Part shown: piece by piece, positions 1-55,692 of the stretch
Position numbering within the stretch: the stretch's first letter is position 1
Layout of the letters: the number at the start of each line of letters is the position of its first letter
Assembly: GCA_019912885.1 (NCBI GenBank)
Contig: JAIOHV010000201.1
Span: 1 to 55,692, forward strand
Length of the DNA stretch: 55,692 nt
Direction of reading: 5' to 3'
DNA from: a bacterium
GTDB lineage: Bacteria; Lernaellota; Lernaellaia; JACKCT01
The notes under the pieces: generated by a model
Seen by the model: only the letters and a program-made list of their open reading frames with translations
The model's database searches: none
What the model was told of the DNA's origin: nothing
Position numbers and translations under genes: made by a program

Positions 1-267
1 GCCCGCGCCGGCCGTGACCGCGATCGTCGCCGCGGCTTGCGCGGCGAGCGATTTCTGCATGCCGACCAGCGCGTTTTCGACGAGATCGCGCGGGGTGACC
101 GAGGTCAGGTAAAATTCGTCGATCAGCCCGAAAACATCGAACAGCAGAACCTTGTCGGGATCGCGCCCGCACGCGCTCGCGAATAGACACAGCGCGGCCA
201 GTATCGCAATCGCGATGCGGTGCGTTCGCCGGCGTGTCGCCGGTTGCCGGTTGCCTGTCGCCTTCAC
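1..267 (-). CDS. Truncated lipoprotein, possibly the N-terminus of an S41-type processing protease
   Basis: An 89-codon open frame on the minus strand runs off the window edge. The proposed GTG start (265-267) overlaps the TGA stop of the upstream hydrolase gene, which suggests translational coupling. After a basic N-region comes a hydrophobic stretch ending in FASAC-G, a plausible but loose lipobox, so the mature protein would be a lipoprotein. The following residues (DEFY, then a segment ending ALVGMQKSL) resemble the helical N-terminal region of C-terminal processing proteases (family S41). PDZ and catalytic regions lie outside the window, so that assignment is an inference. It could equally be an unrelated lipoprotein. 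Confidence 0.5.
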   Translation of the reverse strand, partial: MKATGNRQPATRRRTHRIAIAILAALCLFASACGRDPDKVLLFDVFGLIDEFYLTSVTPRDLVENALVGMQKSLAAQAAATIAVTAGAG

Positions 268-953
268 TTCTCCGTCGATTCTTTCAACTCGCGGCTCATC
301 GCGTCGAGAAGCCACTTTTCGATCTTGTCGGGATGATGGCGCACGAAGATGTTGGCGTGTCGCTCGCGGCCGATGTTCGTGCGCGGGCCGTGGCCGGGAT
401 AGACCTGCACGTCGTCCGACAGCACGAACAGGCGTTCGAGAATGGACTCGGCGAGCTTTTCCCACGAGGCGCGGCCCCGGTCGGTGTTTCCGATCGACCC
501 GGCCATCAAGGTATCGCCGGTAAACAGCGCCTTTTTGTACTTCAGGCAGATGCCGCCGGGCGTGTGCCCCGGCGTATGGATGATCTCGAAATCGTAAGGC
601 CCCACGGCCACGGTATCGCCGTCGGCAAGACGCCGATCGGCCGGCGGCGAGAGCGTCAGGCGTCCGTGCGCGATCGCAAGAAACGAGAACCTGGTCAGCC
701 GATCCGCGTCGGCCTCGTGGATCAGGATCGGCGCGCCCGTCGCACGTTTCAGCGCCGCGTTGCCCGTGCAGTGATCGGCGTCGGCGTGCGTGTTGAGGAT
801 GCCGACCACGCGTAGATTTTCGCCGCGGATGAACGCGAGAATCGGGCGCACGTTTCCGCCCGGGTCGATGACGAGCGCATCGCGCCCGGTTTCCGGCCCG
901 ACGACGTAACTGTTCGCCTTGAAGATGCCGGAGGTGAATATTTCGATCCGCAT
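264..953 (-). CDS. Metallo-beta-lactamase-fold hydrolase (glyoxalase II-like)
   Basis: A 229-residue cytoplasmic protein of the glyoxalase II/MBL-fold hydrolase family. Metal ligands are visible: THADADH (H56, D58, D60, H61), HTPGH (H130), GDT (D147) and PGHG (H188), a complete binuclear metal site. Length fits the short glyoxalase II-like or persulfide-dioxygenase-like group, which hydrolyses thioesters such as S-lactoylglutathione. The C-terminal substrate domain of classical glyoxalase II is absent, so the substrate is not known. The gene is followed, with a 3-4 nt overlap, by the truncated lipoprotein. A tRNA gene lies upstream. Confidence 0.85.
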   Translation of the reverse strand: MRIEIFTSGIFKANSYVVGPETGRDALVIDPGGNVRPILAFIRGENLRVVGILNTHADADHCTGNAALKRATGAPILIHEADADRLTRFSFLAIAHGRLTLSPPADRRLADGDTVAVGPYDFEIIHTPGHTPGGICLKYKKALFTGDTLMAGSIGNTDRGRASWEKLAESILERLFVLSDDVQVYPGHGPRTNIGRERHANIFVRHHPDKIEKWLLDAMSRELKESTEK

Positions 954-1030
954 GTTTTTCCCGCGTCAACCCGGAATTCGGCCGCGCACCCGCGGCCATA
1001 CGCGATTGGACCCCGCCGGCGGGGCCGCGT

Positions 1031-1103
1031 TAGGCGGAACAGGGCTCGAACCTGCGACCCACGGCGTGTAAGGCCGTTGCTCTACCAACTGAGCTACCCG
1101 CCC
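1031..1103 (-). tRNA. tRNA-Val (anticodon UAC)
   Basis: The reverse strand folds as a 73-nt cloverleaf. It has a 7-bp acceptor stem (GGGCGGG with TCCGCCT, two G-U pairs), a D-arm with AGTTGGTA, an anticodon stem ACGGC/GCCGT enclosing the loop CTTACAC (anticodon TAC), a 5-nt variable loop, and a T-arm with TTCGAGC. The discriminator is A and CCA is not encoded. Confidence 0.95.
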
Positions 1104-1165
1104 AAACCGGCTGATCTTAACAGACCGCGGGTGGCGATGCCACGTTCATCGGGGACAAGCGGGCC

Positions 1166-1312
1166 GAGGAAACAGGAAACAGGAAATAGAAAAGTCGTCT
1201 TGCGAGACGCGGTGGTTCGGCAACGTGCCGAAAAAACGAGAGGCTTGCCGATTTCGGTTGAACGATCGCACCGGCAATTTGCGATTCCACTATTTTCTAT
1301 TTCCTGTTTCCT
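1166..1312. repeat. GGAAAYA-type purine repeat as an inverted pair
   Basis: Positions 1166-1194 carry an imperfect GGAAACA/GGAAATA array. Its reverse complement appears at 1290-1312, directly downstream of the dehydrogenase stop codon. Arms of about 16 bp can pair across about 95 bp. The same short-period motif recurs at 2398-2456 and near 28300-28335. No coding potential or terminator U-tract is evident. Confidence 0.6.
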
Positions 1313-1317
1313 CTTTC

Positions 1318-2355
1318 CTACCCCACCACCTTCATCACCACCTTGCCGCACTCGCCCGAACGCATGAGCGCGAAGCCGTCCTCGAATTTCTCGAAGGGAA
1401 TGATGTGCGTGATGACCGGGCGAATGGCAAGGCGGCCGGTTTCGAGCATCTCTTTCACCGTGTACCAGGTCTGCCAGATCTTGCGGCCGGAGATGCCGAT
1501 GACGTTCGCGCCTTTGAAGATGATGTCGTTAGCCAGGTCCAGATCGATGCGCTTTGAGGGCAGGCCGAAAAACGTGAAGCGACCGCCGTTTGTCAGCACC
1601 GCGAAACCGTCGCGGATCGCGGCCTGCGTTCCGCTCATGTCGACCACGATGTCCACGTGCGGGCCGCCGACCAGCGCCTTGACGCGCTCGACCACGTTTT
1701 CCGTCGAGGGATCGATAACGTAGTCCGCGCCCATGCGCGTGGCCATGTCGCGCCGGTAGGGTTGGGGCTCGACCGCGATGATGTGCGCCGCGCCGTAGGC
1801 CTTGGCGACCGCGATCGCCATCTGCCCGAACGGGCCCATGCCGAAGATGGCGACGACCTTGCCGGTGACAACCGAACCCTCGGTCACGGCGAACACGCTG
1901 TTGCCGAGCGGCTCCTGGATGGAGGCGATCTCATCGGGCATGTCGGGGCTGTTTTTCCAGGCGTTTTTCGCGGGGATCGAGATATATTCCGCGTAGCAGC
2001 CTGGGCGGTCGACGCCGATGATGCTGGTGTTTTCGCAGATGTGCTTGGCGCCGATGCGGCACTGGTAACACACGCCGCAGACGATGTGCGTTTCCGCGCT
2101 GACGCGGTCGCCGATGGCGATTTCGGTCACGTCCGCGCCGCGCTCGACGACCTCGCCGGTGAACTCGTGGCCGAACACCATCGGCACGGGCACGCGCGCC
2201 TTGGCCCAGTCGTCCCAATTGTAGATGTGCAGATCCGTCCCGCAGATCGACGTGGCGCGCACCTTGACGAGAACGTCGCGCGGCCCGACGCGCGGGATGT
2301 CGGTTTCGATCATGGCCGCGCCCGCCTCGGGGCCGGTCTTGGCAATGGCTTTCAT
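1318..2355 (-). CDS. tdh: Zinc-dependent L-threonine 3-dehydrogenase-like medium-chain dehydrogenase
   Basis: A 345-residue medium-chain dehydrogenase. The order of motifs matches E. coli Tdh: catalytic zinc C38 with T40 and H43, GHE at 62-64, four structural-zinc cysteines (C93, C96, C99, C107), a Rossmann GMGPFG at 172-177 and a C-terminal ITH/FEDGF/SGKV region. Tdh oxidises L-threonine to 2-amino-3-ketobutyrate with NAD+. Several residues around the substrate pocket resemble Tdh (HIYNWD, NRPG-like DRPGC), but related sorbitol or butanediol dehydrogenases are not excluded. The ATG matches the family N-terminus (MKA). An in-frame GTG at 2365-2367 follows AGGGGGA and is an equally good start. 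No kbl neighbour is present. Confidence 0.8.
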   Translation of the reverse strand: MKAIAKTGPEAGAAMIETDIPRVGPRDVLVKVRATSICGTDLHIYNWDDWAKARVPVPMVFGHEFTGEVVERGADVTEIAIGDRVSAETHIVCGVCYQCRIGAKHICENTSIIGVDRPGCYAEYISIPAKNAWKNSPDMPDEIASIQEPLGNSVFAVTEGSVVTGKVVAIFGMGPFGQMAIAVAKAYGAAHIIAVEPQPYRRDMATRMGADYVIDPSTENVVERVKALVGGPHVDIVVDMSGTQAAIRDGFAVLTNGGRFTFFGLPSKRIDLDLANDIIFKGANVIGISGRKIWQTWYTVKEMLETGRLAIRPVITHIIPFEKFEDGFALMRSGECGKVVMKVVG

Positions 2356-2397
2356 CTTTTCCGGCACGGTGTCCCCCTGAACGCGCGCAAGGGTAGG

Positions 2398-2456
2398 GGG
2401 AAATCGGGAAATAGGAAATAGGAAACGGGAAGCAGGAAAGAGGAAAGAGGAGATCG
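2398..2456. repeat. Imperfect GGAAATA/GGAAAGA short-period array
   Basis: About 60 bp upstream of the dehydrogenase consist of repeated 7-8 bp purine units (GGAAATA, GGAAACG, GGAAGCA, GGAAAGA). The same unit type lies downstream of that gene, so it is bracketed by the repeat. Function unknown; slippage-prone sequence is likely. Confidence 0.6.
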
Positions 2457-2541
2457 GGCACGCGGATCGCGCGTTGCTCGTACCCGGACTTCTCCCCGGC
2501 GTGCTACCGATGTTATCGTACCCGTTCAAAAGGGGGGTGAA

Positions 2542-2832
2542 ATGTCCAAGGGCGGAAAGACCAACAAGAAGAGCTGGGAAGACAGCATCATCGATCAGCT
2601 CGATCGCGCGCGGGAAGGGCACATGGGCCCGAAGGAAGGCGCGTTCGACGAAGGCGTCAAAAAACGCCTGCACGACTGCCAGCCGGGCGACTGGGTGAAA
2701 CAGGTGCTGGCCGGCACCAACAATTACGGCCCGCCGCTTCGCGTGCTCGACCCGAAGAAGGGCGAGGTGGAAAATCGATCGGGCATCCGGTCGGCGCTGC
2801 CGCCACGCTCGCAGGTGATGACGCAGGAATAG
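2542..2832 (+). CDS. Small conserved-looking hypothetical protein
   Basis: A 96-residue, charged, soluble protein with no signal peptide or membrane segment. A strong ribosome binding site (GGGGGG, about 5 nt before ATG) supports the start. The composition is that of a real protein: Lys-rich N-terminus, a helical middle (DSIIDQLDRAREG), then GDWVKQVLAG and a Pro/Arg-rich tail. I do not recognise the family. It lies alone between the dehydrogenase and a repeat-rich spacer, so context gives no function. Confidence 0.7.
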   Translation: MSKGGKTNKKSWEDSIIDQLDRAREGHMGPKEGAFDEGVKKRLHDCQPGDWVKQVLAGTNNYGPPLRVLDPKKGEVENRSGIRSALPPRSQVMTQE

Positions 2833-2930
2833 TGCCGAGTTGCGAGTGTCGAATGGCGAATGAAATCGCAGAATCGCAATTCGGCGGAACACGGAGAACA
2901 CGGGGAAGACACGGAGGACACGGAGTGACC
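2832..2930. repeat. Composite short-period repeat spacer (CGAATGG and ACACGGAG units)
   Basis: Downstream of the small ORF come TGCGAGTG/CGAATGG units and then ACACGGAG-type units (2885-2925). A related segment occurs in reverse orientation at about 5540-5612, in the same order (CGAGTGG/CGAA units, then CGGCGG, then ACACGGAG). This suggests a dispersed intergenic element rather than random sequence. Confidence 0.5.
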
Positions 2931-2985
2931 GGGTCGTCGTCCTTGCACGACATCATTGCTCGCGCGACGTCATCGTTCGCGAGAC

Positions 2986-3062
2986 GTCATCCTGAGCGAA
3001 GCGAAGGATCTAGCTCGCCCCTTGCCACCGCCACGGAGATCCTTCGCTTCGCTCAGGATGAC
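2986..3062. repeat. REP-like perfect palindrome, 26-bp arms
   Basis: Arms 2986-3011 and 3037-3062 are perfect reverse complements of 26 nt around a 25-nt loop. The arm begins GTCATCCTGAGCGAAGCGAA. A diverged copy sits at 32588-32720. The form is that of a non-coding REP/MITE-like element. No transposase is nearby. Confidence 0.85.
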
Positions 3063-3098
3063 ATTAGCGCGGGATGACAATAGCGCCGCGCCTCTACT

Positions 3099-3470
3099 TT
3101 AGAGGTCGATCAGCGCGAGGCTGATCGTCAGCGCCCGATCCACGTCCTTCATCGTGCGTGGCTCAAGGGCGCCAAGGCGCCGGATCAAACGGCGTTTGTC
3201 CATCGCTCGAATCTGATTTAACAAAACGACCGAATCCGCCGTCAATCCGCCGCCGCCCGCGGCGACGAATACTTCTGTCGGATACAACCGCTCGTTAAAG
3301 CGCGACGTGATCGGCGCGACGATGGTTATTGGACTGTATTCGTTCGATAGATCGTTTTGAATGATCAGAGCGGGGCGCTTCTTCTGGATTTCCGCGCTTC
3401 GAGTCGGGTCAAAATCTGTCAGGTAAATCTCGCCGCGTTTCGGATTGGATTTCCGTCGCGGCGCATTCAT
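3099..3470 (-). CDS. MazF/PemK-family toxin (endoribonuclease)
   Basis: A 123-residue protein of the MazF/PemK (CcdB-fold) toxin family. It has the typical N-terminal KRGEIYLTDFDPT segment, the RPALIIQND strand (the catalytic Arg region of MazF), and the core strands VVLLNQIRAMDKRRL. Family members cleave mRNA sequence-specifically and are neutralised by a cognate antitoxin. The gene overlaps the upstream antitoxin gene by 4 nt (ATGA), as in type II toxin-antitoxin operons. Length is normal and no inactivating lesion is visible. Cleavage specificity cannot be read from the sequence. Confidence 0.9.
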   Translation of the reverse strand: MNAPRRKSNPKRGEIYLTDFDPTRSAEIQKKRPALIIQNDLSNEYSPITIVAPITSRFNERLYPTEVFVAAGGGGLTADSVVLLNQIRAMDKRRLIRRLGALEPRTMKDVDRALTISLALIDL

Positions 3471-3697
3471 CGTTCATCCGTGTCCAACGATGCCCATTCC
3501 TCAGCGATTTCAAGGTCGCGCTTGGCGTGGACAATCGCGCCTTCTTTCAGCAGTTTTCTCAAGGTAGCCCGGCCTTTTTTCTCAACGTACTGGCGTACGG
3601 CCGCGTCGATGAGTGCACTGCGTTCGCCCTTCGGAGCGACGCGATCCAGCATCCGAACCGTGGATTCCGGCAATGTGACATTGATTCGAACGTTCAT
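3467..3697 (-). CDS. Ribbon-helix-helix antitoxin, partner of the MazF-like toxin
   Basis: A 76-residue protein whose N-terminal NVRINVTLPESTVRMLD is a ribbon-helix-helix DNA-binding strand and helix. It is followed by GERSALIDAAVRQYV and a charged C-terminal tail that would bind the toxin. Three in-frame ATGs lie close together (3718, 3703, 3697). The AGGAG at about 3707-3711 is best spaced for the third, which also starts exactly at the conserved NVRINV strand. The gene overlaps the toxin start by 4 nt. It probably represses its own promoter through the palindrome at 3731-3755. Confidence 0.85.
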   Translation of the reverse strand: MNVRINVTLPESTVRMLDRVAPKGERSALIDAAVRQYVEKKGRATLRKLLKEGAIVHAKRDLEIAEEWASLDTDER

Positions 3698-3729
3698 CTC
3701 CATCGTCTCCTCGTGCATCGACGGCGTTC

Positions 3730-3758
3730 ACCATACACACAATTCGTGTGTATGGCAA
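3730..3758 (-). promoter_or_regulatory. Toxin-antitoxin promoter with overlapping palindromic operator
   Basis: On the minus strand there is a -35 TTGCCA (3753-3758), a 17-nt spacer and a -10 TATGGT (3730-3735). A palindrome with perfect 10-nt arms (CCATACACAC and GTGTGTATGG, 5-nt centre, 3731-3755) covers the spacer and both hexamer edges. Placement 13 nt upstream of the first antitoxin ATG fits autorepression by the ribbon-helix-helix antitoxin. Confidence 0.8.
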
Positions 3759-3795
3759 CGCCTTGAGTCGATGGCGCGCCGTTTGGTCTTACCGC

Positions 3796-5502
3796 CTATC
3801 TCCCCGCCAATTCGTTCGCGATGGCGACCAGTTCGTCGTAGCCGGGCTTGGTCGAATCGTCGGGGCGGACGACGCCCCAGTAGGTTTCGACGGCTTTGAC
3901 GACATCGAGGAAGTGCGCGTCGATGTAGTCGATATTCATGATCGCCCACAGCACGAGCAGCAGCGCGTCGCCGTCGTGCCACCATGTGCCGAGCCGCGCG
4001 AGGTTTTGTGCGTCCTCGCCGGTGATGTCGATGCCGTGCGTGTCGGTTGTTTGCAGCCCGAAGTAGAGAAACCCGACGATGCCCTCGCTGTAGGCCGCGT
4101 GGAAGGCCTCGTCGATAAACTGCGCCTGGAGCGCTTCCGTGTAGCCAAGCTCCCCGGGGCCGGTGGGGTAGCCGATCTCCATGATCATGAGCGGCTTGCC
4201 GCAGCTAGCCTCGCGCATCGCCGCCGTGCGGTCGGCGAGCTCCGCGGCGTACAGTGGCGAAGCGACGTAGTAGTTCGGATACGCGTCGAACGCGACGATA
4301 TCCATGTGATCGCGCCAGAGCGTCGCCGCTTCGATCCAGGACGGCTGAAACAGCAGCCGGCTGATGTCCGGGTGCACGTCGGTGTGGAGGTTCTGCGTCG
4401 TGATGGCGTCCGGGTCGGCGTCGTGCACCGCGCGATTGAGCGTGATGAGCAGATCCGTGACGAAGTCCCAGTCCATCCACAACGAGCCGATCGCCGCAAG
4501 CCAGCCCGGTTCGCGCCATCCCCACGCGGCGGTCAGGAAGGCCTGGTTCAGTTCGTTTTCGAGCTGCCAGTGTTTGATGACGTAACCGTCCGGCGAGTCC
4601 TTGTATCCGTCGCCGTCGTAGCGCTCCACGGTAGCGCGCGTGGACATGTACATGTACGCGAGATACGCGTCGCGGCCGATCAGGTCGGGATACGCGGCGT
4701 CGCCCTGATACTTCGCCTGCTGCCCGCTGTAGCCGTGGCCGACAATGCTCCACGGCGTCAGGCCCGCGTTGACGATCGGCGCGACAACGCTATCCGCCGT
4801 CGTCCAGTCGGCGTTGTCGAGCAGATCGTCGATCCACTCCGGGTGCGCGAGCACGTCGTCGAGCGTGATCGTGATGTCGGTGATCTCCGGGAACACGTAT
4901 TTCTGGCTGATGCCGATGCGCGAGGCATTCATCCCGATTTGCGGCGCCCACTCGGCCTGATTCGCGGGATTGGACTGACTGAAGCCGAAGTGGAACGTGT
5001 CGAGCGTGGGGCCGTCGTTTGGCGGATTGTCCTTCGTGCCGTCGCAATCGTTGTCGGCGTCATCGCCGCAGATGTCGTACGCGGCCGGGTTGATATCCGG
5101 ATCGCCGTCGTCGCAGTCCTCGCCGCCGCACGCTTCATCCTCATATCCGTCCAGATCGAGATCAACGCATCCTGCCGTGTCGTCGTCGCCGGTGTCGTCG
5201 TCGCCGGTGTCGTCGTCCGCCGTGTCGTCGTCCGCGGTGTCATCGTCGGCCGTGTCGTCGTCCGAAGTGGAATCGTCGTCGGCGGTGGTGTCATCATCGG
5301 AGGTATCGTCGTCATCGGAGGTGTCGTCGTCATCGGAGGTATCGTCGTCGCCGGAGGCGTCGTCATCATCGGAAGCGGTGTCGTCGTCGGGCGCGTCCGC
5401 ATCGTCGTCATCGCCGCAGGTGCAACCGGGCAGCGCGAACATCAGCAGTAACGCGGTTATGGACGAGATGGACCGAATGGACCGAATGGACATGATGGAC
5501 AT
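3796..5502 (-). CDS. Asp-tract lipoprotein with TIM-barrel glycosidase-like domain
   Basis: A 568-residue protein. The signal sequence ends in the lipobox LPGC (C27), followed by TCG and about 75 residues of (T/S/A/G)DDD repeats. A MopE-like metal-binding motif then appears (DLDLDGYEDE, EDCDDGDPDINP, DNDCDG, about residues 108-150), as in other surface proteins. The C-terminal about 400 residues look like a clan GH-A glycoside hydrolase: WQLENELN (E317 after Asn as putative acid/base) and MEIGYPT (E442 as putative nucleophile). The polysaccharide substrate is unknown. The first codons derive from an ATGGAC-type DNA repeat, so the true start may be a later codon. It is the last gene of a run of exported hydrolases. 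Confidence 0.75.
   Translation of the reverse strand: MSIMSIRSIRSISSITALLLMFALPGCTCGDDDDADAPDDDTASDDDDASGDDDTSDDDDTSDDDDTSDDDTTADDDSTSDDDTADDDTADDDTADDDTGDDDTGDDDTAGCVDLDLDGYEDEACGGEDCDDGDPDINPAAYDICGDDADNDCDGTKDNPPNDGPTLDTFHFGFSQSNPANQAEWAPQIGMNASRIGISQKYVFPEITDITITLDDVLAHPEWIDDLLDNADWTTADSVVAPIVNAGLTPWSIVGHGYSGQQAKYQGDAAYPDLIGRDAYLAYMYMSTRATVERYDGDGYKDSPDGYVIKHWQLENELNQAFLTAAWGWREPGWLAAIGSLWMDWDFVTDLLITLNRAVHDADPDAITTQNLHTDVHPDISRLLFQPSWIEAATLWRDHMDIVAFDAYPNYYVASPLYAAELADRTAAMREASCGKPLMIMEIGYPTGPGELGYTEALQAQFIDEAFHAAYSEGIVGFLYFGLQTTDTHGIDITGEDAQNLARLGTWWHDGDALLLVLWAIMNIDYIDAHFLDVVKAVETYWGVVRPDDSTKPGYDELVAIANELAGR
5461..5500. repeat. ATGGACnnn short-period repeat forming the start of a signal sequence
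   Basis: Five imperfect 9-bp units (ATGGACCGA, ATGGACATG) on the plus strand. On the coding strand they give the MSI/RSI repeats at the N-terminus of the glycosidase-like lipoprotein. The same array occurs at 7897-7943 in the equivalent place of another lipoprotein gene. Confidence 0.7.
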
Positions 5503-5619
5503 ATCAGCGCGCCTCGGCGTTCAAAAGTATTCGTTTTCCTGGGTGTCCTCTGTTTCTTCGCGGCGCTCTCCGTGTACCGCCGGGATTGCATTTCCGTTCG
5601 CCACTCGCCATTTCCTTTC

Positions 5620-8016
5620 CTAATCGTCGTAGTAATCGAATGCGGCGACATCCTCGGTCAGGTCGATGAAACGCTTCACCGGCGGGTCGTCCCACGACTG
5701 TTCGGCGCCGCCGGGCCAGAGCACCTTAACCTCGTCGATCGTCGTCTTGTCCCCCAGGCCGAATTCGACCGGCAAGGACGGCGTGCTGCTGGCGTGGCCC
5801 TTGGCGCACTGCACCTCGCGGATTTGCGTCAGGTCGCCCGCGACAAGCGTGACGCGCGCGCCGCACGCGGAGCGGTTCGAGGTCACGCCGGTCAGGCGGA
5901 ACGTCGCCCAATTATTGTCCTGCCCCACGTCGTTGCGGAAGACGTGCGTGACGAATCCGCCGGACCGGCGCGTGACGAGCAGGTCGAGATCGCCGTCGCG
6001 GTCGAAATCTCCCCAGGCGTGGTTCGTGCAGTCGTGCATCTCGATGCCGGCCCAATACGTGACGTCCATGAACGTGCCGTCATCGAGTTGGCGATAGAGG
6101 CGGCCGTAGTGCCCTTCGTAGAGATCGGACAGGAACACGTCGAGCCGGCCGTCGTTGTCGAAATCGACGAACGACACGTCGATCTCGCCCTCGTCGCACG
6201 TGAAGCCGAGCGCGTCGGTGACCTCCGTGTAGAAAAAATCCGGCGCACCGGAGTTGAGATTCATGCTGCTCGGCTCGCTCGACGGCTGGTAGCGCGGGTG
6301 GCTGATCTCCGCGAGGTACGCGTCGAGGTCGCCGTCGTTGTCAATGTCGCCGAAGTCCGACGCGAAGGTGTTGCCGGGGCGGTTGCCGCGCGGCGAATCC
6401 AGGTTCGCGTCGTCCGCCACGTTCACGAAGGTGCCGTCGCCCTGGTTTTCCCAGAACACGTTTTTCACGCGGCCGTATTCGGACACGAAGATATCGGCGA
6501 GTCCGTCGTTGTTGTAGTCCGTCCATGTCACGCCGTAGGTGGGACGCCCGGCGAGCACGCCGATCGCCGATGCGTCGGTCACGTCGGTGAACGTGCCGTC
6601 GCCGTTGCCCGCGAAGAGCACGTCGGGGAACGACGGGATATTCGGATACTCCACGAGCCAGTTGCCGACGTAGAGGTCCACGACGCCGTCGCCGTTGTAA
6701 TCCGCGGCCGCGGCGGCCGACGTGCTGGGTCGGTCGCCCTCGAACATCACGTCCACCCCGTTCGATTCCTTTTCGGTGAACACGCCCGTGCCGTCGTTCA
6801 ACAGCACGGTGGACGGCGCGTCGACCGCGTCCGTCACGGGCGTGTTGACGCCGAGGTACACGTCGATGTCGCCGTCGTTGTCGAAATCGGCCCAGACGGA
6901 AAAGCCGGCGTAGTAGCCGTTCAGGCCGGAGGCGTCCGTCACATCGACGAACATCCCTTCGTCGTTGTGGTACACGCTGAAGCCTTCCTCGTCGTATCCG
7001 CCGCGCGACACCACGATGTCGTCCCAGCCGTCGCCGTCGATGTCCGCCCACACGGTGCGCTGGCGATGCAGATCGCCCGGCAGGCCGATGTCGGTCGTCA
7101 CGTCGGTGAAGGTCTCCGACTCCTTCTCGCAGAAGGTGTAGCCGTTCGCCCGCACCATGTAGTTATGCCCGGCGACGCCCCACTGGAACGGCGCGTTCGC
7201 GGCGGCCCAGTCCGCGCTGTAGTAGCGACTGCGCAGGTGGTAATTGTCCGTTCCATCCACGCCGAGCAGCGGCTCCTCGGTCACGTGTTCGTAAGCCACC
7301 CAGAACTTGTCGGCGGGGTAGCGCCAGAAATCGCGCGGCGGCAGCTCCACGCGCACCCAGCCCGCCTCCTCGGGTATCGCAAGGCGGATCGGCGTGATGA
7401 GATCGCCGTAGCGATCCGGCTCGGATCCGCACACGTCCGGCAAAAGGCGGACGATCACATCGCCGCAGCCGCCAAAGAAATAAAGATCGACGCTCGTGAC
7501 GTGGAACGGGTGCGGCGCGATGACCTGAATCGCCTCGATGTCGCCGGGTTCGAGCCCGCCGCGCCCGGCCTTTTTTACGCCGTCGTCGAGCGCGTATTGC
7601 GCCTCGACGTTCGCGGCCGGGTCCGTGGCGTCCGGGCAGATCGAGGCGTAGAGCGCCTCGCGGTCGATCGGCGCGCCCGGTTCGTCGCTTTCGACGACCG
7701 TCGCCTCGTCGACGCACTCGTAAACCGAGTCGTCGTCCCCCGCGTCGTCGTCGTCGTCATCATCATCATCGCCATCCGCTTCGTCGTCGTCGGCCGCGTC
7801 GTCGTCAGAGACATTGTCGTTGTCGTCATCGTCGTCGTCGTCGCCGCACGAGCAGCCGGCGGCCATGGACAGCGCCGCAAGCAGAAGCAACACGAAAATG
7901 GACCGAATGGACATAATGGACATGATGGACCCTATGGACCGGATCGACGCCTTAGACGCGCGGCGTTGCAGAGCGTCGCCCAGGTCGCGATTCTGATTTT
8001 CGTTCGTGGTTTCCAA
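5620..8016 (-). CDS. Asp-tract lipoprotein with FG-GAP/VCBS propeller and ASPIC/UnbV domain
   Basis: A 798-residue protein. A lipobox MAAGC (C55 from the TTG start) is followed by SCG and an Asp-rich tract. Seven D-x-D-x-D-G type repeats (for example DIDGDGWDD, DFDNDGDID, DYNGDGVVD, DIDNDGDLD, DFDRDGDLD) suggest a seven-bladed calcium-binding FG-GAP/VCBS propeller. The C-terminus (SNRSACGARV, REVQCAKGH, FGLGDKT, VKVLWPGG) matches the ASPIC/UnbV domain. Such proteins are surface-located; ligand unknown. The TTG start is 12 nt after the upstream stop and follows GAGG. An ATG at 7921-7923 would give a more typical signal peptide. Five codons around it come from an ATGGAC-type repeat. Confidence 0.85.
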   Translation of the reverse strand: METTNENQNRDLGDALQRRASKASIRSIGSIMSIMSIRSIFVLLLLAALSMAAGCSCGDDDDDDDNDNVSDDDAADDDEADGDDDDDDDDDAGDDDSVYECVDEATVVESDEPGAPIDREALYASICPDATDPAANVEAQYALDDGVKKAGRGGLEPGDIEAIQVIAPHPFHVTSVDLYFFGGCGDVIVRLLPDVCGSEPDRYGDLITPIRLAIPEEAGWVRVELPPRDFWRYPADKFWVAYEHVTEEPLLGVDGTDNYHLRSRYYSADWAAANAPFQWGVAGHNYMVRANGYTFCEKESETFTDVTTDIGLPGDLHRQRTVWADIDGDGWDDIVVSRGGYDEEGFSVYHNDEGMFVDVTDASGLNGYYAGFSVWADFDNDGDIDVYLGVNTPVTDAVDAPSTVLLNDGTGVFTEKESNGVDVMFEGDRPSTSAAAAADYNGDGVVDLYVGNWLVEYPNIPSFPDVLFAGNGDGTFTDVTDASAIGVLAGRPTYGVTWTDYNNDGLADIFVSEYGRVKNVFWENQGDGTFVNVADDANLDSPRGNRPGNTFASDFGDIDNDGDLDAYLAEISHPRYQPSSEPSSMNLNSGAPDFFYTEVTDALGFTCDEGEIDVSFVDFDNDGRLDVFLSDLYEGHYGRLYRQLDDGTFMDVTYWAGIEMHDCTNHAWGDFDRDGDLDLLVTRRSGGFVTHVFRNDVGQDNNWATFRLTGVTSNRSACGARVTLVAGDLTQIREVQCAKGHASSTPSLPVEFGLGDKTTIDEVKVLWPGGAEQSWDDPPVKRFIDLTEDVAAFDYYDD
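7897..7943. repeat. Second ATGGACnnn array within a lipoprotein signal region
   Basis: Imperfect 9-bp units (ATGGACCGA, ATGGACATA, ATGGACATG, ATGGACCCT) give the residues SIGSIMSIMSIRSI just before the hydrophobic core of the signal peptide. The array matches the one at 5461-5500, although the two proteins are otherwise unrelated outside the Asp tract. Confidence 0.7.
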
Positions 8017-8028
8017 ATTCCTGCCTCG

Positions 8029-8469
8029 TCAGCGCGTAAGCGCGTCGCGGAGTGGCACGGGGGTCGAAAGCGCAAAACCCGACGGCACGATCGTGACCGC
8101 GGTTGTCTTTCCGGTTGCGCCGAATCGCCAGCGAATCGCCTGGCCGTTCATCGCGTCGAGGCGCGAGCGCTCGAACACCACGAAATAGAGGCCGCCGGGG
8201 TACGACGCGTACTCCTCGATGCGCGTTTCGCCGACGGACAGCTCGACGGTATCGGCCGTGCCGCGCGGGAATGTCCCCTTCACGCGCACGACGTAGCCTT
8301 CGGTGTACGTCACGGGCTTTTCATCGCGCGTCACGGTGACGGCTTCGGGCAGCGTCACGCGCGCGATGTCGTATCCGGTGATCGAGACCGCGTCCGCGCG
8401 GTCGCCGGCAAGCGCGGCGCCGGCCGCGAGAACGAAAAGGATGGCGATGATCGAGAGGGCGCGCGTCAT
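8029..8469 (-). CDS. Small secreted hypothetical protein
   Basis: A 146-residue protein with a clear Sec signal peptide (basic MTR, hydrophobic core, AAGAALA before GDRADA). The mature about 125 residues look like a beta-rich domain (repeated VTV/VVRV/VELSVG strands) with no Cys. I do not recognise the family. Its ATG overlaps the stop of the upstream hydrolase (ATGA), and the FG-GAP lipoprotein starts 12 nt downstream, so the three are probably co-translated. An accessory periplasmic or surface role is the natural guess from context. Confidence 0.75.
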   Translation of the reverse strand: MTRALSIIAILFVLAAGAALAGDRADAVSITGYDIARVTLPEAVTVTRDEKPVTYTEGYVVRVKGTFPRGTADTVELSVGETRIEEYASYPGGLYFVVFERSRLDAMNGQAIRWRFGATGKTTAVTIVPSGFALSTPVPLRDALTR

Positions 8470-9716
8470 GATGCGTCTCCGTTTGTCTTGCGTACATTCA
8501 GGTATTTATCCCAGAACTCAAAGATTTGGGACAGTAACGACGTCCCGGTGCGCGGATCGACGAAGCCGTACGCCGGCCTGAGGACGTGAAGCGGCGCGGT
8601 CGAAAACTGATTGATGATGGCGCTGTACGCATAAATCGCGGGCACGGTCGAATTCTGGTAGGGGTCATTCGGCGCACGATCGAGATAGTTGGCGTCGGAA
8701 TCGCTCACCAGGGCGTGAAAGGCTCGGGGGCGCACGCGCACGGTGACGTTCGCGACGACCGCGCCACCGGAATGGCCGATCAGCCCGATGCGGTCGGGTT
8801 CGACGGCCGTGAGCGACGCGACGTACCGGTGCGCCAGCAGTTGCTCGTACACATGCAACGACAGCAGCGAAAAGCCGGCGAGCAAGAGGCGCCTCGAGAT
8901 GTCGGACTCGACCTTGTCGGCCAGCATCGCGCGGCCGGAGACCATCGCGATGAGGTACCCGTGCGCGGGGTACGTTTCGCCGCCGTAATCCGTCCGAAAG
9001 ATTTCGATGCTGTCTCCGTGCCCGTGCGCCGCGACGATGGCCGGAAGGAATTCTTCGGGATCCCGGGGTGCGAGGATGACGACGCGAAAGGCGCCCACAT
9101 CCTCGTCGAGGATGAGGATTTCCTTTTCGCACGAATCGGCGTCCACGCGCGTCGAAACGACCTCCACCGTCATTCGCCTTCGTTCGAGCCGGTCAAGGAG
9201 AAACTCAATGTTCAGGCGATTCGCGAGCTTCTTCGCGAGGACGTCTGGACGCGGGAGCTTGACGAAAAGCGGCGGCGGGACAGTCAACATGTCATCCAGC
9301 CGCGCCTGCGTGATTTCGCGCGCGCGCGACCTGTTTCGATCGAGAAATTTCTCGTAACCCCGCACGCACCGATGCGCGTTCACGGCGCAGGAAAGCTCGG
9401 AAAAATCGCCCAGGTAATCCGTCTCGTCGATATTCGCGCCCGCGCGAAAATCGTCGAGCCAGCCGCACATGGCGTCGTAATCGGCCCCGTGATAACCCAC
9501 GCGCGGCGGAAGGCGAGCGGCGTCGCCGCGACCCGGCGCCGGCGTGTCGTCGTCATCGCCGCCGTCATCGAAACCCTGTCCGTCCGCGTCTTTTCCCGGC
9601 GCGGCGGGCCACATCGCGACCAGCAGCGCGGCCACGAGCGCGGCGCCCAGGGGTATTGCCCGGCGCCGGCGCGCGGCGCGGTACAGGCGCGTTTTCCACG
9701 CCCGGGCGGGGGTCAT
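8466..9716 (-). CDS. Membrane-anchored or secreted alpha/beta hydrolase
   Basis: A 416-residue protein. A basic N-terminus precedes one hydrophobic segment (about residues 21-38), then a low-complexity linker with a short DDGGDDDD run. The C-terminal about 300 residues carry an alpha/beta-hydrolase core: HGHGD (oxyanion-side loop) and nucleophile elbow GHSGG (S316). A later Asp and His could complete the triad but I cannot assign them. The family is peptidase/acetyl-xylan-esterase-like; substrate unknown. The start overlaps the stop of the upstream gene by 4 nt and the stop overlaps the next start by 4 nt, so it sits in the middle of an operon. Confidence 0.75.
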   Translation of the reverse strand: MTPARAWKTRLYRAARRRRAIPLGAALVAALLVAMWPAAPGKDADGQGFDDGGDDDDTPAPGRGDAARLPPRVGYHGADYDAMCGWLDDFRAGANIDETDYLGDFSELSCAVNAHRCVRGYEKFLDRNRSRAREITQARLDDMLTVPPPLFVKLPRPDVLAKKLANRLNIEFLLDRLERRRMTVEVVSTRVDADSCEKEILILDEDVGAFRVVILAPRDPEEFLPAIVAAHGHGDSIEIFRTDYGGETYPAHGYLIAMVSGRAMLADKVESDISRRLLLAGFSLLSLHVYEQLLAHRYVASLTAVEPDRIGLIGHSGGAVVANVTVRVRPRAFHALVSDSDANYLDRAPNDPYQNSTVPAIYAYSAIINQFSTAPLHVLRPAYGFVDPRTGTSLLSQIFEFWDKYLNVRKTNGDAS

Positions 9717-11653
9717 GGCGTCGCGAGCTGAATGTCGTCGAACGACACCAGCCCCTTGGGGTTGACGTCGAATTCGAAGATCACCGCCTCGATATCCGTG
9801 CCCACGATCGGGCTGGCCGACAGATCCGCGAGCGGGATGCGCACGGTGTTCAGCACCGTTTTCGATCCGTCGGACGCGCCGTATTTCACGCGGGCGGGGT
9901 ACGTCAGCGTGGCGTAATCCGACACGGGTACCGCGGGCTGCTCCACGCCGTCCACGACGACGCGCACGGAAAAGTCCTGCGCCGCGTCGAACGTGTTGTA
10001 GTTGTCCGCGACCTCATACACCGTCGCGGCGCGGAAGACGAGTGCGTCAAAGTCGTCGGCCGACGCATCGAGCGCCGGCAGATCGACTCGATATTCCGAC
10101 GCCGACGTCCAGCCCGCGCTCACGCCGCGTGAGCTGCCGGGGTAGAGCGGCGACTCCGTCCATATCGAGGTCGTGGCGCTGTTAGTCGCGCCGGCAAGAC
10201 TGCCCGACGTCTTGTTCGCGTCTTCCTCGTAGTGGTCAAACCACATCCGCTCCGGGCCCTGGAACTGCTGGTTCATCACGATCGTTCCGGGGAGCGAGCC
10301 GTACGTCGTCTCGCCGGCGAAGAAATTGCGGTAACAGGTCTCGCCGTCGAACGACGCCAAAAACCAGGACGTGATGAAGTTAAGGCCAATGGCGCGCTGG
10401 TCCGGGCCGGACAGCGGCGCGGGATCCGAAAACGACGGCGGGTACGGATCGCCCACCGCCGACCACACCGTGTTCCAGTGCGCGTGGTTCGCGCCGTAGA
10501 CGAACGCCAGCGCCTTGGCGGCCGTCGTTTCCTCGCCCACCGGCAACGCGCGATCGTACGTGGCGTGGCCCTGGAAATCGGACACGTCGCCGTCATTCGA
10601 TCCGTGCATGATCGCGTAGTTCACGTCGCGCGGCACGAAGTTCTGGAACAGGATCTGCCCGTCCACCGGAGCGATGGCGAACAGCGCCCGGATGTCGAAA
10701 TCGAAATCGTGCAGCGGGTCGCTCGGGTTGTGCAGCGTCGTATTGAAATCCTGCGCCGCCACGACCGCTTCGCCGCCGCGTGAATGCCCCGCCAGGCCGA
10801 TGCGGGACAGGTCGATCTTCTGGTAGAGCGGGTGCGTCGGCGTCTCGTTCCACTCTCTAAACAATTGCAGATGACGCAGCAGCACGATTCCGCGCGCGTC
10901 ATTTTCGCCGGACGCGCCGTTCAGGAAATCTTCCTCCACCGAAAACGCGATGTAGCCGTGCGTCGCGAGGTGGCTCGTCAGGTAGTCGTAGCCCGGATAG
11001 GAAAACTCCGCCGGATCGTGATTGCCATGAACGACGAGGACGACCGGAAACGGCCCCGCGCCGTTCGGGTAGTAGCCGACCGCGTGCAGTGGCACGGCCG
11101 TCGGCTTGATGCCGCGGCCAAAACGCACGTAGAAGTCGAGAACGAAAACATACGGCTGAACGTTCGTCGTGCGCTTGTCGGGGTCGCCGTCGTGGCCGTA
11201 CTCCATCGCGGTCGTGGCAAAAGGCCCGGGCGTCGCCGGGTCGGGCGGATCACCGATGCACGGATCCATCGGGAACAGCGGACCGTCGCTCACCGTGTCG
11301 TCGTCGCCGGTGTCGTCATCGCCGGTGTCGTCGTCGCCCGTGTCGTCGTCCCCGGTGTCATCATCGCCCGTATCGTCGTCCGACGTGTCGTCATCCGCCG
11401 TGTCGTCGTCGGCGGTGTCGTCGTCGAAATCGTCGTCGACGTCATCGTCACCGGCGTCGTCATCCGAATCGTCGTCGTCGAGATCGTCGTCGCCGGCATC
11501 GTCATCCGCGCTGTCGTCATCGCCGTCGTCGTCATCGTCAGCGTCGTCATCGGTGGAATCGTCATCGTCGTCGTCGTCGTCGCCGCACGAGCAGCCGGCG
11601 ACGGCACTTGCGAAAAACGCGGCCAGAAGGATGGCAATCAGAAATCGGGGCAC
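9713..11653 (-). CDS. Asp-tract lipoprotein with chlorophyllase/PETase-like alpha/beta-hydrolase domain
   Basis: A 646-residue protein. The GTG at 11651-11653 follows GGAGG with good spacing and is preferred over the ATG at 11687-11689. The signal peptide ends in lipobox AVAGC (C21) then SCG, followed by about 100 residues almost entirely of DDD repeats. The repeats are irregular at first and then six or more exact TGDDD units. The catalytic domain has VHGNHDP and the nucleophile elbow GHSRGG (S291), as in chlorophyllase-like and polyester-hydrolase-like families. The last about 180 residues form a separate domain ending in a beta-rich SFDDIQLATP segment, probably a carbohydrate-binding-like sandwich. 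It is the first gene of the operon. Surface esterase activity is inferred. Confidence 0.8.
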   Translation of the reverse strand: MPRFLIAILLAAFFASAVAGCSCGDDDDDDDDSTDDDADDDDDGDDDSADDDAGDDDLDDDDSDDDAGDDDVDDDFDDDTADDDTADDDTSDDDTGDDDTGDDDTGDDDTGDDDTGDDDTVSDGPLFPMDPCIGDPPDPATPGPFATTAMEYGHDGDPDKRTTNVQPYVFVLDFYVRFGRGIKPTAVPLHAVGYYPNGAGPFPVVLVVHGNHDPAEFSYPGYDYLTSHLATHGYIAFSVEEDFLNGASGENDARGIVLLRHLQLFREWNETPTHPLYQKIDLSRIGLAGHSRGGEAVVAAQDFNTTLHNPSDPLHDFDFDIRALFAIAPVDGQILFQNFVPRDVNYAIMHGSNDGDVSDFQGHATYDRALPVGEETTAAKALAFVYGANHAHWNTVWSAVGDPYPPSFSDPAPLSGPDQRAIGLNFITSWFLASFDGETCYRNFFAGETTYGSLPGTIVMNQQFQGPERMWFDHYEEDANKTSGSLAGATNSATTSIWTESPLYPGSSRGVSAGWTSASEYRVDLPALDASADDFDALVFRAATVYEVADNYNTFDAAQDFSVRVVVDGVEQPAVPVSDYATLTYPARVKYGASDGSKTVLNTVRIPLADLSASPIVGTDIEAVIFEFDVNPKGLVSFDDIQLATP

Positions 11654-11695
11654 GGGCGCGAACCTCCGTCGGGGTAATCGGGGCCACACTATAGC

Positions 11696-11764
11696 AGTGT
11701 CGAGTGACGAGTGACGAGTGGCGAGCGATTCAAATTGGGAATGGCGAATGGCGAATGGGGAATG
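11696..11764. repeat. CGAGTGA/TGGCGAA imperfect short-period array
   Basis: About 70 bp of repeats: GTGACGA and GTGGCGA units, then GGCGAATGGCGAATGGGGAATG. Related arrays lie at 2832-2862, 5596-5612 and 30385-30425, always between genes. No ORF or RNA fold of note. The rest of the 11654-12101 interval holds only a palindromic CGGGCGTCCCG, weak promoter-like AT stretches and the features listed separately. Confidence 0.6.
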
Positions 11765-11946
11765 CCGGACACCTCCTGAGCTCGGCCGAGCGATTGGCCC
11801 GGGAGCGCGGGCGTCCCGCCTGCTTATACCCTGACGTGTTGATCCACCGTATGAGGATATAATATCTATCCGCTTGAATCATGGGCAAAATGTCGACACG
11901 CATGAATCGGTATTTGAAAAGTATGACGCACCGCGTTATCACCGCA

Positions 11947-11966
11947 CGCAACGATTTGTTGCCGCG
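11947..11966 (+). repeat. Left copy of a 20-bp direct repeat flanking the beta-helix gene
   Basis: CGCAACGATTTGTTGCCGCG matches 13078-13097 at 19 of 20 positions (T/G at position 14). The copies are 1131 bp apart and lie on either side of the body of the 12102-13127 gene. Confidence 0.8.
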
Positions 11967-12003
11967 TCGTCACAAAATCTTTTTCGGAGACGTGATTTTC
12001 CCG

Positions 12004-12032
12004 TTGACATTCGGCAGGGAACGCGGTATTTT
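12004..12032 (+). promoter_or_regulatory. Near-consensus promoter for the AT-rich island
   Basis: TTGACA (12004-12009), a 17-nt spacer and TATTTT (12027-12032), about 70 nt upstream of the ATG at 12102. This is the best sigma-70-type promoter seen on the plus strand here. Confidence 0.75.
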
Positions 12033-12050
12033 GAGAAAATATCGGTGCAG

Positions 12051-12093
12051 CCACGACCTCCGGAGCCACGACCTCCGGAGCCACGCCTGGAGG
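12051..12093 (+). repeat. 15-bp tandem repeat in the 5' leader
   Basis: CCACGACCTCCGGAG occurs twice in tandem (12051-12065, 12066-12080), followed by a partial third copy, between the promoter and the start codon. CTCCGGAG is itself palindromic, so the transcript leader may fold into small hairpins. Confidence 0.7.
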
Positions 12094-12101
12094 GAAAAAG
12101 T

Positions 12102-13127
12102 ATGGCGGGCTCCTATTATATCAATCCGGATCGACCTGACGACACCGGCAACGGGCTTTCGTGGGCGACGGCGAAGAAGACCATTCAAGGTTTGGTCGAT
12201 ATCCTGACGGGTCCGGTCGAAGGCGAGACGAAGGTCTACCTCGCCGCGGACGCCACGGCGGCCTTTTCCGGCGATGTTCAGATGCGCGGAATTTCGGCGA
12301 TCGGCGAAGATGCCAAGCTCGTCTTCGAGCCGCGCTCGACGGACAATTCGACCGTCGTCTGGAATGAGGACAACTACGAAGGGCACACGTACAGCCCGTT
12401 CGAAAGCACGGAAACCGGCGCCTTCGATATCACCGCCGACGACAAACCGGTCGAGCTGCCCCTGCAATTCGACATTCGCGATTGCCGGCATGTCGAATTT
12501 CGAGGATTCAAAATTATCGGCACGAGTGGATTCGTCCTCGCGCAATTGACACTGATCAATAGCGCGAGCGGCGTGAAATTCGTGTACTGCCGGCATGAGG
12601 AGAAATCGACAGGAATCGCGAGTCTCGGCAATTCCAACGTGGACGCCGAAAATTGCTATTTCTTGCGAAACAACGTCGCCGTGTATGCGGGCCACGGCGG
12701 GAATTTCAACCTGATCGGCAACAATTACATTGTTGAGCCATACAAACACGGGATTCTCGGCTGGATGGGCGGAAATCTCCTTGTCAGCCCGTGGGACGAA
12801 TCGTTCGACTATTATACGACAGAGGTCCGGACGAATCTGTCGCGCCCGAGTTTCGAGGCCATCAAGCTTGTCGGAAAGTCGGTGATGAGCATCTGGCAGG
12901 GCTTCGGCCTGCTTGACGAGATTTCTATCGGAAAGGTTCGCGTCTACAATGCCAATCGCGTCCTTTCTCCGAAGTACCTTGGCGTCGTCCTGGAATCGCA
13001 ATCGATGGTGGTCGGTGCCTCGCAATTCGAATTCCTGACACTCAACGCGAAGAGCGAAGATCAAAATATGCCTGCGGCGCAACGATTTGTGGCCGCGCGC
13101 GGTGAACGCTGTCTCGTGATAGGATAG
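12102..13127 (+). CDS. Right-handed beta-helix-like protein (tail-spike/adhesin type), hypothetical
   Basis: A 341-residue protein starting at ATG 12102, preceded by GGAGGG; the frame stays open upstream but has no better start. The N-terminus (YYINPDRPDDTGNGLSWATAKKTIQ) is the typical opening of parallel beta-helix proteins such as phage tail spikes and pectate-lyase-like folds. Repeated short strands follow (VEFRGFKI, VKFVYCRH, VDAENCYF, FNLIGNNYIVE). There is no signal peptide or catalytic motif that I can identify. Codon use is less GC-biased than in the flanking operons, and the next two genes are more AT-rich still, so horizontal acquisition is likely. The last codons lie in a direct repeat. 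Confidence 0.65.
   Translation: MAGSYYINPDRPDDTGNGLSWATAKKTIQGLVDILTGPVEGETKVYLAADATAAFSGDVQMRGISAIGEDAKLVFEPRSTDNSTVVWNEDNYEGHTYSPFESTETGAFDITADDKPVELPLQFDIRDCRHVEFRGFKIIGTSGFVLAQLTLINSASGVKFVYCRHEEKSTGIASLGNSNVDAENCYFLRNNVAVYAGHGGNFNLIGNNYIVEPYKHGILGWMGGNLLVSPWDESFDYYTTEVRTNLSRPSFEAIKLVGKSVMSIWQGFGLLDEISIGKVRVYNANRVLSPKYLGVVLESQSMVVGASQFEFLTLNAKSEDQNMPAAQRFVAARGERCLVIG
13078..13097 (+). repeat. Right copy of the 20-bp direct repeat
   Basis: CGCAACGATTTGTGGCCGCG, 19/20 identical to 11947-11966. This copy encodes AQRFVAA near the C-terminus of the beta-helix gene. Recombination between copies would delete the promoter and most of the gene. Confidence 0.8.
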
Positions 13128-13176
13128 TAGTAAACTCACTATCGATAAACCCCACAGAATGAACGGGAGGTGCAAC

Positions 13177-13695
13177 GTGACTTATAAGAAACTGTATGTG
13201 CCTATAAAAATGAGCCAAGCAACAGTGCCGGGCTTGACATCCCGTCAGGGCGGGCGGCGATATGTGCCACGTTTGATGGGTGGTGTTGCCTCTGATCTGA
13301 GTATCCCGAATATCGATCAGCCAAATTTTCAGGTTGACCCGTTTGTTGGGCGATTGGGCCGAATCGATCTTTCTAACGAAATTGGTCGCCTACTTGCGGG
13401 CGTAATACAAGGTATGGGCAGCGCTGGCGGCAATCGGGGGGAACTTGATGAACTTGGGATAGGATCCGTTGGCGCCTATTATAGCGACGATGATGACGAC
13501 GATCAGGGTGACGATGATGGCACCGACGATCCAGATAATTACGAAGATTTGGGAGGGGGTGGAGGTTGCACTAAATTTATCCCTGATGTTATTCATTTAT
13601 TGCAGAATCGAACGAATGTCCGCTTTAATCGCAAAACGAGAAATGCTCTTGCGTCGTCTCTGTTAACGGTGTTTCAGCTACTTGGCTTGGAGTAA
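13177..13695 (+). CDS. Hypothetical protein with internal Asp run
   Basis: A 172-residue protein. GTG 13177 follows GGGAGG by 6 nt and is preferred to the ATG at 13159. There is no signal peptide. The middle carries a DDDDDDQGDDDGTDDPDN segment followed by a GGGGGC turn. The N-terminal half is Gly/Arg-rich and ends in DLSNEIGRLLAGVIQGMG, a possible amphipathic helix. The C-terminal about 50 residues look helical (FIPDVIHLLQN, NALASSLLTVFQLL). I do not recognise the family. Base composition is clearly AT-richer than the chromosome average here. It overlaps the upstream edge of the next gene's translation signals and probably shares its transcript. Confidence 0.65.
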   Translation: MTYKKLYVPIKMSQATVPGLTSRQGGRRYVPRLMGGVASDLSIPNIDQPNFQVDPFVGRLGRIDLSNEIGRLLAGVIQGMGSAGGNRGELDELGIGSVGAYYSDDDDDDQGDDDGTDDPDNYEDLGGGGGCTKFIPDVIHLLQNRTNVRFNRKTRNALASSLLTVFQLLGLE

Positions 13696-13705
13696 TATCG
13701 ATCTA

Positions 13706-14746
13706 ATGCAATTTCGAATGCAACTTCGAAAGATTGTATTCACAGGGATCTTGGCATCCCTATTTGTCTTTCTGGTAGCCGCTGCCATTGTATATTTTAC
13801 GACAAGGCGCTCGTATGACACTCCCGCAACGAAGAGCGATAAACGAACGACAACTGATACGGATAGCAACTATTATAAAAACGACATACCAAGAACACCT
13901 TCAGTGAAATTTGCCGTTGACTGGTATGATATCGCGGAGGCGTGTAAACGCGATTCATTTGATGCTTGCAAGCAGAGGTTACGCGCCTACAACGAGAGCT
14001 TGCCTATTGATATACGTTACAGCAAAGAAAATTTGCGTCTCAATGCAGACATGCTAGAGACATTGTGCCATGCGCGCCACCCGCAAGCATGTGGAATGGC
14101 TGGGTCGATCTACGATGATGGCCCGATTCGTGATGACGAACGGGCGGCAAATTTTTATAGCATAGGATGTTCAAGCGGCGACTATGTCGCTTGTGCCAAT
14201 TTGGGCTGGGAATACTATTCTGCTGATGGAGTGGATCTCGATACCGAATTAGCACTATATCATACGACGTTCGCGTGCAATATGGGAGTGGATTTTGCTT
14301 GTCGAAATCTGGGTGTCTTTTATGAAAACGGCATTGGGATTCCGGTTAGCTCGGATATGGCGGTCGATTTATATGAATATGCCTGTTTTACGGGCGACTT
14401 TATTGCATGTTCGAATTTGGGCGTGTTGTCGGCTAATGTATATGAAGGGCGCGGTGACGTGTTCTTTTTCTTTGAAATGGCGTGCGGCGCCGGGTACGGA
14501 CGCGGTTGTGGCAATCTTGCCGAAATGTACTCGAGCGGATACGGGCTACCGGTGGATTTCGAGATAGCGTTCGATTTGTTCCGACAGGGGTGCGCGCGTG
14601 GAGACTGGTGGTCCTGCCTGAAATTCGCCACATTGCTGGATGAAAAGATCGATCAGCATGCCGAAGAGATTTATGATCGAGCGGAAAGTCTCGCGCACAG
14701 GGCATGCCTTGATGGAGATTATCATGCCTGTGAAGCTAATATATAA
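13706..14746 (+). CDS. Single-pass membrane protein with Cys-rich Sel1-like repeats
   Basis: A 346-residue protein with one N-terminal transmembrane helix (about residues 9-31) and the rest presumably outside the cytoplasm. From about residue 75, 36-residue Sel1-like/TPR-like repeats appear. Each has a paired Cys spaced as in the Helicobacter Hcp family (for example CHARHPQACGMAG, CSSGDYVACANLG, CNMGVDFACRNLG, CFTGDFIACSNLG, CGAGYGRGCGNLA), which form intra-repeat disulfides. Such repeats bind proteins or peptidoglycan. ATG 13706 lies 11 nt after the preceding stop, with GGAG somewhat far upstream. Strong AT bias and codon use unlike the neighbours suggest transfer. It converges on the kef-type gene. 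Confidence 0.8.
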   Translation: MQFRMQLRKIVFTGILASLFVFLVAAAIVYFTTRRSYDTPATKSDKRTTTDTDSNYYKNDIPRTPSVKFAVDWYDIAEACKRDSFDACKQRLRAYNESLPIDIRYSKENLRLNADMLETLCHARHPQACGMAGSIYDDGPIRDDERAANFYSIGCSSGDYVACANLGWEYYSADGVDLDTELALYHTTFACNMGVDFACRNLGVFYENGIGIPVSSDMAVDLYEYACFTGDFIACSNLGVLSANVYEGRGDVFFFFEMACGAGYGRGCGNLAEMYSSGYGLPVDFEIAFDLFRQGCARGDWWSCLKFATLLDEKIDQHAEEIYDRAESLAHRACLDGDYHACEANI

Positions 14747-14784
14747 CGAAGTCGGTTCAAAATTTGAGGCGAGCAACATAGTCC

Positions 14785-16442
<1,658 letters not shown>

Positions 16443-16446
<4 letters not shown>

Positions 16447-17777
16447 GCGTCGGCATCCCCGGGGTTGCGCTTCAGAAGCAGAATCGTACCCGTGATGCCG
16501 GCCGCAAGCGAGGCCAGGAGAATCGCGAATTTAGCGACGCCAAGCTCGGCGCTTTCGCCGAACGCCAGCGCCGCGATGAAAAGGGACATCGTGAATCCGA
16601 TGCCCGCCAGGCACCCCGCGCCCGCCATCTGGCGCCAGTTCGCGCCGCCCGGCAGATCGGCCACGCGCGCCTTCACCGCCATCCAGGACAGCAGGAGGAT
16701 GCCGGCGGGCTTGCCGATCCACAGCCCGAAAAAGATGCCGAGCGCGACCGGATCGCCAAGCGACGCCATCGCACGGCTGGAAAGCTCCACGCCCGCGTTG
16801 GCGAGCGCGAAAAGCGGCATGATCGCGAACATGACGACGGGATTCAGACGATGCTCGATCGTCGCCAGCGGCGAATTCGCCTGATGACCGACGGACTCGA
16901 GCGCGTGGATCTCGTCGGCCTCGCGCTGGCGGCGCTGTTTCGACGCGGGCTCGGTCGCGAGCCTGCCGAGCCGTTCGAGAATGCCGCGCACGCGCTCGTG
17001 ACATTCCTCGATGCCAAGGCGTGGGCGCGCGGGGATCGTCATCGCCGCGGCGACGCCCGCGATCGTCGCGTGGATGCCCGATTGCAAGAAGGCGAGCCAC
17101 AGCAGGGCGCCGAGAAACGCGAATACCGCCATAGGGCGAACGCGCATGCGGTTGGCGATCACCATCAGCGCGAAAACGCCGGCCGCCGCCGCGAGAGCGG
17201 GCATGGACAGACTCTCGCTGTAAAAGATCGCGATGATGAGAATGGCGCCCAGGTCGTCCACGATCGCAAGCGCGACCAGAAAAACGCGCAGCGCGTCGGG
17301 CACGCGGTTTTTGAGCAGCGCGGTGACGCCGAGCGCGAACGCGATGTCGGTGGCCGTCGGCACGCCCCAGCCGCGGATCGTCGGCTCGCCGGTGTTGAAC
17401 GCGACGAAGATGAGCGCGGGCGCGAGCATGCCGCCCGCGGCGGCGACCGCCGGCAGCATCGCCTTGCGCGGGCTGGAGAGCTCGCCGATCAGAAGCTCGC
17501 GCTTGATCTCCAGGCCGACGACAAAAAAGAACACCGCCATCAGCCCGTCGTTGATGAGGTGCAGAAGCGACATCGAGGCCGCCCCGTCGCCCGCGCCAAG
17601 GCGCAGATCGAGGTGCCGCGCGTGCTCGTAGGCGCCGCTCCACTCCGAGTTGGCAAGGATGAGCGCGACGATCGTCGCGATCAAAAGGAACAACCCGCCA
17701 AGCGATTCCGTCTCGAAAAACTCGCGGAACGGCTCGAGCGGCCGGAACGCGCGCTTGATTTCCTTGTCGACGTTCAA
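16443..17777 (-). CDS. nhaA: Na+/H+ antiporter NhaA
   Basis: A 444-residue inner-membrane antiporter. NhaA motifs are present: VVGLEIKREL, PTATDIAFALG, the catalytic pair in ALAIVDDLGAI, and IGKPAGI. It expels Na+ in exchange for protons in pH and salt homeostasis. The protein is longer than E. coli NhaA (388), mainly through a charged insertion (READEIHALESVGHQ) between the two halves. The chosen TTG at 17775-17777 follows GAGAGGGA; an upstream TTG at 17852 has no ribosome binding site. Coupling to the Kef-type gene suggests joint expression. The divergent spacer 17778-17989 has no obvious operator. Confidence 0.9.
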
Positions 17778-17989
17778 AACATTCCCTCTCGCCGCGGGCG
17801 CGAAATGCACACCTCGCGGCCAAAACCCGCGAAAACGCACGATACCCGCCAAAAACGCGCGCGGAAACGATCAGGCTGACGAAAGGACCAAAACACCGCA
17901 AGGGGCGGCACCATCGCTTGCCATATCCGCGCTCGCGCGGTAATTCGGATCGCGCAACGCACCGCAAGCCCCCCGACGAGAGGAAATCC

Positions 17990-19372
17990 ATGGCCACGAT
18001 TCAACGCCGTAGCTGGGCGGAGCCTTTCCGCATCAAGGTCGTCGAGCCCATCAAGATGACCACGCGCACCTTCCGCGAGGAGGCGATCGCCGAGGCCGGT
18101 TTCAACACGTTCCTTCTGCGTTCGGAGGACGTTTACATCGACCTTCTGACCGACTCCGGCACGAGCGCCATGAGCGACATGCAGTGGTCCAAGATGATGC
18201 TCGGCGACGAGGCGTACGCCGGCTCCAAGAGCTTCTACGAGATGGTCGAGACGATTCAGGAGGTCTACGGCTACGCGCACGTCATTCCGACGCACCAGGG
18301 CCGCGGCGCCGAACACATCCTCTCGCAGATCCTCATCAAGCCGGGCGACATCGTGCCGGGGAACATGTATTTCACGACGACGAAAATCCACCAGGAGCTC
18401 GCCGGCGGAAAGTTCGTGGACGTGATCGTGGACGAAGCGCACGACCCGGACGACCTTTCGCCGTTCAAGGGTAACATCGACCTGGGCAAGCTCGAGGCGG
18501 TCATCAACGAATACGGCGCGGACCGCGTGCCGTACGTGAGCTTCGAGGGGAACGTCAACATGGCCGGCGGCCAGCCCGCGAGCCTCGCGAACTTCCGCGA
18601 GGTGTACGAGCTGTGCCAAAGGAACGGCGTGCTCGTGATGCTCGACGCGACGCGCCTTGTGGAAAACGCGTATTTCATCAAGACGAAAGAGGAGGGTCAG
18701 CAGGACCGCACGATCGCCGCGATCCTGAAAGAGATCTGCTCCTACTCCGACGGTTGCACGATCAGCAGCAAGAAGGACCACCTCGTGAACATCGGCGGGT
18801 TCCTCGCCGTCAACGACGACGCGATCGCGCAGAAGGCGCGGGAGATGGTGGTCATCTACGAGGGTCTGCACACGTACGGCGGCATGGCCGGCCGCGACAT
18901 GCTCGCGCTCGCGCAGGGCATCCGCGAGTCGATCGAATACGACCACATGCGTGCGCGCGTGGGGCAGGTCGAATACCTGGGGCAAAAGCTGATCGACCAC
19001 GGCATCCCGATCGTGCGTCCGATCGGCGGTCACGCGGTGTATCTGAACGCGAAGGAATTCCTGCCGCACATCGACCAGGACGAATACCCCGCGCAGGCGC
19101 TAGCCGCGGAGCTGTACATCGAGTCCGGCGTGCGTGCGATGGAGCGCGGCAACGTCTCGGCCGGGAGAAAGGCTCCGGGCGAAAACTATCGCCCCGCGCT
19201 CGAACTCGTGCGTCTCACGATTCCGCGCCGCGTCTACACGCAGGCGCACATGGACGTGACGTGGGAGAGCGTCGCCGATCTTTACGATCGCCGCGCGTCG
19301 ATCCGCGGATTGCGTTTCACGTACGAGCCCGAGAAGCTGCGGTTTTTCCAAGGGCGGTTCGAGCGAATTTGA
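17990..19372 (+). CDS. tpl: Tyrosine phenol-lyase
   Basis: A 460-residue PLP enzyme of the tryptophanase/beta-eliminating lyase family. It is closer to tyrosine phenol-lyase than to tryptophanase along its length: NTFLLRSEDVYIDLLTDSG, GNMYFTTTKIHQE, EGLHTYGGMAGRDM and RRVYTQAHMDV. The PLP lysine is in SSKKDH (K262). The MERGN-SAGR segment keeps the Arg equivalent to R381 of the Citrobacter enzyme, which contacts the tyrosine phenol; tryptophanases have a non-polar residue there. The reaction is L-tyrosine to phenol, pyruvate and ammonia. AGAGGAA precedes the ATG. The gene is monocistronic, flanked by divergent nhaA and by repeats. A tryptophanase role is less likely but not excluded. Confidence 0.88.
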   Translation: MATIQRRSWAEPFRIKVVEPIKMTTRTFREEAIAEAGFNTFLLRSEDVYIDLLTDSGTSAMSDMQWSKMMLGDEAYAGSKSFYEMVETIQEVYGYAHVIPTHQGRGAEHILSQILIKPGDIVPGNMYFTTTKIHQELAGGKFVDVIVDEAHDPDDLSPFKGNIDLGKLEAVINEYGADRVPYVSFEGNVNMAGGQPASLANFREVYELCQRNGVLVMLDATRLVENAYFIKTKEEGQQDRTIAAILKEICSYSDGCTISSKKDHLVNIGGFLAVNDDAIAQKAREMVVIYEGLHTYGGMAGRDMLALAQGIRESIEYDHMRARVGQVEYLGQKLIDHGIPIVRPIGGHAVYLNAKEFLPHIDQDEYPAQALAAELYIESGVRAMERGNVSAGRKAPGENYRPALELVRLTIPRRVYTQAHMDVTWESVADLYDRRASIRGLRFTYEPEKLRFFQGRFERI

Positions 19373-19393
19373 CGGCGCGCGGCTCTGCGCCGG

Positions 19394-19600
19394 TAGCGCA
19401 GGCATCGCGCCTGCTTCGGAAAAACAGCGGTCATGCCAAGGCGGTATCGACCGCGCACTCCGTCCCGCTCGAAGCGGGACTGCGTTTGCGGCCCTGACGT
19501 CGTCGCGAAACACAGCGGTCATGCCAAGGCGGTATCGACCGCGCACTCCGTCCGCCTTCGCTTTCGCTTCGGCGGGACTTCGTTTGCGGCCCTGAAATGC
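19394..19600. repeat. Two tandem copies of an 88-bp member of a dispersed repeat family
   Basis: ACAGCGGTCATGCCAAGGCG begins copies at 19424 and 19512. Each continues with GGTATCGACCGCGCACTCCG, a variable Arg/Ser-like GC segment, and GTTTGCGGCCCTGA. Related copies occur in the opposite orientation at 31843-32130 and in both orientations at 33305-33455. A small CAGGCATCGCGCCTG hairpin precedes the copies. Nothing else is seen in 19373-19654. Confidence 0.8.
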
Positions 19601-19654
19601 AGCCCGGACGACGATGCCGGGGCGCGGCCCTGACGCCGCGACGCCAACGCGAAA

Positions 19655-21304
19655 CTACCGTGTTTCGTAGATCTTCTTGACCAGGTCCTTGGCTTCGTAG
19701 CAGTCGGAGTTTTTTTCGACGGCTTTCACGAGGTAGAGCTCGGCCATTCCCTTGTCGCCTTCCTCGAAGTAGAGCTTGCCCATGATGAGGTAGGGCACGT
19801 CGTGCGCCGGCTGCGCGTTGATCGCTTCCTGGATCAACGCGGAGGCGACGCCGAACGGATCCGCGTTCGAGAGGTGGTATTTCACCCAGCCGCCGTACGC
19901 GAGCACGCCGGCGTCCGTCGATCCGCGCCGCTTCAATTCCTCGAACGCGGCGTTGGCGATATCCCATCGCCCTTCGTCGCTGTAGGTCCGCAGCGCGTTG
20001 TACACGGTGTCGTCGGGCTCTTCCGGGCTGAAGTGCACCTGCGTCGGATCGCCGATGCCGTAGTCGTCCATCGGGTTTGTCTGGTCATCGACGAAATCGG
20101 TGAACGACTCGTCCGCTCCGAAACCGGCGTCGAAGTCTTCGGCGATCTCGTGGCCGATGTCCTCGTCGTCCTCGCCGCCCAGATCGAGTCCGGCACCACC
20201 GAGCCCCGTCTCGTCGTCCGCGGCGTCGGCTTCCCCCCCGGCGCCGGGGGCGATCGTCGCCACGGCGTCCTCGCCGGCCGCGCCCTCTTCGTCCAGCATC
20301 GCGCGGCGCTGGCGTTTGAGATCCAGAAGGCGCGCGACGCGCTCGCGCAGCTCGCGGGGCGCGTCCGCGCCGATGCCGAGTTCGCGGAAAATCTCCTCGT
20401 TGGTCGTGCCGACGGGCACGTCCATCTCCGACAGACGCGGCTCGTCCTTGAAGCGCTCGTGGATCTGCTCGACGCTCGCGAGCGCTTCCTTGTAGAGCTT
20501 CTCGAACGGATCGTTGCGGCGGCGCGCCTTTCGCGCGCGGGCGATCTCGCGTCTTTTCGCGGGCGGCACGATGAATTTGAGCACATCCAGCGTCAAAAGG
20601 CCGAAGCAGACGGCCAGGCCCTCGGTCGAATTCAGGCCGGCGTTCGTGATGACGTCCTTGAGCGGGCGATCGTCGCGAATCTCCGCGAGGAAGCGCGCGA
20701 CGACCGGAACCTTGCGCAACTCCTCGGCGTCGATGAAACCGTGCGGGTTCATGCGCAGCGGCGTCTTCAGCCGGCGGATGAGACGGTCGGAGATCATCAG
20801 CGTGTTGTAGTGGCGCACGATGCCGTCGACGATCGCCGACGCGGTCTTCGCGGTGGAGACTTCGGAATCCGGCACGTCGATGTCGCACTCGACAAAAGCG
20901 AATTCGCCCATCGTCATGGAAAAAACGTCCGAAAGCGTTTCCTCGTCGAATTTGACCCGATGTTCTTCGAGTTCCGCGCGCGTGAGGATGCGATCTTCGA
21001 CCATCAGATCGTAGGGGGCCTCGCCGCGTTCTTTCGCGCGGTTTCGGAAGCCGCGGTTTTCGCGCGCGGTCAGAATGCCGCGCGAAACGAGGTAATCGCC
21101 GAACTCCGTTTTTTCGAGGATGCGGGCCGTGGGGTAAACGATGCAGCCGTTGCGCAAAAAGAGCGTGCGTTCCGACGCACCCTCACGGAAGATCAGCTCG
21201 CCGGTCTTTCGGGCTTTCAAGAACCCCGAAAGCAGCTTCGCCGGATGCACGGCCTTGGAGACCTTGCTCCGAATGGCGGCGCGATGTTCGAGCGTATGGA
21301 TCAC
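19655..21304 (-). CDS. DUF4388 (PatA-like N-terminal) domain protein with C-terminal TPR
   Basis: A 549-residue cytoplasmic protein. The N-terminus (LLSGFLKARKTGELIFREG, then RTLFLRNGCIVYPTA and GDYLVSRGILT) is the DUF4388/PatA-N fold, a signalling module common in Myxococcota-type bacteria. The middle has charged helices and a long acidic, low-complexity linker (about residues 325-420). The last about 110 residues contain TPR-like repeats (WDIANAAFEELKRRG, VPYLIMGKLYFEEGDKGMAELYLVKAVE). It probably acts as a scaffold or regulator. No partner kinase or response regulator is adjacent. Start chosen at the first ATG, which opens a helical N-terminus. Confidence 0.75.
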   Translation of the reverse strand: MIHTLEHRAAIRSKVSKAVHPAKLLSGFLKARKTGELIFREGASERTLFLRNGCIVYPTARILEKTEFGDYLVSRGILTARENRGFRNRAKERGEAPYDLMVEDRILTRAELEEHRVKFDEETLSDVFSMTMGEFAFVECDIDVPDSEVSTAKTASAIVDGIVRHYNTLMISDRLIRRLKTPLRMNPHGFIDAEELRKVPVVARFLAEIRDDRPLKDVITNAGLNSTEGLAVCFGLLTLDVLKFIVPPAKRREIARARKARRRNDPFEKLYKEALASVEQIHERFKDEPRLSEMDVPVGTTNEEIFRELGIGADAPRELRERVARLLDLKRQRRAMLDEEGAAGEDAVATIAPGAGGEADAADDETGLGGAGLDLGGEDDEDIGHEIAEDFDAGFGADESFTDFVDDQTNPMDDYGIGDPTQVHFSPEEPDDTVYNALRTYSDEGRWDIANAAFEELKRRGSTDAGVLAYGGWVKYHLSNADPFGVASALIQEAINAQPAHDVPYLIMGKLYFEEGDKGMAELYLVKAVEKNSDCYEAKDLVKKIYETR

Positions 21305-21429
21305 GAGTGGTTTGACGTCCTTGAACTACTTTTCAAACGAATCGATTGGATTTAAGGGCTATCAACCCCCATTCGTGTTATTCTTGCCTACCGCGCGAAC
21401 GTTTTTCAATGGGTCAAGGCGGACGCAAA

Positions 21430-22284
21430 GTGAAAAATCGACGCAGATTCGCGATTTTGGCGTTGACGTTGGTTATCGCGGCGTTTTTTGCGCCGGTGGC
21501 GTGGGCCGCGAGCCGTGTCATCGCCATTACGTCGGCACCGGCTCAAGATTTCCTTCCGAAGGTCCGTGCGATGCTCTCGAACGAGGGACGCGCCGAGGTC
21601 GACACCGCGCGAAACGCGATCATCGTCAGCGACACCGATGAGAACGTCGCGGATATCGAGCGTCTCATCGCCGCGCTCGACAGACCCGCGCCGTGGGTCG
21701 TTTTGCGCGTCACGCGCGCGTCGCCGCCGGCGCTCGAAGCGGCCGGCGTTCGCATCGACGAACAAACGGCGGACGGCGTCTGGCGCGTTGCCGATCTGTC
21801 CGCCGCGAAGACCGGCGAGGATGCGTACCGCGCGCGCGGCGCGACGGTGCGCGTGCATTCCTCCTCGCAGGCGGCCACCTCGACTTACAAGGTGCGGGCG
21901 GGCGGCGAGGTGCTGGTGCGCCTTGGCGATCCGGTCCGCGCCGACACGCTGTCCGCGGGCGCTTTCGGTCGGCTGCCGTTCGTGGAGGATCTCCGGACCG
22001 GAACGGCGCAAGGCGCTCTTCTCGTCACGCCGTCGGTCGCCGGCGAAAAGGTTTTTCTTCGCATCGTTCCGGCGGCGATCTTCATTCGCGACGGCGAGGA
22101 TATCCGGATCCGCCGCCTCGACGATCTGGCGACGAGTGTCGGCGCGCCCGCCGGCGGGCAGGTCTACGTTTCCACGCGACGAACGGGCTCGGCGCTTCTC
22201 GACGGGGTGATGACGGGCTTCGCGCCCGAGCGCTCGGTGCGCGACGAGGCCGGCGGGCTACTCATCGACATCGACCTGGAATAG
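21430..22284 (+). CDS. Periplasmic protein with secretin N-terminal-like domain, no secretin channel
   Basis: A 284-residue protein (GTG 21430 preceded by AAGGCGG; an ATG at 21409 is possible). A signal peptide ending APVAWA precedes a segment (FLPKVRAMLSNEGRAEVDTARNAIIVSDT, IERLIAALDRP) that matches the small N-terminal domain of type II/III secretins (the NALIV-DT---I--L---LD pattern). The rest is beta-rich and lacks the secretin beta-barrel signature. Either it is a periplasmic relative that lost the channel, or a pilotin-like partner. The NTF2-like lipoprotein gene follows 29 nt downstream. No type II secretion genes are in the window. Confidence 0.65.
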   Translation: MKNRRRFAILALTLVIAAFFAPVAWAASRVIAITSAPAQDFLPKVRAMLSNEGRAEVDTARNAIIVSDTDENVADIERLIAALDRPAPWVVLRVTRASPPALEAAGVRIDEQTADGVWRVADLSAAKTGEDAYRARGATVRVHSSSQAATSTYKVRAGGEVLVRLGDPVRADTLSAGAFGRLPFVEDLRTGTAQGALLVTPSVAGEKVFLRIVPAAIFIRDGEDIRIRRLDDLATSVGAPAGGQVYVSTRRTGSALLDGVMTGFAPERSVRDEAGGLLIDIDLE

Positions 22285-22313
22285 AGTCGTCGCGTCCTTT
22301 CCCGGAGAATTCC

Positions 22314-22823
22314 TTGCGCCGAATCCTTTTCATCCTGCTGACGCTTGCCGCGCTTTTTGGCGCCGCATGCGCGAAAACGCCCGATCCCGGACCGGCCGCG
22401 CCGCCGTCGAGCGAGCAGATCGCCAAGCTCATGGATCGGCTGGAGGAGGCGGCGAACGCGCGCGATTTCGCGGCGATGCGCAAGATTTACGCGAGCGATG
22501 CCGAAGTCGAAATCCGTTTCGGGCGCGAGGAGCCGCGGCGCGTCGCGGCGAAGGAATATCTCGACACCGCGGAACGCAATGCAAGCAAGTTCGACGCGTA
22601 CAGCTACGCCATCGAAGGGCAGCAGGTGGAAACGGACGGCGAGGATGCGCGCGTGTCGCAGACCGTCGTCGAGACGGCGACCGCCGGCGGTATGGCGCTG
22701 CGCTCCAAAACCGAGGCGGTCTTCACGCTGAGGCTCGTTGGCGGCAAGCCGCGCATCGTCAAGATGACGGGCAACACCATCGTCGCGCGGCCGGGCGAAC
22801 CCCAGGCCGAAAAGTCGGTGTGA
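22314..22823 (+). CDS. Lipoprotein with NTF2/SnoaL-like domain
   Basis: A 169-residue lipoprotein. The TTG start (22314-22316) follows GGAG and opens a signal peptide ending in the lipobox GAAC followed by AKTPDPG. The mature part (EQIAKLMDRLEEAANARDFAAMRKIYASDAEVEI, later EAVFTLRLVGGKPRIVKMTGN) has the helix-then-curved-sheet pattern of SnoaL/NTF2-like domains. These bind small ligands or act as scaffolds in the periplasm. It lies in a plus-strand run with the secretin-N-like gene upstream and the GDSL genes downstream, which may form one transcript. Confidence 0.7.
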   Translation: MRRILFILLTLAALFGAACAKTPDPGPAAPPSSEQIAKLMDRLEEAANARDFAAMRKIYASDAEVEIRFGREEPRRVAAKEYLDTAERNASKFDAYSYAIEGQQVETDGEDARVSQTVVETATAGGMALRSKTEAVFTLRLVGGKPRIVKMTGNTIVARPGEPQAEKSV

Positions 22824-22854
22824 GCCGCGAGGCGCCCGCGGCGGGAGACCCGGC

Positions 22855-23940
22855 GTGAAGACGCGAAACCGGCGCCGCGTGTTCGCCGCGGCGGCCGTGG
22901 CCATCGCGTTCTTGCTCGTGAACGCCGCGATCGCACTTTTCGGACTTCATCGCGAGCCGTCGGGCGCCTTCTACAAGGATCCATTCGCCGTCGCGCTTGA
23001 ACTGGCTCCCGGCGCGAGCATTCCGTTCGCGGAATTCGACCGCGTGAACAATTACGGATTTCGGGGCGGCGACGTCGCGACGCGGAAGCCGCCGGGAACC
23101 TGGCGGCTTGTGTCCATCGGCGATTCCTCCACGTTCGGATCGGGCGTCGCGGCCAGGGAAACCTACACCCACCGCCTTGGCGAGAAGCTCGCGGCGCTCG
23201 GGCCGTGGGAGGCGATCAATGCGGGCGTTCCCGGCACCGCCATCGTGCAGCATCGTATCCTCTTCGACGCCAGGCTTCGCGATCTGTCGCCGGACATCGT
23301 GCTGGTGTACGTCTCGGCGAACGTCGCTGACGAATTCGAGGTCGTGCGCGACGCGCTCGACCGCGAGGGCGCGTGGGCGCCCGACGCGCCGTCGGCCGCG
23401 CGCCGGATTATTCGTCGCGTGCCGGTGTACGCCGCGCTTCGCCGCGCGCTTCGCGGACCGATGACGCGGCGCATGAAAACGCACATCGAACAGGCGCTCG
23501 AAATGTCCGGCGGCGAAAACAGGAACGCGCGGATCGCGCAAGGACTGGCGCGCGATCTTGCGGGCCTTGGCGCCGCGATCCGGCGCGCGGGGGCGCGGCC
23601 GGTGTGGTCGATCATCGCCTCAAGCCATCCGCTGGAGCCGCTCGCGAACCTGGACCGCCCGCCCACGCGGCACGACCTGCTTGCCGCGCTGCCTTTTTTA
23701 GGCGCGCTTTTCGCGTACGCCGGCGAACACGGCGATCCCGTGGTGGATCCGTATCCGTCACTCGTTTCCGCGAGGAAAAACGGCGAGGATCTGTTGCAGG
23801 ATTTCGTGCACCCGACCGCCCGCGGGCACGAAATTCTCGCCGAGGCGATGGCGCCCGTCGTCCTTGGCGAGGCGGAAAGGATCATGCGCGGCGGCGGCGA
23901 ACACGCGCCGGCGGTCGTCACCGCGGAACCGTCGCCGTGA
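22855..23940 (+). CDS. Membrane-anchored GDSL/SGNH hydrolase, first of a tandem pair
   Basis: A 361-residue protein with one N-terminal membrane helix (about residues 9-28). SGNH blocks are visible: SIGDSSTFG (block I Ser), NAGVPGT (block III region), and the C-terminal DFVHPTARGHEI (catalytic Asp and His). SGNH enzymes are esterases, lipases or acetyl-transferases acting on glycans or lipids. The GTG start follows GGGAG. The next gene begins in a GTGA overlap with this stop and encodes a close paralog, so the pair arose by tandem duplication. Substrate unknown; periplasmic glycan deacetylation would fit. Confidence 0.8.
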   Translation: MKTRNRRRVFAAAAVAIAFLLVNAAIALFGLHREPSGAFYKDPFAVALELAPGASIPFAEFDRVNNYGFRGGDVATRKPPGTWRLVSIGDSSTFGSGVAARETYTHRLGEKLAALGPWEAINAGVPGTAIVQHRILFDARLRDLSPDIVLVYVSANVADEFEVVRDALDREGAWAPDAPSAARRIIRRVPVYAALRRALRGPMTRRMKTHIEQALEMSGGENRNARIAQGLARDLAGLGAAIRRAGARPVWSIIASSHPLEPLANLDRPPTRHDLLAALPFLGALFAYAGEHGDPVVDPYPSLVSARKNGEDLLQDFVHPTARGHEILAEAMAPVVLGEAERIMRGGGEHAPAVVTAEPSP

Positions 23941-25013
23941 CGGCGCGCCGGCGGCCGATCCTTTTCGCCGTTATCGCCGCCGTGCTGGCGTTCGCGATGA
24001 TGAACGCCTTGGTCGCCGCGTTCGGGCTCCACGAAATTCCGGCCGAGGGAATATTCAAGGATCCGTTCGCCGTCGCCCTGGAGCTCTACCCGGGGTCTCA
24101 CGCTCCGTTTGCCGGCGACGAAAACCTGAACAACCTGGGATTGCGCGGCCCCGCCCCGCGCGTCGAAAAGCCGGCGGGGTCGTGGCGTCTGTTGTCGGTC
24201 GGCGACTCGACCACCTATGGCTATCGGGTTCCGCTCGCGGCGGCGTACACGACGCGGCTTGCGCGCCGGCTCGCGGCGCTCGGGCCGTGGGAGACGATCA
24301 ACGCCGGCGTTCCGGGGACGTCGATTTTGCAGCACCGTATCCTGTTCGATACGAAATGGCGTGCGTTTCGGGCGGATCTCGTGCTCGTTTACACGCAGCC
24401 GGCCGTCCTTGTGGAATTCGACGCCGCGCGGAAGGTCTTCGAGGCCGGTGGCGCATGGAGTCCCGCGCCGCCGTCGCGAGCGCGCCGTTTGTTGCGGCGC
24501 GTTCCCCTGTATGCCGCGATGAGAAATTTGCTGCGTGGCCCGCTGGCGCGCCGGCTCAAGACGCATCTCGAGCAGGCGGCCGAAGTCGGCCTCGACGCCG
24601 ACGATGAGCGACGCATGGCCGACACGTTCGCGCGCGACATCGAGGGGCTGGGGCGATCGATCCGCGAGTCCGGCGCGCGTCCGGTGTGGATCGTCCCCGC
24701 GTCCCGCACGCCCGCGAACCGCTTTGCGCAAACGGACCGGGTTCCGGCGCGGGAGGACGTCGTGGCGTTCATGCCGTATCTCGACCGGCTTTATGCGTAC
24801 GCGAGCCAAAACGGCGATCCGCTGGTCGATCCGCACGCGCGGATGGCCGAGGCAACGCGGCGGGGCGAGGACCCGTGGCAGGACGAGGTGCATCCGACCG
24901 CGCGCGGGCACGCGATCATGGCGGACGCGATCGCGCCGGTCGTCGAGGGTGCGGCGCGGGAGATCATGGACGCGCGGGGCGCCGGCGAGGCGCGCGATAC
25001 CGGACGCCCGTAG
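23937..25013 (+). CDS. Membrane-anchored GDSL/SGNH hydrolase, second of a tandem pair
   Basis: A 358-residue paralog of the preceding protein, starting at GTG 23937 inside the upstream TGA (GTGA). It shares the N-terminal helix, the GLHEIPAEGIFKDPFAVALEL segment pattern, SVGDSTTYG (nucleophile block), NAGVPGTSILQHRILFD and DEVHPTARGHAI. Conservation of all catalytic blocks in both copies argues that each is active. Divergence is spread over the middle helical region, where substrate specificity probably lies. The stop is 9 nt from the convergent smpB stop. Confidence 0.8.
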   Translation: MTARRRPILFAVIAAVLAFAMMNALVAAFGLHEIPAEGIFKDPFAVALELYPGSHAPFAGDENLNNLGLRGPAPRVEKPAGSWRLLSVGDSTTYGYRVPLAAAYTTRLARRLAALGPWETINAGVPGTSILQHRILFDTKWRAFRADLVLVYTQPAVLVEFDAARKVFEAGGAWSPAPPSRARRLLRRVPLYAAMRNLLRGPLARRLKTHLEQAAEVGLDADDERRMADTFARDIEGLGRSIRESGARPVWIVPASRTPANRFAQTDRVPAREDVVAFMPYLDRLYAYASQNGDPLVDPHARMAEATRRGEDPWQDEVHPTARGHAIMADAIAPVVEGAAREIMDARGAGEARDTGRP

Positions 25014-25021
25014 TCGCGCGG

Positions 25022-25480
25022 TCAGCCGCGGCGGCGGAGTTCCCGCTCGATCTCGCGACTGGCGTCCTTCTCGCGCATGGTTTCGCGCTTGTCGCCAAGC
25101 GACTTGCCCTTGGCGAGCCCGATTTTCAGTTTGGCGAGGCCCTTGGAGAAATACAGCGCCAGCGGCACGACGGTGTAGCCGCGTTCGCGCACGCGTTCGC
25201 CCCATTTCTTGATCTCACGCGCGCGCAGCAGCAGGCGGCGCTTTCGAAACGGTTCGTGATTGGCGATGTTGCCGTGGGAATAGGGGGGGATGTGCGCGCC
25301 CACAAGCCAGGCGCCGTCGTCGCGGAACTCCACGTAGCCCTCGGCGATGCTCGCCTTGCCCTCGCGCAGCGACTTCACCTCGGTGCCCGTCAGCGCGAGC
25401 CCCGCCTCGAGCTCCTCGAGGATGTGGTACTCGTGACGCGCGCGCCGGTTGCCCGCGATCATCTTTTCGCCTTCGGCCAT
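25022..25480 (-). CDS. smpB: SsrA-binding protein SmpB
   Basis: A 152-residue tmRNA-binding protein required for trans-translation, which rescues stalled ribosomes. Family features are intact: NRRARHEYHILEELEAGLALTGTEVKSLR, the core PYSHGNIANHEPFRKRRLLL, and the basic C-terminal tail KGKSLGDKRETMREKDASREI that mimics the anticodon arm. Length is normal. It is last in a tmk-holB-ricT-smpB series, 30 nt after ricT. The tmRNA gene itself is not in the window. Confidence 0.97.
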   Translation of the reverse strand: MAEGEKMIAGNRRARHEYHILEELEAGLALTGTEVKSLREGKASIAEGYVEFRDDGAWLVGAHIPPYSHGNIANHEPFRKRRLLLRAREIKKWGERVRERGYTVVPLALYFSKGLAKLKIGLAKGKSLGDKRETMREKDASREIERELRRRG

Positions 25481-25510
25481 GGCGATGCCCGAATCGAGCG
25501 ACGCCGCGCC

Positions 25511-26536
25511 TCAGCCGGCGGGCGCGTTCGACCCCGTATCGCCCGCGTCGCCGTTCGACGCGCCGCCGTTCGATTCCCCGTCACCGGTCGCGTCCGCATC
25601 GGCGCCGGATTCCGCGGTCGGCACGGCCGCCGCGCCCTTGGAGCTATCCGCGGCTTCGCCGTTGGCCGGCTCGGCGTCGCGCGCATCGGCTCCGGCGGGC
25701 GTCGTATCCGGCGTTTCGTTCCGGGGCTTTTTCGGCGTGGGCGGCGGCGGCGCGACGCGCTCCACGACATCCGGATCGCACGCCACTTCACCGCCGCCTT
25801 CCTCCAGATAGATGAACACCTTGCGCGCGATGGGATCGTGGCGCACCACGCGCCCAATGCCTTCGGGGCATTTGGCCCGCTTGCCGACCTTGGGCAACTC
25901 GCGCTTGAAATCCGTGTAAACCTCGTGCTCATAACGCAGGCAGCACTTGAGCCGGCCGCACACGCCGGAGATCTTTGAGTCGTTCAGGGCGAGGTTCTGG
26001 TCCTTGGCCATCTTCACGGATACGGGCGCGAAGCATTGCAGGAAGGTGGAGCAGCACAACGTGCGCCCGCAGACGCCGACGCCGGTCAGGAGCTTGGCGG
26101 CATCGCGCACCCCGATCTGCACCATCTCGATGCGCGTCCGGTATCGCTGGGCCAGCTCGCGGACCAGGTCGCGGAAATCGACACGGCCCTCGGCCGTGAA
26201 ATGGTAGATGATCTTGGTGCCGTCGAAGATGTATTCCGCGTGGATCACCTTCATCGGCAGCTCGCGCCGGCGGACGGCCTCGCGGCATGCGAGAAGGGAC
26301 TCGGCCTCGCGCTCGCGCATCCTTGTGCCGCGATCGATGTCGTCGCGCGTCGCGGCGCGCACCACGCGCGGAAGCTCCGCGGACTCGTTGTCCTCCTGGA
26401 TCTCGAACACCGTCGCCAGGCGCGGGCCGTGATCGTCGGGAACCACCAGCGTATCGTTTTTCGCGACGGCAAGGCCTCCGGAGTCGAAGGCGACCGGCCG
26501 GTTGCTTCCAGCGAATTTCACTTTCACCACATTCAT
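25511..26536 (-). CDS. ricT: RicT/PSP1-family regulatory iron-sulfur protein
   Basis: A 341-residue protein of the PSP1/RicT (YaaT) family. The conserved block includes the Cys clusters GVCGRTLCCSTFLQ and GVCGRLKCCLRYE, known in Bacillus RicT as part of the Fe-S-binding Y-complex that affects RNA processing. In Gram-negative relatives the role is less clear. A long acidic, Ala/Gly/Pro-rich low-complexity tail (about residues 250-341) is unusual for the family. Its ATG overlaps the holB stop by 4 nt, matching the common tmk-holB-ricT gene order. Confidence 0.9.
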   Translation of the reverse strand: MNVVKVKFAGSNRPVAFDSGGLAVAKNDTLVVPDDHGPRLATVFEIQEDNESAELPRVVRAATRDDIDRGTRMREREAESLLACREAVRRRELPMKVIHAEYIFDGTKIIYHFTAEGRVDFRDLVRELAQRYRTRIEMVQIGVRDAAKLLTGVGVCGRTLCCSTFLQCFAPVSVKMAKDQNLALNDSKISGVCGRLKCCLRYEHEVYTDFKRELPKVGKRAKCPEGIGRVVRHDPIARKVFIYLEEGGGEVACDPDVVERVAPPPPTPKKPRNETPDTTPAGADARDAEPANGEAADSSKGAAAVPTAESGADADATGDGESNGGASNGDAGDTGSNAPAG

Positions 26537-27558
26537 CGGGGCATCCTTCGTCCATAGTCCGAGCCGCGCGGCGACGCGAGCTCGAACAACATCGTCTCGA
26601 TCGCGAGTTGACGATTGACGTTTCTCGCGAGCAGTCGTTGCGTGTATGTCACCGCGCGCGACTTGCGCGCCAGGATCGCCGGCTCGAAACGGTCCGCGAA
26701 CGCGGCCGCTTCCCCGGCGAGGTCGGCGTGCGTCAATTCGCTTGCGGGAGCGCCGGCCAAGTGACGCATCGCGTCGGCGACAAACGTTTTTATCATATCG
26801 AGCGCGTTATCCACACCCTCCGGCCAATCCAACAGGATTTGCGCCAACGCGCGCGTGGCGCGGTCGCGTCCGGGTACGAGCGAAAAAAACACGCGGCCGA
26901 CCTCGCGCCGCGCGGCGAGAACCTCGTCAGGAATGGCCATCGCGCGGCCGATCGAGCCGCCGGAAAGCCGCGCGACGATCAGGGCGTCGTTGCGCGTCAG
27001 GCCTCGTTTATCGACGAGCACATCCGCCACCGCACCTGGCTCCGAGATGCCGAAGGCGATCATCTGGCAGCGCGAGCGGATCGTCGGCAACAACCGCTGC
27101 GGCGCCGAGGTGACGAGAATGAACAACGATCGCCCCGGCGGCTCCTCGAGCACCTTCAGAAAGGCGTTCGAAGCCGCGGGATTCATCCGCTCGGCCTCGC
27201 CAAGGACGAACGCTTTTCGATTGGCCTCGAACGGCGCGAGCGACGCGGCTTCGCGCATCTCGCGGATTTGATCGACCTTGACAAACGGTCCGTCGGGTCC
27301 GAACTCGAAAAAGTCCGCGTGGTTCCCGTCGCGCAGCTTGCGAAACACGGCGCTCGCGTCGCCGGGCGCCTCGCCGCGCTCGTGGCAGAAAAGGTCGGCG
27401 ACAAACGCTCGCGCAGCGGTCAACTTGCCCGCGCCCTCGGGGCCCGCGAACAGATACGCGCCGCCGACGCGATCGCTTGCGATGCTGCGTCGAAGGATGC
27501 CGACCGCGCGCGGCTGGCCGACGACGTCGTCGAGCGTCGGCCAGGCCTGGGCCGTCAC
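26533..27558 (-). CDS. holB: DNA polymerase III delta' subunit
   Basis: A 341-residue AAA+ clamp-loader subunit. It starts at GTG 27556-27558, overlapping the tmk stop. Features: VVGQPRAVGILRRSI, a Walker-A-like GPEGAGKLTAA, sensor region NAFLKVLEEPPGRSLFILVTSAPQRLLPTIRSRCQ with the SRC motif, and a C-terminal helical collar domain. The four-Cys zinc module of classical delta' subunits is reduced to a single FCHERG here. Delta' drives loading of the beta clamp. Coupling with tmk and ricT on both sides is seen in many bacteria. Confidence 0.92.
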   Translation of the reverse strand: MTAQAWPTLDDVVGQPRAVGILRRSIASDRVGGAYLFAGPEGAGKLTAARAFVADLFCHERGEAPGDASAVFRKLRDGNHADFFEFGPDGPFVKVDQIREMREAASLAPFEANRKAFVLGEAERMNPAASNAFLKVLEEPPGRSLFILVTSAPQRLLPTIRSRCQMIAFGISEPGAVADVLVDKRGLTRNDALIVARLSGGSIGRAMAIPDEVLAARREVGRVFFSLVPGRDRATRALAQILLDWPEGVDNALDMIKTFVADAMRHLAGAPASELTHADLAGEAAAFADRFEPAILARKSRAVTYTQRLLARNVNRQLAIETMLFELASPRGSDYGRRMPR

Positions 27559-28220
27559 GCCAAAACCCCGAGTCTCGCGGCGATGGGCGCCCACACGCGG
27601 GCGAACACGGTATCGGCGTCCGCGTTGGCGTCGATGAGGACCACGCGGTTCGTCTCGCGCGCGGCGATGTCGAGATACGCCCGGCGCACCGCCTCGTGAA
27701 ACGCGATCGCCTCGCGCTCGAAGCGGTCTTCCTTGTGCGCGTCGGGCAGGGTTTGTGCGCGAGCCCTGGCGCGGGCGAGGCCGGTCTCGGGCGAAAGATC
27801 GAGCAGAATGGTCAGGTCCGGCTCCGGGGCCGACAGCGCCATCGCGGACAGCTCGCGCACGTGGCCGGCGCCGTGGCCGCGCGCGACGCCCTGATAGGCC
27901 TCGGTCGCGTCGTGAAAACGGTCGCAAAGGACGATCCGCCCGGCGGCGAGCGCCGGCTCGATAACCTCATCCACGTGCTGCGCGCGGGACGCCAGATACA
28001 GCAGAAGCTCGGCGCGCGGCGCCAGATCGACGCTGCGCGCGTCAAGCAGGATCTCGCGGATGCGGTCGGCGATCGGGCATCCGCCGGGCTCGCGCGTGGC
28101 AACGACATCGCGGCCGGCGGCGCGAAGGCGCTGGGCGACACGGGCGATCTGCGTCGTCTTGCCCGAACCCTCGATGCCCTCGAATGTCACGAAAACGCCG
28201 CGCGCGCCCGCCTTGTCCAT
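27555..28220 (-). CDS. tmk: Thymidylate kinase
   Basis: A 221-residue P-loop kinase converting dTMP to dTDP with ATP. Motifs: P-loop GIEGSGKTT, the substrate loop TREPGG, DRF (base-binding), and a LID region rich in Arg (LARARARAQ). Length is typical. It is the first gene of the minus-strand set that continues through smpB. The 28221-28383 spacer upstream is purine-rich and holds no ORF. Confidence 0.96.
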   Translation of the reverse strand: MDKAGARGVFVTFEGIEGSGKTTQIARVAQRLRAAGRDVVATREPGGCPIADRIREILLDARSVDLAPRAELLLYLASRAQHVDEVIEPALAAGRIVLCDRFHDATEAYQGVARGHGAGHVRELSAMALSAPEPDLTILLDLSPETGLARARARAQTLPDAHKEDRFEREAIAFHEAVRRAYLDIAARETNRVVLIDANADADTVFARVWAPIAARLGVLA

Positions 28221-28383
28221 GCCGCTCCTCGCCCTGGTCGATCGAAGGGGAAGGGCATACTAAGGAGGCGTCGCGCGCCGGGCAACCGGGAGCGGGAAAA
28301 GACGGCGGGGAAAAAAGGAAAGAGGAAAGTGGGGCGCGGGCTCGGCGGTTTTACGAGGATCCGGCGGGCGAAAAATGGAGGTC

Positions 28384-28412
28384 TTGATACTTTTTTCGTT
28401 TCCCCTTAGATT
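28384..28412 (+). promoter_or_regulatory. Promoter of the first GCGC-terminal gene
   Basis: TTGATA (28384-28389), a 17-nt pyrimidine-rich spacer and TAGATT (28407-28412). The paralogous gene has a similar promoter at 29363-29391. Confidence 0.7.
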
Positions 28413-28499
28413 TACCCAACTTTTTGAGTGATCCGGCCGCGAGGGAGGGTCTTTCGGCGGGCCGATTCATCGAGAAATCCAATTGGGAGTATGGCGACA

Positions 28500-29225
28500 A
28501 TGAAAGCAATGCAAATCCTCATGGCGATGATCCTCGTCCTTCTCGTGGGATCGTTCTCCGTGGCCTTCGCGCAGGATGACGATACGGCCGCGGACGACGA
28601 CGCCGCGGATGACGACACGGCGGCGGATGACGACATGGACGACGACGCGGCCGACGATGACGATGACGATGACTTCTCGGCCGAAGTGACGTTCTCCAGC
28701 CCGACGGCGCTCGAAGCGGACTCCGAATACGAATTCGAGTTCTCCGTCGCGAACACGACGTCCGCGGATGTCGAAGGCAACCACTGGGTCTATCTGGTCG
28801 AGATGTTCATGCCCTCGCCCGACTACGTGATCGACAGCGCGAGCGTCCACACGCCCGATCCGCTGCATCCGTCCGACGGCGACTGGAACGCGCAGGTGAT
28901 CGAGGATGTCGACGGCACGCAGGGCATCCTTTGGGAGTTCAACAACATCGCGACGACCGCGATCAATGGCGACATCCAGGAAGGCGAGTCGCTTGACTTC
29001 TCCTTCATGGCGACGACCGACGCGGACGCGACGGACGGCTTCCCCTGGCGCGTCGTGGCCGATAGCGGCCTGTTCGACACCGGCGTCGCGGAAATCGGCG
29101 GCTCGGCGGACGACGACACCGACGACGACACCGACGGTGACGATGACGACGCGGCCGATGACGATACCGACGGGGAACCGAGCGGCGGCGACGATGACGA
29201 CGATGACGGCGGCTGCGGCTGCTAA
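28500..29225 (+). CDS. Secreted protein with Asp tracts at both ends and C-terminal GCGC (copy 1)
   Basis: A 241-residue protein. A Sec signal peptide ends AFA before QDDD; no lipobox. An Asp tract of about 45 residues leads into a beta-rich domain of about 120 residues (SPTALEADSEYEFEFSVANTTS, HWVYLVEMFMPSPDYV, DGFPWRVVADSGLF). A second Asp tract follows, then the terminal GGCGC. I do not recognise the domain. The ATG at 28500 has GGGAG at a proper distance; the ATG at 28491 is too close. It has its own promoter and terminator. A close paralog lies directly downstream. The end may be a sorting or cross-linking signal; that is inference. Confidence 0.8.
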   Translation: MKAMQILMAMILVLLVGSFSVAFAQDDDTAADDDAADDDTAADDDMDDDAADDDDDDDFSAEVTFSSPTALEADSEYEFEFSVANTTSADVEGNHWVYLVEMFMPSPDYVIDSASVHTPDPLHPSDGDWNAQVIEDVDGTQGILWEFNNIATTAINGDIQEGESLDFSFMATTDADATDGFPWRVVADSGLFDTGVAEIGGSADDDTDDDTDGDDDDAADDDTDGEPSGGDDDDDDGGCGC

Positions 29226-29279
29226 ATGAGGCTATCGTCCGCGCGTGTTGCGGGCGTAGGGTCAACGACAGTCCAAGGG

Positions 29280-29311
29280 GCGGGCGCGGCACAAGCCGCG
29301 CCCGCTTTGTT
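29280..29311 (+). terminator. Rho-independent terminator
   Basis: Perfect 11-bp GC stem (GCGGGCGCGGC, 29280-29290, with 29295-29305), a 4-nt ACAA loop and a short T-rich run (TTTGTT). It follows the first GCGC-terminal gene. Confidence 0.85.
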
Positions 29312-29362
29312 ATGGACGTGAGCGCCGGCGTGGGAAATTTATGAAACAGCCGGCCTTTTGTG

Positions 29363-29391
29363 TTGATATGCTTAAGGATTTCCGCTAAGTT
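29363..29391 (+). promoter_or_regulatory. Promoter of the second GCGC-terminal gene
   Basis: TTGATA (29363-29368), a 17-nt spacer and TAAGTT (29386-29391). The -35 is identical to that of copy 1, which suggests similar control. Confidence 0.7.
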
Positions 29392-29463
29392 CGCACGCAA
29401 GCGGCGCCGATTGGTCGCGGAATAGGGTGTCCTTCGGCACGGCGCCTTCGGAGGGAGCAATTT

Positions 29464-30138
29464 ATGACGCGCTTTTGGTTTGCGGGCCTTCTTGCCTGCC
29501 TGGCGATGATCGTCGCCGTCCCCGCTTTCGCGCAGGACGACGATACCGCCGCGGACGATGATGCCGCGGACGATGACGCCGCGGACGACGACGCCGCGGA
29601 CGATGACATCGGCGACGATGACGACGGCGCGGGCTTTACCGGCACGGTCGAATCGTCAAGCCCCGCGACGCTCGAATCGAACACGCAGTACGAGTTCAAC
29701 TTCCGCGTTTCCAACACGACGAGCCCAAACGTCGAGGGCCAGCACTGGATCTACCTCGTCGAGATCTTCATGCCGTCGCCGGATTACGTGCTCTCGAGCG
29801 ATCTCATGGTTCCGGACTCGGACCACGGCGGCGAGTGGGTCGCGGAAATCTTCGAGGACGAGATGAACATCCAGGGGATCAACTGGATGCACAACACCAC
29901 CGTGACGACCGCGTTCGTGGGCGACATCGAGGAAGGCGACTTCAAGGACTTCTCGTTCATCGCCACCACCGACGAGTTCGCGACGGACGGATTTGACTGG
30001 CGCCTTGTGGCCGATAGCGGATTCATGCAGACGGGCACCGCGTTCATCGGCGCCGACGATGCCGACGACGACACGGCCGACGGCGACGACGATGACGACG
30101 ACGATGATGACGATGACGACGACGGCTGCGGCTGCTAG
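29464..30138 (+). CDS. Secreted protein with Asp tracts at both ends and C-terminal GCGC (copy 2)
   Basis: A 224-residue paralog of the preceding protein. A signal peptide ends PAFA before QDDD, then a regular AADDD tract. The same beta-rich core follows (SPATLESNTQYEFNFRVSNTTS, HWIYLVEIFMPSPDYV, DGFDWRLVADSGFM). The end is an Asp run of about 13 residues and DGCGC. GGAGGG precedes the ATG. Core residues are conserved between copies while the Asp tracts differ in length, so the tracts evolve by repeat gain and loss. It has its own promoter and terminator. Function unknown. Confidence 0.8.
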   Translation: MTRFWFAGLLACLAMIVAVPAFAQDDDTAADDDAADDDAADDDAADDDIGDDDDGAGFTGTVESSSPATLESNTQYEFNFRVSNTTSPNVEGQHWIYLVEIFMPSPDYVLSSDLMVPDSDHGGEWVAEIFEDEMNIQGINWMHNTTVTTAFVGDIEEGDFKDFSFIATTDEFATDGFDWRLVADSGFMQTGTAFIGADDADDDTADGDDDDDDDDDDDDDGCGC

Positions 30139-30180
30139 ATAGGGCGACAGGCCGAAGTCCATCGCGGACGGAGATCAGGA

Positions 30181-30213
30181 ACGGGCGCGGCAAAAAAAGC
30201 CGCGCCCGTTTTG
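30181..30213 (+). terminator. Rho-independent terminator
   Basis: 11-bp stem (ACGGGCGCGGC, 30181-30191, with 30199-30209), an A7 loop and TTTT. The stem sequence is nearly the same as that of the terminator at 29280, consistent with duplication of the whole unit. Confidence 0.85.
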
Positions 30214-30265
30214 CATGGTGCGCATCGGCGCATATGGACGGAATAGACCGCGCCGACAGTTGGGA

Positions 30266-30364
30266 CGGGTGCCACACTTTTACCGGCCGCAGGCCGGGAA
30301 CGGTGTGCCGACAACGAAGGGCACACCTTTGACCTCGGGCGCTCGGTCAAAAGTGTGGCACCCG
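30266..30364. repeat. Nested palindromic element (about 100 bp)
   Basis: Outer 16-nt arms, CGGGTGCCACACTTTT (30266-30281) and its reverse complement (30349-30364), enclose an inner pair GGTGTGCC/GGCACACC (30302-30309, 30320-30327) and a small CCGGCCGCAGGCCGG hairpin. A MITE or REP-like non-coding element between the GCGC genes and purA. Confidence 0.75.
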
Positions 30365-30384
30365 CATTCCCAACTCCCCGATTC

Positions 30385-30425
30385 GAAATCAACCGTCACT
30401 CGTCACTCGACACTCGCCACTTCCT
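30385..30425. repeat. CGAGTGA-type short-period array
   Basis: CACTCGTCACTCGACACTCG followed by CCACTTCC, the reverse-strand form of the array at 11696-11764. Nothing else is recognisable in 30426-30519 apart from the purA ribosome binding site. Confidence 0.55.
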
Positions 30426-30519
30426 GTGACAGGATCAATCACCGGGCCGAATGGCGCGGCTTACCGCACGTTCGAAATCCCAAAAACGCAATCCCTGACA
30501 TCGGAAGGACACGGGACGC

Positions 30520-31812
30520 ATGCCCGCGGTCATCATTATCGGTACGCAGTGGGGCGACGAAGGCAAAGGCATGGTGGTCGATCTGTTCAGCGAGCAGGCC
30601 GACTTTCTGGTGCGTTATCAGGGCGGCAACAACGCCGGCCATACGGTCGTTGTCGGCGACGAAACGACGATCCTTCATCACATCCCGTCGGGCATCCTTC
30701 ACGACCGCGTGACGTGCGTCATCGGCGACGGCGTCGTCGTGAATCCGAAGGTGCTAATCGAGGAGATGGACCGCCTGATCGCGAAAGGCCGCCTGAAAGA
30801 CCCGGCGTCGCTTCTCATCTCCGACCGCGCGCACGTCATCATGCCGTGGCATATCGCGCTCGACGCCGCGGCCGAGGATCGCATGGGCGCCGGCAAGATC
30901 GGCACGACCGGACGCGGCATCGGCCCGGCCTACAAGAGCAAGATCGGCCGATATGGCCTTCGCTTCGGCGCGCTGATCGACAGGGAGACGCTCTCGCATC
31001 ACGTGCGCGAGGCGCTGCCCGAGGCGAACTTTTTGCTGACCGAGTACTACAAGCGCGACGCGCTCGACGCGGATGCGATCGTCGAGGAATACGGCGCGTA
31101 CGCCAAGCGCCTCGCACCGCACGCGGCGAACACGTATCGCGTTGTGGGCCGCGCGGTGCGCGAGAAAAAGAACGTGCTGTTCGAAGGCGCGCAAGGCACG
31201 ATGCTCGACATCGACCACGGCACGTACCCGTTTGTCACGAGCAGCAACACGGTCGCCGGCGGCGCGTGCACCGGCGGCGGCGTCGGTCCGCGATCCATCG
31301 ACAAGGTGCTCGGCGTCATGAAGACGTACACGACGCGCGTGGGCGGCGGGCCATTCCCGACCGAGCTGACGGACGACATCGGCGAACATCTGGTGCAAAA
31401 GGGCCACGAGTTCGGCAGCACCACCGGCCGGCGCCGGCGCTGCGGCTGGCTCGATCTGGTGGTGGTGCGTTACGCGGTGGAGCTGTCGGACATCACGGGC
31501 CTTGTCGTCACCAAGCTCGACGTGCTGGACGGGCTGCCGGAGCTGAAGGTGGCGGTCGGCTACGAGATCGACGGCAAAAATACCGACGAGATGCCCGCGG
31601 ACCTCGGCGCCCTCACGCGCGCGAAGCCGATCTATGAGACGCTGCCCGGCTGGACGGAAACGACGACGGAGATCACGCGGTACGAGGATCTGCCGGCAAA
31701 CGCGCGGAGCTACCTGGAATTTTGCGCGAAGTTCCTCGGTGTTTCGATCGACGTCATTTCGATCGGCCCCAAACGCAGCCAGACGGTCACGCTCGCCAAT
31801 CCGTTCGCGTGA
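30520..31812 (+). CDS. purA: Adenylosuccinate synthetase
   Basis: A 430-residue enzyme that forms adenylosuccinate from IMP, aspartate and GTP, the first committed step to AMP. Motifs: GTQWGDEGKGMVVD at the N-terminus (P-loop and catalytic Asp), NNAGHTVV, TTGRGIGPAYKSKIGRYGLR, EGAQGTMLDIDHGTYPFVTSSN, and TTGRRRRCGWLD. Length matches the family. GGAAGGAC precedes the ATG. Monocistronic between repeat-rich spacers. Confidence 0.97.
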   Translation: MPAVIIIGTQWGDEGKGMVVDLFSEQADFLVRYQGGNNAGHTVVVGDETTILHHIPSGILHDRVTCVIGDGVVVNPKVLIEEMDRLIAKGRLKDPASLLISDRAHVIMPWHIALDAAAEDRMGAGKIGTTGRGIGPAYKSKIGRYGLRFGALIDRETLSHHVREALPEANFLLTEYYKRDALDADAIVEEYGAYAKRLAPHAANTYRVVGRAVREKKNVLFEGAQGTMLDIDHGTYPFVTSSNTVAGGACTGGGVGPRSIDKVLGVMKTYTTRVGGGPFPTELTDDIGEHLVQKGHEFGSTTGRRRRCGWLDLVVVRYAVELSDITGLVVTKLDVLDGLPELKVAVGYEIDGKNTDEMPADLGALTRAKPIYETLPGWTETTTEITRYEDLPANARSYLEFCAKFLGVSIDVISIGPKRSQTVTLANPFA

Positions 31813-31842
31813 ATTTGTTCGCGCGGAGCCGCGGAGAACGCG

Positions 31843-32130
31843 GAGATGTCAGTGCCGCAAACGGAGGCCGCGATGTCAGTGCCGCAAACGCAGTCACGCC
31901 GAAGCGAAAGCGAAGGCGGACGGAGTGCGCGGTCGATACCGCCCAGGCATCGCCGCTCGTCCGCGATGTCAGTGCCGCAAACGGAGTCACGCCGAAGCGA
32001 AAGCGAAGGCGGACGGAGTGCGCGGTCGATACCGCCTCGGCATCGCCGCTCGTTCGCGATGTCAGGGCCGCAAACGGAGTCACGCCGAAGCGAAAGCGAA
32101 GGCGGACGGAGTGCGCGGTCTCGTACGCCA
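31843..32130. repeat. Three tandem copies of a 93-bp repeat
   Basis: GATGTCAGTGCCGCAAACG begins copies at 31872, 31965 and 32058 (exact 93-bp period, with a partial extra start at 31845). Each copy continues GAGTCACGCCGAAGCGAAAG, CGAAGGCGGACGGAGTGCGC and a GGTCGATACCGCC end. It is the reverse-orientation counterpart of 19424-19600. Stop-free in several frames but without ribosome binding sites, so probably non-coding. Confidence 0.85.
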
Positions 32131-32380
32131 ATCACAAACGCGGCCGCCCCGTTCGTGCCGCGAGCCGGCCGTTGCGAAACGCGGCATCGCATTCGAAGCA
32201 GGTGAGGACACCTGCGGTCCCGGGGAGTCGCCGCTCTCCTTGGCGGTCGATCGTGGTATTTGAAAGCGAATTGACGCAACGGACCATCGCCGAATCGCCT
32301 TGCCGCCAACGCGACGCCGCACCGTCGGCAACGCGCCAATCCTGTGCTATCGTTTTCGACGGACGTTAACCGGAGGCGCC
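32131..32380. other. Gene-free spacer
   Basis: About 250 bp between the 93-bp repeats and hicB. It holds a possible small hairpin (GCAGGTGAGGACACCTGC, 32199-32216) but no supported ORF, promoter or RNA. Confidence 0.4.
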
Positions 32381-32560
32381 ATGCTTTTTGATGTCACGTT
32401 GACCCGCGCCGAGGATGGCTGGATCGTCGCGGAATGCCCCGCGCTGCCCGGATGCGTTTCGCAGGGCAAGGACCAGAAGGAAGCTCTCGAAAATATCAAG
32501 GAAGCGATCGTCGGTTGGCTGTGGGCGGAAAACGAGAAAACGTGCGCGGGAATGAATTAG
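32381..32560 (+). CDS. HicB-like antitoxin, apparently orphan
   Basis: A 59-residue protein (MLFDVTLTRAEDGWIVAECPALPGCVSQGKD, then EALENIKEAIVGWLW) of the HicB-like antitoxin family with the typical single RNase-H-like half domain and no DNA-binding tail. GGAGG precedes the ATG. HicB proteins neutralise HicA mRNA interferases, normally encoded adjacent. No intact hicA follows; the downstream sequence runs directly into a REP-like repeat. Confidence 0.85.
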   Translation: MLFDVTLTRAEDGWIVAECPALPGCVSQGKDQKEALENIKEAIVGWLWAENEKTCAGMN

Positions 32561-32583
32561 AGAGTTTCAGGCGGCTCGCGGGT
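32542..32583 (+). pseudogene. Possible truncated hicA remnant
   Basis: A GTG at 32542 overlaps the 3' end of hicB, as hicA starts commonly do. The 14 codons read VRGNELESFRRLAG, resembling the conserved HicA opening (SGKEL-K-L-R-GF type). The frame then enters the repeat at about 32584 and loses similarity. The match is short, so this is a tentative call. Confidence 0.35.
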
Positions 32584-32587
32584 CCAT

Positions 32588-32720
32588 CATCCCGAGGCGT
32601 GCGTAGCGAGTGCCGTCGGCCTGAGGCGAGCTACGCTGGCCGAAGGATCTGGCTCCGCGCCGGTTGACGTGTAGCCGTCAGCAGGGGCCAGCCAGATCCT
32701 TCGCTTCGCTCAGGATGACG
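32588..32720. repeat. Diverged copy of the REP-like palindrome
   Basis: The right arm (32690-32720, AGCCAGATCCTTCGCTTCGC then TCAGGATGACG) matches the arm of 2986-3062. The left half is interrupted: a CATCATCCCGAGGCG start, an insertion, then GCCGAAGGATCTGGCT. It sits immediately after hicB. Confidence 0.75.
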
Positions 32721-32791
32721 TCGCGCCCGCGGATGACTCACGTACGGAATGGCGTCCCGCCCCGGTAGGCCGCGCCCGCTCGCGCAAGACC

Positions 32792-33280
32792 CTACAACCC
32801 CTGCACCAGCTTCCCCGCCGCCGCCTTCGCATCCGCCTCGATCGCTTCCTCGATCGACTGCACAGGGTTTTTGCCGAAGCCTTTGAGGATGTCTTCCTCG
32901 CCGAAGTAGGATTTTTCGTTGCCGTAGATCTCGCCGAAGATGATGCGCGTCACGCCCGCGCCGAGAAGCGCTTTCAGGCATTGCAGGCACGGCTTGAAGG
33001 TGCAGTAGCACGTCGCGTCGGAAAGCGAGATGCCGAAACGCGCGGCCTGGAGCACGGCGTTCTGCTCGGCGTGGATCGTCCGCACGCAGTGGCCGTCCTT
33101 CACCAGATGCCCCACCTCGTCGCAATGCGGCGAGCCGGGCAGCGAGCCGTTGTAGCCCGTCGTCAGGATGCGGTGGTCCTTCACGATGACCGCGCCGACC
33201 TTCAGCCGGTCGCAGGTCGCGCGCGTCGACACCGCCTGCGCGATGTCCATGAAGTAGGTGTGCCAACTGGTGCGTGACAT
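32792..33280 (-). CDS. dCMP deaminase (ComEB-type)
   Basis: A 162-residue zinc-dependent deaminase. The active site is HAEQNAVLQAA (zinc His and catalytic Glu) and PCLQC (two zinc Cys). The N-terminal CDRLKVGAVIVKD and TGYNGSLPGSPHCDEVGH are characteristic of deoxycytidylate deaminases, which make dUMP for dTMP synthesis. ATG at 33278-33280 is preceded by GGGGGA. The frame extends upstream into repeat DNA without a better start. It lies next to the ribonucleotide reductase gene, in keeping with nucleotide supply. Confidence 0.93.
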   Translation of the reverse strand: MSRTSWHTYFMDIAQAVSTRATCDRLKVGAVIVKDHRILTTGYNGSLPGSPHCDEVGHLVKDGHCVRTIHAEQNAVLQAARFGISLSDATCYCTFKPCLQCLKALLGAGVTRIIFGEIYGNEKSYFGEEDILKGFGKNPVQSIEEAIEADAKAAAGKLVQGL

Positions 33281-33304
33281 GGCGTTCCCCCGGTCCGTTG
33301 CCTG

Positions 33305-33455
33305 GCGCGTCAGGGCCGCAAACGAACGCCGCCGCGGCGGCGGCGGGAGCGCGCGGTCGAGTGGCGCCGGAAAAATCGTTCTATACGGCCGCGAAACCAA
33401 CCGCGCACTCCGTCACCCCGCTCGAAGCAGGGCGACTTCGTTTGCGGCACTGACA
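33305..33455. repeat. Diverged 88-93 bp family copies in inverted orientation
   Basis: TCAGGGCCGCAAACG and GAGCGCGCGGTCGAGTGGC (left) and ACCGCGCACTCCGTC and TTCGTTTGCGGCACTGACATCG (right) are the two ends of the 88-93 bp family in opposite orientations. Together they form a large imperfect inverted repeat between the dCMP deaminase and reductase genes. A CGCCGCCGCGGCGGCGG run lies inside. Confidence 0.7.
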
Positions 33456-33465
33456 TCGTCTCAAT

Positions 33466-36400
33466 TCACGAACAGCCCGACGTCGATCCGCAGGTCACGC
33501 ATTTCAGGCACGTGCCGTTTCGGACCATGGTGAACTGTCCGCACTCCTCGCAGGGGTCGCCCGTGAATCCCTTTTGCCGGGCCTGTTTGATCTGCAGGGC
33601 GACGTTCGGGCGCGCGCCGGCGGAGGCCCTGGCCGCGGCGGGCAGGGCCGCGAGGTTTCCGATGACGTTTGCCTCGCCGACCTTCGCCTCGCCCTTGGCG
33701 CCTTCGGTTTCGGAGGTCACCGAGCGCAGGCGCGGCGCGTTCGCCACGCGCGTCGAGGGCTCGGCCGTCTCGCCGCGAGCAACGACGACCGACGTCTCGC
33801 CGGGCGTGTGACCGCCGCGCGACCATCCTTCCTCGTAGAGCTTCTCGCTCGTCGGATCCTCGACGCCGTCGTCGGGGATGTGCGCGAGGTCCGAGCGGTC
33901 CATGTAGCTGATCGCCAGCTCGCGGAAGACGTAGTCGATGATCGAGGTCGTCATCTTGATGCGCTTGTGGCCGTCGACCATGCCGTTGGGCTCAAAGCGC
34001 GTGAACACGAACGCGTCCACGAATTCGTCGAGCGGAACGCCGTGCTGCAGGCCGAGGCTGATGGCGATCGCGAAGCAGTTCATGAGGCTCCGGAACGCGG
34101 CGCCTTCCTTGTGCATGTCGAGGAAGATCTCGCCGAGCGTGCCGTCCTCGTATTCGCCGGTGCGCAGGTAGATCTTGTGACCGCCGATGGAGGCTTTTTG
34201 CGTGTATCCGCCTCGGCGCTCGGGGAGCTTGCGCCGGCCGGAGACGTATTTCAGCACGACGCGCTCGGCGAGTTTCTCCGCCGTCTTCGCGACATCCAGC
34301 GACGTGACGGCCTCGACCTCCTCGACCGACAGCGAGGACAACGGCTGGGAGAGCTTGCTGCCGTCGCGGTAGAGCGCCACGCCTTTCAGCATCATGCGCC
34401 AGCCCTTGAGGTAGGTGTCCTGCACGTCGCCGACGGAGGAGAAGGCGGGCATGTTGACGGTCTTGCTGATCGCGCCGGAGATGAACGGCTGCGCCGCGGC
34501 CATCATTTTCAGGTGGCCGTCGATCGCGATGTAGCGCTTGCCGATGCGCCCGCAACGATTGGCGCAATCGAAGACGGGCAGATCCTCGTCCTTCAGGAAC
34601 GGCGCGCCTTCGAGCGTCATGGTGCCGCAGACGTAGTCTTCCGCGGCGCGGATCTGGTCTTCGGTGTAGCCGAGCGACGGCAACAGGCGGAAGTCCATGC
34701 GGTCCACGGTCTCGTCGGAGATGCCGAGCGTGCCGGTCAGGAAATCCTTGCCGAGCACCCACGTGGAGAACGCGGCCTCGACCGTAAATGCGTTCGGCAG
34801 CGCCTTTTCGATCTTCTCGATGATCTCGGGCGTGAAGCCCCTCGCCCGCAGGGCGTCGTGATTCAGATGCGGCGCGCCGGCGAGCGTCTGCCGGCCGACG
34901 GCGTAGGCGATGATGGCGTCGATCTCCACGTCGGAGTAACCGAGCCTCTTGAGCGCGAGTGGCACGGAACGATTGATGATCTTGAAGTAGCCGCCGCCCG
35001 CGAGCTTCTTGAACTTGACGAGCGAATAATCCGGCTCGACGCCCGTCGTGTCGCAGTCCATCACAAGGCCGATCGTGCCGGTGGGCGCGATGACGGTGGT
35101 CTGGGCGTTGCGGTAGCCGTGCTTTTCGCCGAGCGCCAACGCGCGGTCCCAGCCCTCGCGCGCGGCCTTGAGCAGATAGTCCGGGCACTCGTCCGCGTCG
35201 ATCGCGACGGGTTTGATCGACAGGTTTTCGTAGTCGTCATCCGGCGCGGCGTGCGCGGCGCGGCGATGATTGCGGATGACGCGCAGCATCGTCTCGACGT
35301 TTTCCTCGTGCTTCGGGAACGGCCCGAGCTCGCCCGCAAGTTCCGCGCTCGTCGCGTACGATTCGCTCGTCATGATCGCGGTGATCGCGCCGCAGATCGA
35401 ACGGCCGCGGTCGGAGTCGTAGGGCAGGCCCATGCGCATGAGCAGATTGCCGAGGTTCGCGTAGCCGAGGCCGAGCGTGCGGTACTGGTAGCTCTTGCGC
35501 GCGATCTCTTGCGAAGGGAACGAGGCCATGAGCACGCTGATCTCGAGCACCGTGGTCCACAGGCGGCAGGCGTGGCGGAAGCCCTCGACATCGAAGGTGC
35601 CGTCGTCGTTCAGGAACTTGATGAGGTTGATGCTCGCGAGGTTGCAGGCGGTGTCGTCCAGGAACATGTATTCGGAGCAGGGGTTGCTCGCGCGGATCGG
35701 TCCGCCCGCCGGGCAGGTGTGCCATTCGTTGATCGTCGTGTCGTACTGCGTGCCGGGGTCGGCGCTCGCCCACGCCGCCGCGCCGATGCGGTCCCACATC
35801 TCGCGCGCGGGCAACTCGCGGGCGACGTCGCCGCCCTGGCGCCAGGTGAGCTTCCACGTGCCGTTTTTCTCGAGCGTGTCGAAAAACTCGTTCGGAATGC
35901 GGATGGAGTTGTTCGCGTTCTGGCCGGAGACGGTCTGGTACGCCTCGTTGTTCCAATCCACGTCGTATTCATGCAGCACGACGTGCGTGTAACCCTGGCG
36001 CGCGTAGCCGAGGATGCGCTGGATGAAGGTCTCGGGGATCATCACCTCGCGCGCGTCGATGATGGCGGCCGCGAGGGCGGCGTTCTTTTTCGGATCGCAC
36101 TCGGGCTTTTCGCCGTCGGCCTTCTTCGCGCACGCCTGCAGGATGGCGTTCATCTTGCGTTTGATGAGCTTGCTGCCGGCGACAAGCGCGGCGACCTTCT
36201 CTTCCTCTTTCACCTTCCACTCGACGAATTCCATGATGTCGGGGTGATCGAGGTTAAGGCAGACCATCTTCGCCGCGCGGCGCGTGGTGCCGCCGGATTT
36301 GATGGCGCCGGCCGCGCGATCGCCGATCTTCAGGAAGGACATCAGGCCCGAGCTCTTGCCGCCGCCGGCCAGCCGCTCGCCCTCGGCGCGCAGCGACGAG

Positions 36401-37056
36401 AAATTCGATCCCGTGCCGGAGCCGTATTTGAAAAGGCGTGCCTCTCGCGTCCACAGGTCCATGATGCCGCCCTCGTTGACGAGGTCGTCGGCGACGGACT
36501 GGATGAAACAGGCGTGCGGCTGTGGGCGTTCGTAGGCGTTCTTGGAGCGCTCGACCTGGCCGCTTTCGGGGTTGAAAAAATAGTGCCCCTGCGCGCGGCC
36601 GGTGATGCCGTAGGCGTGGTAGAGGCCGGTGTTGAACCACTGCGGCGAGTTCGGCGCGGCGACCTGCGCGCACAGCATGTACGCGAGCTCGTCGCGGAAC
36701 GCCTTGGCGTCGGTCGGCGTGTCGAAGTAGCCGTTGCGCCGGCCCCAGTCGGCCCAGGTGTCGGCCAGTCGATCGAAAACCTGTCGCCCGTCGTGCTCGG
36801 AGCCGGTCTTCTGCTTGCCGGACTCGTCGACGACCGGCTGGCCCTCGTCGTCAAACTGGGGCACGTCCGTGCGGCGGAAATATTTCTGCGCCAGGATGTC
36901 GGTCGCCACCTGCGACCACGAATCCGGCACGACGACGTTCGAATTGCGATGAACGACGCTGCCGTCGGGGTTCGTGATTTCGCTGACCCGTCGCACGAAG
37001 TTGAAACCGGCGTACGGGCTTTGCCCCTTCTTTGTAAATCGGCGTGGAATCTTCAC
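33466..37056 (-). CDS. nrdJ: Vitamin B12-dependent (class II) ribonucleotide reductase
   Basis: A 1196-residue adenosylcobalamin-dependent ribonucleoside-diphosphate reductase. The GTG start (37054-37056) follows GGAGG by 6 nt; the frame is open further upstream without support. Visible family features are [71 protein letters not shown] (active-site Cys and N-C-E triad), and [18 protein letters not shown]. The C-terminus ([21 protein letters not shown]) is a Cys-rich module that probably acts as redox shuttle or zinc site. It makes deoxynucleotides without oxygen or a diiron cofactor. No class I or III reductase is seen here. Confidence 0.95.
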
Positions 37057-37153
37057 CGTCTGCCTCCACGTGAACGCGAATGATTGTCCCACATTTTCGT
37101 CAATCCGGCACGCGCCGCGAACCGTTGACGGGCGACCCGCCGAAACGTGGCCG

Positions 37154-37220
37154 CTACCACAGTTTGTTGGTGCCTGCTGATTGAGGCACCACATATAGTA
37201 GCTTCCCGATCGTCTGACAA
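37154..37220 (-). promoter_or_regulatory. nrdJ promoter with candidate NrdR boxes
   Basis: On the minus strand there is a -35 TTGTCA (37215-37220), a 17-nt spacer and a -10 TATATG (37192-37197). The -10 lies inside CTACTATATGTGGT (37188-37201), which resembles the NrdR-box core CTATATNTNGT. A weaker partner, ACAAACTGTGGTAG (37154-37167), lies about three helical turns downstream. A GGTGCCT/AGGCACC inverted repeat lies between them. No cobalamin riboswitch was found. The 37221-37487 stretch holds nothing else that I recognise. Confidence 0.55.
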
Positions 37221-37487
37221 GCCCTGCGCCGGACCGCCCCGGGCGGCGAGCCGGCCCACGATTTCCCTTGTCGGAACGCGGGGTTCCGCGGCCGAAGGAC
37301 GCCCTTTCCGGTGCATGAAGGCCAAAGTTTGCCGCACTTTTTTTTCGCGGCCAAATCTGGGGACGAAGGGTTGGGGACAGCGGGGATAAGTCCGGGCGAC
37401 GGTCCGGCCGCGTGCCTTGACTTGGCAAGCGGATACGCCCGAAACTCCCCGCGATTTTCCGCTGACCCCTAATGACGAGGAGTTCGC

Positions 37488-37898
37488 ATGAACGGGCGAA
37501 TCTGGTTGTGGACCGCTTTGATCGTGGCGCTTTTGGCCGCCTCGGCGCTTGTCGCCTGCGGCGATGACGATGACGACGACGAAGAAGAAGACGACGACGC
37601 GCCGGCCGACGACGACGCGGACGACATGGCCGATCCCGTCGGGGAGTGCACCGACGAATCGCAGCGGCTGTACGGCAATCCCGACGGCTGCATCGCGCCG
37701 CAGCAGGAGCCGGCGTCGTCCGAGCAAGCCTGCCAGTCCGGTTACAACGCGGCCGCGGGCAGCTCGTGCGGCGAGCAGTCGTTTATCGACCTCGTGAATT
37801 GCATCAAGGACATCTCGTGCGACGACGTCGACCAGGCCAACGCCGACTGGGCCGACTGCGCGGTGACGTTCGAAAACGCCGTCGCGGCGGCGTGTTGA
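37488..37898 (+). CDS. Small Asp-tract lipoprotein with Cys-rich domain
   Basis: A 136-residue lipoprotein. A signal peptide ends in lipobox LVAC, followed directly by [15 protein letters not shown]. The mature domain (about 85 residues) holds eight Cys, likely four disulfides, in a helical pattern ([57 protein letters not shown]-terminal Cys). GAGGAG precedes the ATG. It ends at a terminator-like hairpin. Unrecognised family; the Asp tract after the lipid Cys links it to the other lipoproteins in the window. Confidence 0.8.
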
Positions 37899-37911
37899 AG
37901 CGATAAGGGCC

Positions 37912-37940
37912 GGCGGCGCCGCCTCCTGCGCGGCGCCGCC
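37912..37940 (+). terminator. Strong GC hairpin, probable terminator
   Basis: Perfect 11-bp arms GGCGGCGCCGC (37912-37922) and GCGGCGCCGCC (37930-37940) with a 7-nt loop; no T-run. It separates the small lipoprotein from the restriction-modification gene. Confidence 0.55.
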
Positions 37941-37959
37941 CGCCGGTCCCGGAGTCCAT

Positions 37960-40900
37960 TTGCGCGGCCAACTTTTTACCCAGCAATATCTTCTTGAAGG
38001 CATTCGAGAGACCGGCGTATGGAAATCGATCACCGATGACGATGTCGAGCGTTTCCGCGCATTCTTGATCGATCTGTTTGGAAAACATCGCGAATCCGAC
38101 ACGCGCAACGAGGCGGAAACCGAACACCAGATCATCATCCCGATCCTGAAGGCGCTCGGCTGGCACTATCTGCCGCAACAAAGCGCGACGCCGCGCGGCC
38201 GCCGCAAACTCCCGGATCTTCTCCTTTTCGATGACGACGCAAAACTTCGTGCCGCGCAAAATCACCGGCACGAATCCGAACGATACGCCTACGGGCTGTG
38301 CGTCGCGGAATCCAAGCGATGGAACCGCCCGCTCGATCGTGCCGACGACCGCGACACCGACGATACGAAAACGCCGTCAAACCAGATTCTGGCGTATCTG
38401 GCGCGCGTCGCGGTTATCCCGGGCAGCCGCATCGAATGGGGCATTCTCTCCAACGGGCGCCACTGGCGGCTGTATTGGCAAAAGGCGTATTCGCAGTCGG
38501 AGGAATTTTTCGATATCGATCTTGCGATCGCCGCGGGCGCGGCCGGCTTTGCGGGCGACCTTTTTGATACCGGGTACGAAGACGTTGGCGACGCGTTGAG
38601 GCTGTTCATCATCGTTTTCCGGCCGGCTTCGTTTTTCCGTGAAGGAACCGGCGCACGCTCGTTTCTCGAGGAGATGCAAGCCGAAGGCCGCTTGTGGGAA
38701 CGCAAAATCGCCCAGGACCTTGGCGAACACGTCTTTCACAAGCTCTATCCCGATTTGCTGAACGCCATCGCCGAGCGCGCGCCAGCGGCGACGCTCGACG
38801 AGGTCCGGCACGCCGCCCTGATTTTTCTTTACCGGCTTCTATTCGTTTTTTACGCGGAAGATCGTGACTTGCTGCCGGTGAAGGACGAGCGATACGAACA
38901 CTACTCCCTTCGACGAATTCGCCACGACGTCGCCGAGCGCGTCGATCGCGGTGAAAAACTTTCCGGTAAGCTCGCTCGATATGACCGTCAATTACGGGAC
39001 TTGTTTCGCGCGATCGCGCATGGGGATACGGAAGTAGGATTGCCCGCTTATAACGGCGGCCTGTTTGACGACGAGAGCATTCCCGAGCGGGCGCGCGTCG
39101 AAATCCCGGATTCGGTCCTGATCAAGATCATCGATCGCCTATCGCGCCATCGCGATACGCAGGCGGACGGCGACGCGCGGTCCCAATGGATCAACTACCG
39201 CGATCTTTCCGTGCGCCATCTGGGTTCGGTTTACGAGCGGTTGCTGGAATTCGTCGCGTATCGGCAGGCGGACAGAAAGATCGGCATCCGGCCGAACAAG
39301 TTCGCGCGCAAGGATACCGGCAGTTATTACACCGCGGACGACCTCGTCAAACTGGTCGTAAAGGAAGCCGTCGGCCCCCTGATCGCCGAGCGCATGCATG
39401 TTTTCGAGGTGCGTGCCCAGGAAATGACATCCTCCCGGGCGTCGGTGTTTGATCGACTTTCTCATTTGCAGGAGAAGGACGCGGCCGACGCGATCCTTCG
39501 CCTGAAGGTCTGCGACCCGGCGATGGGAAGCGGGCATTTTCTCGTGGCGCTTGTCGATTACCTCGCCGACGAAATCATCCGCGTGCTCGGCGATGCGGCG
39601 GGCGTCGTGCACAAGTCGGGCGAGCGATACGTATCTCCGGTTGAAAAACGCATCCGGCAGACGCGGCAGCGGATTCTCGACCACGCCCGCGACGAGGGCT
39701 GGCGCGTGGAGGCGTCACAACTGGACGACCGGCATCTCGTGCGCCGCATGATCCTGAAGAGCGTGGTTCACGGCGTGGACAAAAACCCCATGGCCGTCGA
39801 ACTCGCCAAGGTTGCGTTGTGGCTGCATACGTTCACGGTCGGCGCGCCGCTTTCGTTTCTCGATCATCATTTGCACTGCGGCGATTCGCTGTTCGGCGAA
39901 TGGATGTCGGGCGTCGTGGGCGACATGGAAAAGGTCGCGCCGCTATTCGCGTCGGGTTTCTTTCGCGACCTCGCGCGGTTCGCGCCCGCGCTCGATCAAA
40001 TCTCCGAAATCGCGGACGCCGACCTCACCGAGGTCAACACGTCGCGAACGCTCTACGCAATGGTGGAAGACAAGCGGCGGCCGTACTGGCGGCTGGCCGA
40101 CCTTTGGCAGGGTTTGCGCTGGCTGGAATCGGGGGCGGACAAGGACGAACAGAAACGGGTCCGGGAGGGGCGCAAGCAACTGCTGGACCGCGCCTCGCGC
40201 CTGGCCGAGGCGGCGGAACGCGGCTATCTCGACGCAAACGGCCGAAATGGCGGGGACAATGGCGACGCCATGCGGAACCTGAACGAATTGCTTGCGCGGG
40301 CGTTGTCGGTCGCGGATGACGAACATTTTTTCCACTGGGAATTTGCCTTTCCGTCGATCTGGAAAATTGAGCAAAACTTTCGCGTTCCCGACGGTGGATT
40401 CGACGCCGTTGTCGGAAACCCGCCGTGGGACCGCATGAAGATCCAGGAGGTGGAATGGTTCGCGATCCGCGCGCCCGAAATCGCGAAGCAGGCGCGCGCG
40501 GCTGACCGGAAGAAGCTCGTGGCCGAAATGAAGGAGGCGCGAAATCCGCTGGCCCTGGAATACGAAGAAGCGCGGCGGAACACCGAGTCGGCGATGCGCC
40601 TCGCGCGTTCAAGCGGCGAATACGACCTTCTGGCGAATGGCGACATGAATCTGTACAGCCTGTTCGTCGAAAGGGCCGCGCGGCTCGTCAAGCCGACGGG
40701 CATCGTCGGGTTGCTGACGCCGTCGGGGATCGCATCGGACAAGTCGGCGGCGAATTTCTTCCGAACGATTTCGACGAATGCTCGCCTTTCGGCTCTGTTT
40801 GATTTCGAGAATCGCGATCGGAAGACGGGAAAGGAGTTCTTCCCGGATGTCGATACGCGGTTCAAATTCTGTGCGTTGATCTTTGGCGGCGAGACGAGGA

Positions 40901-42141
40901 AATTCAATCGCGTCCGGTGCGCGTTTTTCCTGCATCGCGTGGAAGAGATCGACGAGGCGGAGCGCGTCTTCGAATTGACGCCGGCCGACTTCGCGCTGGT
41001 GAACCCGAATACGGCAACGGCGCCGATCTTCCGAGAGCAACGCGATGCGGCCATCACGACGCGGATTTATCGCGAACACCCGGTGCTGGTGGACCGGCGC
41101 GAGGACGAGCCGAAATATCTGTATCCGATCAAATATTTGACGATGTTTCACATGACGAACGATTCGCACCTCTTCATGACGAAGGACGAGCTACAAGCGA
41201 TGCACGTCAGGCGGTTCGCCGGCAATCAGTGGAAGAAAGGCAAAAAAACCTGGTCCCCACTTTACGAGGGCAAGATGGTGCAGATGTACGACCATCGTGC
41301 CGCGAACGTCATTGTGAATCCGGAAAACGTTCACCGCCCTGCGAACGCGGAGTCAGCGACGGACGAGCAGCACCGCAATCCGTCTTGGCTCCCGACGCCG
41401 CAGTTCTGGGTTGCCGAATCGGAAATCCCCGTTTCGAAGGAAATTTCCTGGTTCGTCGGCTTCAAGGAAATCACCGCGCCGACGAATGCCCGCACGATGA
41501 TCGCCGCGGTGATCCCGCGCGCGGCGGTGGGGAACACCTTGCCGCTTCTGCTTCCGAGTTCCGATGCCGCCGACACCGGCATGCGTTTATTGTGCATGCT
41601 GGCAAACATGAATTCCTTCGCATTCGATTTTGTTGCCAGGCAGAAAGTTCAGGGACAGCATTTGAATCTTTATATCGTCGAACAATTGCCGTTCATCGCG
41701 CCCGAAACGTATGCAGCTTTCACGCGGGAGGACTGTGATGTCGATGTCGCGGCGTTTGTCCGGGACGAAGTCGTCCGCCTGTCGTACACGTCCGTCGATC
41801 TGAAGGACTTCGCGGCGGAATTCGGCGTGACGGGCGAGCCGTTCGCATGGAACGAGGAAGACAGGCGGCACCGCATGGCGCGGCTCGACGCGCTGTATTT
41901 TCTGCTTTACGGCATCTCGCACGACGACGCGAAGCATATCCTCGACAAGTTTCCGATCGTCCGGGCGCAGGACGAGGCTCGATACGACGGCTGGTTCCGC
42001 ACGCGGGATCTCATCGAACACTACATGAGCGCGCTTGACGACGGCGATTTCGAGGTCGTCGTCACCCCGGGGCCGCCGCAAAAGCCGTTCGTGCCGAAAA
42101 GCAAGCGGCGGAAAACGGGCGTCGCCCGCGGTTCGCGTTGA
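37960..42141 (+). CDS. Single-chain type IIG restriction-modification enzyme (Eco57I-like)
   Basis: A 1393-residue fusion. The N-terminal about 250 residues contain a PD-(D/E)xK-type nuclease signature: P85-D86 (PDLLLF) and E117-S-K119. The central methyltransferase has motif I DPAMGSG (starting at D519) and motif IV NPPW (N820), typical of adenine-N6 methylation. The C-terminal about 400 residues should contain target recognition. Such enzymes cut and methylate the same site with one polypeptide. The TTG start has GGAG 6 nt upstream. No separate specificity or accessory defence gene is adjacent, and both nuclease and methylase motifs look intact. PglX-like defence methylases share the methylase but usually lack this nuclease. 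Confidence 0.85.
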   Translation: MRGQLFTQQYLLEGIRETGVWKSITDDDVERFRAFLIDLFGKHRESDTRNEAETEHQIIIPILKALGWHYLPQQSATPRGRRKLPDLLLFDDDAKLRAAQNHRHESERYAYGLCVAESKRWNRPLDRADDRDTDDTKTPSNQILAYLARVAVIPGSRIEWGILSNGRHWRLYWQKAYSQSEEFFDIDLAIAAGAAGFAGDLFDTGYEDVGDALRLFIIVFRPASFFREGTGARSFLEEMQAEGRLWERKIAQDLGEHVFHKLYPDLLNAIAERAPAATLDEVRHAALIFLYRLLFVFYAEDRDLLPVKDERYEHYSLRRIRHDVAERVDRGEKLSGKLARYDRQLRDLFRAIAHGDTEVGLPAYNGGLFDDESIPERARVEIPDSVLIKIIDRLSRHRDTQADGDARSQWINYRDLSVRHLGSVYERLLEFVAYRQADRKIGIRPNKFARKDTGSYYTADDLVKLVVKEAVGPLIAERMHVFEVRAQEMTSSRASVFDRLSHLQEKDAADAILRLKVCDPAMGSGHFLVALVDYLADEIIRVLGDAAGVVHKSGERYVSPVEKRIRQTRQRILDHARDEGWRVEASQLDDRHLVRRMILKSVVHGVDKNPMAVELAKVALWLHTFTVGAPLSFLDHHLHCGDSLFGEWMSGVVGDMEKVAPLFASGFFRDLARFAPALDQISEIADADLTEVNTSRTLYAMVEDKRRPYWRLADLWQGLRWLESGADKDEQKRVREGRKQLLDRASRLAEAAERGYLDANGRNGGDNGDAMRNLNELLARALSVADDEHFFHWEFAFPSIWKIEQNFRVPDGGFDAVVGNPPWDRMKIQEVEWFAIRAPEIAKQARAADRKKLVAEMKEARNPLALEYEEARRNTESAMRLARSSGEYDLLANGDMNLYSLFVERAARLVKPTGIVGLLTPSGIASDKSAANFFRTISTNARLSALFDFENRDRKTGKEFFPDVDTRFKFCALIFGGETRKFNRVRCAFFLHRVEEIDEAERVFELTPADFALVNPNTATAPIFREQRDAAITTRIYREHPVLVDRREDEPKYLYPIKYLTMFHMTNDSHLFMTKDELQAMHVRRFAGNQWKKGKKTWSPLYEGKMVQMYDHRAANVIVNPENVHRPANAESATDEQHRNPSWLPTPQFWVAESEIPVSKEISWFVGFKEITAPTNARTMIAAVIPRAAVGNTLPLLLPSSDAADTGMRLLCMLANMNSFAFDFVARQKVQGQHLNLYIVEQLPFIAPETYAAFTREDCDVDVAAFVRDEVVRLSYTSVDLKDFAAEFGVTGEPFAWNEEDRRHRMARLDALYFLLYGISHDDAKHILDKFPIVRAQDEARYDGWFRTRDLIEHYMSALDDGDFEVVVTPGPPQKPFVPKSKRRKTGVARGSR

Positions 42142-42228
42142 CCCCCCGAAACGGACAGTGCTAAATTCGCGCCGCTTTTTCCGGCGGTATCACCCCGAAA
42201 ATTTCTCATCTCGCGACCCAGGGAGCCC

Positions 42229-43047
42229 ATGAGGCGCGCGGCAGCATTCGGCGTTTTGATGGCGATCGCGGCCCTTGCGCCGCCGGTGGCCGATGCGCAG
42301 ATGCGCCTGCTTTTCGGCGGCCAGCTCGAGTATCAGTATCCGATCGACGCGGACGTGTACGGCGGGGGCATGCGGGACAATACCTGGGGGCGCGACGTGC
42401 GCGGCCTAACCGCGCCCACCGGCGAATCGCGCAATCAGTATTATTCGTTTTCCACGCACGACGCGCTGTTTCTGCCCGGGCTGATGCAGGGCGTGCGTTT
42501 CGGCGAAAAGCCCCGGTTCTCGTTCGAGCTGACCGAATCGCTATTGTGGTTTTCGTACGCGCCAAGCCGCGATCTCGACATCGTCTACGATCGCTTTCAG
42601 ATCCCGATTCTCGCGACCGCGCGGCTGCGGTTTTTCCCGACGGCGAACTGGCACCCGACGCTGCTTGCGGGCGCCGGCGCCTATTACATGGACACGCGCG
42701 TTTCGGGCGGCGACCTCTACAATCAGGCGCGCAACCCGGCCGCGACCGACGAGCCCGAGGGCGAGGGACTGCCAGCGGAGCGCAATTTTTTTCGCAACGA
42801 CATCGAATTTCGCGAATCGGCGTGGGCCTTTGGCGTCCACGCGGGCGCGGGGTTCGAGGTGCAACTTTTGTCGCAACTGCTGCTGGTGCTCGACGTGACG
42901 TGGTCCGTCGTGCCGGTCGATACATTTGACGTCGTGTTCGTGCGCGGCGATTCGCTCGACGATTTCCATTGGGAAAAGCGGAACGTGTCGGGCGACGCCG
43001 GGGGCTTGCGCGGCGGGCTTGGCGTGCGTTACCTGATGATTCCTTAA
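42229..43047 (+). CDS. Outer-membrane beta-barrel-like protein, hypothetical
   Basis: A 272-residue protein with a signal peptide (cut after VADA). The rest shows alternating hydrophobic and polar strands rich in aromatic residues (RLLFGGQLEYQYP, FSFELTESLLWFSYAP, ARLRFFPTANWHPTLLAGAGAYY, LRGGLGVRYLMIP), typical of an 8-12-stranded barrel. GGGAG precedes the ATG. The next gene, also an outer-membrane candidate, follows 28 nt later, so they are probably cotranscribed. No specific family recognised. Confidence 0.7.
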   Translation: MRRAAAFGVLMAIAALAPPVADAQMRLLFGGQLEYQYPIDADVYGGGMRDNTWGRDVRGLTAPTGESRNQYYSFSTHDALFLPGLMQGVRFGEKPRFSFELTESLLWFSYAPSRDLDIVYDRFQIPILATARLRFFPTANWHPTLLAGAGAYYMDTRVSGGDLYNQARNPAATDEPEGEGLPAERNFFRNDIEFRESAWAFGVHAGAGFEVQLLSQLLLVLDVTWSVVPVDTFDVVFVRGDSLDDFHWEKRNVSGDAGGLRGGLGVRYLMIP

Positions 43048-43075
43048 ATCCAGGCGGGATTATGCGGAGGCGTCC

Positions 43076-44710
43076 ATGAAAACAACGATCATCCTGACGG
43101 CGGCCCTTGTCGCCCTTGCGTTCGCGGGGCTCGCGCATGCCGAGGACGCGGACGTGGAAGATCCCGGCGTCAGCGTCGATCTGTCCGGATACTACCGTGT
43201 CCGGTACGACAACATCTTCAACCACGGATTCCGCTTCGACGATGAGGAAATTCTCGGTGACGACACGGACGTGGATTCGGACTGGTGGTCGTTTTTCGAT
43301 CAGCGCGCGTTGTTTTTGCCGACGGTGACCGTCAACGAGAAGATCCAGCTCAAGGCGCAGGTGGACGCGCTGCGCAACTCGATGTTCGGCCAGAACGCCA
43401 CCGCGCGGGTGCCGTTTGTGCGGGTGCAACGCAATCCGTCGGACGTGGAGGAGATCGAGACGGTCGAGCTCGACACGGACGGCCTTGTTCGCGGCAACGC
43501 TCTGTCGCAAGACACCTCGACGACGCAGTCCTACTACAGCACGACGCCGGGGGCGGAGGTCGATCCGATTCAGCTCACGCGCCTTTGGGCGGAGGTGCTG
43601 TTGCCGGTCGGTTTCGTGCGCTTTGGCCGCATGCCGTCGCAATTCGGCATGGGCGTGTTCTCGAACAGCGGCCTGCCGGAAAAGACGGAATACGGCTGGG
43701 AAGGCCTCGACAAAAACTACGGCGACACTTACGACCGCCTGATGTTCGGCACGAAGATCGGGCCGTACGTGCCGGTCCTGATTTACGACCGCATCGTCGA
43801 AAACGATTTCCGCACGGGCGATCAGGACGTGCACGAGTTGGCGTTCGTTCAGTACGTGCGCGACGTGAAGCTCGGGACCAACAGCACGTTCAACGGCGGC
43901 CTGTATTTCGTCAATCGCAACCAGCATTCGACGAACGCGCGGCTGAACGCTTACGACCTGTGGCTCAAGTTCAAGTTCGGCGGTTTCGAGATCGAAAACG
44001 AGGGTGTGTGGTTGCAGGGGTCGTTTAAGCAGATCGACTTCGAGACCATCGAGGATCTCGAGGAATCCGGTCTCCCGACGGGCGCCGGGGCCGGCAAGAT
44101 CGCCGTGTCGGCGTTCGTGGACGCGCTGCGTTTCCGGTATCGTTCCGCCAAGTGGGGCGCGGGCCTCATGGGCGGCTTCTCAAGCCCGGAGCATCCGGAC
44201 CCCGAGCGGGAATTCGACGGCGACGCCGCGCGCGAGGTGGCGCTGGCCGCGCTTTCGCGCGACGCGGACGAGGACGCCTCCGAGAACACGATCGACTTCA
44301 TCGAGGCCGTCGTCGAAAATCAGCGCGCGTTCGGCGACCGCATCAACACCTTCCCGATGGATCGCGATTTCAATGTCGACATGATCGTCTGGGAAATCCT
44401 GATGGGCGGCGCGGTGAAAAACGGCATCTTCGCCAAGGCCGGCGGCTATTTGCGCCCGGTCGAACAGATGACGATCAACGTCGATCTCATCAAGAGCTGG
44501 ATCAACGAGCCGCACAAGGACAAGGACGGCGGCGACGCGAGCCACGACCTCGGCTGGGAACTCAACGTCGGCGTCGAGGGCTTTTTCTGGGGCCATTTCT
44601 TCACCGGCCTCGACATCGGCTACGCCTGGGTCGGCCCGTACTTCTCCGACGTTTACGACAACGTCTCCAACGTCACCATGGCGCGGATGAGGACGGGCAT
44701 CACGTTCTAG
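43076..44710 (+). CDS. Putative porin-like outer-membrane protein
   Basis: A 544-residue protein with a signal peptide (AGLAHA before EDADVEDPG). The N-terminal VSVDLSGYYRVRYDN and repeated long antiparallel strands ending in aromatic residues, with the terminal segment VTMARMRTGITF ending in Phe, are porin features. Acidic loops are long (DDEEILGDDTDVDSD, AALSRDADEDASEN). Likely a TIGR/DUF-type outer-membrane protein of myxobacterial or deltaproteobacterial kind, substrate unknown. GGAGG precedes the ATG. Confidence 0.75.
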   Translation: MKTTIILTAALVALAFAGLAHAEDADVEDPGVSVDLSGYYRVRYDNIFNHGFRFDDEEILGDDTDVDSDWWSFFDQRALFLPTVTVNEKIQLKAQVDALRNSMFGQNATARVPFVRVQRNPSDVEEIETVELDTDGLVRGNALSQDTSTTQSYYSTTPGAEVDPIQLTRLWAEVLLPVGFVRFGRMPSQFGMGVFSNSGLPEKTEYGWEGLDKNYGDTYDRLMFGTKIGPYVPVLIYDRIVENDFRTGDQDVHELAFVQYVRDVKLGTNSTFNGGLYFVNRNQHSTNARLNAYDLWLKFKFGGFEIENEGVWLQGSFKQIDFETIEDLEESGLPTGAGAGKIAVSAFVDALRFRYRSAKWGAGLMGGFSSPEHPDPEREFDGDAAREVALAALSRDADEDASENTIDFIEAVVENQRAFGDRINTFPMDRDFNVDMIVWEILMGGAVKNGIFAKAGGYLRPVEQMTINVDLIKSWINEPHKDKDGGDASHDLGWELNVGVEGFFWGHFFTGLDIGYAWVGPYFSDVYDNVSNVTMARMRTGITF

Positions 44711-44856
44711 CGCGGATAATTACACGGCGCCTTGTTTTCGCGCCGAATCTTTCATCGTCCCCGTCGTTGTAGCCTGTCGGCGGTTGGGTCCGTTCGCTTC
44801 GCCTAAACCCTGACGATCCGCTCGCCCAAAATTCCACCAAATCACCCCCGTCCGCG

Positions 44857-44948
44857 TTGACAGCCTCCCATCCTTGTGTTTGAGTGTGGGGAAAGGTGTC
44901 GATTTAGGGTTGATAAGTGGGTGCGGTACCCCGTTTAGGCGGTTTTTC
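44857..44948 (+). promoter_or_regulatory. mraZ leader: promoter and GTGGG repeats
   Basis: A -35 TTGACA at 44857-44862 is followed by a weak -10 region about 17 nt later. The leader then carries GTGTGGGG and AAGTGGGTG elements, possible MraZ operator repeats (TGGG-type), upstream of mraZ. The repeats are imperfect, so this is tentative. The 44711-44856 spacer shows no gene. Confidence 0.45.
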
Positions 44949-45392
44949 ATGCGGCTCATGGGTTGCAGCAAGGTCAAAATGGACACGAAGGGTCGCGTCG
45001 CGATTCCGGCGTCCATCCGCGAGCAACTTGGCGAAATCGCCAAGCAGCCGTTTTTTTTGACCTCGACGCCGACCTGCCTGGAAATGCTTACGGAAGACGC
45101 ATTTGAACGCGTGCTTTCCGCCCTGGACCGTTTTCCGGACATGCATCCCAAGGTCGCGAAAATTCAGGCGTTTTACGTTTCGCCGGCTCAAAAAGTGACG
45201 ATCGACACGGCCGGCCGCGTCCTCGTGCCACCGGCGTTGCGCGAGGATGCGGGCCTCGGCAGCGAAGTCATCGTCAACGGCGGCACCGACCGCGTGCAGC
45301 TCTACCGCCCGGACGTTTGGGATACCGAACGCGCCAAAATGCACGCGGAGTGGGAAGACCTCTGGGACGTTGTTTCGGAGCCGCGGGATTGA
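44949..45392 (+). CDS. mraZ: Transcriptional regulator MraZ
   Basis: A 147-residue protein with two SpoVT/AbrB-like repeats (KMDTKGRVAIPASIREQL and TIDTAGRVLVPPALREDA), the hallmark of MraZ. It forms ring oligomers and represses the division/cell-wall operon that it heads. ATG 44949 has AGGCGG 6 nt upstream. The C-terminal stop overlaps the TTG of rsmH. Confidence 0.92.
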   Translation: MRLMGCSKVKMDTKGRVAIPASIREQLGEIAKQPFFLTSTPTCLEMLTEDAFERVLSALDRFPDMHPKVAKIQAFYVSPAQKVTIDTAGRVLVPPALREDAGLGSEVIVNGGTDRVQLYRPDVWDTERAKMHAEWEDLWDVVSEPRD

Positions 45393-46405
45393 ACAAATCG
45401 GTGGGGTCGGTCCCCCATCGGCCGGTTCTCTTAAAGGAAGTCATCGATCTTTTGCAAGTGAAACCGGACGGCGTCTATCTCGACGCAACGGCCGGCGCGG
45501 GCGGGCACGCCGAAGCGATCGCGGCGCGGCTGACGACAGGCCGGCTTATCGCCGCGGATCGCGACGCGGCCGCTATCGCCATCGCGCGCGACCGTTTGGC
45601 GCGATTCGGCGAGCGCGCCGTGTTCGCGTACGCGAGTTTTTCGATGCTCGGCCCCGTGCTGGACGATCTCGGCGTCGATCGGCTCGACGGCGTGCTCGCG
45701 GACCTCGGCGTGAGCTCGATGCAGCTCGACGATCCCGGCCGCGGATTTTCGTTCGGCGCGGACGTGCAAGTGGACATGCGCATGGACACGAGCCGAGGCG
45801 AGAGCGCGGCCCGACTGCTCGCGCGTATCGACGAGGCGGACTTGTCGCGCATCCTCCGCGATTTCGGCGAGGAGCGGTACGCGCGCCGCGTCGCGCGGGC
45901 GATCGTCGCCGAACGCAAGGCGCACGCGGAGATGATCGGCGAGGACGCGGGCGCACTCTCGGCGATGTTCACGGGCGAACGGCTGCGGCGGATCGTTCAC
46001 GGCGCGATGCCCGCCAAATCGCGGCACGCGGGCGGCATCGATGCGGCGACGCGGACGTTTCAGGCGCTGCGCATCGCGGTGAACGACGAGCTTGGCGAGG
46101 CGGATGCGCTGCTCGATCTGGCCATCGAGCGATGCCGGCCCGGCGCGCGGATCGTCGTGATCGCGTTTCATTCGCTCGAGGACCGCATCGTGAAACGGCG
46201 GTTTCGGGCGTGGGCGCGTCCGGCGCCGATCCCGCGCCGCGCGCCGGGACCGCCGGAGCCTTTCGTGCCCCGGGCGCGAGAGGTGACGCGAAAGCCGGTG
46301 ACGCCGGGCGCCGAGGAGATCGCGGCCAATCCCCGGAGCCGCAGCGCAAGGCTGCGGGCGGTGGAAACGGCCGGAGCGCCGGCGGCGGATGGCGATGGGA
46401 AATAG
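45389..46405 (+). CDS. rsmH: 16S rRNA (cytosine-1402-N4) methyltransferase RsmH
   Basis: A 338-residue SAM-dependent methyltransferase. Motifs: PHRPVLLKEV at the start, DATAGAGGHAEAI (SAM-binding), LADLGVSSMQLDDPGRGFSF, GGIDAATRTFQALRIAVNDEL, and the C-terminal FHSLEDRIVKR. It methylates C1402 of 16S rRNA at the decoding site. The TTG start overlaps the mraZ stop and has GGAG 8 nt upstream; a GTG at 45401 is an alternative. Confidence 0.95.
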   Translation: MNKSVGSVPHRPVLLKEVIDLLQVKPDGVYLDATAGAGGHAEAIAARLTTGRLIAADRDAAAIAIARDRLARFGERAVFAYASFSMLGPVLDDLGVDRLDGVLADLGVSSMQLDDPGRGFSFGADVQVDMRMDTSRGESAARLLARIDEADLSRILRDFGEERYARRVARAIVAERKAHAEMIGEDAGALSAMFTGERLRRIVHGAMPAKSRHAGGIDAATRTFQALRIAVNDELGEADALLDLAIERCRPGARIVVIAFHSLEDRIVKRRFRAWARPAPIPRRAPGPPEPFVPRAREVTRKPVTPGAEEIAANPRSRSARLRAVETAGAPAADGDGK

Positions 46406-46452
46406 GTGACTGTCCCCGGTTTTGGAAATGAAAAATAGGTGACTGTCCCCGG
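46397..46452. repeat. Direct repeat of a 23-nt motif between rsmH and ftsL
   Basis: AAATAGGTGACTGTCCCCGG plus TTT occurs at 46397-46419 and again at 46430-46452 (33-nt period). The 46406-46626 interval otherwise holds GCATGCGCATTTG-type repeats and an open frame without supporting features. It is the only sizeable gap in the otherwise compact cell-wall cluster. Confidence 0.8.
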
Positions 46453-46626
46453 TTTGGGGGAAGGCGCCGCATGGAATGTGGGTCAAGCGGCATGCGCATT
46501 TGAGCGCATGGTTGAGATTTGTGGGTGTTGCGGCATGCGCATTTGGCGCATCGACAAATGGCGTAAACGGATACACGCGGCGGATGCGTTCGTGCGTGCG
46601 AACGCGCGCGTGGCGCGGGGTGGCGA

Positions 46627-46992
46627 ATGTCTCGTCATCTGGCGATAACGCCTCCGGTGAACCGGCGGCAACGGCCGGCGCGCCGGCGCGCGCGCTCGTC
46701 CGCGCCGATCGACTGGAGGGGCTTCCTGTGGCCCGCGGTGATGACGCTCGTCGGCGTCGCCGTGGCGCTCGTTCTGGTCTGGTCGAGCGGCAAGTCGCTT
46801 TCGCTCGGATATGAGCTCAGCCAGCAACTCGGCCGGCAGCAGAATCTGCGCGAAACGCGCGGCGAGTTGAAACTTCGTCTTTTCGAGTTGACGCACCCCG
46901 GGCGCCTGGAGGCCGAGGCGAAGCGCCTTGGCCTGAAGCTGCCGGCCTCCGACCAGGTGCGCCGCGTGGTCGTGCCGGAGAACGCGCCATGA
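46627..46992 (+). CDS. ftsL: Cell division protein FtsL
   Basis: A 121-residue single-pass protein: a basic N-terminus, a membrane helix (about residues 33-52), and a coiled-coil periplasmic part (LSQQLGRQQNLRETRGELKLRLFELTHPGRLEAEAKRLGLKLP) matching FtsL. It recruits and activates FtsI/FtsW with FtsB/Q. GGGGTGG precedes the ATG. The stop overlaps the ftsI start (ATGA). Confidence 0.85.
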   Translation: MSRHLAITPPVNRRQRPARRRARSSAPIDWRGFLWPAVMTLVGVAVALVLVWSSGKSLSLGYELSQQLGRQQNLRETRGELKLRLFELTHPGRLEAEAKRLGLKLPASDQVRRVVVPENAP

Positions 46993-49007
46993 GGCGTCGC
47001 GATATCCACGACCGCCACCGATCGGTGCGCGCGACGCGCCGCGTCGGCGACGCGTTCGAATTTCGATCGATCTTCATGATCATCGTTTTCGCGGCGCTGT
47101 TCGGCGTCTTGATCGTGCGCGCGTTTTGGCTGCAGGTCGTGGAGTACGACCGCTGGGAAAAGCTGGCCGCGAAGATCCAGGTGAAGGCCGAGCCGCTGAC
47201 GCACCGCCGCGGGCCGATCCTGGATCGCAACGGCGACCCGCTGGCGATCTCCGTCGATGCCGATTCCATCGCCGCGTATCCGCGCCAGGTGGAGGACAAG
47301 GACGCGGCGGCCGTGGCGCTCGCCCGCGTTCTCGACATGCGCCCGCGGGATGTTCGCGAGCGGCTGGACATGGGGCGCTTTTTCACATTCATCAAAAGGC
47401 AGGTCGAGCCCGAGGTGGCCGCGAGTGTCGCCGAGCTGAAGCTCGCGGGCATCGGCATCATCAAGGAGAGCCGCCGGCGCTATCCGCGCAACAGCCTCGC
47501 GGCCAACGTGCTCGGATTCGCCGGGCGCGACATGGAAGGGCGCGAGGGCCTGGAGCTCGGTTACGACGAGGTGCTCCGCGGCGAGGCCGGCCGCATCGTC
47601 GGCGTTCGCGACGCGCGCGGCCACACGCTTTATCCCGACGGCGTGAACATCGTGGACAGCTCGATCGGCGGAACGCTGAGCCTGACGATCGACGCGACCG
47701 CGCAATATCTCGTCGAGACCGCGCTCGAGGAGGGGTGGAAGCGCTCGAACGCGAAATACGCGCTCGCGCTCGTGATGGAGCCGGATACCGGGCGGATCGT
47801 CGCGATGGCGCAGCGGCCGAGCTTCGATCCGAACCGGGCGGGACAGGCGTCGCCCGAGGCGCGCAAGAACCATCTGGTCACGGACATGTTCGAGCCGGGC
47901 AGCGTGATGAAGCCGTTCTCCATCGCCGCGGCGATCGAGGACGGCCTCGTGCGTCCGGACGAGTCGGTTCATTGCGAGGGCGGCGCGATGCGGATCGGCA
48001 AGCACATCATCCACGATGTCCACGCGTATCAGCAGCTCACCGTCTCGCAGATCATTCAGAAGAGCAGCAACATCTGCACGGCGAAGATCGCCATGCGCCT
48101 TACGCGCGAGCGCTTCCACGAGTGGATCCTGCACTTCGGGTTCGGCGCGCGTACCGGGCTGCCGGTTTCGGGCGAGGCGTACGGCCAGGTTCACGCGGCC
48201 TCGACGTGGAGCCGCATCGCGCACGCGAACATCGCGTTCGGCCAGGGCGTCTCGATGACGCCGGTGCAGCTTCTCACGGGCTTTTGCGCGCTCGTGAACG
48301 GCGGATCGTTGATGCGCCCGTACATCGTGGCGGAGGCGCGCGACGAGCACGGCGTGGTGATCGAGAAGAATCATCCGACGATCGTGCGCCGCGTGATCCG
48401 CCGCGAAACGAGCCGCGCGATCTCCGAGATGCTGGGGCTGGTGACGCAGCCCGGCGGGACGGGCACCGCGGCGGCCGTGCCCGGATTCACGGTCGGCGGA
48501 AAGACCGGTACGGCGCAGAAGTCGGACCCGGTTCGCGGCGGATACGGATCCGAGCGCGTGGGCTCGTTCATCGGCGCGATTCCGGCGGTCAATCCGCGGC
48601 TGGCGATCCTTGTCATCATGGACGAGCCGTCCGGCGGCATGTCGATGCGCTACGGCGGCGTTTGCGCCGCGCCGGTGTTCCGCGTGATCGGCCAGACGCT
48701 GATGCAGCATCTGTACGGCGGACCCGCGCCGAAGCCCGGCGAGACCGACATCGAGCGCCTCATCATGATCGCGCGGGCCGAGCAGGAACGCGAAAACAGC
48801 GCGGTGACGGAGGCGATCGTCGAGGACGAATCCAAGGCGCCGAACGTGGTCGGCCTGCCGCTGCGCGAGGTCATCCAGATCGCGACGACGCGGGAAATCA
48901 ACCTCACCGTCGTCGGCACCGGCGTGTCGTTGAAGCAGGATCCGGGACCCGGTACGCCGCTGACAGCCGGCCGGCAAATGAAGGTCGAATTCGGGCCCGC
49001 GGGATGA
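46989..49007 (+). CDS. ftsI: Septal peptidoglycan transpeptidase FtsI (PBP3) with PASTA domain
   Basis: A 672-residue class B penicillin-binding protein: N-terminal membrane helix, dimerisation domain, then transpeptidase motifs SxxK (S305-V-M-K308), SSN (359-361) and KTGTA (K505). After about residue 610 comes a PASTA domain (PNVVGLPLREVIQIATTREI, then LKQDPGPGTPLTAGRQMKVEF). PASTA on FtsI is common in Gram-positives and in deltaproteobacterial lineages. It cross-links septal peptidoglycan with FtsW. Confidence 0.96.
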   Translation: MRRRDIHDRHRSVRATRRVGDAFEFRSIFMIIVFAALFGVLIVRAFWLQVVEYDRWEKLAAKIQVKAEPLTHRRGPILDRNGDPLAISVDADSIAAYPRQVEDKDAAAVALARVLDMRPRDVRERLDMGRFFTFIKRQVEPEVAASVAELKLAGIGIIKESRRRYPRNSLAANVLGFAGRDMEGREGLELGYDEVLRGEAGRIVGVRDARGHTLYPDGVNIVDSSIGGTLSLTIDATAQYLVETALEEGWKRSNAKYALALVMEPDTGRIVAMAQRPSFDPNRAGQASPEARKNHLVTDMFEPGSVMKPFSIAAAIEDGLVRPDESVHCEGGAMRIGKHIIHDVHAYQQLTVSQIIQKSSNICTAKIAMRLTRERFHEWILHFGFGARTGLPVSGEAYGQVHAASTWSRIAHANIAFGQGVSMTPVQLLTGFCALVNGGSLMRPYIVAEARDEHGVVIEKNHPTIVRRVIRRETSRAISEMLGLVTQPGGTGTAAAVPGFTVGGKTGTAQKSDPVRGGYGSERVGSFIGAIPAVNPRLAILVIMDEPSGGMSMRYGGVCAAPVFRVIGQTLMQHLYGGPAPKPGETDIERLIMIARAEQERENSAVTEAIVEDESKAPNVVGLPLREVIQIATTREINLTVVGTGVSLKQDPGPGTPLTAGRQMKVEFGPAG

Positions 49008-49023
49008 CGAGGGCGGACACGAG

Positions 49024-50553
49024 ATGACGATGACGCTTGCCCAACTAACCGACGGACTTGCCGTGCGCGTCGTGCGCGGAGCGGACCGGCGCATCGCCCG
49101 CCTGACGCTCGATTCGCGCACGGCGGGGCCGGACACGCTGTTCGCCGCGGTGCGCGATCCGTTCCGCGACGGCACGGCGTACATCGACGACGCGCTTTCG
49201 CGCGGCGCGGCGGGCGTACTTGTCGAAAGCGAAAACGGAACGGACGGCGCGCGCGCTCTCGCGGTGGCTCGCGATGTCCGCGACGCGCTCGGCCGCATGG
49301 CGCATCGGCTTGGCGGCGACCCCACGAGCGCGATGACGCTTGTCGGCGTCACCGGCACGAACGGCAAGACCACGTTCACCTATCTGTTCGAGGCGATCGC
49401 GAAAAAGGCGGGCGTCGCGGCGGGCGTCGTCGGCACGGTGAATCACCGCCTGGGCGGCGAGGTCTGGCCCGCGGACAACACGACGCCCGAGGCGCCCCGG
49501 CTCGTCGAACTCCTCGCCGCGATGCGCGACGCCGGCGCGACGCATGTCGCGATGGAGGTGTCGAGTCACGGCCTGGCGCTTGCGCGCGTCGCGGGGTGCC
49601 GCTTCGTGGCGGGGGTATTCACGAATCTCTCGCGCGACCACATGGACTTTCACGCGACCGAAGAGGAGTACGCCGCCGCCAAGGCGCGCCTGTTCGCCGA
49701 TCACCTCGATACCGCGCGCGGCGCGTTCAGCGTCGTGAACGCGGACGATCCGTGGACGGCGAGGCTCGTGCGTTCGGCGGCCGGGCGCGTCGTGCGTTAC
49801 GGCATCGCCGCCGATGCGGATTACCGCATCGTCAATCCGGACGCGCACGCCGGCGGCGTCGCGTTTCGCCTGCTGACGCCGCAAGGCGCGCTCGACGTGG
49901 CGAGCCCGCTGCTCGGCGATTTTCAGATGTACAACCTCACCGCCGCGGCGGCGTGCGCGATGGAGCTTGGTTTCGCGCCCGAGGCGATCGTCGCCGCGCT
50001 CGCCGGGGTCGAGGGCGTCCCCGGGCGCATGGAGGCGGCGACCGACGGCGAGGTGATCGTGCTTGTCGACTATGCGCACACGCCCGGCGCGCTCGAAAAC
50101 GTCGCGGCGGCGGCGCGCCGGCTGACGCGCGGACGGCTCATCACCGTGTTCGGCTGCGGCGGCGACCGCGATCGCGGCAAACGCCCGATGATGGCGCGCG
50201 CCGCCGGCGTCTTTTCGGATGTGTGCGTGGTGACAAGCGACAATCCGCGCACGGAAGTCCCGCGCGCGATCATCGACGAGATTCTCACCGGCTTCGACGC
50301 CGGCGAAATCGACCGGATCGAAGCCGCGTCGCTGCCCGCGTACGAAGGCAGCCGCGGCGTTCTCGTCGAGGAGGATCGCCGCGTCGCGATCCGTCAGGCG
50401 ATCGCCGGCGCGCGGCCGGGCGATACCGTGCTCATCGCCGGCAAGGGGCACGAGGACTACCAGATTCACGGCCGGACAAAGACGCACCTGGACGATCGCG
50501 AGGAGGCGCGTGCGGCGCTCGCGGCGCGTCGCGGCGAGGGAGCGGCGTCATGA
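49024..50553 (+). CDS. murE: UDP-MurNAc-tripeptide synthetase MurE
   Basis: A 509-residue ATP-dependent ligase. ATP loop GTNGKTT (111-117), the DNPR motif (406-409) typical of enzymes adding meso-diaminopimelate, and VDYAHTPGALENV and GKGHEDYQ. It adds the third residue of the stem peptide in the cytoplasm. The DNPR motif is evidence for A1-gamma type peptidoglycan in this organism. It starts 16 nt after ftsI. Confidence 0.97.
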   Translation: MTMTLAQLTDGLAVRVVRGADRRIARLTLDSRTAGPDTLFAAVRDPFRDGTAYIDDALSRGAAGVLVESENGTDGARALAVARDVRDALGRMAHRLGGDPTSAMTLVGVTGTNGKTTFTYLFEAIAKKAGVAAGVVGTVNHRLGGEVWPADNTTPEAPRLVELLAAMRDAGATHVAMEVSSHGLALARVAGCRFVAGVFTNLSRDHMDFHATEEEYAAAKARLFADHLDTARGAFSVVNADDPWTARLVRSAAGRVVRYGIAADADYRIVNPDAHAGGVAFRLLTPQGALDVASPLLGDFQMYNLTAAAACAMELGFAPEAIVAALAGVEGVPGRMEAATDGEVIVLVDYAHTPGALENVAAAARRLTRGRLITVFGCGGDRDRGKRPMMARAAGVFSDVCVVTSDNPRTEVPRAIIDEILTGFDAGEIDRIEAASLPAYEGSRGVLVEEDRRVAIRQAIAGARPGDTVLIAGKGHEDYQIHGRTKTHLDDREEARAALAARRGEGAAS

Positions 50554-51968
50554 CGCGCAACGCGGCATGGACAATCGAATTCGTGGTGCGCGCGACGGGC
50601 GGGCGTCTCGTGGCCGCGCCGCCGGGCTACGCGGATCTGACGTTCGATCGCGTGTCGACCGACAGCCGCACGATCGGCGAGGGCGAACTGTTCGTGGCGC
50701 TGGACGGGCCGAATTTCGACGCGGCGGACTTTCTCGCGGACGCGGTGGAAAAGGGCGCGGCGGCGGTCATCGTGGCCGGCGACGTCGCGGTGCACGACGT
50801 GCTCGCCAAGCGCGCGGCGTTTGTCGCCGTGCCCGACACGCTCGCGGCGCTCGGCGATCTGGCGCACGCGCATCGCGAATTGTTTGCCGCGCCGGTCGTC
50901 GCGATCACGGGATCGACCGGCAAGACGACGACCAAGGACATGCTCGGCGCGATCCTGACGCGGCATTTCGGCGAGGACGTGCTCATCACCGAGGGCAATT
51001 TCAACAACCTCATCGGCATGCCGCTGACGCTGTTGCGCCTGCGGGCTCATCACCGTGCGGCCGTGCTCGAACTGGGCATGAGCATGCGCGGCGAGATGCG
51101 GCGGCTCGCCCGGATCGCGCGGCCGGACATCGGCGTGGTGACCAACGTCGCCGAGGCGCACATGGAGCGCCTTCCGAATATCGAGGCGGTCGCCGCGGCC
51201 AAGCGCGAGCTGGTCGAGGATCTCGACGAAAAGCGCGCGGCGGTGCTGAACGCCGACGATCCACGCGTCGCCGCGATGGCCTCAGGCGCGCGTTTTCGCG
51301 TGGTGACGTTCGGCGTCGACAATCCGGCCGACGTGCGCGGCGAGGATATCCGCGTCGCCGGCGCGGACGGCATCCGCTTCACGCTCGCGATGGACGATGC
51401 GCGCACGCCCGTGACGATGAGCGTCATCGGGCGGCACAACGTCCACAACGCGCTCGCCGCCGCCGCGGCCTCCCGCGAGCTTGGCGTGCCGGCCGAGACG
51501 ATCGCACTCGGGCTCGAGGCGTTCCGTCCCGCCGCGATGCGCCTGCGCGTTCTCAACATCCTGAATGTGCGCGTCCTGGACGACACCTACAACGCGAGCC
51601 CGCGCAGCATGGACGCGGCGCTCTCGACCCTCGCCGAATTGGCGGGCGGCGGGCGCAAGATCGTCGTGGTCGGCGACATGAAGGAGCTCGGCGCCGAAAG
51701 CGAGGCCGCGCACCGGCGGCTCGGGCGGCACGTCGCGAAGATCGGCGCGGACCGCCTGTTCGCGATCGGGGAGTACGCGCATTTCGTCGCCGAGGGCGCG
51801 ATCGAGGAAAACATGGACGCCGGGCGCATCGTGCGCGCCGAAAATCATCAGGCGATCGTCGAGGCGCTGCGCGATCTGGCCGCGGCGGGCGACACCGTGC
51901 TCGTGAAGGGCTCGCGCGCGATGCGGATGGAGTGCGTGGTGAAGGGGCTGAAGGGAGAGATGTTCTGA
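50550..51968 (+). CDS. murF: UDP-MurNAc-pentapeptide synthetase MurF
   Basis: A 472-residue ligase that adds D-Ala-D-Ala to complete the UDP-MurNAc-pentapeptide. ATP loop GSTGKTTTKD, then GNFNNLIGMPLTLL, NVAEAHMERLPNIE and DDTYNASPRSMDAAL. The ATG (50550) overlaps the murE stop by 4 nt; the frame extends upstream only as shadow. Confidence 0.96.
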   Translation: MTRNAAWTIEFVVRATGGRLVAAPPGYADLTFDRVSTDSRTIGEGELFVALDGPNFDAADFLADAVEKGAAAVIVAGDVAVHDVLAKRAAFVAVPDTLAALGDLAHAHRELFAAPVVAITGSTGKTTTKDMLGAILTRHFGEDVLITEGNFNNLIGMPLTLLRLRAHHRAAVLELGMSMRGEMRRLARIARPDIGVVTNVAEAHMERLPNIEAVAAAKRELVEDLDEKRAAVLNADDPRVAAMASGARFRVVTFGVDNPADVRGEDIRVAGADGIRFTLAMDDARTPVTMSVIGRHNVHNALAAAAASRELGVPAETIALGLEAFRPAAMRLRVLNILNVRVLDDTYNASPRSMDAALSTLAELAGGGRKIVVVGDMKELGAESEAAHRRLGRHVAKIGADRLFAIGEYAHFVAEGAIEENMDAGRIVRAENHQAIVEALRDLAAAGDTVLVKGSRAMRMECVVKGLKGEMF

Positions 51969-53044
51969 TGCTCTACCACTTCCTTCTCCCTTACGCCGAC
52001 TCGTTTCAGCCGTTCAACGTTATCCGCTACCTCACCTTCCGCACGGCGGCGGCGTCGCTGACGGCGATGTTTCTCTCGTTCATTCTCGGGCCTTGGCTGA
52101 TCCGCAAGCTGACCGCGATGAAGGTCGGCCAGCAGGTGCGCACGGACGGCCCCCAGACGCACCTCGTCAAGCACGGCACGCCGACGATGGGCGGCACGCT
52201 GATCCTGATCGCCATCGTGGTGCCCGCTCTGTTGTGGTCGGAGCTGACCGATCCGTACATCTGGGCTGTCGTGCTCGTCGTCGTCGGGTACGGCACGCTG
52301 GGTTTCTGGGACGACTTCCTGAAGCTGACCCGGCGCAACTCCGCCGGCATTTCCGCAAGGCGCAAGCTGTTCGTGCAGACGCTCGTCGCGATCGCGGCGG
52401 CGGTGGTGATCTCGTCGCATCCGAGTTTCGTCGACGAGATGCCGGTGCCGTTTTTCAAGAACGTGCGCATTCCGCTGGGCATCTGGTACCTGCCGCTGAC
52501 GACGTTCATCATCGTCGGAACGAGCAACGCCGTGAACCTGACCGACGGCCTGGACGGCCTGGCGATCGGGCCGACGATGACAAGCGCGGGCACGTTCATG
52601 GTGCTCGCTTACGTGGCGGGCCATTCGCGCATCGCGGACTATCTGCAAATCAGTTACGTGGCCGGTGCGGGAAATCTTTCGATCATCTGCGGCACGATCA
52701 TCGGCGCGGGGCTCGGCTTCCTGTGGTTCAACACATACCCCGCGCAGGTGTTCATGGGCGACGTCGGATCGCTGCCGCTCGGCGGCGCGATCGGCACGAT
52801 CGCGTGCGTCACGAAAAACGAGCTTCTGCTTGTCATCGTCGGCGGCATCTTCGTGCTCGAGACCGTCAGCGTCATCGCGCAGGTCGCGAGCTTCAAGCTG
52901 ACCGGCCGGCGCATCTTCGCGATGGCGCCGATTCATCACCACTTCGAGCTGCGCGGCTGGGCGGAGCCGAAAATCATCGTCCGTTTCTGGATCGTCAGCA
53001 TCATCCTTTCGATGGTCGCGCTGGCGTCGTTGAAGTTGAGGTAA
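51968..53044 (+). CDS. mraY: Phospho-MurNAc-pentapeptide-transferase MraY
   Basis: A 358-residue inner-membrane enzyme with about ten helices that makes lipid I from UDP-MurNAc-pentapeptide and undecaprenyl phosphate. Signature loops: KHGTPTMGG, GFWDDFLKL (Asp pair), TSNAVNLTDGLDGLAIG, and APIHHHFELRGWAE. The ATG overlaps the murF stop (TGATG). Confidence 0.97.
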   Translation: MLYHFLLPYADSFQPFNVIRYLTFRTAAASLTAMFLSFILGPWLIRKLTAMKVGQQVRTDGPQTHLVKHGTPTMGGTLILIAIVVPALLWSELTDPYIWAVVLVVVGYGTLGFWDDFLKLTRRNSAGISARRKLFVQTLVAIAAAVVISSHPSFVDEMPVPFFKNVRIPLGIWYLPLTTFIIVGTSNAVNLTDGLDGLAIGPTMTSAGTFMVLAYVAGHSRIADYLQISYVAGAGNLSIICGTIIGAGLGFLWFNTYPAQVFMGDVGSLPLGGAIGTIACVTKNELLLVIVGGIFVLETVSVIAQVASFKLTGRRIFAMAPIHHHFELRGWAEPKIIVRFWIVSIILSMVALASLKLR

Positions 53045-53046
53045 CG

Positions 53047-54387
53047 ATGGACGTGGCGGGAAAACGCGTGCTGGTCGTCGGCATCGCCCGATCAGGCCTG
53101 GCCGCGCTCGCGCTTTTGAAAAAGCTCGGCGCCGATACGCGCGCGATCGACACCGCCGCGCCCGACGATCTCGGCGACCGCCTTGTGCGCGCGACAGAGT
53201 TGGCCGGCGAGGTCGCGGCGGGGGGCTGGCGCGAAGCCTGGTTCGCGGCGGCCGATCTTGTCGTCGTTTCCCCCGGTGTGCCGCTTTCCGATCCGATCTT
53301 CAATATCCCCCGGGGCGCCGGCATCCCGATCGCCGGCGAGGCCGAACTGGCGTCGTGGTCGATCGAGGCGCCGATCCTCGCGGTGACGGGCTCGAACGGA
53401 AAGAGCACCACGGTCACGCTCGCCGGGCAGGCGCTCGCGAACTCCGGCAAGCGCGTGTTCGTCGGCGGCAATATCGGCCGCGCGCTTTCGGAGATGCCGC
53501 TCGCGGGCGAGGCGTTCGACGCCGCGTGCGTGGAGCTGTCGAGCTTTCAGCTCGAGGCGATCGACACGTTTCATCCCTCCGCCGCGTTGCTGACGAACAT
53601 CTCGCCGAATCACGAGGACCGCTACGCCGACCTCGCGTCGTACGCCGCCGCCAAGCGCAACATCTTTCGCAACATGGGCGCCGGCGACGTGGCGATCCTG
53701 AACGCGGCGTGCGCGCTGACGGCCCGGCACATCACGGGCCTTCCGTGCCCTGTCTGGTGGTTTGGCGACGAGGCTCTCGGTGGCGCGTTCGTGGCGGGCG
53801 GCGAGCTTGTCGTCAACGCCGGCGGGCGCGACTGGCGTTTCGACCTCGCGCCGTTTCGAGCGCCGGGCGCGCACAACCGCGAAAACCTCATGGCCGCGGC
53901 CCTTATCGCCGCGCACGGCGGCGCGACGCGCGAAGGCGTCGAGCAGGCGATCGCCGAATTTGCCGGCCTGCCGCATCGGCTGGAATTCGTGCGCGAAGTC
54001 GGCGGCGTGCGTTTCGTGAACGACTCCAAGGCGACGAGCCCCGGCGCCATCGCCACCGCGCTCGATGCGATCGCTGGCGCGCGCGTCGTTCTTTTGTCCG
54101 GCGGGCGGAGCAAGAAGGCCGACTTCGCGCCGATCCGCGACGCCGTCGCGGCGCGCGCGCGCGCGGTGGTGACCTTCGGCGAGGCGGGCCCGGAAATCGC
54201 CCGCGCGCTTGCCGGCGCGGCGGCGATCGTCGAGTGCGCGTCGATGGACGAAGCGATCGGCGAGGCCGCGCGGATCGCGCAAGCCGGTGACGTCGTGCTT
54301 TTGGCGCCGGGTTGCGCGAGCCAGGATGCGTTCCGCGATTTCGAGCACCGCGGCGAGCGGTTTGGCGAGGTGGTCCATGACCTTTGA
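53047..54387 (+). CDS. murD: UDP-MurNAc-L-alanine:D-glutamate ligase MurD
   Basis: A 446-residue Mur ligase that adds D-Glu to UDP-MurNAc-L-Ala. N-terminal Rossmann GIARSGLAAL, ATP loop GSNGKST, then VELSSFQLEAIDTFHPSAALLTNISPNHEDRY, and VNDSKATSPGAIATAL and LAPGCASQDAF at the C-terminus. It starts two nt after the mraY stop. Confidence 0.96.
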   Translation: MDVAGKRVLVVGIARSGLAALALLKKLGADTRAIDTAAPDDLGDRLVRATELAGEVAAGGWREAWFAAADLVVVSPGVPLSDPIFNIPRGAGIPIAGEAELASWSIEAPILAVTGSNGKSTTVTLAGQALANSGKRVFVGGNIGRALSEMPLAGEAFDAACVELSSFQLEAIDTFHPSAALLTNISPNHEDRYADLASYAAAKRNIFRNMGAGDVAILNAACALTARHITGLPCPVWWFGDEALGGAFVAGGELVVNAGGRDWRFDLAPFRAPGAHNRENLMAAALIAAHGGATREGVEQAIAEFAGLPHRLEFVREVGGVRFVNDSKATSPGAIATALDAIAGARVVLLSGGRSKKADFAPIRDAVAARARAVVTFGEAGPEIARALAGAAAIVECASMDEAIGEAARIAQAGDVVLLAPGCASQDAFRDFEHRGERFGEVVHDL

Positions 54388-55573
54388 TCCGCGCCGCCAG
54401 ATCGCCCCCGTGCGCCCGGACCTGATGCTGATCGGCATGGCCGTCATGCTCGCGGTGTGCGGCCTTGTGCTCGTGTATTCGGCGACGGTTTCCAAACCAA
54501 TGATGCCGGCGGGCGCGGCGGGCGCTCCGGCGCCGGCTGACGACGCGTTGACGGCCGAGCCGACGCGCGCCTCGGGAATGCAGTATCTGCAACGGCAAAT
54601 CGTGTTTTTCATCATCGGTCTCGCGGTGATGGCGTGGGTCGCCTCGTGGGATTACCGCCGTCTCGCGGATCGCCGCATCGCATACGTCCTTCTTCTCGGC
54701 GCGATGGGGGCGCTCGCCCTGACGCACGCGCCGGGCATCGGCAAATCCGTGAACGGCGCGGCGCGCTGGATCGCGCTCGGTTCCGTGCGCGTGCAACCCG
54801 GCGAGTTCGCAAAGGTGGCCGTCGTCATCTTCCTGGCGATGAGTATCGCGCGCCGCGGCGAGGAGAAAATGCGCTCGCTCAAGTTTGGCGTCATGCCGAA
54901 CGTGACGATCCCGGGCGTGGTCATCGGTCTTCTGATGTTGCAGCCGGACTTCGGCAGTTCGGTCATCGTCGCCGCGATCGTCGGCGTAATGCTTTTTGTC
55001 GGCGGCGCGCGCCTTTGGCATCTGGGGCTCGGGGCGCTCGCGTCCGCCGGTCTTTTCGCCGGGGCGCTTATCGCGGCGCCGTATCGCATGCGGCGGATGC
55101 TCGCGTTCCTGGACCCGTGGGAGGACTACCGCGGGTCCGGCTACCAGACGATTCAAAGCCTCGTCGCCTTCGGCAGCGGCGGCGTGACCGGGCGCGACCT
55201 CGGCGCGGGCCGGCAAAAACTCGCGTACCTGCCGGAGATCCACACGGACTTCGTGTTCTCGAATCTGGGCGAGGAGCTCGGCTTCATCGGCGCGTTTGTC
55301 GCCATCGCGCTTTTTTCCGTGTTGATCTTCCGCGGGATGATCGTCGCCCGCCGCGCGGCCGATCCGTTCGGGCGCCTGCTCGGTTTTGGTGCGATCGCGC
55401 TTATCGGCATTCAGGTCATCATCAACATGGGCGTCGTCATGGGGCTGCTTCCGACCAAGGGCCTGGCGTTGCCGTTTTTTTCGTACGGCGGCAGTTCGCT
55501 GATCGCGAGCTTCATCCTCATCGGCCTTTTGCTTTCGGTGTCGCGATACGCCGATCTGGAGGAGGCGCGATGA
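54377..55573 (+). CDS. ftsW: Septal peptidoglycan glycosyltransferase FtsW
   Basis: A 398-residue SEDS-family protein with about ten membrane helices, partner of FtsI in septal synthesis. Signature GKSVNGAARWIALGSVRVQPGEFAKV, QPDFGSS, and near the end PTKGLALPFFSYGGSSL. An Ala/Pro-rich insertion (MMPAGAAGAPAPADDAL) follows the first helix, longer than in E. coli. The ATG overlaps murD by 11 nt. Confidence 0.95.
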   Translation: MTFDPRRQIAPVRPDLMLIGMAVMLAVCGLVLVYSATVSKPMMPAGAAGAPAPADDALTAEPTRASGMQYLQRQIVFFIIGLAVMAWVASWDYRRLADRRIAYVLLLGAMGALALTHAPGIGKSVNGAARWIALGSVRVQPGEFAKVAVVIFLAMSIARRGEEKMRSLKFGVMPNVTIPGVVIGLLMLQPDFGSSVIVAAIVGVMLFVGGARLWHLGLGALASAGLFAGALIAAPYRMRRMLAFLDPWEDYRGSGYQTIQSLVAFGSGGVTGRDLGAGRQKLAYLPEIHTDFVFSNLGEELGFIGAFVAIALFSVLIFRGMIVARRAADPFGRLLGFGAIALIGIQVIINMGVVMGLLPTKGLALPFFSYGGSSLIASFILIGLLLSVSRYADLEEAR

Positions 55574-55692
55574 CCGTGCTGTTCGCCGGCGGCGGAACGG
55601 GCGGCCACCTCATGCCCGCGCTCGCGTGCGCCAACGCGGTGCGCCGCCTGCGTCCGGACGCCCGCGTCGTTTTCGCGGGGACCTCGCGCGGG
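55570..55692 (+). CDS. murG: MurG, N-terminal fragment
   Basis: The first 41 codons, running off the window. MTVLFAGGGTGGHLMPALA is the N-terminal GGTGGH glycine-rich loop of MurG, which makes lipid II from lipid I and UDP-GlcNAc. The ATG overlaps the ftsW stop by 4 nt (ATGA). Confidence 0.95.
   Translation, partial: MTVLFAGGGTGGHLMPALACANAVRRLRPDARVVFAGTSRG

Follow-up and report, generated by a model that had tools for sequence, protein, structure and literature searches.

The window analysed here, the whole 55,692-nt stretch of a contig (JAIOHV010000201.1) from a Lernaellota genome, encodes four exported lipoproteins with a tract of aspartates close behind the lipidated cysteine (N-class, Table 1). 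All four open reading frames of the original prediction were recovered with a signal peptide, a lipobox Cys, C-(S/T)-C-G-D or C-G-D, and an Asp tract; the tracts measure 14-106 residues. The FG-GAP and UnbV_ASPIC domains called in lipoprotein B were confirmed, as was the hydrolase in lipoprotein C, which is chlorophyllase/PETase-like and follows a tract of about 107 aa, and lipoprotein D has a small Cys-rich domain. The 450-residue domain after the tract of lipoprotein A had been called glycosidase-like; this could not be confirmed, as the domain had no Pfam match and no PDB sequence match and a single-sequence AlphaFold model of it was unusable (mean pLDDT 36). An internal ATG is probably the true start of lipoprotein B. 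The Peptidase_S9-like neighbour was left out of the N-class member count.

Table 1. Genes for Asp-tract proteins in the window, and one neighbour (a slash precedes the lipidated Cys)
Feature	Position (strand)	Terminal motif	Lipid Cys codon	Asp tract	Remarks
N-class lipoprotein A	3796..5502 (-)	C-T-C-G; ...FALPG/CTCGDDDD	5424-5422	~5412-5170	
N-class lipoprotein B	5620..8016 (-)	C-S-C-G-D(n); ...SMAAG/CSCGDDDD	7854-7852	~7842-7743	
Peptidase_S9-like exported hydrolase	8466..9716 (-)				Neighbour; short acidic stretch only, hydrophobic N-terminus
N-class lipoprotein C	9713..11653 (-)	C-S-C-G-D(n); ...SAVAG/CSCGDDDD	11593-11591	~11581-11294	
C-class protein	28491..29225 (+)	G-G-C-G-C-stop (29208-29225)			SPase-I-type signal peptide (..AFAQ)
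C-class paralogue	29464..30138 (+)	D-G-C-G-C-stop (30121-30138)			SPase-I-type signal peptide
N-class lipoprotein D	37488..37898 (+)	C-G-D(n), short form	37557-37559	~37563-37628	

Genome-scale counts were based on pattern searches and on individual stretches of sequence. The pattern TGYGGNGAYGAYGAY (TGYGGN(GAY)3) matched 116 times in the own genome and once in the reversed control, and the four-Asp version of the motif 108 times and once, respectively; chance is therefore excluded as the source of the motif. The four-Asp version was present in five of the six other Lernaellota genomes (the exact N-class motif was absent from genome G004), while each of 186 genomes from other groups had at most two motif matches. 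For a test at the level of genes we used a sample of ~454 kb with 355 called genes and defined a tract as nine or more Asp within 20 residues. Seventeen genes encoded such a tract, every one behind a hydrophobic N-terminus, which the automatic test recognised in 16 of them (Fisher p = 9.5e-7) and inspection by eye in the last. Restriction of the pattern to a single contig is ruled out by the own-genome and phylum-wide matches, and the pattern is kept in orthologues from six genera. Orthologues of lipoprotein C kept the Asp tract in five of six other genomes; across the six genera the long tract persists while its sequence drifts.

We extracted 97 N-class proteins, all with the hallmarks of a signal peptidase II (SPase II) substrate, namely a basic n-region, a hydrophobic h-region and a lipobox with Cys as its last residue; the residue preceding the lipid Cys was G in 55, A in 22, S in 17 and T in 3. 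The Cys is followed by C-x-C-G-D in 70 proteins (x = S in 50) and by plain C-G-D in 27, so that the Asp residues start at +5 or +3, with S or G before them. The second Cys had been regarded as unusual, yet most members have one. It is not essential either, given the plain C-G-D proteins and orthologues with CGHGGGSDDD or CDDDD. Some tract lipoproteins lack CGD (CVPGDDDD, CQGGGDDDD), and the exact CGD motif therefore cannot be essential. The tract has a median length of 35 aa and is 62% Asp, with Asp runs most commonly spaced by 5 residues and next by 4; the TGDDD repeat, given before as a 12-bp unit, comprises five codons and hence 15 bp. The proposal of a shared N-terminal module on unrelated domains was borne out: Pfam matches among the members fell into 47 families (E <= 1e-4), and the commonest family was found in only 5 of 94 members. 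Most of the cargo consists of secreted hydrolases, including GH31, GH92, GH5, pectate lyase, penicillin amidase, ceramidase, GDPD and carbonic anhydrase, among others. The tract was absent from the periplasm-facing lipoproteins Pal (four recovered N-termini, CGQEKPEAE and similar) and BamD (five, CGPKFE and similar).

The tract is not limited to lipoproteins. The original prediction had overlooked a second, mirror-image class (C-class), along with the likeness to known surface-sorting motifs. C-class proteins have an SPase-I signal peptide and a C-terminal Asp tract followed by G-C-G-C-stop or C-C-G-C-stop; the 45 tails collected ended in GCGC (35), CCGC (7), ACGC (2) and SCGC (1). Their domains include subtilase, trypsin-like, C25, M14, M12, PAD and purple acid phosphatase. 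GCGC-stop was counted 44, 34, 40, 8, 52, 66 and 33 times in genomes G000 to G006, in this order, vs 1, 3, 2, 1, 3, 4 and 6 times in the reversed controls; genome G003 is poor in both classes (N-class 5, C-class 8). The two architectures are nearly mutually exclusive: none of 90 closed N-class proteins had a CxC C-terminal end, and the signal peptide could be read in 35 C-class proteins, of which just one (L225) appears lipidated. A protein can have more than one tract, as the two C-class proteins of the window have Asp tracts at both ends, after the signal peptide and at the C-terminus. Read-through or TGA recoding at the C-class ends was unsupported: TGA, TAA and TAG were all used at roughly normal frequencies, and only 5 of the 45 had a hydrophobic stretch, in any frame, downstream of the stop.

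The C-class resembles the MYXO-CTERM proteins, which are described by a "generic GCGC motif" and are surface-anchored via the type II secretion system (T2SS) (PMC11980579). Both have a C-terminal signature of the generic GCGC type with an invariant Cys (GCGC itself in 35 of the 45 tails here), borne by many exported proteins that start with a signal peptide, and the surface anchoring and T2SS route of MYXO-CTERM are what we propose for the C-class. However, MYXO-CTERM continues with a transmembrane helix and an Arg-rich tail, whereas C-class proteins stop at GCGC and therefore leave no substrate for myxosortase cleavage; no transmembrane-bearing tail of the MYXO-CTERM type was found in 1.07 Mb (overlaps included) of own-genome sequence. 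Another candidate was NF058595, the "lipo-invert putative C-terminal anchoring domain", whose name implies a C-terminal counterpart of the lipoprotein anchor. No match in the phylum genomes exceeded its curated cut-off of 37 bits (best 28 bits). The weak matches included the signal-peptide/Asp region at N-class N-termini, all 14 control genomes gave matches too, and at most 1 of 35 C-class proteins matched, and we rejected this identity as weak and unspecific.

The N-class has a close likeness to surface lipoproteins that depend on T2SS/GspN, such as InvL and PulA, in which the lipobox Cys is followed by a short G/S- or N/D-rich motif; two further species have Gly/Asp hybrids of the motif (PMC12802150). 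N-class N-termini agree with the published motif in having C-(S/G)-C-G-D-D-D or C-G-D-D-D, the cargo is mostly hydrolases, which also occur among the T2SS/GspN-dependent lipoproteins (PulA), and Pal and BamD are without the motif. The genomes encode the secretin GspD and a GspN-type protein: GspD was matched in all seven, in six over the cut-off and in the own genome as a copy split across two contigs, and GspN (TIGR04411) was above cut-off in 7/7. GspN was found by family search and not by operon neighbourhood; a T2SS neighbourhood scan of the retrieved stretches did not recognise gspG-N beside gspC-F. Unlike in InvL and PulA, the acidic motif here extends over 14-106 residues, usually with a second Cys, and is found on about half of the sampled lipoproteins; T2SS dependence is putative, and GspN is of the TIGR04411 type.

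We interpret the tract as part of a tag for surface display that is used throughout the lineage, comes in two mirror-image forms and includes an anionic tether, with T2SS/GspN as the most likely route, and give this reading a probability of about 0.5. In the N-form, cleavage by SPase II would expose the lipidated Cys ahead of (x)-C-G-D(n). The G/D residues beside the lipid would be the sorting motif and divert the lipoprotein from Lol, its default route, and the poly-Asp run, long and disordered, would keep the folded enzyme away from the membrane. The spacer role proposed earlier is plausible. In the C-form, exported by an SPase-I signal peptide and ending in D(n)-G-C-G-C, the terminal CxC would be the anchor, through a lipid or some other covalent link, and the tether would again be the Asp run. 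More tentatively, helix-free D(n)-GCGC and D(n)-CCGC might constitute a previously undescribed C-terminal anchoring signal, a "pre-cut" MYXO-CTERM with a lipidated or otherwise covalently attached terminal Cys. The data show the two architectures, their number, their near mutual exclusion, their distribution across the phylum, their absence from Pal and BamD and the presence of GspD and GspN homologues; we infer surface location, tether function, the chemistry of the C-terminal Cys and a T2SS with GspN as the most likely route for both forms. Against this reading, GspD and GspN are widespread and may handle different cargo, and a G/D motif has also been described for Lol avoidance as such. The window proteins with tracts at both ends, the tract lipoproteins that lack CGD, and the low counts in G003 and the missing exact N-class motif in G004 also weigh against it.

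Several other readings were weighed. That poly-Asp is an inert tether, a soluble disordered spacer or anti-aggregation segment that holds no sorting information, is in our view unlikely: the sequence of the tract drifts freely while its presence and rough length persist, and tracts are found at both termini and behind SPase-I sites too, as such a spacer could be, but constraint is strongest on the residues closest to the terminus (x = S/G, CxC and Gly ahead of Asp; GCGC at C-terminal ends) and the tract is missing from Pal and BamD. Somewhat less likely still is surface display by flipping of the Bacteroidota LES type instead of T2SS. Surface lipoproteins of B. fragilis bear SDDDD directly after Cys (PMC5080379), which C-S-C-G-D-D-D and C-G-D-D-D resemble in placing acidic residues, preferably Asp, a few positions from the lipid Cys; one phylum orthologue (L294) has C-D-D-D-D directly. 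However, LES is a signal of 4-5 residues in another phylum, with no long tract, CxC or C-terminal counterpart. Tracts of 35-106 residues far exceed it, the C-class, which has no lipobox, is left unexplained, and the host is not a member of Bacteroidota, its closest named relative being the "Deltaproteobacteria" FEN-1099 MAG.

Retention in the inner membrane by an E. coli-type Asp rule, the acidic residues merely blocking Lol release, is improbable. In E. coli, Asp at +2 acts as a retention signal, and for Pseudomonas GDD has been cited as a case of Lol avoidance, but +2 is S or G in almost all N-class members, the polymer-degrading hydrolases are expected outside, long tracts would be needless and the C-class is not accounted for. 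We consider a module for metal binding or a disulfide network, with CxC and Asp runs chelating cations or cross-linking surface proteins, even less probable: CxC does lie next to densely packed carboxylates at N- and C-termini alike, but CxC chemistry cannot be the common function because 27 of the 97 N-class members have only one Cys. Slippage of low-complexity DNA repeats or an assembly artefact, arising with no selection on the protein, was rejected on codon shuffles and phylum-wide presence. TRF reported arrays of 15-45 bp within the tracts; however, the repeats match at only ~70-89%, tract GAC:GAT is the same as elsewhere in those genes, tract position is fixed at exported termini, and independent genomes of several genera have tracts. 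The expectation that copy number varies by slippage is weakened, as neighbouring Asp codons are the same less frequently than after shuffling (0.555 vs 0.593 +/- 0.010). A search of the available literature on poly-Asp lipoprotein linkers or surface proteins of the phylum returned nothing relevant.

The sorting of surface proteins in Gram-negative bacteria is known from some few lineages. The natural set of more than 150 proteins in the own genome (by motif count) makes the rule that acidic residues beside the anchor direct a protein to the surface directly testable, and the C-terminal GCGC signal lacks the helix on which current models of MYXO-CTERM processing depend. If the C-terminal signal is true, the phylum would display proteins on its surface by a single system able to act at the N- or the C-terminus, and on the surface-display reading the surface proteome of this little-studied phylum could be listed from sequence alone.

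The four lipoprotein genes of the original prediction were confirmed at their coordinates, and each encodes a signal peptide and a lipobox Cys followed by CTCGDDDD, CSCGDDDD (in two of them) or CGDDDDDD. Their Asp tracts are imperfect arrays with periods that are mostly multiples of three (15-45 bp); the TGDDD unit, previously thought to be 12 bp long, measures 15 bp, and Asp runs are most often spaced by five residues, next most often by four. The pattern was found far beyond this contig. In the own genome (4.8 Mb, assembled in 230 contigs) there are 116 matches to TGYGGN(GAY)3, versus one in the reversed control, and the four-Asp version of this motif was counted 108, 67, 102, 5, 0, 36 and 64 times in our sample of seven genomes of the phylum (G000, the own genome, to G006), so the motif is neither due to chance nor restricted to a single contig. 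The phylum is probably Candidatus Lernaellota, a FEN-1099 'Deltaproteobacteria' MAG being the named relative that lies nearest. Each of 186 genomes outside the phylum holds at most two matches to this motif spelling, a few of which look like genuine single lipoproteins (L199-L201).

From the surroundings of 100 listed motif places we extracted 97 proteins, hereafter the N-class, which are predicted SPase II lipoproteins, called by regular expression. Among the matches listed, 70 of the 97 read C-x-C-G-D (x being S in 50, G in 14, T in 3, Q in 2 and A in 1) and 27 have the plain C-G-D form, with a tract of median length 35 aa (range 14-106 aa) that is 62% Asp. The attached domains, chiefly those of secreted hydrolases, are diverse: 47 Pfam families, each in at most five of 94 members. 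Very small lipoproteins, in which a short Cys-rich domain comes after a long Asp tract, recur (L021, L023, L056, L070, L088, L090 and one in the window), apparently as many paralogues in the own genome.

Other Asp tracts in the window led to a mirror-image group, the C-class, in which 45 extracted proteins carry an Asp tract followed by GCGC (35), CCGC (7), ACGC (2) or SCGC (1) before the stop. Their signal peptides are of the SPase-I type; a regular expression flagged a possible lipobox in 6 of 35, and by eye only that of L225 is plausible, the others having the Cys within the hydrophobic core and an AxA site after it. A CxC end was found in none of 90 closed N-class proteins, and the two classes are nearly mutually exclusive. 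Read from the terminus inward, both are C-x-C-G-D(n). GCGC before a stop was counted 44, 34, 40, 8, 52, 66 and 33 times in G000 to G006 versus 1-6 in reversed controls, and close to controls in other phyla (maximum 9); the tails of G003 and G004 follow the same plan in another repeat style. In five C-class proteins (L098, L126, L140, L154, L226) a mucin-like STTTT or GATTTT repeat lies just before the tract, as if a second stalk, possibly glycosylated, preceded the acidic one.

In an unbiased sample of the own genome (~454 kb, 355 called genes), 22 lipoproteins were detected, of which about half begin with an Asp-rich stretch. Some of these depart from the exact CGD motif (CVPGDDDD and CQGGGDDDD, for example), so the tract is the more widespread of the two. 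In this sample 17 genes bear a tract, all of them encoding exported proteins (16 by automatic test, one by eye), and all six CxC-ending genes encode exported proteins with a tract. Pal and BamD face the periplasm, and their orthologues in the phylum (TIGR02802 matches just under and TIGR03302 matches over the cut-off, respectively) show no Asp tract in the recovered N-termini, which begin CGQEKP, CGKEPP, CKKCEP, CGPKFE, CAPKFE and similar. The GspN and BamD genes adjoin in G001 (contig C23, 80784-81635 and 81730-82413; L312, L245).

Of the six other genomes, five hold an orthologue of the hydrolase 9713-11653, and G003 gave a tract match only. Downstream of the lipid Cys every orthologue retains a long run rich in Asp, while the near motif drifts (CSCGDDD, CGCGDDD, CGGCGGDDD, CGHGGGSDDD, CDGCGGDDD, CDDDDDD). 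The GAC:GAT ratio of tract codons is about the same as elsewhere in those genes, and adjacent Asp codons are identical less often than in shuffles. This speaks against slippage as the source of the tracts and points to their maintenance by selection on the peptide.

Features of the window
Position	Strand	Feature
3099-3470	-	123-aa ORF, MazF/PemK-type toxin-like by eye; adjoins lipoprotein cluster
3796-5502	-	N-class lipoprotein
about 5038-5170	-	CVDLDLDGYEDEACGGEDCDDGDPDINPAAYDICGDDADNDCDG stretch after the Asp tract of 3796-5502; no Pfam match
5456-5500 and 7895-7939	-	arrays of 9-bp unit GTCCATNNN, 5 units each
5620-8016		N-class lipoprotein
9713-11653		N-class hydrolase
28491-29225		C-class protein
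29464-30138		C-class protein
30520-31812		ORF, purA-like by eye
31868-32120		direct repeat with a 93-bp unit, 2.7 copies (96% identical), close downstream of 30520-31812
37488-37898		small Cys-rich lipoprotein; no significant Pfam match
37960-42141	+	1393-aa ORF directly after 37488-37898; by eye large restriction-modification enzyme-like, adenine methyltransferase motif VVGNPPWDRM

The GTCCATNNN arrays encode the signal-peptide n-region (MSIMSIRSIRSI...) of two neighbouring lipoproteins, and L055 and L064 have the same N-terminal pattern. Eight more arrays of at least three units in a 400-kb genome sample indicate a dispersed repeat, here overlapping coding starts. The CVDLDLDGYEDEACGGEDCDDGDPDINPAAYDICGDDADNDCDG stretch looks like the Asp/Cys motif with which MopE-type proteins bind metal.

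In surface lipoproteins that depend on the type II secretion system (T2SS) and GspN, the Cys is immediately followed by a G/S-, N/D- or hybrid Gly/Asp motif; the leader of Pal did not support export (PMC12802150). The N-class has the sequence features of these lipoproteins. The nearest alternative for the N-class is display through the lipoprotein export signal of Bacteroidota, whose consensus after the Cys in B. fragilis, SDDDD, is also Asp-rich (PMC5080379); by lineage the N-class does not belong to that group. MYXO-CTERM proteins are surface-anchored via the T2SS and have a generic GCGC motif (PMC11980579). Since the C-class lacks their defining helix and Arg tail, and scores under the cut-off of NF058595, the putative 'lipo-invert' C-terminal anchoring family, we assigned it to neither. 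The match to two published systems, together with GspD and TIGR04411 GspN encoded in all seven genomes, leads us to propose a surface-display tag that would work at either protein end. We infer the surface location, the chemistry at the C-terminal Cys and the role of the Asp tract as an anionic tether, and the T2SS would be the most likely route serving both ends.

Follow-up and report, generated by a model that had tools for sequence, protein, structure and literature searches.

Two adjacent genes in the window, a stretch of 55,692 nucleotides that was analyzed as a whole, encode exported paralogs, each ending in an Asp-rich tract followed by GCGC, and they raise the question of whether this ending is a C-terminal Cys tag that works without a membrane segment. 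The window is contig C201 of the source genome assembly (G000; 4.8 Mb, 99% complete), which belongs to the phylum Candidatus Lernaellota, that is, FEN-1099, also named Podoxiota in the available part of PMC11382960. The genes and their parts are as follows.

28491..29225, + strand: tagged protein 1 (244 aa; start at 28491 or 28503)
28491..28571, + strand: signal peptide of protein 1, with AFA then Q at its end (read from sequence; hydrophobic segment computed)
28674..29102, + strand: core of protein 1, conserved in paralogs
29103..29210, + strand: C-terminal Asp-rich tract of protein 1
29211..29225, + strand: GCGC and stop codon TAA of protein 1
29280..29305, + strand: GC-rich hairpin downstream of gene 1 (read from sequence; fails the terminator scan)
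29464..30138, + strand: tagged protein 2 (224 aa)
29464..29532, + strand: signal peptide of protein 2, with AFA then Q at its end (read from sequence; hydrophobic segment computed)
29635..30051, + strand: core of protein 2, conserved in paralogs
30052..30123, + strand: C-terminal Asp-rich tract of protein 2
30124..30138, + strand: GCGC and stop codon TAG of protein 2
30181..30209, + strand: GC-rich hairpin downstream of gene 2, with a stem nearly the same as that of gene 1 (read from sequence; fails the terminator scan)

The paralogs were 61% identical and had the layout described in the first-pass annotation, namely a signal peptide, an Asp tract, the core, a second Asp tract, and GCGC followed by the stop codon. 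The C-termini of proteins 1 and 2 read GEPSGGDDDDDDGGCGC and DGDDDDDDDDDDDDDGCGC, respectively, and the window had two copies of GGCTGCGGCTGCTA, both at these ends, compared with 0.01 in shuffled sequences. The core had been called Cys-poor, and reading of the mature chains confirmed this, the two tail Cys being the only Cys in each. The same annotation had assigned a TTGATA-17-TA promoter and a nearly identical terminator to each gene. One such promoter, TTGATA-17-TAGATT, was found at 28384 (0.7 in shuffles) and the promoter scan yielded none for gene 2; the GC-rich hairpins after both genes were indeed nearly identical, but neither passed the terminator scan. Pfam and NCBIfam matches of both proteins were all below the cut-offs, leaving the core with no Pfam family above cut-off, and the AlphaFold2 model of paralog 2 (aligned with paralog 1) had a pLDDT of 47. 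Elsewhere in the window, just downstream of purA (31868–32120), a 93-base unit was present in 2.7 copies with 96% match; it may be an interspersed repeat, because a frame with similar words (MSVPQTE) was also found on contig C133.

The ending recurred throughout the source genome. GCGC preceded TAA or TAG at 12 sites genome-wide, all 12 in Asp-rich frames, and CGC-TGA occurred 86 times, versus 11 for the reversed-pattern control. Distinct open frames ending in CGC numbered 103 among those examined, and 90 of them had Asp-rich tails, defined as at least 6 Asp within the last 60 residues; the 13 below this threshold were dropped. The figure of 90, counted as distinct tails, is a lower bound, because CGC-TAA/TAG endings other than GCGC were covered only as far as contig C104. 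The last five residues were GCCGC, GGCGC, CGCGC, and DGCGC in 24, 22, 15, and 8 tails, respectively, and differed from these in 21; CGC, CCGC, and CGCGC endings contain two or three Cys.

Alignment and a Pfam survey, both of which took in 82 of the 103 frames, revealed C-G-C at the extreme end as the sole invariant columns and 47 Pfam families among otherwise unrelated bodies. These included FG-GAP repeats, subtilases, Kelch propellers, PKD, M14 carboxypeptidases, metallophosphatases, and trypsins, as well as one C25 peptidase, one peptidyl-arginine deiminase, and others. A hydrophobic export segment was present in 57 of the 59 tagged proteins whose N-terminus was covered, and a simple pattern test on these 57 gave a type I-like signal-peptide site in 54 and a lipobox-like site in 3; two or three tagged proteins may carry an N-terminal lipobox as well. 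Two Asp-rich C-tails ending in CGN and CCGG instead of CGC were seen in a 400-kb sample of the genome, which was chosen partly to avoid stretches already examined and is not unbiased. One C-terminal motif on many unrelated exported proteins (90/103 frames, 47 Pfam families) is as expected of a modular sorting tag, and it is near certain that the tail is under selection as a tag. The membrane-free terminal Cys tag suggested by the first-pass annotation is strongly supported in being selected and modular; its role in sorting, anchoring, and modification is what we infer.

An artefact, either stop readthrough into a hidden MYXO-CTERM helix or low-complexity drift, is extremely improbable as the origin of this ending. 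The GCGC signature is identical to that of MYXO-CTERM and TGA was the stop codon in 73 of the 90 tagged frames, as readthrough would have it, but all three stops were used and the ending recurs in seven assemblies. A hidden helix past the stop was rejected: helix-like stretches were found there in 5 of 88 cases in frame, versus 6 in the other two frames together, which nearly refutes the artefact.

The terminal Cys is typical of proteins sharing the core but not absolute, because 16 of the 41 core homologs checked had an ending other than the CGC found in the remaining 25. Five of the 16 ended in a single Cys, namely four tandem copies on contig C50 (VFSC or LFSC) and one on contig C28 (FFNC), and seven had Cys close to the C-terminus (CCG, CCGCG twice, CRGCG, CGG, SCGE, and CCK). 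The other four were without such a tail, two of them coming from a stretch of G002 with broken frames. Paralogs that keep the core and lose the tag, which had been named beforehand as evidence against a selected ending, were therefore found in part. The four tandem core paralogs (G000:C50:2500-9500) have Asp tails with a lipobox-like single-Cys variant of the tag (VFSC/LFSC).

The tag pattern was matched in all seven genomes of the phylum examined (G000 to G006, of which G002 is in the family of G000), weakly in G003. The counts were 114, 83, 95, 7, 19, 94, and 57, versus 0 to 2 in controls, and they overlap, as a single tail can match several times. Many GCGC-terminal proteins were thereby found in relatives, the absence of which had likewise been named as evidence against the proposal. 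A strict scan for DDDDGCGC-TAA/TGA in the 84,980-species genomes gave four stretches, three of which were in FR_14 'FR-FEN-1099-1', a MAG of this phylum. The fourth, in a Bacteroidales MAG, was rejected as a likely antisense chance match, lying on the opposite strand of an apparent other gene. The strict scan requires four Asp directly before GCGC and shows that the form is rare elsewhere, not that cousins are absent, because just 4 of the 90 tails of G000 qualify and near relatives may be missing. With the tag, the likely surface proteome of this candidate phylum, which is known from metagenomes, can be marked out simply.

Read backwards, DDD-GCGC is CGCG-DDD, and CxCG-DDD was found at 82 places in G000 and at none in the control, in agreement with the earlier remark that the tail mirrors the CxCG-D form of lipoproteins. 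The places read were of the lipoprotein type, with a signal peptide, G/A/S, CSCG/CGCG/CTCG/CQCG, and poly-Asp. The window contains the following.

11573..11593, − strand: mirror motif CSCG-DDD at a lipoprotein N-terminus (ORF 9713-11878)
7834..7854, − strand: mirror motif CSCG-DDD at a lipoprotein N-terminus (ORF 5620-8028)
5404..5424, − strand: mirror motif CTCG-DDD at a lipoprotein N-terminus (ORF 3796-5520)

Of the 82 places, 45 distinct motifs were examined, and none of the 42 CxCG-D lipoproteins whose C-terminus was covered ended in CGC; CxCG-D was near the N-terminus in none of 60 tagged proteins. In the sets checked, each of which was picked by its own motif, the motif goes to one protein end or the other, never both. 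The CxCG-DDD counts in the seven genomes were 82, 33, 59, 1, 0, 5, and 3. The N- and C-terminal motifs accompany each other only in part across the phylum and do not covary across families, G005 and G006 being rich in C-terminal tags despite low CxCG-DDD, and the mirror is clearest in family f1, because CxCG-DDD is high there and low in family f3. The window also encodes, at 37476–37898, a short lipoprotein-like frame whose signal peptide is followed by ACG-DDDDDD, with one Cys in place of CxC, and whose last residue is Cys.

Asp tracts are calcium ligands, and CxC is a ligand for soft metals or can serve as a redox motif. The tail might accordingly be a ligand cluster for calcium or another metal, or a redox tail, and not a sorting tag. 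We consider this quite improbable, since binding requires neither a terminal position nor exclusion from lipoproteins with different C-termini, and since C-G-C at the extreme end makes up the sole invariant columns over 82 proteins. Anchoring through thiols without lipid, in which a disulfide or thioether bond would link CxC to a surface polymer or to a partner on the surface (possibly the +3 Cys of the CxCG-D lipoproteins), is fairly unlikely. It would explain why both mirror motifs retain a second Cys, though one lipidated Cys would suffice, and why the CGC, CCGC, and CGCGC forms have two or three Cys; yet strong acidity would drive two such tails apart unless cations bridged them, single-Cys tails exist (VFSC, LFSC, and FFNC), and kinship to MYXO-CTERM favours lipid.

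In the published model of MYXO-CTERM, an Lgt-like enzyme lipidates the Cys in a generic GCGC and a myxosortase then cuts distal to the Cys; the available part of the source describes the acyltransferase of this pathway as unidentified (PMC11980579). The TIGR03901 profile gave one to eight matches per genome at E 0.1 or better in all seven phylum genomes, and in those read out a linker, poly-Asp or otherwise, led into GCGC or a Cys motif resembling it, behind which came a helix and Arg/Lys residues. The same phylum has DDDDGCGC with a helix and basic residues behind it, and the MYXO-CTERM protein of G000 reads DGGCGCRAASGEPPLSAVFVLGLLTIGVGFARR. The first-pass annotation was right that the window proteins lack the helix and the basic tail, but the kinship is closer than it had supposed.

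Judged by the definition in the available part of PMC11980579, the tag has the short signature with an invariant Cys (generic GCGC), but the tagged proteins stop at CGC, without a transmembrane helix after the signature or an Arg-rich C-terminal end. The one TIGR03901 match over the cut-off in G000 was to another protein, and the tagged proteins fall outside this profile. Among the 20 CPBP proteins scored with Mrt_core, nine of which were incomplete or scored as the matched stretch only, the cut-off was exceeded in G002, G004, G005, and G006. The best myxosortase-core score in G000 was 66.6 against a cut-off of 100, and G001 (99% complete, tag-rich) gave no CPBP protease match. Myxosortase was therefore rejected as an obligatory enzyme, and the tag appears independent of the protease, because neither of these tag-rich genomes has a myxosortase over the cut-off. 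We file the tag as a variant of C-terminal sorting tags outside MYXO-CTERM proper, because the helix, basic tail, and protease are missing. The best reading is a pre-cut MYXO-CTERM-like tag whose Cys would be modified, probably by lipidation, for surface anchoring.

Three Lgt loci per genome, some in pieces, were found in all seven phylum genomes. Compared within the phylum, Lgt copy number does not track tag number, since G003 has few tags despite its three Lgt loci. The Lgt tree, which covered 20 of the 21 loci and had several weakly supported nodes, showed three groups distributed across the phylum; one of them adjoins lspA in the neighbourhoods read. At the position of N and E in E. coli Lgt, 19 of 20 Lgt proteins had a Cys-rich GC....GCC.G-like site; the one on contig C8 of G003 did not. 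Among the neighbourhoods read, one Lgt gene of G000 lies about 600 bases downstream of a tagged gene on contig C133, and one of G005 lies just before a MYXO-CTERM gene; because Asp-rich genes are so common, these neighbourhoods are no evidence for a link. Beside an Lgt gene of G002 (C6, L338 7798-9207), a small protein ending in EGKCGEGSCGGKK is followed by an apparent DUF692/MNIO enzyme, which we take to be a bufferin-type pair.

GspD was detected in all seven genomes, over the cut-off in six, and in G000 as two pieces on two contigs. A weak GspD (secretin) match in the window (21511–21735; 31.6 bits, below cut-off) lies in a 319-residue frame. The tail might instead direct secretion, recognized by the type II system or another exporter, with the proteins released rather than anchored. 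The bodies, typical extracellular enzymes and repeats, and the presence of GspD would suit such release. However, exclusion from lipoproteins and kinship to MYXO-CTERM suit an anchor better, and we know of no common linear C-terminal signal among type II substrates elsewhere, so we consider release unlikely.

We estimate a probability of roughly 50% that in Ca. Lernaellota the tail Dn-(G/C)CGC-COOH serves as a modular C-terminal tag for sorting and anchoring, with the Cys modified and the protein held at the outer membrane. The tagged protein would be exported by Sec, a step that is well supported, and its ordinary signal peptide would be cleaved. One or both tail Cys would then be modified, most likely lipidated by an Lgt-family enzyme, for which an Lgt paralog is a plausible candidate. 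The modified protein would stay attached to the outer membrane, with the type II secretion system probably placing it on the cell surface. We regard surface anchoring as likely, given what the bodies are, the mirrored motif, and the relation to MYXO-CTERM, and we infer the type II route by analogy with MYXO-CTERM. The Asp tract may be a spacer or a surface-export element beside the anchor. The tag would correspond to the MYXO-CTERM portion up to the Cys after which myxosortase is thought to cut, and the tagged proteins would need neither helix nor protease because they are encoded already cut.

We counted in favour of the anchoring tag the 90/103 frames, 47 families, 57/59 exported proteins, seven of seven genomes, the mutual exclusion with CxCG-D, and genuine MYXO-CTERM nearby. 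Also counted in its favour were the chance control (11 for 86 CGC-TGA endings), the 82 CxCG-DDD places (0 in the control), the lack of a myxosortase over the cut-off in G000 and G001, the three Lgt loci and GspD in each of the seven genomes, and the published model of lipidation followed by cutting (PMC11980579). Against it we counted the variants without terminal Cys, the possible N-terminal lipobox in two or three proteins, the mismatch between Lgt and tag numbers, the mirror motifs that do not covary across families, and the need for a helix-free, soluble, acidic tail to meet a membrane enzyme somehow. If the tag on some 90 proteins is the signature alone, the helix and the cut would be dispensable, and the Cys-modifying step of the MYXO-CTERM pathway would be separable from its cutting step. 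The question is directly testable, because GCGC in one phylum is followed by a helix on few proteins and by none on many.

Cytosolic prenylation acts on the CC/CXC tails of Rab GTPases in eukaryotes. These tails resemble the tag in having two Cys at the extreme C-terminus after a flexible linker, with nothing to cut off, whereas the tagged proteins of Lernaellota are exported. A tentative and rather doubtful proposal is that the tag is a counterpart of the Rab-type CXC, in which one of three old Lgt paralogs would lipidate exported proteins at a C-terminal Cys pair without a transmembrane segment or proteolysis, so that lipoproteins could be built from either chain end with the mirror signals CxCG-Dn and Dn-GCGC. 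Bacterial lipoproteins (signal peptidase II/Lgt) share Cys beside Gly and a poly-Asp tract, but their Cys is N-terminal and follows the signal peptide in a lipobox; the Cys of the tag is C-terminal and the signal peptides are mostly type I (54/57, the other 3 being lipobox-like). To our knowledge, C-terminal surface-sorting signals include a membrane helix and a basic tail, which an enzyme takes off (partly after the available portion of PMC11980579). GlyGly-CTERM/rhombosortase, PEP-CTERM, JDVT-CTERM, and other CTERM tags (partly from the same portion of PMC11980579) are likewise modular C-terminal tags on unrelated exported proteins, but consist of a signature, a helix, and a basic tail, whereas the tag is the signature alone. 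The lipoprotein export signal of Bacteroidetes, as given in the available part of PMC5080379, also places acidic residues near the anchor Cys of surface lipoproteins; that signal is N-terminal with two acidic residues, whereas the tracts here have many Asp and occur at either end. MYXO-CTERM/myxosortase (TIGR03901; MrtX NF040593; Mrt_core NF040914) shares the Asp-rich linker and C-terminal GCGC on many unrelated exported proteins, and differs in having a helix, a basic tail, and a myxosortase, whereas the tag has neither helix nor basic tail and occurs in G000 and G001 without a myxosortase over the cut-off.
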